A DNA stretch of 64,000 nucleotides from Candidatus Obscuribacterales bacterium (GTDB lineage: Bacteria; Cyanobacteriota; Vampirovibrionia; Obscuribacterales; Obscuribacteraceae), in assembly GCA_019747875.1 (NCBI GenBank), contig JAIEQI010000006.1:88321-152320 (forward strand). The letters run 5' to 3'. Below, in pieces: positions 1-64,000 of this stretch (positions are counted from its first letter, which is position 1; every line of letters begins with the position of its first letter). The notes under the pieces were generated by a model. The model did no database searches and was not told the DNA's origin. It saw nothing but the letters and a program-made list of their open reading frames with translations. The position numbers and the translations under genes were made by a program.

Positions 1-17
1 TTTTGAGAGGTTCATAA

Positions 18-962
18 ATGAGAATCTTAGTTATTGGGGCGACTGGATACATTGGTAACGTCATTTCTGAACGCTTGTTGAAAGATGGGCATAGAATTGT
101 TGCAAGCGTGAGGAGTGCGGAGGCTGAGAAAAAGCTGCAAGCACAGGACGTCGAAACCTTTTTTGCGAGTTTGGATGAGGATGCCCCGATTATCGAACGA
201 CTGGCAGGTGTAGACGCCGTTGTCTACGCGGCCTATGGTTACAATTCTATAGAGACTGCTGAAAAGGAAGTGCGTACTGGAAAGAGCCATCTGACAAAAA
301 TAATCGGTGCGTTATGGGGGTCTGGAAAAACTTTTCTTTTAATAAGTGGAACGGGCGTCGTTCCTGATAGTACAGATAAAGTTTACGACGAGTCAACTCC
401 GCTTCCTCCAACCAACTCTCCTGTGGTGATGGCGAGAAGGAATCTGGAGAAGGAAATAGTTTCGGCTTGTGACAAAGGAATTCGCAGCATCGTGCTTCGA
501 CCTCCGTGTGTTTATGGACGAGGCGGTAGTTTTATCGTTCCTCGCTTTTTGCTAGATCATGCTTTAGCAAAGCGCGAATCTGTGTATGTCGAAGGAACGG
601 AGAACCATAAACGATCGGCCGTACATGTTGACGATCTTGCTGATTTGACAGTACTAGCAATGGGGCGAGCTCCTTCCGGTTCGTTCTATTGCACGGGGGC
701 TGAGTCTGGCGTGACGACCCAATCGATCGCCGAAGCAATTAGCAAGTGTGCTGGTATCGGGGGACAAACGAAAGCGGTGACGCTTGAAGAATCTCGCCAG
801 ATTTTCGGACATTGGGGCGAGTGGTGGAGCCTGAACAATCAATGCGCAGGCGACAAGGCTCGCCGAGAACTTGGATGGACGCCCAGCAGACCCTCCCTGT
901 TGGAGGATATCGTGAACGGTTCCTATGCAACCTCCGCGAAAGGTGCTTTGGCTGTTAAGTGA
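18..962 (+). CDS. NAD-dependent epimerase/dehydratase family (extended SDR) protein
   Basis: N-terminal Rossmann motif MRILVIGATGYIGNVISERLL; complete ORF. Confidence 0.85.
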   Translation: MRILVIGATGYIGNVISERLLKDGHRIVASVRSAEAEKKLQAQDVETFFASLDEDAPIIERLAGVDAVVYAAYGYNSIETAEKEVRTGKSHLTKIIGALWGSGKTFLLISGTGVVPDSTDKVYDESTPLPPTNSPVVMARRNLEKEIVSACDKGIRSIVLRPPCVYGRGGSFIVPRFLLDHALAKRESVYVEGTENHKRSAVHVDDLADLTVLAMGRAPSGSFYCTGAESGVTTQSIAEAISKCAGIGGQTKAVTLEESRQIFGHWGEWWSLNNQCAGDKARRELGWTPSRPSLLEDIVNGSYATSAKGALAVK

Positions 963-1037
963 GTACTGGTAGAGATGGGCGACGGATAGTGTTGCCCAAG
1001 TGAGCGTGCGCGGAGCTTTTTCCGTGTGCAGTTTCGG

Positions 1038-4000
1038 TTATCTGTAGATGTCTGGATATGCGAGGCTGTGGTATTGGTGTCTGGATTTGTTGTTGTTTTG
1101 GTTCCAGAACGATTCCCATGTACCATTCTTTGAATCACGCTGTTGTTCGCGAGCTAGTTGGGCATTACTGCGCGGATTGAGGTAGCGTTCCATTCCCACC
1201 AGCGTTCCGAGTTGCAGTTTGCCAATCTCGTAAGGATTGAGATTGCGGGCTCTGTCTGCAGGAGCGGTAGTGAGAACCTCGTTTAGAATCATGTTCTCTT
1301 TGTTGACGGCAGCTTGTACTCCGCGCCCTTGCTGACGCAATGCTTTCGCTGGAACTACGCCCATTTCGCCTTTGCCATTGTTAACGAGTGCGCCTAGTTT
1401 GCGGCTTTTCTCAGTGACAAGGGTCAAAGTTCCGGGGGAGATGTTGGCGAAGTCATCCATGTGATTAGAAATGATCACGTCAGCATTTGTGTCTTTCAGT
1501 GCTGCTGCCAGTCCGGTCATGCTCTGCGCGCTTGGATTGGTTTTGTAGAGTTCTTCCTGGTTAACGTGGATCGGGACTCCACCTGCGTATTCGACCATCT
1601 CAGCAAGGATGTTGTTATTCTGGCGGTTGAAGTCGTATTCGCTCATTCCTTTCGGATTTTGTGGAGTTTTGCTCCAATCATAAGCACCAAATCCAGGGCT
1701 TGGCGATCCGTGATAAGGATCGTGACCGGCGTTAAGTGCGATGCGTTTTCCATCCAAAGCACCTTTGCCATTTTTGCTTCCAACCAAATCTGGGTTGGTC
1801 GACATGAGTGCCGCAGCCACTGATTTCATTTCGAAGCGATGTCTAAGCAGCTCTTGTGCACGCGGATGTTTTGCGTCGTGGATAATGCGATCTTGAAGTA
1901 CTTTCTTGTCTTCGCTTAATGCACCATAGCTGCGAGCTTTTTCAAGTGCTCTTGCTTCTTGCGCTTTGAAATAGTTCTCGGCTTTTTGTGCGTTCTCTTG
2001 TAGTTTGGCTGTGTGCAATCCGAATGGATTGTATGCGAAATCGCTTTGCGCCTCAACGTTCTTTTGGTATGCGTTGCGGTTATAGCGGGCAAGATGCAGA
2101 TCGCGTTGCAGATCCGCCGGCAAGTCTTTTAACAAAGACTCAGGCAATTCGGATGCCGGTGTTCCCTTTCTCAAGGCCGCTTCGATGCGAGCCATTTGCT
2201 GCTTTTGTCTTTCAAGTCCCGCTTTATCGCTTTCCGCTTGTTTGAGAGTGTCCTGAATAACCTTGTTCGCTTCAGGGCTGCCAGGCTTCAACTTGTCGGA
2301 CAACTCGCGATATTTGTCAGAGTCTTTTTGCATATCTTCGCGAATTTTTGCCAGTTCAGATTCAGGACGATCCGTCCGTCTGTATCCGACGTTATCGTCC
2401 GGTTTTGGAATGTAAGCTTTGTCCGTGATTGTGCGACCGACGTTAGACTCATTCGCTTTCTCCAGGACATCTCTTTGAGATGCTACGTCTTTGATTCGAT
2501 CGGTGATCTCTTTTTTGATACCTTCGACATCCTTTGCTTTTGGTTTCTCGTTTAGAGCAACCGCGTCAATACGGAATCTTGCACCTTTATCTGTTGGGTC
2601 TATTCCAAGTTCTTTTGCAGCTGCGGCGTTAATGCCGATATCGTCTTTCGTTCCGCGACCATTTCTAAGCTGTCCTGCAATGAATGGAACTCTCTTTTCT
2701 TGACCGTCGGCCCCAATTCTGGTGAGCACACCCATGGTGCCCGGTGCCATCCCTGGGACGACAGCAACAGGCATGTCTTTCGGCGTGTTTGCTGGTTCTT
2801 TCAGCGTTGTTGTTGAGAGAACTTTTGCGCCGGTGACTACTTTGTGTTTGTCTGAGTTATCAGCGAGTTTGAGAATCTTGAGGTTGTCCTTAAGCTCTCC
2901 TGGTTGGAGACCGGCGGCCGCTCCTTTCCCGCAGTCAGGGCAGGAGGCTCCGTGGTCGTGTCTGTGATCTTCAACAGGCTTTGGTGCTTCTTTGGGAGCC
3001 TCTTTTGGAAGATCTTTTCCTGGTTCTTTCGGATTCCCAGGTTCTGGTTTGTCTTTAGCAGGATCTTGTTGCGGTTTGTCCTTTGCAGGATCTTGCTGTG
3101 GGGTGTCCTTGGCCGGATCCTGTTGAGGCTTGTCTTTACCAGGATCTTGCGGTTTGTCTCTTGCCGGATCTTGTTGCGGTTTGTCCTTGGCCGGATCTTG
3201 CTGAGGTTTGTCCTTGGCCGGATCTTGCTGAGGTTTGTCCTTGGCCGGATCTTGCTGAGGTTTGTCCTTGGCCGGATCTTGCTGAGGTTTGTCCTTTGCC
3301 GGATCTTGCTGAGGTTTGTCCTTGGCTGGATCTTGTTGTGGTGTGTCTTTGGCCGGATCTTGTTGTGGTTTGTCCTTGGCTGGATCTTGTTGTGGTGTGT
3401 CTTTGGCCGGATCTTGTTGTGGTTTGTCCTTGGCCGGATCTTGTTGTGGTGTGTCTTTGGCCGGATCTTGTTGTGGTTTGTCCTTACCAGGATCCTGTTG
3501 AGGTTTGTCCTTAGCGGGATCTTGTTGAGGTTTGTCCTTGGCCGGATCTTGTTGTGGTTTGTCGTTTGCTGGATCTTTCTGCTCCGGCTTCGGAACTTCT
3601 TTCGACGGCTCCTTACCTCCTTCCGGCTTATCTTTTGCCGGTTCATTCATTTTGAATTTGTTGGCGATTTCGCCTTTCAGTTTCTCAATTCCATCATTGT
3701 TGAGACCCTGGCGTCCGAAGCTCTTGTTACCGATGTTATCGATGAATTTCTTCGCTTCTTCTGCATTCTTCGGCAACAGCATGTCTGTTTGTTTGAGCGA
3801 ATTGACCGATTGACCTTGCTCTTTGCGGAGTCCTTTGGCTCCGGAGATCAATGCCTTGGTTTCGTTCTCAGTCAGATTTCTGCCAAGCAATTCTTTCATC
3901 GCCGCTTTCATCGGCTGATAGTATCCCTGACCGCGTTTCGGATGAGCTTTGTCTTCGACAGATTTCGGCAATTCGAAGTTCGGCTTCTCAGCATCGCCTT

Positions 4001-5849
4001 GCGGAGATGGTTTCTGACTTTCTGGTTTTGCTTCAGTCTCTGGCTTTTGCTGAGACTGAGAATCGGCCTCTGGTTTGTCGGTGGCAGGTTTCTGAGCTGG
4101 TTTCTGCTCTAATTCAGGCTTGCCATCAGTTTGTGGTGCTTTTGGTGGTCCTTGATGTTTGTCGTATGGATCTGCGCCTGGCTTGTGAGGCAGCTCTCCG
4201 CCCGGCTTGGTTTGATCTGTCGGATTGCTCGGCTTGTCTGTTTGTTTGTCTGGTGCCGCTGGCTTGTCTGTCGGTGTTTGTTTTTCCGGAACTGCCGGTT
4301 TGTCTGTAGGCGTTTGTTTGTCCGGATTGCTTGGTTTATCAGCATCCTGACCGGCTGGCTTCTGCTCTGTCTTGCTCGGAATGTCGAATGGTTTTTGATA
4401 ATCGTCTACGCGCTTGCCCCATCCATGCATCCACTGACGTTCTTGCGCGCGTTTTTCGGGCGGTGCGTTCTCTACGCGATTTTGCAACGTTTGCCTTGCT
4501 GATGCAGAGAAATCTTTTACCGGATTTCCGGTGTCTTTCATATTCTCTAAAACCTGGCGCAGTCCCCAGTTGGTGTTCTTGTAGCTTGGCTGCATGCTGA
4601 GACCTTCGCCCTTGAAGTTGACATAATCAACCATGGCGAAAACACCTTCAGGTCCGCTCTTCAACACTTTGTCGAAGTTCTTGCTGATCTGGTCTTTCTT
4701 ATCCGGTGCGGCGGCGTCGAGAATTTTTGTTTTCGACTCTTCCAAGCGTGATATAAGATGATCGGTTTGTTGCGGAATCGTTTTTACGAGAAACTCCCGA
4801 AGCTCCTTCATTTTCGGGCTGTTGAAATTGGCGTCGAATTCGGCTTTTGTTTTCCAAGGGCTTCCCATCTCGGAGTTCAACCATTTCGGCAGATCTGGGT
4901 TCTTTTGATCTTCCATCTTTTTGACGAATGCTTTGAAGCTATCACCATAGATGCTTGTCTTACCTTCAGGTTGCCAAATAAAATGTCCAATCCCCAAAGA
5001 TGGGAAGGCTTCTCCCTTGTTCCAATGAGTAAGTTTGTCTACTGATCCGCCGGCTTCGTTTTGCCAAACTCTCTTTCCGATTGCCTCCTTTTGTTCAGGT
5101 GAGAGTTCGATCTTCACGCCGTCGGTTGCTGAAGGATTCTTTCCCTCCTCTACCCGTTCTGTGGACTTGTGCTGTTCAGACTTTGCGTGCTCTGATTTTT
5201 TCTCCTCTGGATTTTGTGGCTCGACTTTTTGTTGCCCAGATTTTGCGTGTTCTGGATCTTGATGTTCTAGTTTCTGGGGGTGGTCATCTTTTTGTTGGGA
5301 TTTTTTCTCCTCTGTCTGTTGTTCGGGCTTGTGCTCAGGTTTTTGTTTGCCTTCTCCTTTACTTTCTGTTTTGCCGTCTCCTACAAGCTCGGCTTTCACT
5401 TCGGCTTTGCCTTGCTCATTGCCTTCCTTTGCTCCGGCTTTTGCGTCAATGTTGCCTTCTATCTTTCGTTCTGTTTTGTCTTCTCCTTTACTTGCGTCGG
5501 CGTTCACAGCACCAATTTTGGCGTCTTTGTGAGCACCTTCCTTCCCGAAGCCTTGAAGAAGTTCTAGCTTAGGAAGATAGGCCAATGTGTCATTGTTTTT
5601 CTGAAAAGGATTTTTGGAATCGGATGTTATTAGACTGAGATTTCCGAGCGTGCCGTTCTCCTGCATGTCTCGGCTCTTCATCGCGCTGTCATCCTGGCGG
5701 TTGCGCACGAAGTCATTTGTGTTTCGTTCGGTCAAGAGCGATTCGGAAATATTGCGTTCGCTTTGACCATCTTCACTTCTGTCGTTCGATTTATCGACTT
5801 CCTTGGAGGTGTCTTCTTCTTTGCTCGCTGGTGCGTCGCCTTTGCTCAT
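1038..5849 (-). CDS. Giant multidomain cell-wall hydrolase: disordered K/E/Q-rich N-terminus, lysozyme-like domain, QQDPAKDKP repeat region, C-terminal N-acetylmuramoyl-L-alanine-amidase-like domain
   Basis: ORF track gives 1038..5990. The internal ATG at 5849 (MSKGDAPASKEED...) has an AGGAG ribosome site (CCTCAGGAGTATCGAAATG) and is the likelier start. C-terminus IALNAGHDPYHGS...ADVIISNHMDDFAN resembles Amidase_3; middle EAGGSVDKLTHWNKGEAFPSLGIGHFIW is lysozyme-like. Confidence 0.75.
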   Translation of the reverse strand: MSKGDAPASKEEDTSKEVDKSNDRSEDGQSERNISESLLTERNTNDFVRNRQDDSAMKSRDMQENGTLGNLSLITSDSKNPFQKNNDTLAYLPKLELLQGFGKEGAHKDAKIGAVNADASKGEDKTERKIEGNIDAKAGAKEGNEQGKAEVKAELVGDGKTESKGEGKQKPEHKPEQQTEEKKSQQKDDHPQKLEHQDPEHAKSGQQKVEPQNPEEKKSEHAKSEQHKSTERVEEGKNPSATDGVKIELSPEQKEAIGKRVWQNEAGGSVDKLTHWNKGEAFPSLGIGHFIWQPEGKTSIYGDSFKAFVKKMEDQKNPDLPKWLNSEMGSPWKTKAEFDANFNSPKMKELREFLVKTIPQQTDHLISRLEESKTKILDAAAPDKKDQISKNFDKVLKSGPEGVFAMVDYVNFKGEGLSMQPSYKNTNWGLRQVLENMKDTGNPVKDFSASARQTLQNRVENAPPEKRAQERQWMHGWGKRVDDYQKPFDIPSKTEQKPAGQDADKPSNPDKQTPTDKPAVPEKQTPTDKPAAPDKQTDKPSNPTDQTKPGGELPHKPGADPYDKHQGPPKAPQTDGKPELEQKPAQKPATDKPEADSQSQQKPETEAKPESQKPSPQGDAEKPNFELPKSVEDKAHPKRGQGYYQPMKAAMKELLGRNLTENETKALISGAKGLRKEQGQSVNSLKQTDMLLPKNAEEAKKFIDNIGNKSFGRQGLNNDGIEKLKGEIANKFKMNEPAKDKPEGGKEPSKEVPKPEQKDPANDKPQQDPAKDKPQQDPAKDKPQQDPGKDKPQQDPAKDTPQQDPAKDKPQQDPAKDTPQQDPAKDKPQQDPAKDTPQQDPAKDKPQQDPAKDKPQQDPAKDKPQQDPAKDKPQQDPAKDKPQQDPAKDKPQQDPARDKPQDPGKDKPQQDPAKDTPQQDPAKDKPQQDPAKDKPEPGNPKEPGKDLPKEAPKEAPKPVEDHRHDHGASCPDCGKGAAAGLQPGELKDNLKILKLADNSDKHKVVTGAKVLSTTTLKEPANTPKDMPVAVVPGMAPGTMGVLTRIGADGQEKRVPFIAGQLRNGRGTKDDIGINAAAAKELGIDPTDKGARFRIDAVALNEKPKAKDVEGIKKEITDRIKDVASQRDVLEKANESNVGRTITDKAYIPKPDDNVGYRRTDRPESELAKIREDMQKDSDKYRELSDKLKPGSPEANKVIQDTLKQAESDKAGLERQKQQMARIEAALRKGTPASELPESLLKDLPADLQRDLHLARYNRNAYQKNVEAQSDFAYNPFGLHTAKLQENAQKAENYFKAQEARALEKARSYGALSEDKKVLQDRIIHDAKHPRAQELLRHRFEMKSVAAALMSTNPDLVGSKNGKGALDGKRIALNAGHDPYHGSPSPGFGAYDWSKTPQNPKGMSEYDFNRQNNNILAEMVEYAGGVPIHVNQEELYKTNPSAQSMTGLAAALKDTNADVIISNHMDDFANISPGTLTLVTEKSRKLGALVNNGKGEMGVVPAKALRQQGRGVQAAVNKENMILNEVLTTAPADRARNLNPYEIGKLQLGTLVGMERYLNPRSNAQLAREQQRDSKNGTWESFWNQNNNKSRHQYHSLAYPDIYR
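3046..3585 (-). repeat. In-frame 27-bp tandem repeat (about 19-20 units encoding QQDPAKDKP / QQDPAKDTP)
   Basis: Direct reading of protein and DNA; one unit is 8 aa (QDPGKDKP); partial KP/TP alternation gives a 54-bp higher-order period. Confidence 0.95.
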
Positions 5850-5883
5850 TTCGATACTCCTGAGGATGTCAGTGCGCGGCAGA

Positions 5884-6266
5884 ACGTGCGCGCAGTTTGC
5901 ACGTGAAAGAAAGTAGTGCACAATACACATGCAGCAGTGCGCTGCACTGTATGTGGTGCCAGTGTAAGCTGCAATGCCTGCAACGCACACTGCGGTGCGT
6001 TAAGTGGGCATCAAGCAGAATCCCATGCTGCGATGGGATGGATTGCCGCTTGGCTGCTGGTGGCAGCCATTACTTAGTAACTGAATCGGACGACAATACC
6101 GAGCTTGGAATCAGCTCGTGGGAGAATTGCATCGCAAAGACAGTTGTTTTAGTGTTTTAGCGTGGTTGTTTTAGGTTCGCGCTGCCGATATTGCGCTGGG
6201 AAATTCGCCCTAAAGGGGCGTTGCGGTGAGTATTTAAACAGAACCATTACTCTTGTTCAGAGTAAT
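5884..6266. repeat. Cluster of short perfect inverted repeats (at least 8 hairpins)
   Basis: ACGTGC/GCACGT 5884-5904; CAGTGC/GCACTG 5935-5949; AACGCAC/GTGCGTT 5982-6001; ATCCCAT/ATGGGAT 6020-6039; TGGCTGC/GCAGCCA 6051-6069; CGAGCT/AGCTCG 6100-6118; CGCCC/GGGCG 6206-6220; ATTACTCT/AGAGTAAT 6246-6266. Confidence 0.8.
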
Positions 6267-6502
6267 TACAAACGTCCAAGCAAAGTAGAAAGAGAGGACA
6301 GAACGCGATTTGTGGAATTCGGGAAATCATACCTCAATCTATATTTGGATTGTGAACTGATTTGTGGTGTCAGATCTCAATCGCTAACCCAATCGATCCG
6401 AACATATCAAGGCAATGATATTGTTCGCTTCGTTTCACCCCTGAGTGAGGTTATATTACAATCATGAACGTGAAAATTGCGTGGAATTACGATTGCTGAT
6501 TG

Positions 6503-6520
6503 ATACACGAAAACGTGTAT
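6503..6520 (-). terminator. Hairpin ATACACG-AAAA-CGTGTAT at the 3' end of the following gene (possible terminator, no T-tract)
   Basis: 7-bp perfect stem, 4-nt loop, 6 bp past the stop of 6526..7836. Confidence 0.4.
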
Positions 6521-6525
6521 GCGCT

Positions 6526-7836
6526 TTAGCAGAAATAACTTCCGGGTACGGGACTGTCGGTAATGAATCGCCAACGCTTTTGTCCACCTAGCTTTCCGCC
6601 CTTCAGATAATCGCCGACTGATTTGTAGAACTCCATTGTCTGCGGAAATAATTCGTCTTCTGCAACTACCTCTGCCGCGATCTCGGATGCGATTTCTTCT
6701 GGATCTCGTTTGTCCTCAACCGCCTCTCTCCTCTGTTTTGTCTCAGGATCAATTTCGAGCCTGTCCTTCGACCATGGGAAGGTGCAATATTGGCTCATCA
6801 AGCCACACACGTCGGGGGCGCAGGGGCCCTCCTCCAGCCAGTTGATATTGAAAGCGAAAATTGTTTGACCTTTTGCGACTCGTTCGATAGGAAGTTTGCC
6901 CAAGTTCCAGTTGTTTGCCACCACCAAGAGGCTTTCTTCTCGAGATGCCGTATTTGGCTCGGAAATAATCTCGACTGGCGCGCGCAAAATTTTTCCAACT
7001 GCAGCGGCAATGATCATCGAGTCGCGATCATCGACGGTCAGCAAAGTCTTAGGCATACGATTAAGTGTAGCCAGAAATGTTTTCAGTTTGCGCAGAGTCA
7101 GCGCTAATTGCGCGTAGCTTATTCCCACATAAACCCAGCGTCCACCGGCTACAGCCAATCCATTTTGTCCGTTGCGATCATCAAAATATTCTAGTATCGC
7201 ACTTCCGTATTGAATGAAGTGCCAGTGCATTACGATCGGTTTTGGTTCAGTGATCAAACTCAATCGCAGTCGCAACTCGTCTAATTTGTCGAGAGCGTAA
7301 AGCGCACCGCGAATCTCATTGCTGGCTGCTTCCGCCAGGAATTGGCGCCGAGATTCTTTGATGAATCGATCTGTGTTTTCATCAACACCACAAAGTAGAG
7401 ATGACCAGTAGTATTGATAGTTCACCCAGAAATTTTGACCGCGTCCGACAGTTGAAAGAACTGCCCGGCCCTTTTGTGGATAGAATTGACCGCAGTATGC
7501 AATTGCAAGCTCCAAAGCAATGTTGGCGTCACCGGGACGCAGCTTTAGTGCGCGTTCGAGAAGTGGTACGGCAAGCCGATCATGCCCAACGTCGATGAAG
7601 TGATAACCGAGGTCATAAAAGGCATCAGGATCTTCAAAATTGGAAATGGCGCGTTCAAACAGCGCTGATTCATCTGGTGCGCCAATCTTCTGCAAACAAG
7701 CTGAGGCGAGCTGATAACATTTCAGGTCATCCGGGCTAGCAGTCAAAGCGAAGACTAACAGGCGAAGGCACTCGCTGAAGTTACCTTTATCAAAATGCTC
7801 TTGAGCTGATTCAAAGCTCGACTTTTCAGCTGCCAT
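6526..7836 (-). CDS. TPR-containing protein of unknown function
   Basis: TPR-like N-terminus (SAQEHFDKGNFSECLRLLVFAL...PLLERALKLRPGDANIALELA). Confidence 0.7.
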   Translation of the reverse strand: MAAEKSSFESAQEHFDKGNFSECLRLLVFALTASPDDLKCYQLASACLQKIGAPDESALFERAISNFEDPDAFYDLGYHFIDVGHDRLAVPLLERALKLRPGDANIALELAIAYCGQFYPQKGRAVLSTVGRGQNFWVNYQYYWSSLLCGVDENTDRFIKESRRQFLAEAASNEIRGALYALDKLDELRLRLSLITEPKPIVMHWHFIQYGSAILEYFDDRNGQNGLAVAGGRWVYVGISYAQLALTLRKLKTFLATLNRMPKTLLTVDDRDSMIIAAAVGKILRAPVEIISEPNTASREESLLVVANNWNLGKLPIERVAKGQTIFAFNINWLEEGPCAPDVCGLMSQYCTFPWSKDRLEIDPETKQRREAVEDKRDPEEIASEIAAEVVAEDELFPQTMEFYKSVGDYLKGGKLGGQKRWRFITDSPVPGSYFC

Positions 7837-8277
7837 ATGTCATCCCGAAATACCACGCTGATTATAACCTTGCTGGGCCGATCTGTACTCTGAAGCTGTC
7901 TCTTGATTACTGCCCTTGGCAGCGGTTTCTAAAATTGTCCGCTGCTGGCCGGATTGGTGCCGCGCTGTGTGATGGAGGAAGCTTCTCGCTCAACAGAATA
8001 AAGTTGGATATTGGCTTTCTGAAGGTTTTGGCTTCCTAATCGCGCACCGCCAGTGATACTACTTATGAGCTTGCATCCTCCCAACTTCCATTCAGCAATT
8101 GAGTTTAAGGGAAACGAATTCTTGAGCCTATTGATGCTGCGCCTTTTATCTTGAAAATACCAAATATAAAGGCAGATAAGGCGCATCAAGCCATGTCCAA
8201 CGGAATATGTTAACCTGTCCAGAGCAGCCACTCAGGTCGGTTGCCAACAGAAAACGATCACCAGGTGGAACAGGCGC

Positions 8278-9390
8278 ATGAGGTTTAGTAGATTCACCCA
8301 ATCAAAGGTGGCAACTCTGTCCCTTTTAATAGTCTCGGCACCATTGGCGCCTGCATTTTCGCATGACCTCCAAAGTCACTGTGACCCAGCACATCCAGCA
8401 TCTTCCGATAACCGCCACGATCTTTCGAAGCTTGCGGGTGCCTTAAGGGGTAATGGCTCGGCGGAGCTAATTGACAGGATGCAAATCTGTCAACTTATGG
8501 AGATGGATGCTCCGACCGTTGTTCCTCACACCGGTAAAACTGACAAGAATGCACCTGTCATCGATGTGACTCCCGTAATGTCGTGGATGCCCGATGTTAA
8601 ACCGAAAGGAGTCCTCGTGTGTGTCCATGGGTTGGGCTTGCACAAAGGTACTTACGCGCCTTTTGGAGAGAGAATGGCGAAAGCGGGTTATGCAATTTAT
8701 GCGATGGATGTTCGCGGATTCGGGGAGTTTCAACAACTGCCCGGAGATCGCAAGTGCGATTTCTCTAAATGCATGGATGATGTCAGAGACGCTCTGAAGC
8801 TAGTGCACGAGATGCACAAAGATGTTCCGGTTTACGTTCTGGGCGAATCGATGGGTGGTGCTATTGCAATGCGCATTACGGAAGAGCACCCCGAACTTGT
8901 TGATGGACTCATATCGTCTGTGCCGGGGGCGAAGAGGAAAAATGCAGGCGGAATGACGATGAAGGTCGGCATGAAGCTATTAACGGGCGGCGCCAATGCT
9001 GAGGTTAATGTCGGCGAAAGTGTGGTGAAGCAATCCACCAAAAAGGAAGAATTGCGCAAAGCATGGTCTGAAGATCAGCTTGCCAGGCTTACTTTGACTG
9101 CTGGTGAGTTGATGCAGTTTCAGCACTTTATGAATGAGAATGAGAAGTACGCCAACAAGATAACGAAGACGCCAGTGCTCATGGTTCAAGGAGCGCAGGA
9201 TGAGCTGGTGAAGCAGTCAGACAATCAAGCTATTTTGGACAGAATTGGATGCGAGGATAAATTGCTCGTTTTTGTCGCAAATGGTGAGCATTTGATTTTT
9301 GAAGAAGGACAGTTTGACGAGAGCGACGTTGCGCTCGTTCTTCAGTGGCTCGACGCGCCGTCACCAAAGCGTAAGCGGATTGAAGGCTAG
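8278..9390 (+). CDS. Secreted alpha/beta hydrolase (monoacylglycerol lipase-like)
   Basis: Signal-like N-terminus; GVLVCVHGLGLHKGTY, nucleophile elbow LGESMGG, C-terminal NGEHLIFEE. Confidence 0.8.
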   Translation: MRFSRFTQSKVATLSLLIVSAPLAPAFSHDLQSHCDPAHPASSDNRHDLSKLAGALRGNGSAELIDRMQICQLMEMDAPTVVPHTGKTDKNAPVIDVTPVMSWMPDVKPKGVLVCVHGLGLHKGTYAPFGERMAKAGYAIYAMDVRGFGEFQQLPGDRKCDFSKCMDDVRDALKLVHEMHKDVPVYVLGESMGGAIAMRITEEHPELVDGLISSVPGAKRKNAGGMTMKVGMKLLTGGANAEVNVGESVVKQSTKKEELRKAWSEDQLARLTLTAGELMQFQHFMNENEKYANKITKTPVLMVQGAQDELVKQSDNQAILDRIGCEDKLLVFVANGEHLIFEEGQFDESDVALVLQWLDAPSPKRKRIEG

Positions 9391-9462
9391 GCTTCGGGTT
9401 CTGAGCGCGTTTTCTGAAGAGGAAAGGGCAATAACATTAGGATCCCTTACCGCTTCAATCTA

Positions 9463-9585
9463 GGCGGACGGGACGTCCGCCCCCCATACTACGAATCTTC
9501 GAAGTCGCCCCTTTCTACGTCTGCAGAGGCACACTCTGCCAGGCGCTCTATCGTAGCAGCGACTATATGCGGCTGCCCGTCAGCC
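9463..9585. repeat. Three short hairpins between convergent genes (possible bidirectional terminator region)
   Basis: GGCGGACG-GGA-CGTCCGCC 9463-9481; GCAGAG-GCACA-CTCTGC 9523-9539; GGCTG-CCCGT-CAGCC 9571-9585. Confidence 0.6.
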
Positions 9586-9659
9586 ATGGCTTCCGCAACA
9601 AAAAGTGCTTAGCAGGCGGCGCGAGCTCGGTTCGCCATAAAGCGATTTAGAATTGCGAC

Positions 9660-10085
9660 CTACAGCTTGTGGAGGATGTCGACGGCGTTGAAGCCTTTGT
9701 AGGCTCGGTGGGCGAGGAAATAGGTTAGCGGCTTGCGGCAAGGATTGCATTTTTGATCCAACAGCAAGTGTGTCAGGACCGACAACGTGATCCCGACTCT
9801 ATAAGCGCGCTTTTCAGGTTTCTTGAAAAGAAGAAAGAAGAGCGCCAAAAGTTCATACGAGTGAAGCAGCAGATAAAGTTTTCCGCTGTAGTGCTCGTGT
9901 TTTGCTTCTGAAATTTTTTCCCAGTTTGGGCGCCAACCGTGTGCCTTCACGTAGTCCACAACGTGGTCCACGTCTATAAGCCAACCGACAAGGAAACTGG
10001 CAATCCCTGCTCCTGGCGATTTATACCGATGATAAGTAAATAATCCAATACCGGCCGAGGCGATTATATGACCGAGTGTTCGCAT
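9660..10085 (-). CDS. YdjM/DUF457-like membrane protein (putative metal-dependent hydrolase fold)
   Basis: MRTLGHIIASAGIGLF...GWLIDVDHVVDY...LTHLLLDQKCNP pattern. Confidence 0.55.
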   Translation of the reverse strand: MRTLGHIIASAGIGLFTYHRYKSPGAGIASFLVGWLIDVDHVVDYVKAHGWRPNWEKISEAKHEHYSGKLYLLLHSYELLALFFLLFKKPEKRAYRVGITLSVLTHLLLDQKCNPCRKPLTYFLAHRAYKGFNAVDILHKL

Positions 10086-18593: not shown

Positions 18594-20528
18594 TCACGGC
18601 GCAGCCGGAGTTATCCAAATCTCATTGTCTTTTGCGAGCTGGGCCAGCACCTCCGGTGGTGTCGCTGGATTTGCTGCTGTCGCTCTTCTGACTGCCGGCT
18701 CACGATCCTTTGCCAGTGCTGCTAAAATTTCAGCAGGCATGGATGTGTTTTCCGCCAGGCTTTTTCGCACCCAGCTGTCTGAATCGTCAACGAGTCGTTT
18801 CTGTGAATTGGAATCAAGCCGTTTGCTCGCAGCAACTGCGCACCTGACTTCTGCACTTGGATCCGATTCCAGCTTCATGAGAAGATCGCCAGGTAAGCGT
18901 GGACTCTCCGCAGCTTCGGCTCGCAGATCGGGATCTTCGTTTGTTACAAGCGAGGTCAAAACGTCCATTGGGCAATTCTTGTGTGGTGCAAGTAATAGCT
19001 TCAATGAGTCGCCACCATCGGCTGCCATAATAGAGATTGCTTCGCCCGGTAGATCGGGGCGGGTTAGCAGTATTCTGCGCAAGACAGAATCGCGCTTCTT
19101 CGAAATCTCAATAATCGTTGTTGTATCGGTTGCAGGGTTGCTCGCCAGAGCCATGATCACGTCGTCGGAATGATCTTTGGAAAGTGCCGCGAGCAATGCT
19201 TTCGGGCTTGATGGATTGAGCGCTACATCTTGGCGCACCTTTTCATTGATATCTTTGCTTAGCTCTTCAAGAATAGCGAGCGGCGTTTTCGGGTTACGTG
19301 CCAGAGAACCGCGGACCCGAGCAAAACTATCCATCTTTAAGACTTTTGCTGTTTCTGGCGTCAGTTGCGGATTACCGGCAAGCACGATCCGCACTAATGC
19401 TGAGGAGTGGTTTGCCAATTTGCTTTGCATGTCTTGCGTAAGATCTTGGCGTGCTGCAGTTGCCTGTGTAACCGCTAGAATCGGATCTGAGGCGAGCGCT
19501 GTCAACGATTCGCGCTCAAGCTTAGGGTTGAATGCAGCTGCGGCTCTTACCAGCGGGGATTTATCAGCAGCCAACTTGGAAAGAGTGAGAGCTTCACTTG
19601 ATCGATTATGAGCGACTGCTTCTCTCACTGCATCATGGGGATCAACCGCCAGCTGGGCTAGCACCGCAGGCGGTGCGTTCTTGTTTGCTGCCAGTTCCAC
19701 CCTTACTTCGTAACTCTTATCTTTCGAAAGCCTCTTTAGAGTCTCCGCCGGCGTCGAAGGATTACCAGCAACGGACTGTCTGACTATCATGTTTACGTCG
19801 TCGCTTAAATCAATGAGTGCTTGCGAGGGTGAGTTTGTGTTCGAACCTACATACGCCTTCACGCCTAGATCACCGTCTTTTGCCAGGTTCAGCAAAATAA
19901 TCGGCGAACTATTTTGACGAGCCATAAAAGTGCGCACCATCCGATCGCCTACGCGCAAGAGCCTGTGCTGAACATCTTGAGGCGAACCTGGATTGCGCGC
20001 TAAGCTCAATAACAAATATTCGGTTTGTACCGGATTGCTCGCCAGCTTTCGCAAAATTTCCGGAGGAGTTTTGCCATTGGAGGCCATCATTTCGTAAGTG
20101 CTTGGGTTTTGTCCTTCTGCCAATCGTTCCAGGGTTTCAAGTTCCGGAAGCTTGCTAGTCCTGAGTATTGCCTCACGCACGCGCTGATCGCTGTCGCCGA
20201 CCAGAATTGCCTTTAGTTCATCCGAGCAGTTGGGGTTGGCAAGTACTGCCATCCTTACAAGTGCTGAAGGGTCCTTGGAGAGTTCCTTTAATGAATCAAG
20301 CGGGCAATTTGGATTTTGGGCTGCTGCGATTTTTATATGTGGACCAGGAAATGCCTTACTCGAGGCTGCTGCGCTTGGTCGTGCAACGGTATCAATTGCC
20401 CCAGAAGCAGGTTGTTGAGAATAGCCGGCTTGTGTATAGCCAATCGACACCGCAAAGAGCAAGGCTACATGCAAACAGCGTGCCGACCTGGACGATGTTA
20501 GGGTTCCTGTTGGCAAGTTCAAAATCAT
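18594..20528 (-). CDS. Secreted leucine-rich-repeat-variant (LRV)/HEAT-like repeat protein
   Basis: About 20 repeats of roughly 24 aa, e.g. LAANKNAPPAVLAQLAVDPHDAVREAV / VALNPSSPKALLAALSKDHSDDVIMAL. Confidence 0.8.
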   Translation of the reverse strand: MILNLPTGTLTSSRSARCLHVALLFAVSIGYTQAGYSQQPASGAIDTVARPSAAASSKAFPGPHIKIAAAQNPNCPLDSLKELSKDPSALVRMAVLANPNCSDELKAILVGDSDQRVREAILRTSKLPELETLERLAEGQNPSTYEMMASNGKTPPEILRKLASNPVQTEYLLLSLARNPGSPQDVQHRLLRVGDRMVRTFMARQNSSPIILLNLAKDGDLGVKAYVGSNTNSPSQALIDLSDDVNMIVRQSVAGNPSTPAETLKRLSKDKSYEVRVELAANKNAPPAVLAQLAVDPHDAVREAVAHNRSSEALTLSKLAADKSPLVRAAAAFNPKLERESLTALASDPILAVTQATAARQDLTQDMQSKLANHSSALVRIVLAGNPQLTPETAKVLKMDSFARVRGSLARNPKTPLAILEELSKDINEKVRQDVALNPSSPKALLAALSKDHSDDVIMALASNPATDTTTIIEISKKRDSVLRRILLTRPDLPGEAISIMAADGGDSLKLLLAPHKNCPMDVLTSLVTNEDPDLRAEAAESPRLPGDLLMKLESDPSAEVRCAVAASKRLDSNSQKRLVDDSDSWVRKSLAENTSMPAEILAALAKDREPAVRRATAANPATPPEVLAQLAKDNEIWITPAAP

Positions 20529-20643
20529 CCTCCAAAAAGGCGCGCGCTGCGTCCAATTTTACAGGGTTGCAGGTCTGCCCGCATGCCTGTTGAAAAAAAG
20601 AAAGATATATCGAATTCGATATATTCATCGGAAAAGTTTCTGC

Positions 20644-22530
20644 TTATCCCTGGTAGACTTTGCGGACTATTTCGCGCAAAGCGTTTTTGTCCAATTCCTG
20701 GGATACGTGCTCAATGTACTTAACTTGCCAGTCTTCCAGCGCTTTAATGATGCTGGATAAGGATAGCGATGCTGCTTTAGCTGCGCCCATATCGATGCCG
20801 ACTTCGCATCCCGTGCCAATGTTGAGCGTGCGGGCAACAGCTGAATAGCCCTGACTTTCTCTCAGGGAAATTCGTAGCAATGCCTCTGAGTGATCGACGC
20901 CGATTTTTTCTGTCACCATTGCAATGATGTTGCGGAACTTGTCGAGCGGACCGGCAATATCTGATTTCGGAATTTGTGTTAGCCGGTAGTGCATTAGCCT
21001 GCCAATTGCCATCGCTACTTGCACTGTTTTGAGATCACCGATTTTTCTGATGATATCATTGATGGTGCACATGCCATCGGCAAATTTCCAGACTTTCTGC
21101 ATGTCTGAGACCTCCTCCGGACTTAACTGGTATCCTTCTTGTGGATCCGTCATTTGCCCTGTGCCCAGTAAGTTTCGCTGGTCTTGCAATTTTTCCAGAA
21201 CAGTCTTTGGACCTTTTTGGAGTTTCTTCCAGACTGCTTCGATGTTGTCACTTGCCAGTGCTGAGTCCAAAAGCAGTTTGTCGAGCGGGCGGTTTACTTT
21301 ACACTCTTCGTTTGCAAGATCTGGCGGTGCACTTCGCTCTAAGAAAACAAACACGCCTTCCTTCCAGACGGAAACGAATTCAGTAACTGCGTTGTTTCCT
21401 TTCAACTTCCCTTGTTTTGCGTGCGTCAATTTGCCTTGCTCATAAATGGCGCGGAATGACAGATCTCTGTAATCGACGGTTAATACTCCGTTTGCCCTGT
21501 TCCCTGAGAGGTTTTGCAAAACTCCAGCCGGGTCGCTGCTAACAAGGTTTCCGATGATGGTTTGTACGCCTGTTTCGCTTGTACCTAGAGTCTTCGCGCG
21601 TTTCTCTGAGCCTCGCTGTTGACCGAAGAATGCCTGATCCTGCAAGCAAATTTCCAGTTGGCGGGCGCTGAGCAATCCCTTTGCTACGCACATGGCACCA
21701 AGCGAAAGTCGCTGGTTTCCCTTCGCATTAGTCATAGCAAAAATGATGTCGTCGAGCTGCTCCCGGGTTAGCGTGCGTGATTCAACAAGGTAGTCTTTCA
21801 GCTTAAACGGTCGGCCGTTTCGGAATTGTTCGACTAGAAAAGGTATCTTTGGAAAAATTGGATAAATTGCGCCGATCTTCTCCAAGCCCCTCAGTTCATC
21901 AAGAAGATCGTTGAATGACAGAGATTGCGCAAGTCGCTGTGCCACTGAATTCAGTGGCGTGTAGTTGTCGATTGCACAGAGGACGAGATTGCGCTTCTTC
22001 GCACCTTCGACCCCTGCCTTTAACTTGATGCCAAATTGGGTTAATACCGGAATGACCGTGAAGAGAATTTGCTCTGATAGCCCCGTGCTGTCAGGACGAA
22101 TTTCAATGCTTTGTCCCATTGCTTGTTGAATGTGTTTGGCGATCGAGGTTGAATAGTCATAGACAGAAGAGAAGCTTTCAAACAGGTGAAATGACAAGAA
22201 TCCGGCCGGGGACTCTTTTATGAAAGCGGCAGCTTTGTCTTGCTTTACGAAGACCATGGCACCCTGGACTTCAAGAAGCGCGCGCCCGAGCGTCGCAGCT
22301 GCAATCAGCTCTTCGGTTGGGAAGAGAAAACCGGATTGGGAGGCGTCGATGATTATTACATCGAAGGTTCGCTTAGACTTTGAGAGTCCCTCAAGTTCGT
22401 CCATCAGCATTGATCCATACTTCAGGACCAATACATTTTCATGGGCGACACTTTCAGCAAGACGCAAAGTTATTTCGTCTGCTTCAGTTGCATCGTCGAA
22501 TGGTTTTCTTGGGTCTTGCATAGCTGCCAA
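20644..22530 (-). CDS. DUF4388/PATAN-like domain regulatory protein
   Basis: GVLQNLSGNRANGVLTVDYRDLSFRAIYEQGKLTHAKQGKLKGNNAVTEFVSVWKEGVFVF. Confidence 0.55.
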   Translation of the reverse strand: MAAMQDPRKPFDDATEADEITLRLAESVAHENVLVLKYGSMLMDELEGLSKSKRTFDVIIIDASQSGFLFPTEELIAAATLGRALLEVQGAMVFVKQDKAAAFIKESPAGFLSFHLFESFSSVYDYSTSIAKHIQQAMGQSIEIRPDSTGLSEQILFTVIPVLTQFGIKLKAGVEGAKKRNLVLCAIDNYTPLNSVAQRLAQSLSFNDLLDELRGLEKIGAIYPIFPKIPFLVEQFRNGRPFKLKDYLVESRTLTREQLDDIIFAMTNAKGNQRLSLGAMCVAKGLLSARQLEICLQDQAFFGQQRGSEKRAKTLGTSETGVQTIIGNLVSSDPAGVLQNLSGNRANGVLTVDYRDLSFRAIYEQGKLTHAKQGKLKGNNAVTEFVSVWKEGVFVFLERSAPPDLANEECKVNRPLDKLLLDSALASDNIEAVWKKLQKGPKTVLEKLQDQRNLLGTGQMTDPQEGYQLSPEEVSDMQKVWKFADGMCTINDIIRKIGDLKTVQVAMAIGRLMHYRLTQIPKSDIAGPLDKFRNIIAMVTEKIGVDHSEALLRISLRESQGYSAVARTLNIGTGCEVGIDMGAAKAASLSLSSIIKALEDWQVKYIEHVSQELDKNALREIVRKVYQG

Positions 22531-22826
22531 TCATCACGCCGAGCCGGACCGATGCAAAGGTCCAAAAACTTTATTCCCCGATTGGCTCTTCCCAAGCTCT
22601 TTTTAAGACTTTTGTTCAGTTTATTCGTGTCTGATATAGCTTATAGAGTCAGTTCAGTAGCCCTAGTTGCAGAATCAAGAATGATCAGGACGCTGGAGGG
22701 AAGGCTGCCTAGCTGGTCGTCAAGCGGCTTTCGGAGGTCTCAGGATTGAAAGTGGATGTCAATGGCTGATTTCGTTAATATAAGTCTATAATTGATAAAT
22801 TACTTCCGCCCTGTCTTCTAGATTTC

Positions 22827-23513
22827 ATGGCCAAGATTTTGTTGGTTGAGGACGACAAAATGATGGGTAGACTAGTTACCCTTCAGTTGGAACGCGACCA
22901 TTATGTAGTTGAGCGAGTTGACAGTGCCAAGGACGCACTTTTTAATTTGCGCGTCCATGATTACGACCTGGTTATTCTCGATTGGATGCTGCCAGATCAG
23001 ACAGGACTAGACGTGTGCCGTACTTATCGGAGTTCCGGTGGCAAGTTGCCTATACTAATGCTCACGGCCAAGGGCGAGGCGCACGACAAGGTGAGTGCGC
23101 TCGATACCGGTGCCGATGATTATCTGGTCAAGCCATTCGTGCCGGAGGAGCTCAACGCTCGTGTTCGTGCTTTGTTGCGTCGGCCAACAACGATAACAGG
23201 CAAGACTTTTCAGGTTCGTGATCTGGTCCTGGATACAGCCAGTCGACAGGTTAACCGGGGCGGGCGTCCAGTCGAACTGACGGCCAAGGAGTTCGCGCTG
23301 CTGGAGCTTTTGATGCGTCATCCGAGCCAGAGCTTCACAGTCGAAGCTATACTCGACAGGCTCTGGAAATCAGAGACCAACGCTTCTCTTGAGACGGTTA
23401 GGACTCATGTCAAAACTTTAAGGCGGAAGATTGGCGACAGCGAAGAGAATCCTATTATCAGAACTCGACGCGGCTTAGGTTATCGAATCGTCGGCGAGGG
23501 CGAACTCGGTTAG
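22827..23513 (+). CDS. OmpR/PhoB-family DNA-binding response regulator
   Basis: MAKILLVEDDKMMGRL, LVILDWMLPDQTGLDVC, winged helix VRTHVKTLRRKIGD...IRTRRGLGYRI. Confidence 0.95.
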   Translation: MAKILLVEDDKMMGRLVTLQLERDHYVVERVDSAKDALFNLRVHDYDLVILDWMLPDQTGLDVCRTYRSSGGKLPILMLTAKGEAHDKVSALDTGADDYLVKPFVPEELNARVRALLRRPTTITGKTFQVRDLVLDTASRQVNRGGRPVELTAKEFALLELLMRHPSQSFTVEAILDRLWKSETNASLETVRTHVKTLRRKIGDSEENPIIRTRRGLGYRIVGEGELG

Positions 23514-24310
23514 TGAAACTGAGCCGAAATTTCTTTGGCTTCCGAAGAGGCAGCGTCTGCATCGGAGCTGCGATCCTGGCTCTTGTAGAACGCTGCCAAA
23601 TTGTTGAGCGCATCTGCCAGTTTGGGTGAGTTTCCGTAGCGTTTCCTTATACGGTCAACGTAGGTCTTGAAGATATTCTCTGCCTCCGTCGTTTTCCCTT
23701 GGCTCGCGAGTACCTGTGCAAGATTCAATTCGCTTTGCTCTAAAGCATTTTTTGCATCGGCTGTGTAGTACTGCGAGCTAGTCATATTGGCGCCATCAAA
23801 AATTTTGATTACTCTGCGCAGAAGTCTTTCGCAATCAGTCGGGCGATTTGTCCGTCTGTATAATTCTGCCAGGCTGCTAAGTGTGTTTGCCACTTCTATT
23901 GATGCCGGTAGATGTTCCGGATTTTGAATTGCGTCAGTGAGGAATCCGCGAACATTTCTAAAATCACCTTCTCCATCTGCCAACGCTTCGGAATAATTGC
24001 TGGTTACTATTAGGGAGCGCTGGTAGTAGTGTTCTGCATCGGCATAGCGCCCGCGTTTGACATAGAAGTCACCGAGCTGACGCGCCAATTTGCCAGCCAA
24101 GGAGGACATCGCGCCCAATCCGGAGACAGCAGTTTTGAGCCCTTGTTTGTAATGGTTCTCTGCGTCTGAATATGAGCCGTCCGCATTTTCTTTATCGGCT
24201 TGCTCGAAAAGGGCTTCGGCATCGGATGCTGAATCTGCAAATGCAGGCAGCGCGCAGAAAAGGAGCGCGCAACATTGGGAAACTATGATAGCTGTCTTGT
24301 TGAAAATCAT
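23510..24310 (-). CDS. Secreted TPR protein
   Basis: Signal peptide-like N-terminus; TPR motifs; 3' end overlaps the convergent response regulator by 4 bp. Confidence 0.75.
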   Translation of the reverse strand: MIFNKTAIIVSQCCALLFCALPAFADSASDAEALFEQADKENADGSYSDAENHYKQGLKTAVSGLGAMSSLAGKLARQLGDFYVKRGRYADAEHYYQRSLIVTSNYSEALADGEGDFRNVRGFLTDAIQNPEHLPASIEVANTLSSLAELYRRTNRPTDCERLLRRVIKIFDGANMTSSQYYTADAKNALEQSELNLAQVLASQGKTTEAENIFKTYVDRIRKRYGNSPKLADALNNLAAFYKSQDRSSDADAASSEAKEISAQFH

Positions 24311-24320
24311 GATTTCAATT

Positions 24321-27002
24321 CTAGTTCGATTTCTGGTTACTTACAACAATAGTGACGGGATGTGCTGGTTTCTCACGAGCCGTGTTGGAGAATCGAAATC
24401 GCAATTCACTTGTGTTTGCTTCTATTAATTGAGTCTGCGGAGTTGAGCGAAAGATCGCAAGCTGAGAGTCATTGTAATGAGAAATAAACCAGTCGAACAG
24501 CGAAGTGGCAAGAACTTCTTCCAGCCAACGCACTAGATTCGGTGCAAATCCTAATGCTTTGGCGATGGAGTCTGAGACACTACCACCATTCTGAGCAAGC
24601 GCTATGACGAGGTCATTTACGACGGCACCAGAAGGCGAGGCTGCTATCTTCGGTTCGATCCCGGGAGCGCCGGCATCTTGCCGACTTCGCTCTAGTTGTC
24701 TGATTGACTCTCTAAGTATCAATCCCGCAAAAAATCGTTTGTCAAAAATGGGCTCAGTTTGCGTTTTTCGAATAGATGATAGCTGATTCTCGACTTCTCG
24801 AATTTCATCTGCGTTCAGCTTGTGATTAGATAGCGAATGGATGATGAGATCATCAATATCACGTTCGATCTTGTCTAATCGCGAAAGGCGCTGCCTATCG
24901 TCTTTGGTGGACCTCTGGAAGACCTGCTCTGGCTCTTCTTTCGATTGAATGATCCTGGTAATTTCCGCTGGAGGTTGAAACGCAAATGCGTTCTCTTTAA
25001 ATCGATCCAATTCCATTTTGATGTGCAGAGCTTCTGAACCGAGCTGTTCCATCATCGCAGCTTGCGCAGGTGTGAAGTCCAGGCAAGGAAGCTGCTTCAG
25101 GTCACCCACCTGGCAGTTGAATGTTGGGTTCAAAAGCTCAGCGCAGTACACGATGAAGGAGGAGTTAAGATATGCAAGTAAGAATTCAATGGAGGTCTCG
25201 ATTGGGAAAATCGATGATCCGCCGACATCGAAAATGCATCCCTGTGGCATCTTCCGCACTGCGAACTGCCCCGTATTAACGAAGGAAAAGGTTAGACCTT
25301 CGCGGAAATAATATGGCTCATTCTTAACTACCCAAGATATCTTGCCTTCAAGATATGGATAGTTTTTTCCAACCGCTTCTTTGATGTCTTTGCCGTCGAT
25401 TCCCCAATCCACCACGGTTTCAATCGGAGCTGACCAGCGTTCACTGCCGGCGCCTTTTACGTATGGATGCCATCGAACATTGAGTTCTTCTTCAGGGACC
25501 TCCCACCAGTATCGAAGAAATCTCTGATTATCGCTGGTGGCTAAGCCTTGTTTTATATCGGCTATCTCACTGAGCTTGCGGCAACCGGCAAAGAGCTGCG
25601 ATATGGATAATGGACATCGATAGTTGAACGAGCTAGCTCTTTGAGAAATGAAGTCCTCTTTGTATCGGATCAAGAATTCCTTTGCCAGATCGCTTTCTTT
25701 ATCGTCGGAATTTCGCAGATCGAGAAAGCTCATTGGATGGGACACTGCTGCCTCTTCTGCTCCAGCTTTGAGCACAATCAACATGCTGTTTATTTTCTCA
25801 CCAGATTGCAGAGGAAAGGCTCCCGGACCTAACTCAACCACTGAAACCAGATTGCCGTTTTGCAGCCATTGTTGACGAAGCTTTTCGTAACTGGGCAGGA
25901 ACAGCAATGATGACTGTGTGATAAATCCAACATAGCCGCGCGGTTCAGCAAGCTCCAGAGCTCGCACCAGGAATGCAGCGCTTAGATCATGATGGGCACT
26001 CTTGTAGTTTTCTCGAAGAAACGTTTTGAGCCGGCGATCCATTAGACGACGCCCAATATAGGGTGGGTTTGCAAGCACGCAATCCGCACCATCTGCCAGA
26101 GGGTGATCCTTGCCGAAATTACTAGCAAGACTGCCTGTCTCGACTTGCGTTATATCATCCTCTTGCGAAACATCAAACAGCTGAAGTTTGATGTGCATCT
26201 TCCAAAAATCAATTTTTGATTCGGCAAATTGTGCAGTAGCAGCTGAGACAAGCGCGAGTGCACAGGTCCACAAAGCTCCTTTATCGATATCGCACCCGCG
26301 CAGGTTAAAGTTGAGAATCCGCTCGATTGATAGAGCCGGCTCGATCTCGTTTCTCTTATATAAATCAACGATGTACTTGAAGGCTCTAATTAAGATGTGC
26401 CCGCCGCCGCAAGCTGGATCTAAGACTCGCAATTCTTGCAGCGCGCCGGCAGGTCTTTCCTTCAAGCAGGGCGATATCGTTTCTCTCAAAAGATAGTCTG
26501 TGATCCAAGCTGGTGTGTAGAGCTGTGTGAAATGGATAAGGTCATCTCGTGAAGTTTGCTTATCAGCTTGTTGTACTCGCTTTAGTGCTTCGCGCCGATT
26601 TTGTTCACACATCCATTGGTAGAAATATCCCTGACAGGTGAAACCATGTGCTGCAATAAGATCCTTGTGTTTGACTAAATCGCTCTCTAGTTCTTCCACG
26701 CATAGAGCCATTCTCGACCGCACGCGATCACCTGAGCTGTCAAAAAATGGATTTGCGTTGCTATAGGACGATTCAACCTTTTGGAGAAGCTCATTCATTA
26801 GCTCCGCCAGATTTTGTTCAGATTCACGCTCTATGGAGATCTGATGTGCGCTGCACAACAACATGATGTAAGCGCAGCGTTCTTCCTTGGCAGCTTTTGC
26901 GAAGGGCGCGCATCGAGCGAGTTTGTCATCTAGCTGCAGAAAAAGCTTTCGCAGTGCAGCTAATCGATTCTTTCTTAGCGTCGAGTTTGTGTTCTTTTTC
27001 AC
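24321..27002 (-). CDS. Eco57I/type IIG-like N6-adenine DNA methyltransferase
   Basis: Motif I LDPACGGGHILIRAF, motif IV ANPPYIGRRLMDRRLK, TaqI-like C-terminal specificity region; no adjacent restriction or BREX genes. Confidence 0.85.
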   Translation of the reverse strand: MKKNTNSTLRKNRLAALRKLFLQLDDKLARCAPFAKAAKEERCAYIMLLCSAHQISIERESEQNLAELMNELLQKVESSYSNANPFFDSSGDRVRSRMALCVEELESDLVKHKDLIAAHGFTCQGYFYQWMCEQNRREALKRVQQADKQTSRDDLIHFTQLYTPAWITDYLLRETISPCLKERPAGALQELRVLDPACGGGHILIRAFKYIVDLYKRNEIEPALSIERILNFNLRGCDIDKGALWTCALALVSAATAQFAESKIDFWKMHIKLQLFDVSQEDDITQVETGSLASNFGKDHPLADGADCVLANPPYIGRRLMDRRLKTFLRENYKSAHHDLSAAFLVRALELAEPRGYVGFITQSSLLFLPSYEKLRQQWLQNGNLVSVVELGPGAFPLQSGEKINSMLIVLKAGAEEAAVSHPMSFLDLRNSDDKESDLAKEFLIRYKEDFISQRASSFNYRCPLSISQLFAGCRKLSEIADIKQGLATSDNQRFLRYWWEVPEEELNVRWHPYVKGAGSERWSAPIETVVDWGIDGKDIKEAVGKNYPYLEGKISWVVKNEPYYFREGLTFSFVNTGQFAVRKMPQGCIFDVGGSSIFPIETSIEFLLAYLNSSFIVYCAELLNPTFNCQVGDLKQLPCLDFTPAQAAMMEQLGSEALHIKMELDRFKENAFAFQPPAEITRIIQSKEEPEQVFQRSTKDDRQRLSRLDKIERDIDDLIIHSLSNHKLNADEIREVENQLSSIRKTQTEPIFDKRFFAGLILRESIRQLERSRQDAGAPGIEPKIAASPSGAVVNDLVIALAQNGGSVSDSIAKALGFAPNLVRWLEEVLATSLFDWFISHYNDSQLAIFRSTPQTQLIEANTSELRFRFSNTAREKPAHPVTIVVSNQKSN
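24652..24688 (+). repeat. Palindromic repeat, copy 3, embedded in frame in the methyltransferase gene
   Basis: GGTTCGATCCCGGGAGCGCCGGCATCTTGCCGACTTC; read on the minus strand as ...RSRQDAGAPGIEPK... Confidence 0.9.
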
Positions 27003-27793
27003 TTAATCGCTAGTTCGCGTGAGTTCTCTCGAATAAAGCTAAGTGTAAGGTGCCAGGCGTCGTTTGCGGCCTCTGAATGATAAAACTCTCGCGTGTCATT
27101 GAAGAAAGCATGTTTGGCTGATGGATATACCTTTATTTGGAATGACTTGCCCAGGTCAGCCATCTTCTTTTCGAATTGTTTTATGTGGTCAGCGGTGATC
27201 AGATCATCCAACCCCGCAAATAGCCCCAGTAGGGGGCAGTTCAGACCGCCAGTATAATCAATCGGATGGCGCGGCTTCTGCTCGGTAATGTTTTGATAGT
27301 AGATACGCCCGTAATAATCGACCACCCATGCCAGAAGCGGCGTCCGGCAAGCAAACATGTACGCGATAGCGCCACCCATGCAATAACCGAGCGCGCCGAT
27401 TGCGTTGGGTCTTACGTGTTCGGAGCTTCGAGCGAGGCTAAAGACGGCGTGCATATCAGAGATAAGTTGTTCATCTGTGATTGATGCCCATACGTTTCTC
27501 ATAGCCGCCAGGTCATTTTGATCTGCAGGCAGTGCGGGGTTGTATGCAAACAGGTCTGGTGCATAAACAACTAAATTGGTTCGAGCGAATCTCCTGGCAA
27601 CATCCTTTATATGTTCATTAAGTCCGAAAATTTCATGAACTAATATTATCGCCGGGTATTGCTTGTCATCATCCGGGCCGACCCGAAATACAGGTAGCGT
27701 TCCACCGGGACGAGCAAGGCTGTAGAACGTTTCGCTCAGTTCTGGTTTGTTTTGGTCTCGCGACTCAGTTGACATGACAAGTACTCCAAACAA
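26999..27793 (-). CDS. Dienelactone hydrolase family protein
   Basis: ILVHEIFGLNEHIKDVARRFA; GALGYCMGGAIAY; SAKHAFFND; 4-bp overlap with the downstream methyltransferase start. Confidence 0.9.
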   Translation of the reverse strand: MFGVLVMSTESRDQNKPELSETFYSLARPGGTLPVFRVGPDDDKQYPAIILVHEIFGLNEHIKDVARRFARTNLVVYAPDLFAYNPALPADQNDLAAMRNVWASITDEQLISDMHAVFSLARSSEHVRPNAIGALGYCMGGAIAYMFACRTPLLAWVVDYYGRIYYQNITEQKPRHPIDYTGGLNCPLLGLFAGLDDLITADHIKQFEKKMADLGKSFQIKVYPSAKHAFFNDTREFYHSEAANDAWHLTLSFIRENSRELAIK

Positions 27794-27902
27794 ACTCTAA
27801 TCGTTGCTAAGTAGTTCTTTAGCCTGAGAAAATAGTGGAATAGCTTGATTGTATCTCCACTAAAGACGCTGATAGACTGGGCAATAGATAAATTTAGTCT
27901 GT

Positions 27903-29768
27903 ATGAAAAGCGAGTCAATAAAACTGCCTCTTCTCGCGAGTACGCATTCCTATGTAATGCGCGCTGCTAATTTTCTGCGGAGGCAGACAGCATTTTCGAT
28001 TAGCGTCCTGTTGATGACAACATTAGGGCATTCGGTTCAGCACGTGTCGGCTGCTGAAATAGGAACGCAAAAGCCTGCGATTTCACAGGCGAAGCTACAT
28101 GTGGTTCCATTCTTTGAACCAGGCCAGTCTGTCAGTCTCACTGTAACGGACCTGGCTGGGAATCCGCTGCCGGCGGCGGAGGTCAATGTCAATGATGATT
28201 TGATTACAGCCGACAGTATGGGGATTGTGAATTTTACAGCGGTCGACGCAGAGAATATCGAGCTGACGCTCTGGTCCAGTGACAAGAGAAAGTTAGATCG
28301 GAGGAAGTTTCGAAGAAGAGCAGACGGTTTCTTTGCCGAGTCCGAGGTTATTGCTGAGGAAGCTTCCGCTCTGGCAAAGGCGACAGGCGCTCAAGCAAAG
28401 TTTCCTGATGTCGTCTTTGCACCAGCTGTAGTATCGCCCGGTGACGAGTTCGTAATTGTTGGTAGTAATTTCTCGGTTAAGGCTAATGAAGATCGTGTTG
28501 AGATAGATGGCGTCGAAGCAAGCGTCTTATCTGCAACACCTCGAACACTATTGGTAGTCGCGCCATTAAAACTTAAATTGGGGCCACTGCGGGAACTGAC
28601 AGTCAGCGTTGGCGGACAAACATCAAATGTCTGCGAAACAGACGTCGCCCGCACTTTCTTCAGTCATGTGAAAACGGAAGATGACGATGTGTCACCGGAG
28701 AAGGGCAAAATTGGAATGAACGGCACTAACGTGCCATGCATTATCAGCGTTCGCAATCCAGACCTGGAGGCAGCTTCATTATGGTCACCGGAGCCGTTGG
28801 GTGGTAATAACGTGGTGCTTACACCGGGTGGGGAGCAGAACTACGTTTCCCTTGATGTAAAACTGGCTCGACCGGACCTTGAGCCGCAGATTCAACTATC
28901 GCTGCGATCTGAACTAGATGCGGCAGAGGATGCAGAGAAGATCCCCCCGCAATTGCGTGTAGCAGCTGAGCGGGCGCAGATTATGAGGCTTGAGCGAAGA
29001 CGTATAGCCGCTGAATATAGATTGCAAGAAATCCGCAAGCGTATGTCAGAAGATCCAGGAGACCAGGAAAGGCTCATTTCCGAATCGCACGCTTTGTCAT
29101 TACGCATGCAGCATTTGTCAAAAATGCTTTTGGCTCGGCTTGCACTATTTGAGGCTCTTGGAGGAACCGATGCCCAATACAGGCAAGCAATTGATGATGC
29201 AGCCGGCGGTGCAATGGTATCACTTGATCTCTCCGTGAAGCCGGTGCAGGTGATCAGTGCGACTGAGGCAAGAACTGTTGTTAGAACAGAACGTCGCGGG
29301 CGTTCCCTGCGTTTGCTGGAGCCACCAATTCGACTGCTTCCGCCGATGACCGAGGAAGAACAGAAGATAGCTCTGGAACGCAAGGCAGCCGCTGCTGAGA
29401 AATCCGAACCAGATACCGATGATGTCCAGGATGGTTTGCGCCCGAGTTTGCCTGAGGAAGGACCTCATACATCGCAAGAAGCCAGAACGACAAGTACAGG
29501 TACTTTGCCTCCGGAAAAACCGAAGCCTAACACGAAGCCGAAATCGGCTGCTCACGGAGCCAAGCAACAGTCCGCGAGTAAATCAGCTGCTGCTCCCAAG
29601 CAATCGAAATCCACAAAGAGCACAAAAGCAGGTTCAGGACGATCTCGTTCTGGCAGCGGGCGCACAGGCCGAAGTTCTAACAAGAATGTGAGAAGTTCAA
29701 GCAAAGCAACAAGAGCGCGTGCCACCACTGGTAGAAGCACAAGAAAGCATGGTCGTCGCGCTCACTAG
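27903..29768 (+). CDS. IPT/TIG-domain protein with a highly basic C-terminal tail
   Basis: FAPAVVSPGDEFVIVGSNFSVKANEDRVEIDGVEASVLSATPRTLLVVAP; tail KSTKSTKAGSGRSRSGSGRTGRSSNKNVRSSSKATRARATTGRSTRKHGRRAH. Confidence 0.65.
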   Translation: MKSESIKLPLLASTHSYVMRAANFLRRQTAFSISVLLMTTLGHSVQHVSAAEIGTQKPAISQAKLHVVPFFEPGQSVSLTVTDLAGNPLPAAEVNVNDDLITADSMGIVNFTAVDAENIELTLWSSDKRKLDRRKFRRRADGFFAESEVIAEEASALAKATGAQAKFPDVVFAPAVVSPGDEFVIVGSNFSVKANEDRVEIDGVEASVLSATPRTLLVVAPLKLKLGPLRELTVSVGGQTSNVCETDVARTFFSHVKTEDDDVSPEKGKIGMNGTNVPCIISVRNPDLEAASLWSPEPLGGNNVVLTPGGEQNYVSLDVKLARPDLEPQIQLSLRSELDAAEDAEKIPPQLRVAAERAQIMRLERRRIAAEYRLQEIRKRMSEDPGDQERLISESHALSLRMQHLSKMLLARLALFEALGGTDAQYRQAIDDAAGGAMVSLDLSVKPVQVISATEARTVVRTERRGRSLRLLEPPIRLLPPMTEEEQKIALERKAAAAEKSEPDTDDVQDGLRPSLPEEGPHTSQEARTTSTGTLPPEKPKPNTKPKSAAHGAKQQSASKSAAAPKQSKSTKSTKAGSGRSRSGSGRTGRSSNKNVRSSSKATRARATTGRSTRKHGRRAH

Positions 29769-29803
29769 ATAGCTGGATTGCCCTTTCAATTAATCATGAG
29801 CAC

Positions 29804-30829
29804 TTATTGCGATCGTGTTTTCGATACATCTATTGTTTCTTTTGGTCGCTCGGCTTTCTCGTCGCTAATCTTAGTAAAGAAATCCAGAATTTTTTGCAAT
29901 GCCAGGTTCCGTGACATCCCGCCAATAAAATGCCCAGCTCCCTGAACAGGAATCAGCTGGCATTCGATTCCTTTTGCTTGCAGGCGCTTGCACAGCTCGA
30001 CTGAGTGCTCCATAGGTACATTGCGATCTTCGTCTCCATGAACGCAAATTGTTGGAATTGCGTTTTGCATTCGCTCAATTGGAGACATTTCAGAGGTCAA
30101 CTTCGCGAGCTCTTTGTCAGATGGCGGGCTCTTGAAGTAACCCTGAAGATACGTTTTAAGGTAGGGGTTTGCTGCGACTTTTTCCAACATTGTTGGACCA
30201 GAAATGCTTGCAACAGCCATCACCTTTTCGCTGGGCTCAGCGGCAAAGGTGATTCCATATGCTGCAAGCAATGCAGTCGTAGCTCCGGACGAAGAACCGA
30301 TTACAAAGATGCGATCCGGGTCCAAATGCATCGACTTTTGCCGTTCTCGAATATAGGCAATTGCTCTCTTAACATCGAGGATGTCGTTAGGAAATTCGCC
30401 GCCATTCCCACTTAAACGGTAATTGATGTTAAATACTATCCACCCCTGTTTCGCCAGCCAACGCGCAGTTCCTGCGTCGTTCAAATCTCGTTTATCGCCT
30501 TTCGTCCAGCTTCCTCCATGAACGAGGATAATTGCTGAGGGATTCTTTCTTCCCAGATCGCCTGCTACCGCTGCTGAACTCACTTTGGCAGAGGGCATAT
30601 ACAGATCGCCCGTCTGCTGCTTGTCTTTCGAATTTGCGTAGTTGATATCTGGAGTAATAGATACGCTGTCGTCCGGAAGGAATTGTGCTGCCGCGTCCTT
30701 GATCGTCTCGCTCAAATCGGGTGAGCTGACAATTGCGAAAACCAGCACAAGAAGGAAAATCATCGCCAGGACAATGCTTCCTACTTTGTGAAACTTGCTT
30801 ATAGTGCCATCGAATTTTTTTGCATCCAT
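29804..30829 (-). CDS. Membrane-anchored alpha/beta hydrolase (esterase/lipase)
   Basis: IILVHGGSWTKGDKRD; VIGSSSGATTALL; GAGHFIGG. Confidence 0.85.
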   Translation of the reverse strand: MDAKKFDGTISKFHKVGSIVLAMIFLLVLVFAIVSSPDLSETIKDAAAQFLPDDSVSITPDINYANSKDKQQTGDLYMPSAKVSSAAVAGDLGRKNPSAIILVHGGSWTKGDKRDLNDAGTARWLAKQGWIVFNINYRLSGNGGEFPNDILDVKRAIAYIRERQKSMHLDPDRIFVIGSSSGATTALLAAYGITFAAEPSEKVMAVASISGPTMLEKVAANPYLKTYLQGYFKSPPSDKELAKLTSEMSPIERMQNAIPTICVHGDEDRNVPMEHSVELCKRLQAKGIECQLIPVQGAGHFIGGMSRNLALQKILDFFTKISDEKAERPKETIDVSKTRSQ

Positions 30830-30909
30830 GGGAATTCATACTTAGAAGTCGGGGATTCTTGGATGCCACGGAACATTTTGATGCTATGTTCTCAGTTGAT
30901 CGTGAACAG

Positions 30910-31443
30910 CTACTTTTTGCTTTCGTCTTTCGGCTCAATCTTATTGTAAAAATGTATGGGACCTTTGCCCTGGTCCGGAACCATGGGCTTTCCGTCAATA
31001 CCGGCAGCCCAGCCAACAATTTCATCTTGTCCATCGGTCATCAACACAATGGTACTTGCCGGCATTGATAATGACTGATCAGGTTGGGGTATTCCGTTAA
31101 CAATAGGGGTGGACTTATAGCTCGGGTCGATCCCAATTGCGAACTGATAAAAAGTTCTATAGCGGCCATTCTGTTGCACTTGCACTGTTGAATCGGGAGT
31201 GGTCATGCTCACCTTCGTATAGAGCATCTTCAAACAGTTGTCCATCTCATCTGTTGTATTTGGATAATGGTCGTGCGTCGACGCGTATTCTTTCATTATC
31301 GTACCGGTTTCGCGGAGCTGTCTCATCAAATCAGATTGTCCTAATGCGATACCTTGACTAAACGCTGGCGATGCAGAAGCAGTTGATATTGCCAGTAATC
31401 CTATGCAAGCAAGGAGATTGTTTAGTTTCGAGATGCGTCGCAT
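30910..31443 (-). CDS. Secreted hypothetical protein
   Basis: Signal peptide-like MRRISKLNNLLACIGLLAISTASASPAFSQ; intact ORF. Confidence 0.6.
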   Translation of the reverse strand: MRRISKLNNLLACIGLLAISTASASPAFSQGIALGQSDLMRQLRETGTIMKEYASTHDHYPNTTDEMDNCLKMLYTKVSMTTPDSTVQVQQNGRYRTFYQFAIGIDPSYKSTPIVNGIPQPDQSLSMPASTIVLMTDGQDEIVGWAAGIDGKPMVPDQGKGPIHFYNKIEPKDESKK

Positions 31444-31675
31444 TAATTTGCCTCCGAGTAGCTACAAGCTATGACCGAGTATATCATGATGAGACGCGGT
31501 CAACTCAGCGTCAGACGGGTCGTACAGCACTAATTTAGCTTGCCCTTTCAAATTTCGGCTGTTCTATCGAATAAAGTCATTTGCTAATGCCGGGACCCAA
31601 AAAGCCCCTGAATCTGACCCGGTTGTGTTTTGAATTCGTCGTTTAATATGCGAATCAAAAATTTGAGGACAGGTA

Positions 31676-32239
31676 ATGAGAGATAGGCTCGATTCTGTAA
31701 ACGTGACTGATATTAGCTGTGCGCAAGAAAATCAAGCGGAGCCTATTTGTCTCCTGAATATAGTTGATAATTCAAGCACGGCACGACAGAGCGACACACG
31801 GCCTGACGAAGAAGCAATGATCAATGCAGCCGTCCCAAGTCTAGATATCGAAGGACAAATTGCAAAGGTCGATAGAGCTGATGAAAGACGCAGTTTTACT
31901 AGAAATGGAGTTTCGCACGATGATTATTTTTCAGGCGGTGCGATAGTTTTTAGCGATGTGAAGGATCAGGATAAACGTATTCGAACTGCATACGACATGA
32001 ACGGCCGAGTGGAAGGTCGCTGCCAAGACAATGCTGATGGCAGCTCTAATTCTGAATTTAAGAGTGACTTTGGGACCTTCCGCGTTGAGCGGAGCACAAG
32101 AGGGCTGCTTACGATATTGGAGAAAGATAGTCTTATGGACTCTTGGGTTCCTGTTGATGATTCCTTTGCTCGAAAATTCATAGTGGACGAAGAAAGAAAA
32201 ATGTTCAAAGCTCCAATAATTGCACCGCGCAGAGCCTAG
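31676..32239 (+). CDS. Hypothetical protein
   Basis: 187-aa ORF; no recognised domain. Confidence 0.5.
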   Translation: MRDRLDSVNVTDISCAQENQAEPICLLNIVDNSSTARQSDTRPDEEAMINAAVPSLDIEGQIAKVDRADERRSFTRNGVSHDDYFSGGAIVFSDVKDQDKRIRTAYDMNGRVEGRCQDNADGSSNSEFKSDFGTFRVERSTRGLLTILEKDSLMDSWVPVDDSFARKFIVDEERKMFKAPIIAPRRA

Positions 32240-32395
32240 AATCACTATTCATTTCTCAAAGCAAGCTTGATTAGCCTTGCATCGATCGCAAAGATTCAGC
32301 GTTTTGAATTTTTAATCCATTCCTTTGAACCCTTTTCAACGTTTTGACGTTTAAAAGGAAAAGGACCATTAGCTGCGGAGTCGAGAAGGGCGAAA

Positions 32396-32414
32396 GCTCC
32401 GGAAACTCCGGAGC
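32396..32414 (+). promoter_or_regulatory. Leader hairpin GCTCCGG-AAACT-CCGGAGC upstream of the RBS of 32437
   Basis: 7-bp perfect stem; flanking sequence resembles the 39543/39600 repeat (GGGCGA...CTCCGGAGCG). Confidence 0.55.
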
Positions 32415-32436
32415 GCTTTGTAGAAGGGAGGATTCC

Positions 32437-33201
32437 ATGAACAAGATCGTATCTACTCTATTGCAACGCCGAGCACATAAGCGGGAATCGAAAGGCTCGA
32501 AAGGAAGGAATTCAGCCAAGAATAAGAAGTCTCAAGAAGTAAGAGCATTCAACAATTTGCTTTCTTGTCTTGCTGAGTGTTTGACATTAGCCAGGCGCAT
32601 GGGCAGTTCCTTCGACATCGATGGCGGCATCAGGGCTCTTGAGAAAGGGCGAACATTGGCTCTAGAAGCTGGTTATCCATTGCTCGAGACTCCGATGTTG
32701 CATGAGATGATCCAATTCATCGTGTGGCTCGATTATCCGCAATCATTGCAATATTTGACCTTGCGGGCGATAGAGCTCAATCGAGAGATCTTTGGAAATG
32801 GTAGTACTGGTTTGTTTTTGCATCTGGTCACGCACATAGAGTCGCTTATGCACACCAAGAAAAAACACTCTTGTGAAAAGTTCATTCAAGAAGCGCTGCC
32901 GATTGCCATTGAAAAACAAGCTTTTCATCACGAACTATTGTTTCGGCATTTGCTTGTCGAAATCTACGATAAGCAGAAAAAATTTGCGTTGAGCAAGGAA
33001 CACCAGGAGCGCATCGAGTTCATCGACAACCTGCTTTTGGATGGGGATGCTGAAACAATGAATGACGAGATCCAGCGATTGGAAGACATGAGCTTTGTGG
33101 AGTTCGAGCGAGAATACAATCGCCAGTTCGGACTTGACGAAGATGATGCTTCTGCCTCGTTGCTGCTTGCCGGAGTTACGCTGACGCAGTCGCTCCGCTG
33201 A
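32437..33201 (+). CDS. Hypothetical TPR-like protein
   Basis: RBS GGGAGG-ATTCC-ATG at 32437; helical repeat-like composition; ORF track start is 32344. Confidence 0.6.
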   Translation: MNKIVSTLLQRRAHKRESKGSKGRNSAKNKKSQEVRAFNNLLSCLAECLTLARRMGSSFDIDGGIRALEKGRTLALEAGYPLLETPMLHEMIQFIVWLDYPQSLQYLTLRAIELNREIFGNGSTGLFLHLVTHIESLMHTKKKHSCEKFIQEALPIAIEKQAFHHELLFRHLLVEIYDKQKKFALSKEHQERIEFIDNLLLDGDAETMNDEIQRLEDMSFVEFEREYNRQFGLDEDDASASLLLAGVTLTQSLR

Positions 33202-33550
33202 GAATCTTCTCGATGCGAGCTGATAAGTCTTTCAAATTGAATGGCTTCGCCATGTAATCTGTCGCTCCTGCTTCCATGAGAGCTTTGATTTCCTTGGCTT
33301 CTGTGCGACCTGTAAGCATCAGCACTTTTAAAGCACCGCCTTCATCTCGGTAGTGTTTTAGCACGTCGATGCCATTCATTCCGGGCAATTGCCAATCGAG
33401 TACGACTATATCGTAGGAACCAAATCGCATTTGTTCAAGCGCTTCCGGTCCGTTGTATACGGCTTCCACATTGTGTTGTTGAAATGCCAGCCAATCTTGC
33501 AGTGTTTCTGAAAGATCGGTGTCGTCTTCAACTAGCAGTATATTTGCCAT
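33176..33550 (-). CDS. Single-domain CheY-like response regulator
   Basis: MANILLVEDDTDLSETL, IVVLDWQLPGMNGIDVL, MLTGRTEAKE, YMAKPF. Confidence 0.93.
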   Translation of the reverse strand: MANILLVEDDTDLSETLQDWLAFQQHNVEAVYNGPEALEQMRFGSYDIVVLDWQLPGMNGIDVLKHYRDEGGALKVLMLTGRTEAKEIKALMEAGATDYMAKPFNLKDLSARIEKILSGATASA

Positions 33551-33576
33551 GAGATTTTCCTCTGCGGCTGGGCTGT

Positions 33577-36198
33577 TTAACCGGTGATTACGATCTGACT
33601 TCGCCCATTGTGCTTAGCCAGATAGAGACGCCTGTCAGCATTGAGAACCAGATCATGAAGCGACGTTCCATCTTCCGGAAAGTCGACCATGCCGGCGCTG
33701 AATGACGTGAAAAATGGTTCCCCTTTGTCCCCTTTGAATTCCACTTTCTTAAGTTCCTCGAGCACACGATCTAATGCTTTGTGCATTGTCTCTTTGCGCT
33801 CGTGTCTAAACGCAAGAATGAACTCTTCACCGCCCCATCGACCACGGAGGTCCTCAACCCGGAAGCGTTTGCGAAGCAATTTGCCGAAATAGGCGAGCAC
33901 TTTATCACCCGCCATGTGTCCGTATGTGTCGTTCACTTTTTTGAAGTGGTCGACGTCCATGAGGCATAAGCTGAAGTTGAAGCCGTGTCGTTCTGACTCG
34001 GAAACGAGCGCTTCAATTTGATCTGCAAAAGCACGTCTCAAGAGAAGACCTGTAAGCAGATCTCTGTCCTGGCGTTCGCGCGCCATGCGAGCCCGTTCAA
34101 GTCGCACTTTCACTCGTCGGAGCAGTTCGACGTTGATTACTGGTTTGGGCAGATAATCGTCGCCACCTGAATCAAATGCGTTCAGGCGAGAGGCAAGATC
34201 GGTCTGCGCTGTCAAAAAGATGATTGGCAGTTCTTGCCAGCGTCCGGCAGCGCGGACTTTCTTGCATACGTCGAAGCCGAGGATTCCTGGCATCATAACG
34301 TCCAACAACATTAGATCCGGCGTGAACTCTTCCAGGATGTCGAGCACATGGGCAGGATCGTTCAATGCTTTGACCAGCATGCCTTCGTTGCCTAGTGTAC
34401 TGCTAATTAGATCTGTGAAGTCAGGGTCATCATCTACAATCAAAACTCGGGAGCGACCACCTTCTCGAATAGTGATCAGATGTTGCAGTGCTTGCTGCAA
34501 TGTTTCCTTTTCAAAAGGTTTCTCTAGAAAAAGTGAGGCTCCGGCGTGTGCGGCTTCTGCTCGGTCACCCTCATCATTTTTTGCAATGAAACCGAGTGGC
34601 AAAGTCTCATAGCCGATCATGCTGCGAAGTTCGCGTGCTAACTGGAAAGCTGAGTCGCGATTGTGTTCGGTAATCTCGATCAAGGCTGCGTCAAGTTCTT
34701 GCTTGCCGGCTCTCTCGAGGGCTTCGCCTGCTTCGGTGCTAATTATCTCCAGTGGTATTCCGCCACCGTTCTTCGTTCCTAGCTCCTTGAAGATATCGAG
34801 TTCTGATCCACCGACTACCAAGACTTTTGCTTTGGCAGCGTTCGGATTCATGTTGGCAATTTCCTCTGCAGTCGGAACATAATCCGAGAACTGCATTTTG
34901 ATTACATCAACTTCTTTCTTGGCTGCTAGCATCGAGTGATCGATGTTCAACCATTCCTTTTCGTGATTGACTTCTGCAACTTCCATCATGTCTCTTGCCG
35001 AACATTCGATTTGCTCGGCATACCCGCCCAGTACATCGAAACCGCATGACTTTGATGTGCCTTTGAGATTGTGTGAAAGACGCCGGATCTCAATCAGCAA
35101 GGCGCCGTCAATGTTTGCTCGATCTACCTTCTGAATCAACTCTTCTATTTGCTTGATGCGCGACGGTAAGGATTTCGAAAATCGCTGTCTGAAATTTTGG
35201 AGGGTGGCATCAGCAAATGCATTTACTGACTGAGGAGTCGGCATCGGCGGGGCACCCGGCACCGGCAATGGACCTCCCAGATATTGAATTTGTTGTCCCT
35301 GGAAAATTTGTCCCGGCATTGGTTGCCCAGGAATTGGCGGTCCACCAGGTACCGGCATCTGATAGTTACCGGTTTGTCTGTTCGGTGGTCCCATGGGCGC
35401 ACCAGGCATCGGTGGTCCGCCGGGTCCTTGCGGTCCCCCTGGGATGGGCGGACCTCCTCCCGGAGGCATTTGAAAACTTCCAGTCTTCCTATTCATCGGC
35501 GGTCGTGGGCCGCCTGGCATCGGATGCGCTCCTGTTTGTCTGTCAGGACCAGGTCCTCCAGGTCCGGGACCTGGACCACCGGGAGCCATCACGGCTGGAC
35601 GTTGAAATTGCCCAGTGTGTCGCATCTGTTCAGGATGTGGCATCTGCTGAGCACCAGGAGCGGTGCCCTGATTTTGCAAGCCAGGCATATTATAATTCTG
35701 CGGAGTTCCGGGCGCCGGCCAAGGCGTATTCCCCGTGCCTGGGACCGCTGGTACCGGCTGCGGTACCGTGCCCATCGGAGCCGGGATCGGTTCTTGATTT
35801 TGGGCTTCAATGTGAGGCAGACCACGCTTTTGATCATGCCAGAGAGCGTCTACCTGTACCCCGAAAACGCTCGACTTAATCGGTCTGTGAAAAATGTGCG
35901 CGACTTTCAGTTCTTTTGTCACTTTTTGAAAGAATTCTGCGTCTCTCCATGTTTGAGACAAAAAGACGACTTTTATTTCTTTCTCTTTCTGCCGTAGCTT
36001 GATTATGAATCCAATTCCGTCGATATCATCGAGAGCCTCGCCCACCATGACCAGGTCTGGCGCACTCTCCGCGATTTTATCGAGAGCAGTTTGTCCGTTA
36101 GTTTCCTGCGTAACTTCAAATTCGCGCGCTTCCAGCAATGGAATAATCAGCGTGCGAAGTTGTTCATCTGTTTCCAGAACTAAGACTTTTCTACCCAT
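33577..36198 (-). CDS. Multidomain signalling protein: pseudoREC - Pro/Gly-rich linker - Hpt - pseudoREC - REC - GGDEF
   Basis: HNLKGTSKSCGF (Hpt), RVLIVDDDPDF...LMLLDVMMPGILGFD (REC), DLLTGLLLRRAF...RVEDLRGRWGGEEF (GGDEF with RxxD). ORF track start is 36234; alternative Met at 36198. Confidence 0.88.
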   Translation of the reverse strand: MGRKVLVLETDEQLRTLIIPLLEAREFEVTQETNGQTALDKIAESAPDLVMVGEALDDIDGIGFIIKLRQKEKEIKVVFLSQTWRDAEFFQKVTKELKVAHIFHRPIKSSVFGVQVDALWHDQKRGLPHIEAQNQEPIPAPMGTVPQPVPAVPGTGNTPWPAPGTPQNYNMPGLQNQGTAPGAQQMPHPEQMRHTGQFQRPAVMAPGGPGPGPGGPGPDRQTGAHPMPGGPRPPMNRKTGSFQMPPGGGPPIPGGPQGPGGPPMPGAPMGPPNRQTGNYQMPVPGGPPIPGQPMPGQIFQGQQIQYLGGPLPVPGAPPMPTPQSVNAFADATLQNFRQRFSKSLPSRIKQIEELIQKVDRANIDGALLIEIRRLSHNLKGTSKSCGFDVLGGYAEQIECSARDMMEVAEVNHEKEWLNIDHSMLAAKKEVDVIKMQFSDYVPTAEEIANMNPNAAKAKVLVVGGSELDIFKELGTKNGGGIPLEIISTEAGEALERAGKQELDAALIEITEHNRDSAFQLARELRSMIGYETLPLGFIAKNDEGDRAEAAHAGASLFLEKPFEKETLQQALQHLITIREGGRSRVLIVDDDPDFTDLISSTLGNEGMLVKALNDPAHVLDILEEFTPDLMLLDVMMPGILGFDVCKKVRAAGRWQELPIIFLTAQTDLASRLNAFDSGGDDYLPKPVINVELLRRVKVRLERARMARERQDRDLLTGLLLRRAFADQIEALVSESERHGFNFSLCLMDVDHFKKVNDTYGHMAGDKVLAYFGKLLRKRFRVEDLRGRWGGEEFILAFRHERKETMHKALDRVLEELKKVEFKGDKGEPFFTSFSAGMVDFPEDGTSLHDLVLNADRRLYLAKHNGRSQIVITG

Positions 36199-36359
36199 AC
36201 GCCCCGATATGTGCGCCCCCATGCCCCAGCGCATATGCTGCGGTTAATTCCAATCTGCCCAGAATTTGCCTTTGCCACACTTCCCAACGGAATTTTTCGC
36301 ATTTTATGGGTCTGATAAATGGGCGGGACAGCTTCTTTCATAGTCCACACCCCCAACAT

Positions 36360-36884
36360 TCAATTAAGTCCAAAGAGGTTCAGCTGCGTGACCTCGGGAG
36401 TATCGGGCGTGTATTCTGCAATCAATTCGTCATCAGATTGAACGCGAGCGCCTTTGCGAATATGCTTCACGACTACGCCCATTTCCTTTGCTGCTTTGCT
36501 GATCAGGCGATGCCGGTGGCAATGACTGGGATCTTCTTCGGCACACATGATCGCCACCTGATACGTTTGCACGCCACGCACGAGCCGCTCCATGCCTTCT
36601 TGAAATTTTGACGTCGCCGCTAACTTGGCGTAATTGAGATTGCCCTCATCATCATAAAACTCCGGTTCTTTGGGCATTCCGCCAAGTTCTTTTCCTAGAT
36701 AGAGATACTTGAGTCCAGCTTGCACGATGGATTGCTTCAGAAACGGTCCTGTGAAATGCGTGGCATAGCGGGCATATGGATTGCTGCGCACGTCGACAAG
36801 AACTTCAATCTCGAATTGACCCAACAGCGAAATGAAATCCGCTATTGGATAATTAGAGTGCCCAACGGTAAACAGGTCAGCCAT
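36360..36884 (-). CDS. DUF488 family protein
   Basis: LFTVGHSNYPIADFISLL...VLVDVRSNPYARY...YLGKELGG...MCAEEDPSHCHRHRLI. Confidence 0.9.
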   Translation of the reverse strand: MADLFTVGHSNYPIADFISLLGQFEIEVLVDVRSNPYARYATHFTGPFLKQSIVQAGLKYLYLGKELGGMPKEPEFYDDEGNLNYAKLAATSKFQEGMERLVRGVQTYQVAIMCAEEDPSHCHRHRLISKAAKEMGVVVKHIRKGARVQSDDELIAEYTPDTPEVTQLNLFGLN

Positions 36885-36899
36885 GAGACCGGACTTTTA

Positions 36900-38654
36900 C
36901 TAGGCTGTAATCTCTTTTACGAGTTCATAAAGCTTGTCCAGCGCAGCGTCGATATCTGCTGGCAAATGTACTCTGAGCAGTCTTCTTCGTCGTGAACTCA
37001 AAGCTTTGAAGTCACCCAATGATTGGGCTTCTTTCAAAACGCTGAATCCGAACTTCTCACCTGGAATTGCCAGATCCTTTTTGTCATCACAGGTAATCTG
37101 CAAGAAAACACCAGTATTGGGTCCGCCTTTGTGCAGTTGGCCGGTTGAATGCAGGAAGCGTGGTCCAAAGCCAACCGTTGTGGCAACCTGATGTTTCTTC
37201 ATCACCAGGTCGCGAATCTTCTGCAGCTTTTCTTCCAGCCTGGGAACGCATTCAATATAAGCATTGATGCCGAAATAGTCACCAGGGTCTAGCTGAGCAA
37301 GATGCGTAGCCAAATATCCTTTTGCAGATGGCTCGGCAGTCTCTTCCTTGAAGGTCTTTGTATTAGCCTCGTCAGCATAGAGCTTGAAGATGCCTTCCTC
37401 AAATAACAGTGTGTTGGTCGGCAATGCGCCTTTTGTCTCGTATTCTTTGAGATACTCTTTAGTGAAGTCTTTGCTTTCCTGAACGTTTGGTTGATTGAAA
37501 GCATTGATTCCAATGATCGCTCCGCCTGTAGCTGTCGCTATTTCCCAGCGGAAAAATTCGGCGCCCAAGTGCAATTTATCTGGCAGCGCAATCTTAACGA
37601 CTGGATTTCCTGCTTTCTCGAGCGCTTCAACCTTTTTGTCTTGCTCTCTGTCTGCTTCTGACTCAAGGCGCACATAGACAAACAAGCGATCCTCTCCGTA
37701 AACAGCCGGATCGGCAAGCGTTTCGGATGCTACCGGAATGATGCCGCGATCGTCTTTGCCTGTGCTTTCGGCGATTAATTGCTCGAGCCAGGTGCCAAGG
37801 CTGTGTATGGCTGGTGATGCGATGATAGTGACCTTGTCTCGACCTTCTTCAGTAAGGGTGCCCATGATGGTTCCGAGCATGACTCCGGGGTTGTGTTCGG
37901 GTGCAGCATCAGCGCCGCATGCCTTCACCATCGATTCGGCGTGCTTGAGAAGTTCAGCCGTGTTTATGCCCATCACCGCAGCTGGTATCATCCCGAAATT
38001 GGAAAGTGCTGAAAACCTGCCGCCAATTGATGGAACGCCGTGGAAGATGTGAGCGAATTTCCAATCTTGTGCTCGTTTCTCCATTGAGGAGCCGGGGTCG
38101 GTGATCGCAATGAAGTGCTCGCCGACCTTATCGCCTACCACTTTCTTGGTTTCATCATAAAAATACTGGCAAAGAACATTGGGCTCCGTGGTGCTGCCCG
38201 ACTTGCTAGCTACTATGAAGACGGTCTTTGCGGGATCGATTTGCGCCCTTGCAGCTTCTACCTGAGCAGGGACAACCGAATCCAAGACAATCATCTCCGG
38301 GTGTTCTGGATGCTTGCCGAAGACTTGGCGCATTACCTCAACGCACAGACTGCTGCCACCCATTCCCAATAAAACTGCATGGGTAAATTTTCTTTCTTTT
38401 ATCGTCTGGCTTAACTTATCGAATTGCGCCTGGTTCTTGATTTGTTCTGTTACGACCAGCAACCAGCCCAACCATTTGTCTTCGTCTTCTCCTGTCCACA
38501 GCTTGGCGTCCCTTGCCCATAGACGGCTGGTGAATTTGTTGGACTTGAGCGTGTTGAGTAAGTCTTTGACTGGCTTTTCATAGGAGCCCAACGAGTAAGA
38601 CAGTGCCCCCACCTTTTGAGTCTGAGCGAGCCCGCCATCAGCTGCGTTTGCCAT
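36900..38654 (-). CDS. pgi: Glucose-6-phosphate isomerase (tal-pgi-type)
   Basis: RLWARDAKLWTGEDEDKWLGWL; VLLGMGGSSLCVEVM; FIVASKSGSTTEPN; GRFSALSNFG. Confidence 0.85.
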   Translation of the reverse strand: MANAADGGLAQTQKVGALSYSLGSYEKPVKDLLNTLKSNKFTSRLWARDAKLWTGEDEDKWLGWLLVVTEQIKNQAQFDKLSQTIKERKFTHAVLLGMGGSSLCVEVMRQVFGKHPEHPEMIVLDSVVPAQVEAARAQIDPAKTVFIVASKSGSTTEPNVLCQYFYDETKKVVGDKVGEHFIAITDPGSSMEKRAQDWKFAHIFHGVPSIGGRFSALSNFGMIPAAVMGINTAELLKHAESMVKACGADAAPEHNPGVMLGTIMGTLTEEGRDKVTIIASPAIHSLGTWLEQLIAESTGKDDRGIIPVASETLADPAVYGEDRLFVYVRLESEADREQDKKVEALEKAGNPVVKIALPDKLHLGAEFFRWEIATATGGAIIGINAFNQPNVQESKDFTKEYLKEYETKGALPTNTLLFEEGIFKLYADEANTKTFKEETAEPSAKGYLATHLAQLDPGDYFGINAYIECVPRLEEKLQKIRDLVMKKHQVATTVGFGPRFLHSTGQLHKGGPNTGVFLQITCDDKKDLAIPGEKFGFSVLKEAQSLGDFKALSSRRRRLLRVHLPADIDAALDKLYELVKEITA

Positions 38655-38946
38655 TTTTTCTTCCTCTTGTAATGTGTCTCCTCGTTAGCCGCCCAGGCCG
38701 GGCGCCAGCTGACAAGGGATACACGCTCCCGAATATTGCCCTAGTATATCGAATAATCATTGAAGGGGTTTGCTTAGAATGTGAACTATCATCCGCTCAA
38801 GAAGCCCTTTCTTGATGTCATTAGAACCTTTTCTGCTACACTAGCGTCGTTTTAGCGGAGAAAGCTGAACTGAGGCAATGCCTGGTGACTTTCAGATGCT
38901 AATTGCTGTAAGGATAAGCGTTGCTGTCCGCCCGAGGGAGGTTTAG

Positions 38947-39384
38947 ATGGTTGAGACCATTCAACTAATGCGACAAGTTCAAGTCAAAGCAATCGTGACT
39001 GAAAACTTTAAGGGGCAAGTGGCTGCGGAGATTAACCGCAACCTTCAGCAAATTGATGCGGAACTGCAGCAATTAGAGTTCAAAGGCAAAAGAGCTATCG
39101 CTGATATCGAGAAGCGCAGTCCTCAGCCAATTCCTCCTGAAGTTCGTGCGCAAATTGAGACAATAAGACAACAGGTCGAATCCGAGAAGTTGCGCCTTGC
39201 CCAACTCAAGGAAGAAATGACCGCGCAAAGCAATGCCTTGAACGAACTTCCGATCGGCAGTGTCGTTACTCAATTCACTGTGGAAAATCCGGTTGAAGTG
39301 CGCGTTGGCGAAAACATCTTCCAAAGACTGGAAGGTGGCGAAATCCTCGTCAAAGACGGCGTCATCCAAGAGATTCGCATCTAG
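38947..39384 (+). CDS. YlqD-like protein
   Basis: VKAIVTENFKGQVAAEINRNLQQIDAELQQLEF...LPIGSVVTQFTVENPVEVRVGENIF...EILVKDGVIQEIRI. Confidence 0.75.
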   Translation: MVETIQLMRQVQVKAIVTENFKGQVAAEINRNLQQIDAELQQLEFKGKRAIADIEKRSPQPIPPEVRAQIETIRQQVESEKLRLAQLKEEMTAQSNALNELPIGSVVTQFTVENPVEVRVGENIFQRLEGGEILVKDGVIQEIRI

Positions 39385-39493
39385 GTCCTCAAAACCAAAG
39401 CACACAATGCAAGCTTGCTAGACTCTTGCTCATAGGGTAGTAGCTCCTCTGCTATGATTGGGGGGGCTGTCGTGAACCCACGAACGTTAGCTC

Positions 39494-39656
39494 ATCTGGT
39501 CGTCTCAGTAGCGGTGAGAGGGGCGAATACCAGATCGTTTAAGTAGCGGAGGAGGTGAGAGGGGCGATAGCCCAGCGAACCTCCGGAGCGTTTAAAAAGG
39601 TAGCGGAGGAGGTGAGAGGGGCGATAGCCCAGCGAACCTCCGGAGCGTTTAAAAAG
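39494..39656 (+). repeat. Tandem structured repeat: one divergent copy plus two identical 57-bp copies
   Basis: Copies 39543-39599 and 39600-39656: GTAGCGGAGGAGGTGAGAGGGGCGATAGCCCAGCGAACCTCCGGAGCGTTTAAAAAG; divergent copy about 39494-39542 with its own ATCTGGT/ACCAGAT stem. Confidence 0.9.
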
Positions 39657-39724
39657 GGTACCTATCTGTCACAAGTGGCGGCTAGTATTGAATTATGCCG
39701 GACTACCAGCAGGGAGGAGACCGC

Positions 39725-40019
39725 ATGAACACAAGTGCAGAGGGAGATCGAATCAAGGAAGGCGCCCAAGGCGAAAGCAAGCCAGACCTTACTAAAGACG
39801 CAGAAGCAACTAGCCGTAGCGATTTTAACGAGCTATTCAAAGCAGCAAGAGCCTCTGCCGGTCCAGACACCGCGAGTGACTCCTTACCAAATTGCTGAGT
39901 ATAAAAACGACCCTGCCGTGAGCAAGGCTAGTGGTGTGATGAACCCGAGTGTTCAAAATGCTAACGAACGTCCAAGTCTTACTAATTTTTTGAAATCACA
40001 AGTTAGGATCCGATATTAA
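39725..40019 (+). pseudogene. Short gene, possibly frameshifted (57-aa ORF 39725-39898 continued in another frame to 40019)
   Basis: RBS GGGAGGAG upstream of ATG 39725; frame 1 ends ...PDTASDSLPNC, another frame continues TPRVTPYQIAEYKNDPAVSKASGVMNPSVQNANERPSLTNFLKSQ. Confidence 0.35.
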
Positions 40020-40073
40020 ACGCAACTGTGCCTTGAAGCGCAGTGCTGCGGATTGTAATTGCCTCTTTAATTA

Positions 40074-41003
40074 CTACGCGATCGCTAGCGCATTGCGCGC
40101 TGCTTTCTTCAGATGTTCACGCAGGGAGGAAATCCATTGTTGCAATTGCTCAGTAGTTACTTCAGTGCCATCTGTTGCTTCATGTTTGGCAAGGCACTCG
40201 TAAAGGCGCCGTGCCGAATCAAGGTAACGCACCGAGAGTGAATCAATTGTCGCGACCTGCTGTTCAGTCTGGCGTCCAGTCGACAGCGTTATCAGCTTGT
40301 TTTGCGCACGACTGAGTGCCATCACAAAAAGACCTTGTTGCCATTCTTCGCAGTTATTCAGCACTACGCGAATCATGAATTTGTCCGCTAATGATTTTTC
40401 TTCTCGGACTTCTTGATCTAAATCTGTTTGAATTTTCTTACGGCGCATTTTGAATTGTCCGCCCCAGATAGAGGGTTTTAAATCTTCTGCTAGCATCGGA
40501 GATTCAACTAATTGCGAGCCAAAAAGCTTGCATGCGATGCAAGTGTGCTCTTCAATTTGTTCGAACAGTCGTTGATCGTTATCTCCAAAGCGAGCAATCA
40601 ACTCCTGCAAATATATGCCACCATCGTTGCGAGGTTCGCCTAAGCGGATGCAGGCTTGGTCGCGATTGAAAGAATCGCAGGAAAATCCAGGTCCTAGCGT
40701 GTCTTTCAGTACTGATTCGACCTGACGTCTCAAAAGATTTTTGAAGTTGGACCCGGAGATATACGGCGTTCCGGAAAGGTCTCGCAGCACATATAAATCA
40801 GGTGGATTTGGTCTGCTTTCACCTTGTTGTTCTATGCGCGCTCCAGATTTGCAATGGAGGAATCCAGTGAGAACCATTCGCGATTGGAATCGGACAGTCA
40901 TGTTTTCTCCGGAGCGTCGAGGTGTGGGGTAGCGATCTGGCAGAAAGAAATTGGCCGGTAAGCCAAAATTTGGTACGCGGAACTGGGAGTCCAGCAGAGT
41001 CAA
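40074..41003 (-). CDS. Stand-alone RAMP-superfamily (Csm3/Cmr4/Csx7-like) protein
   Basis: LTGFLHCKSGARIEQ, YVLRDLSGTPYISGSNFKNLLRRQVESVL (RAMP PYIPGSSLKGxLR-like), HTCIACKLFGSQ (CxxCxLFG). Confidence 0.75.
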   Translation of the reverse strand: MTLLDSQFRVPNFGLPANFFLPDRYPTPRRSGENMTVRFQSRMVLTGFLHCKSGARIEQQGESRPNPPDLYVLRDLSGTPYISGSNFKNLLRRQVESVLKDTLGPGFSCDSFNRDQACIRLGEPRNDGGIYLQELIARFGDNDQRLFEQIEEHTCIACKLFGSQLVESPMLAEDLKPSIWGGQFKMRRKKIQTDLDQEVREEKSLADKFMIRVVLNNCEEWQQGLFVMALSRAQNKLITLSTGRQTEQQVATIDSLSVRYLDSARRLYECLAKHEATDGTEVTTEQLQQWISSLREHLKKAARNALAIA

Positions 41004-41346
41004 ACAACGTCTGCGCTGAACGGTATCAGTTATGGTGCCAACAAATTTTTCTTTGAAGTTATGACAGTATACACATTTAATCTATGACAAGATCGGGGAA
41101 GTCCTCGAATACTCCCTTAAATCTTGCGCTTGACAATACCCTTTGAGCAGCTCCTTGTTAGAACTCAAAAGAGGCGAGCCATTTCTGACTCACCTCCTGG
41201 TTTTGCTTCGGATAAATAGGTTCAATACTCGGGTAGTCTGTCGGCTATCGCCGGTCCTTACCCGTCCGATTTTGCTTCACGAACGCGCTCTGAGAAATCA
41301 TCGCGACATCGAGCCGCGCTGAACGCGCTTCGAAAAGTCTAACTGA

Positions 41347-42357
41347 TTAGCCTTCGAGGTAATCTCTCAGTTTTTCAGTTACATCAGACGCTCTCAAAGC
41401 ACGCAGAGCCTTAAGTTCGATCTGACGAGTGCGCTCACGAGTGATTCCAACTAGCTTACCTACTTGCTCAAGTGTGCGTTGATGTCCGTCTTTGAGCCCG
41501 AAACGCAAAATCAGAACTTCGCGTTCACGAGGCGTTAATGTAGACAACACGCCACGAATATCCAGCGCAAGCAGAGCTGACGCTGTGCAATCTTCTGGTG
41601 GTGTGATGTTTTCATCTTGCACAACATCGGCAAGGCTGTTGTCTTCGTCTTCTCCAAGCGGAGTATCCAAAGACATCGGAGTGCGATTTGCCGACAGAAC
41701 TTCTTTTACTTTCGTAATGCTGCAATTCATCGCTTTTGCAAGATCTTCAATTGTCGGACGTCGACCCAACTCTTGCGAGAGTTTTCTCGTTGCCTTGCGC
41801 AGATTGTTGATTGTTTCAACCATGTGCACCGGCACACGAATTGTTCTCGACTTATCTGCAAGTGCTCGTGTAATTCCTTGACGAATCCACCAGGTTGCGT
41901 AAGTTGAAAACTTGTATCCGCGTTCGGCGTCGAACTTTTCGGCAGCTCTAATCAAACCGAGGTTGCCTTCTTGAATAAGATCAAGAAATGGCAGTCCACG
42001 GTTTTGATACTTCTTAGCCACGCTTACTACAAGGCGAAGGTTTGCTTGCACTAGTCGCTTTTTAGCGAATTCGTCGCCATTTGCAATACGTCGTGCTAGT
42101 TCTATTTCTTCTTTTGCAGAAAGCAATCTTACCCGCCCAATATCGCGCAGGTAAAGCTGAACCGAGTCTTCGGCGCGAGAGCGCACGGCTGATTCTGCAT
42201 CCTCATCTGCAACAGAGTCTTCAATGGCTTCTTCTAATGCATGGAAGAAATCATTTGTATCAAACCCCGCCTGAGCAAAGTCGGGTGAGAACTCATCTAG
42301 AGTGAAATCTTCAATTGTTTGTGTGTTTTGTCTTCGCATTGTTTTTAAGCGTTCCAA
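41347..42357 (-). CDS. rpoD: RNA polymerase sigma-70 family factor (RpoD/group 1-2)
   Basis: [77 protein letters not shown]. Confidence 0.95.
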
Positions 42358-42629
42358 GTCCGCCTTTTGTTTTGGTATCCAGAGTTTTCCGAAAGTCCGC
42401 GCACAGGACTACGCCACCGCTTGTACGGCGACGCGGAAATTCATCAGGTGTTCAGTTAAGTTCGACGACTCTACTATTAAAATGTTCCTACACGAATGTT
42501 GGAAGGAGGTTAACCCTACTTTTCGCTGTCGTTATATCTAAGTAGTGGTTTCATTAGGAATTTAGGCTGCTCCAAATGGGGATTAATCCGCGAAATGACA
42601 CTATCGCACTCTCCGACCAGCGTTTCCAG

Positions 42630-42656
42630 AACGTTAAAAGGCATCCTTTTAACGTT
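42630..42656. repeat. Perfect 12-bp inverted repeat with 3-nt loop
   Basis: AACGTTAAAAGG-CAT-CCTTTTAACGTT. Confidence 0.95.
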
Positions 42657-42711
42657 ACCTTTGTTAACCCAACAACTTTGACTTTTCTGGTGGCAGTTTC
42701 ACCGCATTCAT

Positions 42712-44487
42712 TCACTTCTTTTGTAGTTTTTTTACGGTCGTTTTTCGATGACCAGTGCAATTGCAAATACCCTCTTTGTGGGCTTCTGTGGGATTGTTTG
42801 TTGGTGGAGTCAGGAAAAGCGTGTTCTCGAAGTCTTTTACTTTTCTGCTGTTCTCTTCGGTGTTGGGAACGATCTTTCCGTCGGTGCCTCGAATCATCAC
42901 GGGCGATTCTGAGCCATCAGCCTTTCGAGTGGTTTTGAATCGGCGATTAATATCATCTTGATCCCATTGCTTGACCGCCCAGTAAAGGTTTGGGTTGGCA
43001 TCATAAAGCATATTGGGTTCGTGTAGATAGAGCGCCAGTGCCTCGGCATGCGCCTCGGCGGGATCGTAAAAGTATTCACTTGCAGGCTTCTGTAAGTCCG
43101 GCAATCTTTTCCTCATCTCCTTATCGCTTATTCCTTCTGAGCGATCCGTTGACATTACGCCATCTTTGACAGGCATCCATATGCCATCTGCATCTGTTTT
43201 GTTTGTTAAAAGGTATTGCCACTGCTTTCCGTCTTTATCTCTTAAGCGATAGCTGTCATCCTCTTCGCCCGCCATCTTCGGTGCTTTTTCATAGCCAAAG
43301 AAATCGAGAACCTTTTGCGGAATCTCGTTCTCTTTCCAAATCACGTTTTGCAGTTCATGGGAGAACTCATGCAGCGCTACGCCCTCTAATCCTTTCCAGC
43401 CACGCGCTTCCTTAAATACTGACGGTCCGAAGTAGACTGAGGCTGGTTCATTATCGTGCCAACCTGCAACATTGACTTTCTTTCCCTCATCCTTATATGC
43501 AGTAAAGCCAATTCGAAACCCGTCAAAATCTATTTTCTTTGCTGAATCGGAAAGATGCTTGAATTGTTCTAGCACTTCTTCGACCACTTTCAATTCGGTA
43601 GCCGTGGGCAGCCTCATTGGTACTTTTGTTTTGTTGTCATCCGAATAGGCAACTATTTCCCCGGGAAGAGCAAATTTCACATTGTAGTCGTTCTCCATTC
43701 GCCACATGGTTCGCATAATGCCTTGCGTCTCTGCCGATGTGCTAAGACTTATTTCGGTTCGCCCTGTGTTCTTGCGCAAGCGTCCATATTCATCGATATG
43801 GATGGCACCTATTTGAGTCGATTTACCGTTCTTCCAGGTCTTTCCATCGTTGCTTTGCCAAACATTAGTCCCGTCATCGAGAGTTCTTTTACCATCTGGA
43901 TCTTCGGTGAGAGTTACTTGTTTTCCGTCTTTTTTAGCGAAATTAGTAGACAGACTTCCATCTGTTCGCAGCTCTGTGTTGACACCATACGAGGTATTGA
44001 TTGTGCGCAGCGTGCCATCTTCACCAATACTGACGCTTCCATGCCATGCGTCATCCGCTCCTTTCTCCGACCACCTTTTGCCATCAGTACTTTCCCATTC
44101 CCGCCCGTCTTTATCGCGGAAATAGTTCGCAACTCCGTCTTTACTTCGCAATATTATTTCTTTGCCGCGCCATGAAACTGTGCGCTCTTCATTTTGTCCG
44201 GCTTTTGCTTCACTTGATTCAAGCGCTTTTGCATCTTTGATCGGCGCTTTATCCGCGTCGAGGTTTTTATGCCCGACAGGATAGTGGTCTATTATCGTAA
44301 TTGACGGAAGGCTTTCCTCTGCCTGAACTCGATTGTGCTCGATTTTGATCGCTGATTTATCTGTCGATTCAGACAAGAGTCTTTCTGAAATCGTGGTCGC
44401 GTTTGTCTGATCGCTTTCATCATTTCTGATCAGCGATTCTTGAGGCTTTGACGTAGACTGATCGGACGCCAAGTGCGGAAATCCCAC
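42712..44487 (-). CDS. Putative zinc metallopeptidase (HExxH) with disordered N-terminus and no obvious signal peptide
   Basis: EGVALHEFSHELQNVIW; repetitive beta-rich DGTLRTINTSYGVNTELRTDGSLSTNF region. Confidence 0.65.
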   Translation of the reverse strand: MGFPHLASDQSTSKPQESLIRNDESDQTNATTISERLLSESTDKSAIKIEHNRVQAEESLPSITIIDHYPVGHKNLDADKAPIKDAKALESSEAKAGQNEERTVSWRGKEIILRSKDGVANYFRDKDGREWESTDGKRWSEKGADDAWHGSVSIGEDGTLRTINTSYGVNTELRTDGSLSTNFAKKDGKQVTLTEDPDGKRTLDDGTNVWQSNDGKTWKNGKSTQIGAIHIDEYGRLRKNTGRTEISLSTSAETQGIMRTMWRMENDYNVKFALPGEIVAYSDDNKTKVPMRLPTATELKVVEEVLEQFKHLSDSAKKIDFDGFRIGFTAYKDEGKKVNVAGWHDNEPASVYFGPSVFKEARGWKGLEGVALHEFSHELQNVIWKENEIPQKVLDFFGYEKAPKMAGEEDDSYRLRDKDGKQWQYLLTNKTDADGIWMPVKDGVMSTDRSEGISDKEMRKRLPDLQKPASEYFYDPAEAHAEALALYLHEPNMLYDANPNLYWAVKQWDQDDINRRFKTTRKADGSESPVMIRGTDGKIVPNTEENSRKVKDFENTLFLTPPTNNPTEAHKEGICNCTGHRKTTVKKLQKK

Positions 44488-44703
44488 GCTTTTAAGTAAT
44501 AACGGTCAATGCCAGCTTAGCCAAGTTGGGCGCCATTTTCCAGGTCCTTTTCCGCAATAGGCCCGCTAAAACATACATTCTGGGATGTGGATTTTTCACC
44601 CCTCACATGTGGAATTGTGTATCGTTCCAAAACACAATGCTTAACGCCGTAATATTGGATCGTGTTTATACCGGCCGGTAACAGCCATGAGCATTGAAGG
44701 GAG

Positions 44704-46635
44704 CTAAACCGAAGTCGGTTTGCCCAAAAGCATTGCTTTGAGATTCTTTGCTGTTTGCGGCCTGTCGCCTGGTCTCTTAGCTAAACACAAGAGGATCGCA
44801 TGTTGGATGTGGTCGGGAATTCTGAGCGATTTTGGGAATGGTGGCACTTCGGCGTTTAGATGGTCGTGAAAGAGTTCAAGCATACTATCTTTTGCAAATG
44901 GAGGGCGCCCCACGAGGCACTCATAGAGTAAGACTCCTAATGAGTAGATGTCAGATCGCGAGTCTACGACTTGTGTTGTATCCCATTGTTCGGGGCTCAT
45001 ATATAGTGGACTTCCGAATAGTTCTCCAGGTTTTGTCAGCTGCATGTCGGTAGGCTGATCGCCCTTAGCTAAGCCGAAATCGACGATCTTGATTTGATCC
45101 GGTTGCTTTGCTTGCTCAATGATCATGATGTTGCTTGGTTTGAGATCGCGGTGCACTACGCCATTTTCATGTGCATAGGCGATACCATCCAAAATCTGGG
45201 ACGTAATTTCTTCAAACCTCACCAGGTCCAGCCGCTTGCACTCTGATAACACTTCCTCCAGACTTTGCCCTTTCACAAAATCCATTACTAGATATGGACC
45301 ATTTTTCGCGATCCCAAAGTCGTGAATCTTCAAAAGATTCGGATGGTCTAATCGGCTCGCTGTGCGGGCTTCGTGCTGAAAACGTTTGACGTTTGTTGTC
45401 TCTGATGCCAGATGCGATTGTAAGATTTTGATGGCGAGAATCTGGTGCTCAAGGAAAAGGTGTCTAACCTTATAAACTTTGCTCATTCCACCTTTGCCCA
45501 GCTCTTCAAGGACGTAGTACTTGTCTGCAAAGACGCTACCAATGAGCGAATCATCCGGCAATTTCGCAAGCATCGTTTGGTCATCCGGACAGTTGTCCAC
45601 CTCCATTGGATACTCTTTCGTGCAAGTCAAACAGACATTTCTGAGTCTCACTTCTTTCGGTGCATTTCGATCTGCATTTACTTGCTTTGCGACTTCGTTG
45701 ACTAGTTTTCGTTCAATAACTTCTTTCTCTTGTTCTGCTGCTTCTTGTTTCTTTCTTGCTTCTTGGCGTTCGCTGTCAACCACGTCCAGGGTTCGCGCAC
45801 TCCAGATTGCAACTGCTATGAACGAAGCAAAAACAAGGATGCCGAATACTGCCCAACCGAATGCTTCATCGTAAAGCTTTAGAGCCGAACCTGCTGACCG
45901 AATTCCCAAGCTAAGTGGAATCGCCAGTAAAAACGTGAGAAAGCGTCTGGCTATTCGTCCACCTAAGCTATCGAGTACGAAGATTCTTGTGATCTCCGCC
46001 TCTGGCCGAGCGCATAGTGCCGCCATGCTCAGGAAGATTAGCGGTACGGAAATGGCGCTGGACATTTTAACGCAACCGAACATGGTGCACAGACTTTCGA
46101 CACCGCAAAGGTATCCGAAGAAAGCCATCAAAGATAGCCCAAGTGCGACCGATGCACAAACTTGCCATAGCCAGTGCTTGCCGCTAATTGGGAGTCCTAT
46201 TGTTAGCAATGAGAACGATAAAAAAATGAAGTTCAAGGAGACATTCGGTGGCATCGGTCCCGGAAAAGTAATACCGGTTGCTGGTTCGGATGGTGAAAAG
46301 ATAAGTTTATCGAGTCCGAAGTCCTTTGCCGTTACAGACTCAGCAAAAGTTGCAGATGCGCCTGCAAAACAGATGAAGGCTAGTACCGATCCCAGAATTG
46401 TGTGGTCGACCCCATTGCGAAATGTTCTGAAAAACAGGGACAGCGAGCAAAGCAGAAAGGCGAGCGCTATGCTGGAACGCAAGATCATTTTGCGCCCTAG
46501 AAACAGCGTTTTTAGATTCTCTTGATCTAAAGCCCATCCGGCCAAGCTTACGAGCGATGCGATGGCGACCAACACAAGCAGGAAGAGTGCTATCTTGCGT
46601 GATCGTCTAACAAGTCTATCGCTCGCTTTAAGCAT
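44704..46635 (-). CDS. Serine/threonine protein kinase with N-terminal multi-TM domain and zinc-ribbon-like linker
   Basis: ELGKGGMSKVYKVRH, VVHRDLKPSNIM, IVDFGLAK, GSPLYMSPEQW; N-terminal hydrophobic segments; NVCLTCTKEYPMEVDNCPDD. Confidence 0.92.
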   Translation of the reverse strand: MLKASDRLVRRSRKIALFLLVLVAIASLVSLAGWALDQENLKTLFLGRKMILRSSIALAFLLCSLSLFFRTFRNGVDHTILGSVLAFICFAGASATFAESVTAKDFGLDKLIFSPSEPATGITFPGPMPPNVSLNFIFLSFSLLTIGLPISGKHWLWQVCASVALGLSLMAFFGYLCGVESLCTMFGCVKMSSAISVPLIFLSMAALCARPEAEITRIFVLDSLGGRIARRFLTFLLAIPLSLGIRSAGSALKLYDEAFGWAVFGILVFASFIAVAIWSARTLDVVDSERQEARKKQEAAEQEKEVIERKLVNEVAKQVNADRNAPKEVRLRNVCLTCTKEYPMEVDNCPDDQTMLAKLPDDSLIGSVFADKYYVLEELGKGGMSKVYKVRHLFLEHQILAIKILQSHLASETTNVKRFQHEARTASRLDHPNLLKIHDFGIAKNGPYLVMDFVKGQSLEEVLSECKRLDLVRFEEITSQILDGIAYAHENGVVHRDLKPSNIMIIEQAKQPDQIKIVDFGLAKGDQPTDMQLTKPGELFGSPLYMSPEQWDTTQVVDSRSDIYSLGVLLYECLVGRPPFAKDSMLELFHDHLNAEVPPFPKSLRIPDHIQHAILLCLAKRPGDRPQTAKNLKAMLLGKPTSV

Positions 46636-46640
46636 TATCC

Positions 46641-47078
46641 TCAGCTCTTATGCTCTAGCGCCTTTTGAATTGCTAACTCGTAAACGTCTTTAGTCTTGAA
46701 GCCCTGGAGTTCTTTGACGCGTTTCTTCTTTGTGTTGAAGATTCCAACTACAGGCACCTGCTCTGCCGAGTCGGTTACAAAATGCTTCACACCCAGGCTT
46801 TCGGCCGTCTTGATTGACTCCGCGAATGTGCCTTCAGCTGCATTGAGTTCGACATATTTCACCTGTGGGCCAAACTTCTGCGCAAGCTCCTGCATGGCCG
46901 GTTTGACCTTAGTGCAAGTAACTTTGCAGTCCTGGTCGTACAGTAATACAACCAGTAACTTCCATGGCTGCTGAGTTTCAGCCTGCGCCGTTTCGGCCTT
47001 GCAGGCAGTAGCCGACGCAAATGACCAGAAAAGACATAAACCTGTGACGACCGATAACAGTTTTTTTTCGCGCAGCAT
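46641..47078 (-). CDS. Secreted thioredoxin-fold protein with CxxxC motif
   Basis: Signal-like N-terminus; WKLLVVLLYDQDCKVTCTKVKPAMQELAQKFGPQVKYVELNAAE. Confidence 0.7.
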   Translation of the reverse strand: MLREKKLLSVVTGLCLFWSFASATACKAETAQAETQQPWKLLVVLLYDQDCKVTCTKVKPAMQELAQKFGPQVKYVELNAAEGTFAESIKTAESLGVKHFVTDSAEQVPVVGIFNTKKKRVKELQGFKTKDVYELAIQKALEHKS

Positions 47079-47330
47079 GCTTCACCGCTCCGATACGAGT
47101 TATTTGTGCTGCTCAGTATGTACCACGTGCGGTGTGCCCTCACACTGCGTGGGATATGTATGGGGTCAGAATCGGTAATCCTACCTAGTTTGCCAGTGAC
47201 CATAATAGGCTGAGTCGCCTGAACCAAAAGTTCAATGCAAATGCACCTAATGTGGTGGCACTGGCGAACACTCAAATCGGCGTGGATATCACGGCTCTTT
47301 GAATTTATCAGGAAGGCGCAGGGCGATTCT

Positions 47331-47891
47331 CTAGCTTGTCTGCGGTTTGTTTTCCAGTCGATCAATGCGAATTTCGAGCTGCTCAAACTTGTTGTCCAAT
47401 TTTTCTTCCAAGTGAGAGTAAGAGGTAGTCATGCCATCCATGATTGTTGTAATTGCATCCATCAGGTCTTTATGCTGCCTTTCGCCTTGGATTCTCATTT
47501 CATCTCTTAGCGAAGTATCGACTGTTTCAAGCTTTAGTTCGACTGTTTCAAGCTTTAGTTCGACTGTTTCAAGCTTTTGTTCAACTGTCTCAAGCTTTTG
47601 TTCAACTGTCTCAAGCTTTTGTTCTACTGTCTCAAGCTTTTGTTCAACTGTCAGTTCAACTGTCTCAAGCTTTTGTTCTACTGTATCCAACCTTTGTCCA
47701 ACTGTTTCCAGTGTTTGTTCAACGGTTCCCAGTCTCTGTCCAATGCGATCTTGACCTTGTTGGAGTTCATCGAAACGTGTTGATTGACGAATCATGTGTT
47801 GATCAAGAACTTCAGCTCTGGCGTTGAAATAGGCAAGTCCGTGTTTTACTTCCAAACTCATGGCCTTTAGTTCTGCTTCTGTAATGTTCAT
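47331..47891 (-). CDS. Coiled-coil protein built of exact heptads (LETVEQK)n
   Basis: RBS TAGGAGGCTACCT-ATG at 47891; 21-bp tandem repeats; ORF track start is 47957. Confidence 0.7.
   Translation of the reverse strand: MNITEAELKAMSLEVKHGLAYFNARAEVLDQHMIRQSTRFDELQQGQDRIGQRLGTVEQTLETVGQRLDTVEQKLETVELTVEQKLETVEQKLETVEQKLETVEQKLETVELKLETVELKLETVDTSLRDEMRIQGERQHKDLMDAITTIMDGMTTSYSHLEEKLDNKFEQLEIRIDRLENKPQTS
47505..47745 (-). repeat. 21-bp tandem repeat encoding heptads
   Basis: Repeated CAAGCTTTTGTTCAACTGTCT-type units on the plus strand. Confidence 0.9.
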
Positions 47892-48054
47892 AGGTAGCCT
47901 CCTATTAGATCTGTGGGTGGACGGCCTTATCCGGAACGCATGCAAAGGCTTGCCCAAGCCTCACGAAAATTTGTAAGACTTGCGACGCATTCATATGTAT
48001 GTATATCACGCTGAAATTGGAATATCAAATTAGAAGGCAAGATTTTGCGGAAAT

Positions 48055-49050
48055 TTAGTCCTTGAATTTTCCGTAGCTGTGTAAGCCGCCAAATCCAAGA
48101 GAATTGAATCCGAGGTATGTGAGTACAGTCAGAAGCATTCCACCAATTGCAACTAGTGAAAGCTTTTCCGACGAGCATTCATGATGTATGCGCAGATGGA
48201 TATATGCTGCATAGCCGAGCCATGTGGTCAGCGCCATCGATTCTTTGGGATCCCATGACCAGTAGCTTCCCCAGGCGTGATTCGCCCAGAGTCCGCCCGT
48301 GATAATTCCGATTGTTAAAAGCGGGAAGCCGATCATAATTGCGCGATAAACAACTTCGTCATACAACTCCGCGCGTTTCTCATTTACTTTCGATTCGCTG
48401 ATCTTGCCTAAGCCAAACCACGCTGCTGCAAGCCCGGCAAGACTTCCCCCAACAAACAATGCTTGCAAGAAAAATGTATTTACGTCGGTAAAGGTTCCTA
48501 ATCCGATTGCGCTCAAACCGGCCGTTAAGGCCACGGCCGAAAGCAAAACCGATCTGACACGACCAGCTTGCCATAGCTGAACAAATGCCGACAACCCAGC
48601 AATAAAGAACATGGCGTATGACACTATAAGCGGTGGCACATGGATCTGCCTCCAGTAACTTACGAGCGCGGGGACCAGAGGCTTGATCTCCTGCTGTCCA
48701 GCCGGCAGCCAACTTCCATAAAGGAAAAAGACGGCGGCTGTCAAACTCGCAAGCCAGCCTAGCTGTTTGAGATCGTAGGTTCTGGAAAGCGCCAAATATC
48801 CACCCATCACAGCCCATGCGAACCAGAGTAATGACTCATACAAATTTGAAAGTGGGAAGCGTTCTGATTCAAAGCCTCTCGTCACAATTGCAGCCGTCAA
48901 TGCCGCAAAGCCGATCAACATGACGAACTGCGCCGCTTTGATCAGATGGTCTTTCTTCTTCGATAATGCATTTGAGCCGACGAAGACCCAGAATGAAACG
49001 ACGGATGAGATTCCGGCTGTGTTAGTTAGAGTTACTTGTATGTCAGACAT
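48055..49050 (-). CDS. ccsA: Cytochrome c biogenesis protein CcsA (ResC/CcmC-like)
   Basis: WWD-like motif NHAWGSYWSWDPKESMALTTWLGYAAYIHLR. Confidence 0.93.
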   Translation of the reverse strand: MSDIQVTLTNTAGISSVVSFWVFVGSNALSKKKDHLIKAAQFVMLIGFAALTAAIVTRGFESERFPLSNLYESLLWFAWAVMGGYLALSRTYDLKQLGWLASLTAAVFFLYGSWLPAGQQEIKPLVPALVSYWRQIHVPPLIVSYAMFFIAGLSAFVQLWQAGRVRSVLLSAVALTAGLSAIGLGTFTDVNTFFLQALFVGGSLAGLAAAWFGLGKISESKVNEKRAELYDEVVYRAIMIGFPLLTIGIITGGLWANHAWGSYWSWDPKESMALTTWLGYAAYIHLRIHHECSSEKLSLVAIGGMLLTVLTYLGFNSLGFGGLHSYGKFKD

Positions 49051-49062
49051 TACTCAGCTTCC

Positions 49063-50490
49063 TTATCCGTTGCTTGCTGCACTGATTTCGACTTCAGCTT
49101 TTTTCTCTTCGTTGTTCTTTGATTCTTCTGCTTCTTCCGCTTGTACGAGATTCGACTCCGCCTCTATACTGCCGAATTTTTGTTTGATGCGCTCTGCCAT
49201 TTTTTCTAGTTTGCGTTCAAAATCTGATTTAGCCTTTTTTGAACTTCCAGCAATCAGTAGTTTGCAGGTAGCAGACCCGTCGATCGAATCTGCGGCCGTT
49301 GCTACAGCCCATACTTGTCTGTGCGGAATGGCTGCAAGCATTACGCCTATCATAATAATTCCAAATGCGACGTAAGTGAGTGGAAGGCCGGGATCAGATT
49401 TGTATTGCAAACCAGTTACCGGAATCGCTTTGACATAAGCGATCTGGACCTCGCCAAAGTTTGCTGCATATCCTGCCGGGATTTCCGCCAACATTTTCGG
49501 CTGCTGCCACTCGGGAATCTTTGCGAACACGCGCACCGGTTTTTCCTGCCCGCGCAAAGAGAAAATCATCGTTGTATTTTCATCGAGCTGCATAAATGCG
49601 GCATGTGTTCCACCCATTTGACGCAACGGAAGTTGGGTGGCACGTCCATTGAACGCTACTTCGATTGCATCCAAACCCCAGCTTGATTGATAAACATCTA
49701 CACCGCCATAGGAAAGCGGATTGTTCACCGAAATTTCTTGCTTTTGAAGAACCTTGCCGTCCTTATCGACTACGGAAAGGTTGCTGTACCATTGTTTGGG
49801 ATCGCCGCTGGCATAATTCTCGCGTCTGGTATCATCCACGCGAACTCTCCAACTGGGCAGTTTTCCGATCCACAACTTGCTGTGCTCTGACTCAGCAAAG
49901 TTTAGATAGCCACCGATTGGCACCGGCTTGAATCCGTTGAATCCGGTCCACGAGGTTATCGTTACGCCTGCGAGCAAACTCAATAATCCGATGTGAGTAA
50001 TGGTGGCAGCCAAACGTGCAATTTTGCCCCATTCCGCTGTAAGTTTGTTTCCTTGAATCTCGACGCTGTACTGTTGCTTCTTAAGTGCTTCCACCAGCTC
50101 CTTGAAGGCAACATCAGCGTCCGTTCTCAGTGTCATATCCTTTGCTACCGGAAATTTGCCGATTTCCTTTTCACCAAGGAACGGCATTTTTTGTTTCATC
50201 AGGCGAGCTTTCGGAAATACGCGCTGCACGCTGCAGGCGATCATATTTACGGTCAGCAGTCCGATTAAGCCAAGGAAAAACGGGGTGTGAAAAAGGTCCG
50301 TAATGCCCCATTGGCGCAGGTAGCCGGCATTCTCTTTCCCGAATGTTTCCACTACCTTTTGAAAGCCGACCTGAGACTCCTGCGGGCACCAGGCGCCAAC
50401 CAAAATTGACACCGCGATCAAAGTCATCAGAGCGATTGTCAGTTTTACAGAGGCGAATGCTGAAAGGCGCAAGGCACAGGAACCTCTCAA
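49063..50490 (-). CDS. resB: Cytochrome c biogenesis protein ResB/Ccs1
   Basis: LRLSAFASVKLTIALMTLIAVSILVGAWCPQ; large extracytoplasmic domain; adjacent to ccsA. Confidence 0.9.
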   Translation of the reverse strand: MRGSCALRLSAFASVKLTIALMTLIAVSILVGAWCPQESQVGFQKVVETFGKENAGYLRQWGITDLFHTPFFLGLIGLLTVNMIACSVQRVFPKARLMKQKMPFLGEKEIGKFPVAKDMTLRTDADVAFKELVEALKKQQYSVEIQGNKLTAEWGKIARLAATITHIGLLSLLAGVTITSWTGFNGFKPVPIGGYLNFAESEHSKLWIGKLPSWRVRVDDTRRENYASGDPKQWYSNLSVVDKDGKVLQKQEISVNNPLSYGGVDVYQSSWGLDAIEVAFNGRATQLPLRQMGGTHAAFMQLDENTTMIFSLRGQEKPVRVFAKIPEWQQPKMLAEIPAGYAANFGEVQIAYVKAIPVTGLQYKSDPGLPLTYVAFGIIMIGVMLAAIPHRQVWAVATAADSIDGSATCKLLIAGSSKKAKSDFERKLEKMAERIKQKFGSIEAESNLVQAEEAEESKNNEEKKAEVEISAASNG

Positions 50491-51521
50491 TTCGTTCGTG
50501 TTAACAGCCAGTCTACGATTTGATCAAGCGAATCTCTGTATTCGGATGGTGGTATCACAGACAGTGCGTTTCGTGCTTGCTCGGCATAACGTTGTGCCAG
50601 GGCAACGGTTTGTTCGATGCCACCGCCGGAGCGGATGATATCCAATGCTTCTTCGGTTCCTTCGTTTGTGCTGACCGCGCGTGTTCGAATCAGCTGTTCC
50701 AGTTTAGCTGACTTTTCATCGCGTCTTTCGAGGATGTACATAGCCGGTGCTGTGATCAGACCTTGAGCCAAATCACTGCCTGCTGCCTTGCCCAGTTTAA
50801 GACTTTGACCTGTTACATCAAGAAGGTCATCCACAATCTGGAAGCAGATTCCTAGATTCATGCCGTAGTCTTTCATACCTGACACAACGGTCTCGTTGCA
50901 GCGATTAAGTATTGCCGCGCTTTGCGTTCCTGCCGCAAAAAGGCTGGCTGTCTTCCAAACGGATTTTTGAATGTATGCATCCCAATCCAGCGACAGCACA
51001 AATTGAGCACGCATCTGGCGGATCTCTCCAGCGCAAAGATCGCCAAGAACTTGTCCATAGATTCCAACTACAGGTGGATTCATCAAGCGTGCAAGACAAA
51101 CTGATGCTTGTGCGAACAAAAGATCTCCTGTAAGAACAGCCAGCTTGTCGCTCCACTTGCGGTTCACTGTTTCCTGCCCGCGGCGCAACGATGCGTTATC
51201 TATCACGTCGTCATGCACCAAACTTGCAGTGTGTATTAGTTCAGTCAGTACCGCTTGAATAATATGCAAACGACTCAACTCACCTTTTGGTGTTGCACTT
51301 GCTTTCCCTGAAAGCAATGCAAGTGCCGGGCGCAGACGCTTGCCGCCGGCTTTGAAAACTTGTCCAAGAAGTTCGACTATGAACGGACTGTCATCAACAA
51401 GATTGGAGTTTAGGAACTCCTCGACCAGTTCCAGCTCAATTTTAACGGGCTCTAATAAGTCGCCCAGTTCCAATGGAGACGCCGCCAGGGCTGAACTTTT
51501 AGGGCTTTGCTGAATGGTCAT
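50487..51521 (-). CDS. Polyprenyl diphosphate synthase
   Basis: GKRLRPALALLSGKA; LVHDDVIDNASLRRGQ; FQIVDDLLDVTGQ; 4-bp overlap with resB. Confidence 0.94.
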   Translation of the reverse strand: MTIQQSPKSSALAASPLELGDLLEPVKIELELVEEFLNSNLVDDSPFIVELLGQVFKAGGKRLRPALALLSGKASATPKGELSRLHIIQAVLTELIHTASLVHDDVIDNASLRRGQETVNRKWSDKLAVLTGDLLFAQASVCLARLMNPPVVGIYGQVLGDLCAGEIRQMRAQFVLSLDWDAYIQKSVWKTASLFAAGTQSAAILNRCNETVVSGMKDYGMNLGICFQIVDDLLDVTGQSLKLGKAAGSDLAQGLITAPAMYILERRDEKSAKLEQLIRTRAVSTNEGTEEALDIIRSGGGIEQTVALAQRYAEQARNALSVIPPSEYRDSLDQIVDWLLTRTN

Positions 51522-51568
51522 TTTTGGACGTCCCGGATTTTCGCCTAGCTTTTCATATATGTAGCAGA

Positions 51569-53440
51569 CTAGTCAACGACGCTGCCTCGATTATCAATGT
51601 TTTGCAACTTGCTTGTTACGAGGCTGTTTTGCTTTGGCAGATCCAACTTCAGTTGGTTGTTGTCATTTGCCGGTGCTGCTTCTGGTGGGGTGTAGCGAAC
51701 CAGGATAAATCGACCTTCTGCATACTGTACGCGGCATCCCTTCAAATCTCTGAAGAACTGCTTCTTCTTTATCTTGCTCAGAATATAGGCGCCTTTCGAT
51801 TGGCTCAACATTGCTACCAACTGATCGGGATTTGATGGCTGTTCAACGCGACGATGCGTATAGAAAGGTATCGACGGCTTACGCATGTCGTATACGAGAA
51901 TCGGCAAATCGGATAGGGCGGCATAACGAGCCATGTGAGGCAGAGGCTCTTCCCAGGTCTGCGACAAGACATTCAAGAGGCGGTGACCGAAGAAAAGGAA
52001 GCCCAAAAATGTCGGGATGACAAACAGGAAAAAAGCGGATCTGTAAAAGCGCCGGCTGAGAAGAGCAATGGATGCTGCTACGAAGATCAACTCGAAGCTG
52101 GCGAAACTCTGGATTATTTCTCCCAGCACCTCTGGGGCATCCCGCAGTTTTCCAATGAAGATTGGCGGTAGTATGCTTGCCGCGATGAACACCGCAGCTA
52201 AAATCAGCGCAGGATAAAAAGCTCGCTTGGCTGCATTTCGTTCGATAATCCGCTCAAATTCAAGTGCCAACAAAATAGCTATAGCCGGGAACGCGGGAAG
52301 AGTGTAGGGCAGTAGTTTTGAAACGCTAGCAGAGAAGAACCCAACAGTGACAACTGTCCAACAGAGGGTATAAAGCGCAAGATCCTCGGAATCTTTCAGC
52401 TGTTGGAGTGGCCTCAATATCGAGAACGGACCTGAGTTCTTCCAAGCTTCAACGATTTTGTTCCAGGGAACAGCAGAGAAGATCGCTTGCGGCAAGAACA
52501 CGGACCAGGGGAAGAAGCCACCGAGCATGGCTAGAATGTGATACCACCAGCCGCCCTTGTGAGAGTCAACCACGCTGGTGAAGCGTTGGAAGTTCTCGCG
52601 CATTATGAACTCGTTGAAGTAGGCGCCCTTCGTAATGTAAATCTCGACTGCAAACCACGGAACAGCAATAAGTGAAATGATTCCCAATCCGATCAGTGGA
52701 CGATAAAAATTGAACGCCTCTCTTATATTGGAACGCAAAAAATGATAAACGGCTAAAATTGCCACTGGCAATACAAGCCCGACAGGACCCTTTGTCATTA
52801 CTGCCAGACCTGTTCCAATGTATGCGAGCCAGAGTAAACTTGAGTTTCGCAACTTGAAGGCTGCAAAAAAGGCAAACATTGAGCCGGCCAGGAAGAAGCT
52901 CAGAGGCATATCAGTTATTGCTTCACGCGCCGTACCAACAAAGAGCGGGGCTGTTATTAATGAAAGTCCGGTTATTATTGCGCCTCGACGACCTATGAAA
53001 CGGTCTGCGAAACAATAGCTTACCGCTAGAAGAAGTGCTCCGCAGGCTGCTCCGAAAAAGCGAACTGCAAACTCGTTGCATCCGAAAGCGAGAATGCAGG
53101 CTGCCTGACCCCAGATTGCCAGAGGTGGTTTTGTGAAACGTACTACATAATTCAAATATGTTGTTATGTAGTCACCAATCTCGAGCATTTCGCGTGCCGG
53201 CTCAGCATACAAAGCTTCATCGGGATTAAAAAGCGGGTAAAGACCTAGCTCTCCGAAAAGAACGGCAGAGCCGGCCAGAAAAACCAGCGCGAACGGGACC
53301 ACACGAGACCAAAGCTCTGTCGCAGTCTGACCAGATTGCGTCTTTTGGGTTTCTGTCGCTTGAACGGTGCGGGCGGAAGTCACAGTCATTCGGGGTATCC
53401 GTGTTGATTCTTGAGATCTTCTATTAAATAGACCGGTCAT
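51569..53440 (-). CDS. ArnT/GT39-family membrane glycosyltransferase
   Basis: GLYPLFNPDEALYAEPAREMLEIGDYITTYLNYVVRFTKPPLAIW; many TM segments. Confidence 0.88.
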   Translation of the reverse strand: MTGLFNRRSQESTRIPRMTVTSARTVQATETQKTQSGQTATELWSRVVPFALVFLAGSAVLFGELGLYPLFNPDEALYAEPAREMLEIGDYITTYLNYVVRFTKPPLAIWGQAACILAFGCNEFAVRFFGAACGALLLAVSYCFADRFIGRRGAIITGLSLITAPLFVGTAREAITDMPLSFFLAGSMFAFFAAFKLRNSSLLWLAYIGTGLAVMTKGPVGLVLPVAILAVYHFLRSNIREAFNFYRPLIGLGIISLIAVPWFAVEIYITKGAYFNEFIMRENFQRFTSVVDSHKGGWWYHILAMLGGFFPWSVFLPQAIFSAVPWNKIVEAWKNSGPFSILRPLQQLKDSEDLALYTLCWTVVTVGFFSASVSKLLPYTLPAFPAIAILLALEFERIIERNAAKRAFYPALILAAVFIAASILPPIFIGKLRDAPEVLGEIIQSFASFELIFVAASIALLSRRFYRSAFFLFVIPTFLGFLFFGHRLLNVLSQTWEEPLPHMARYAALSDLPILVYDMRKPSIPFYTHRRVEQPSNPDQLVAMLSQSKGAYILSKIKKKQFFRDLKGCRVQYAEGRFILVRYTPPEAAPANDNNQLKLDLPKQNSLVTSKLQNIDNRGSVVD

Positions 53441-53555
53441 AGCAAGGTGAGCTTTCTAATGTAAACCTGAACCTTGCAGTTGAGCCCGTATTCAGGGCTT
53501 ATCTGCGATAATTCGCTGGAGTATATTGCTTTTAATCATTCCGGAGTGCCGAGAA

Positions 53556-54743
53556 ATGGAGATTTCCAACCGTCTTAAAGCCATCCCTCCCTATGTATTT
53601 GCTGAACTCGACAAAAAGCGGGCTGTTGTCGCAGCTAGAGGTGTCGATGTAATTAATTTGGGGATAGGTGATCCGGACCAACCGACTCCGGCGCACATTG
53701 TTGCTGCTATGCAGGAAGCATTGAAGAATCCCCTCAATCATAGATACCCACCGTTCGGCGGCACCAAGGAATACAAAGAAGCTGCAGTTGCTTGGTGTAA
53801 ACGCCGTTTCAACATTGAATTGGCTGTTGATACAGAGATTACGTCCCTGATCGGTTCGAAAGAAGGGATTCACAACATCATTGCCGCCTTTGTGGATCCT
53901 GGTGATATCGCGATTATTCCTGACCCTGCATATCCGGTTTACAAATCATCGACAATCTTGGCTGGCGGAACACCTTATACGATGCCGCTTTTGCCCGAGA
54001 ACAAATTCCTAGCAGATCTCGATGCGATCCCTGAAGATGTGGCAAAGAAAGCAAAGATCATGTTCTTGAATTACCCGGGCAACCCAACGGGCGCTGTTTG
54101 TGACCTGGCTTACCTGGAAAAAGCCGTCGCATTTGCTCGCAAGCATGACATTCTACTTGTACATGACCTTGCGTATTCCGAAATGACATTTGATGGTTAT
54201 GTCGCTCATTCCGTGTTGGAAGTGCCTGGCGCGAAGGATATTGCAATCGAGTTGCACAGTCTTTCAAAGACTTACAATATGACTGGTTGGAGAATCGGAT
54301 TTGCTATCGGCAACGCATATGCGATCAAGGCTCTGGCTCAAATCAAATCCAATATCGACACTGATATCTTCCGCGCCATTCAATTTGCAGCAATCGCAGC
54401 ATTCAATGGTCCAACCGATGACATCGATCGCTGCAACAAGCTCTACATGGAGCGGCGCGATGTTGCTGTCGCCGCATTCCGAAAGCTAGGCTGGGAGCTT
54501 GAGCCGATCAAAGCAACATTCTATATGTGGCTGCCGGTGCCAAAGGGGATGACTTCATCCGATTTCAGTACCATAATGTTGGAAGATGCTGGAATTGTCG
54601 TGCCGCCTGGCACCGCTTATGGTGCTTGTGGAGAAGGCTTCTTCCGCCTCTCTCTTTGTACTAACAAAGAGCGCTTGCAAGAAGCCTTCGACCGAATGGA
54701 GAAACACTCAATTCGTTTTGACAGAAACGCAGCCAAGGTTTAA
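53556..54743 (+). CDS. dapL: LL-diaminopimelate aminotransferase
   Basis: NLGIGDPDQPTPAHIV; LSKTYNMTGWRIGFAIGN; internal ATG at 53556 preceded by GGAG; ORF track start is 53526. Confidence 0.88.
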   Translation: MEISNRLKAIPPYVFAELDKKRAVVAARGVDVINLGIGDPDQPTPAHIVAAMQEALKNPLNHRYPPFGGTKEYKEAAVAWCKRRFNIELAVDTEITSLIGSKEGIHNIIAAFVDPGDIAIIPDPAYPVYKSSTILAGGTPYTMPLLPENKFLADLDAIPEDVAKKAKIMFLNYPGNPTGAVCDLAYLEKAVAFARKHDILLVHDLAYSEMTFDGYVAHSVLEVPGAKDIAIELHSLSKTYNMTGWRIGFAIGNAYAIKALAQIKSNIDTDIFRAIQFAAIAAFNGPTDDIDRCNKLYMERRDVAVAAFRKLGWELEPIKATFYMWLPVPKGMTSSDFSTIMLEDAGIVVPPGTAYGACGEGFFRLSLCTNKERLQEAFDRMEKHSIRFDRNAAKV

Positions 54744-54759
54744 TCACGCTCGTCCGATT

Positions 54760-55563
54760 CTATCGGTGTCGATGTGCGTCGTGAGGTCTATTGCCGGAAC
54801 CCGGCTTTGGTCCACTGCCATCATAGGGGTAAAGCTGCCCGTCAAATCTGCTTGGCAGATGATGTCTTGATTCGTTGCTTCGTTTGTCTGGAAACATTGC
54901 TTTGCCTGCATCATCCAACGAAATTGGCCTTGGCTGGCGTTTGGTAAATGGATTTGAGCCGCGGTATGTTGTGAGCTGCTCAGCGCTTGCGGGACTTCCG
55001 TCAAAAGGTACATTTATGGAGGTGGTGGTCGATCCCCACGGAACTGCGGGATGGCCTATGCCATCTTTTCCACCAAGCAGCTCATGCTTGCTGAGTGTGA
55101 TTCCACTCTCGCCAACTGATAGGTGCAGCCCCCTCTGCCGTAGCAGCTGATTTAAGACCTCGGTGTATTTGGGATCGTCTTTGGATTTTTGTCCAAATTC
55201 TTTCAGAGCATCAACAAGTTCTGGGCTGGTCTTTCCAGATTTCTCTGCCCGGTCAAGTTTGCTGAGCAAGTTTTGAGTGATTGGATCTTCCATGACCTCT
55301 TTCTCTTTTTCTTGCTGCTCACGTATCTCCTTCTCCTGTTCTGTCTCACCAGATCTTTGGTCTCCAGCTTCGCTTGTTTTCGGATCACTCTCGATGCTAA
55401 GCGATGGCAATTTTGGATCTCTTGAGTCTGCCGATTTCTCTGCGCTACTCTGTACGCCCTTCTCTTCGTAGGAAGCTGGTTTTGGATAACTGTCATCAAA
55501 CAATATTGTGCTAACCGAATCGCTTTGTGCTGGTTGAGGTTCTTTCTCTGGTTGATCTGCCAT
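54760..55563 (-). CDS. Hypothetical disordered protein (putative exported/effector type)
   Basis: Acidic/Gln-rich N-terminus STILFDDSYPKPAS; C-terminal His/Pro-rich. Confidence 0.55.
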   Translation of the reverse strand: MADQPEKEPQPAQSDSVSTILFDDSYPKPASYEEKGVQSSAEKSADSRDPKLPSLSIESDPKTSEAGDQRSGETEQEKEIREQQEKEKEVMEDPITQNLLSKLDRAEKSGKTSPELVDALKEFGQKSKDDPKYTEVLNQLLRQRGLHLSVGESGITLSKHELLGGKDGIGHPAVPWGSTTTSINVPFDGSPASAEQLTTYRGSNPFTKRQPRPISLDDAGKAMFPDKRSNESRHHLPSRFDGQLYPYDGSGPKPGSGNRPHDAHRHR

Positions 55564-55719
55564 CTGACATTCCTTCCTCTTTTAGAAAAATGCCAGCTTG
55601 TTCTCCCCTACCTTTCAGTATCGCAAGGTGCAGTGATCAATTCGTGAAATGACCAAAAAAAACTGAAGCGTGTCGGCAGGGCGGTGACGACACGCTTCAG
55701 GTGGGCTATCTGGGATTAA

Positions 55720-56097
55720 CTAACTGAGGGAAAGGTATGAGAGGCATCCGAGAATGGATGCAAATGTTGCGCTGAAACAAAGATTAGTTGTGATGCCTTT
55801 CTTTTGCGCGGCGTAGAACATGGCTGGAATTGTGGTCAATGCATAGAAGGTCAAAAGGAATGCTGCAGCTTCATGCACGCAGGTTAATTGACCGATTTGG
55901 GCAACAATGCCTTGTCCGAGATAAGCACCGGCTTGGAATGCTGGAACGCTCATGACAGTTGACATCAAAAGATTCTCGATCGTGCGGTCTCTGAGTTCTT
56001 CCTCCGACAAAGCCGAAACTTCCGGTGCTTTTGCGATTTCAAAACCCAATGCCAGTTCTGCGTTGCCAATTTGTTGAAGTGATGCTGCGTATTCCAT
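55720..56097 (-). CDS. Small membrane protein, paralogue of 56213..56587
   Basis: Shared IGNAELALGF / FYALTTIPAMFYAAQKKG...SILGCLSYLSLS pattern. Confidence 0.6.
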   Translation of the reverse strand: MEYAASLQQIGNAELALGFEIAKAPEVSALSEEELRDRTIENLLMSTVMSVPAFQAGAYLGQGIVAQIGQLTCVHEAAAFLLTFYALTTIPAMFYAAQKKGITTNLCFSATFASILGCLSYLSLS

Positions 56098-56212
56098 AAT
56101 TTCAAACCCCTATCCGAATAACCCGTGACCCATTTGTTGTCTCTAGAATAATGTTTGTTTTGGGCAGTTTTGGTTCATTCTCGTGCTGCCCGTTGCCCAG
56201 TTTGTGCTCCCT

Positions 56213-56587
56213 TTAGAAGCTGAGTTGGAACAGTGTGCCCATCATGCTGGCGATCAATGCAACACCCATCAAAAGCGCTGATGGATTGTTCTTGCGAGCC
56301 AGATGGAGAAGAACTGGGATTGAAGCTAGCGAGTAGAAGAAACCGAGTGTGCCGGCTGATTGGCTCAACCCGCTAACGGTTGGCAGATTGATGACGGCAA
56401 GTTCAGTAACCTTCATTGCTGCGCCGAAGCATGGGATGAAGACGATTAGAGCAAGGATGAAACCGAGAACATATGTTGCAGTGGTTTGTGTTGCTCTCTC
56501 TTTGATGCCGCTGAGATCGATTGTCTCATTGTTGATTGCTTGACCGAATCCATTGCCCAGATTTTGGATTGCTGCTGCGTTTGTCAT
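56213..56587 (-). CDS. Small membrane protein, paralogue of 55720..56097
   Basis: MTNAAAIQNLGNGFGQ...FFYSLASIPVLLHLARKNNPSALLMGVALIASMMGTLFQLSF; GAGGGG ribosome site before ATG 56587; ORF track start is 56641. Confidence 0.65.
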   Translation of the reverse strand: MTNAAAIQNLGNGFGQAINNETIDLSGIKERATQTTATYVLGFILALIVFIPCFGAAMKVTELAVINLPTVSGLSQSAGTLGFFYSLASIPVLLHLARKNNPSALLMGVALIASMMGTLFQLSF

Positions 56588-56847
56588 TGCCCGTCCCCTC
56601 ATGCAGTTCATGCAAAGAAGAATACGGATTATTTTGGTCAAATTTGGTTCAAAGATTGGGGGCGAATCGGGTCTAAAGATTAAATGTCAAGATGAGGCGC
56701 TGCCACGGGTCAGGGGCCCGGGGGCAGCGCTTCATCTCTAGCAAGCCTGGGGTGGAAGGATGCTTGCTATATAAGGGTTTAGAGTAAACTTCGCAGCAGC
56801 GATGCCATGCATCTCCATGGGGCGATGCATGGCAGGCTGCTACAAGA

Positions 56848-64000: not shown

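Follow-up and report, generated by a model that had tools for sequence, protein, structure and literature searches.

A solitary Csx7-like RAMP gene beside a sigma factor gene in Obscuribacterales, a candidate CRISPR-independent RNA-binding protein

The window, that is, the whole stretch of 64,000 nucleotides which was analysed, comes from Candidatus Obscuribacterales, bacteria akin to cyanobacteria, and carries a real open reading frame on the minus strand at 40074-41003, and this frame contains the motifs quoted in an earlier note made from the sequence. The strand and the stop side given there stand, but the start very probably does not. An SD-like GGAGA lies just 5' of ATG 40901, the six orthologs described below align from that methionine onward, and beyond it, towards TTG 41003, the frame shows no conservation. 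Hence, we take the true start to be very probably ATG 40901, which gives a protein of 275 aa instead of the 309-aa ORF beginning at TTG 41003. The features of the locus are the following:

41066..41075 (-): TGTGTATACT, promoter-like (-10) box, found unchanged before all six orthologs
40902..41003 (-): in-frame upstream extension to TTG 41003, frame unconserved among orthologs, probably an untranslated leader
40074..40901 (-): lone Csx7-like RAMP gene, ATG start, 275 aa, from profile matches and the ortholog alignment
40797..40799 (-): Asp35 codon (PPD-LYVLRD), equivalent in alignments to the target-RNA-cleaving Asp of Csm3 (D33, S. thermophilus)
40677..40679 (-): codon of Cys75, first of four Cys (75, 84, 121, 124) invariant in alignments
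40530..40541 (-): C121-x-x-C124 within CIACKLFGS, from alignments
40377..40457 (-): counterpart of the Csx7 thumb (residues 149-175), shortened, conserved thumb motif gone
40248..40295 (-): site of the glycine-rich loop of RAMPs, where STGRQTEQQ replaces the GGGRSRGLG of Csx7

The earlier note had taken the product for a RAMP protein resembling Csm3, Cmr4 or Csx7, and had allowed that profiles might reveal no such similarity. They do reveal it: the protein scores 24.2 bits against PF03787 (Pfam RAMPs; range 24.2-24.7), over the gathering score of 22.1, and it matches TIGR02581 (NCBIfam Csx7) with E=1.2e-16 and 61.6 bits, which does not reach the equivalog cut-off of 108.05 bits, as well as the PADLOC Csm3 family PDLC01296 with E=2.8e-15. 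PF03787 and TIGR02581 are each matched separately by all six orthologs, and the similarity to RAMPs, judged by sequence profiles, is far above chance. Among the three families named it is the Csx7 branch that fits. Aligned by hhalign with 12 cyanobacterial Csx7-type relatives, the orthologs match over their full length (252 columns, E=4.4e-25, prob 99.6), whereas the profile alignment with the resident Csm3 proteins covers 80 N-terminal columns only (E 9e-7). Hence, we concluded from these alignments that the lone protein is a divergent homolog of Csx7, a Cas7 paralog. Csx7 (TIGR02581, cas_cyan_RAMP) is the Cas7 paralog of cyanobacterial type III-D, not of III-A. In a sample of 297 genomes of the phylum the next relatives have 28-38% identity, and most of them adjoin a further RAMP or other type III-type genes; on our reading of these neighbourhoods, they sit in cyanobacterial type III-D loci.

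With Csx7 the protein shares the palm motif, the position of the catalytic Asp and the C-terminal tail, besides the full-length homology. The palm loop and helix, PDLYVLRDLSGTPYISGSNFKNLLRR, are retained, Asp35 falling where Csm3 has its cleavage Asp, on which this position is anchored; in S. thermophilus Csm3, D33 is the residue that cleaves the target RNA (PMC5965380). The Asp is kept in five of the six orthologs and is Glu in the sixth, that of genome G319. Two elements of Csx7 are gone, namely the motif QYQERDG-IDRDTET-GKLYDF, which, lying between the palm strands, is taken to be the thumb, and the loop GGGRSRGLG; each is invariant or nearly so in Csx7. At the loop the aligned orthologs have STGRQTEQQ or CGGMQQQA; for the protein of the window, the earlier note had already seen the replacement. 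Such a loop is also eroded in type I Cas7 (PMC3150331); since its loss is known in other RAMPs, the assignment to the superfamily rests on profile homology. Conversely, the four Cys, which are invariant in 6/6 orthologs and form a probable zinc site, are missing from the 12 aligned cyanobacterial Csx7. All four do align with the Cas7 paralog of Synechocystis type III-D (PDB 8bmw chain H), the best single-sequence match in PDB, although the similarity is weak (E 0.0067, profile 1.3e-4) and that chain is a subunit of a complex of several Cas7. With Csm3 of type III-A (PDB 6muu and the resident Csm3) the RRM palm and the Asp loop align, but the match is limited to the N-terminal third and Csm3 keeps both thumb and glycine-rich loop. 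An AlphaFold2 model built from the sequences of the window and of contig relative L040 only had a pLDDT of 35.

All four genomes searched in the same genus have an ortholog, as do both in the sister genus g132, while none was found in the other 44 searched genomes of the family, even by profile search. When the profile was run on 392 genomes of the class, these six alone gave strong matches. No relatives of the lone gene were found in the plasmid, phage and viral collections searched, and a single close one, L040, was found in the contig collection. The comparison of synteny proposed in the earlier note was informative: the carriers share a neighbourhood of an rpoD-like sigma gene, pgi, DUF488 and a gene of 145 aa, the sigma gene adjoining in 5/6 (the contig of G318 shows the side with pgi, DUF488 and the 145-aa gene but not the sigma gene), and no cas gene was found in any of the six ortholog neighbourhoods. 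Most other genera of the family have the sigma gene and the 145-aa gene as immediate, convergent neighbours and no RAMP there; therefore the RAMP gene looks inserted between the two. In a tree of the sigma proteins, which covers the five carriers with an available sigma protein and whose root is not established, the RAMP carriers form one clade (support 97/93). This is consistent with a single acquisition of the lone gene.

We looked for sequences common to the six upstream regions. The sole common 10-mer is TGTGTATACT, which contains a -10-like TATACT and stands 99-174 nt before the start; in a shuffle control on three of the sequences, a common 8-mer was obtained in 0/500 cases. That this box is common to all six argues for a promoter of the gene's own and against read-through from the sigma gene. 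An operon with the sigma gene is likewise disfavoured, as the intervening genes vary among genomes and the conserved box precedes the RAMP gene. Between the window and genome G320, the lone gene has a dN of 0.050 and a near-saturated dS, with a ratio of about 0.02; for the same pair of genomes dN is higher in pgi (0.087), Csm3 (0.090), Csm5 (0.214) and Cas6 (0.252). Selection on the lone gene is strongly purifying, and hence we rejected a pseudogene. Between genera the protein has 37% identity, against 63% for pgi, a fast divergence with which a defence role or relaxed constraint would agree as well.

The earlier note had seen no cas genes in the 64-kb window, which is right, but the absence from the organism that this implied does not hold. 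On its contig C43 the window's genome carries a type III-A locus (L029, 6876-12760) with Cas6, Csm5, Csm4, Csm3, Csm2 and one end of a Cas10, which the contig border interrupts; the gluconokinase side of the locus lies on contig C85. The same conserved gluconokinase site is occupied by III-A in G320, G318 and G322 (L107, L108, L111), and all four genomes carry the lone gene (families were assigned with the proteins of G320 and G322). The genome-wide search thus found a type III system, but one with its own complete Csm2-Csm5 and Cas6. Its Cas10 is without GGDD in 4/4 copies and without an HD domain in the three copies of genus g1. Cas1 was not found in the window's genome or in G320, and a crude repeat check near the III-A loci showed no CRISPR array beside them. 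Further type III loci, with Cas1 and with Cas10d-like and Cas10b-like proteins, occur in two of the carriers (L109, L110; G318:C574, G322:C107). In G319 (a draft of about 14 contigs) we found neither another RAMP nor Cas1, and no Cas10 match exceeded the cut-off; III-A is absent from the gluconokinase site, where different genes come next. As G319 keeps the lone gene with no III-A detected, the lone gene persists without III-A, and the two do not constantly co-occur. III-A was probably present in the common ancestor of the carriers too, so that the lone gene may be functionally tied to it.

The explanation towards which we lean, with some confidence, is that a Cas7 of the Csx7 kind was acquired once and was kept as a single-copy, CRISPR-independent chromosomal gene, whose product would work as a free-standing binder of RNA and may be a ribonuclease. 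The acquisition, with a type III-D-like locus as the probable source, would date to the ancestor shared by this genus and its sister genus, and the gene would have stayed beside the rpoD-like sigma gene since then. The retained RRM palm (helix PYISGSNFKNLLR) and the Cys cluster would bind RNA, the protein acting as a monomer or small oligomer, while the glycine-rich loop and the thumb motif, which Cas7 subunits use for stacking along crRNA, have been lost. In Cas7 proteins the thumb touches the neighbouring subunit and puts a kink into the crRNA at each sixth base (PMC5965380); with the loss of its motif, the formation of a filament on crRNA appears unlikely. The bound RNA may be cut through Asp35, or the protein may just as well bind and regulate RNA without cutting it. 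The RNase effector activity put forward in the earlier note is inferred from one retained Asp only; since this residue is Glu in G319, catalysis is not assured, and the protein is perhaps a metal-dependent RNase. The domestication put forward there fares better: it fits the syntenic vertical inheritance, the purifying selection and the retention in G319, where no other RAMP was detected. Stable retention even in a relative with no other detected CRISPR effector protein, together with the apparent promoter of its own, suggests that the gene has been recruited to a new function involving RNA. That this domestication is complete, a single Cas7 subunit having become a lineage-fixed, housekeeping-like regulator which binds or cleaves RNA without crRNA, arrays or other Cas proteins, seems to us about an even bet.

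The main rival is that the protein works in trans with the resident III-A, as an additional subunit or as a regulator, joining Csm2-5 and Cas6 and changing how crRNA is loaded or the target is cleaved. Four genomes have both III-A and the lone gene, few RAMPs occur elsewhere in the family, and the system is unusual, its Cas10 lacking GGDD in all four and HD in the three copies of genus g1; yet this system is already supplied with its own subunits, Csx7 belongs to III-D, and G319 carries the lone gene without III-A, all of which makes us consider such a partnership improbable. Slightly less probable still would be a stand-alone, guide-independent RNase defending the cell against phage or plasmid transcripts. 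Its immune ancestry, the catalytic Asp kept in 5/6 and the rapid divergence among genera would suit such a role, but the chromosomal site is fixed, with neither mobility nor defence-island neighbours, change within genera is slow and housekeeping-like, and the Asp has become Glu in G319. Least of all do we believe in a decaying, functionless leftover of a lost III-D locus: partner genes are absent and key loops are lost, as would be expected of such a remnant, but the ORF is intact in six genomes, dN lies far below dS and the promoter box is retained.

A literature search for lone, orphan or standalone RAMP or Cas7 proteins yielded no comparable lone Cas7. The known exapted CRISPR parts are mostly multi-gene modules, such as type IV, CAST, HRAMP and an I-E derivative of Streptomyces (PMC8730458). 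HRAMP and ARAMP, the exapted Cas5/Cas7 modules of haloarchaea and Asgard archaea, resemble the CRISPR-independent gene that we favour in that their Cas7 homologs derive from CRISPR, are limited to a single lineage and come without a typical CRISPR system, but they are modules of several genes with Cas5 and nucleases (PMC8730458), whereas a single gene lies here by housekeeping genes; at the lone gene we found no HRAMP-like neighbours (Cas5 homolog, nucleases), only the sigma factor, the 145-aa gene, pgi and DUF488. A lone, vertically kept descendant of Cas7 persisting without III-A would, if true, reveal what a CRISPR backbone protein's RRM core is capable of alone. It also offers a small protein for a direct test of crRNA-free binding or cleavage of RNA by Cas7.

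The earlier note had further linked the gene to an adjacent structured repeat, and this link fails. At 39543-39656 the window has two 57-bp structured units, which fold strongly (z -4.6 for one unit). Both are members of a dispersed family: with 3 mismatches allowed, the window's genome has at least 25 copies and G320 has 5 (L122-L131). None was found in 28 other searched genomes, three other carriers included, nor at the orthologous locus of G320. We therefore rejected the repeat as a partner RNA of the lone gene. The element has no Rfam match, and its outer stem varies in pairs: GGAGGT/ACCTCC, GGAGTT/AACTCC, GGAGCT/AGCTCC and GGAGAT/ATCTCC. Elsewhere in the window, tandem repeats which are not CRISPR-like lie at 3046-3577 (27 bp) and 47521-47743 (21 bp), and their periods are divisible by three.
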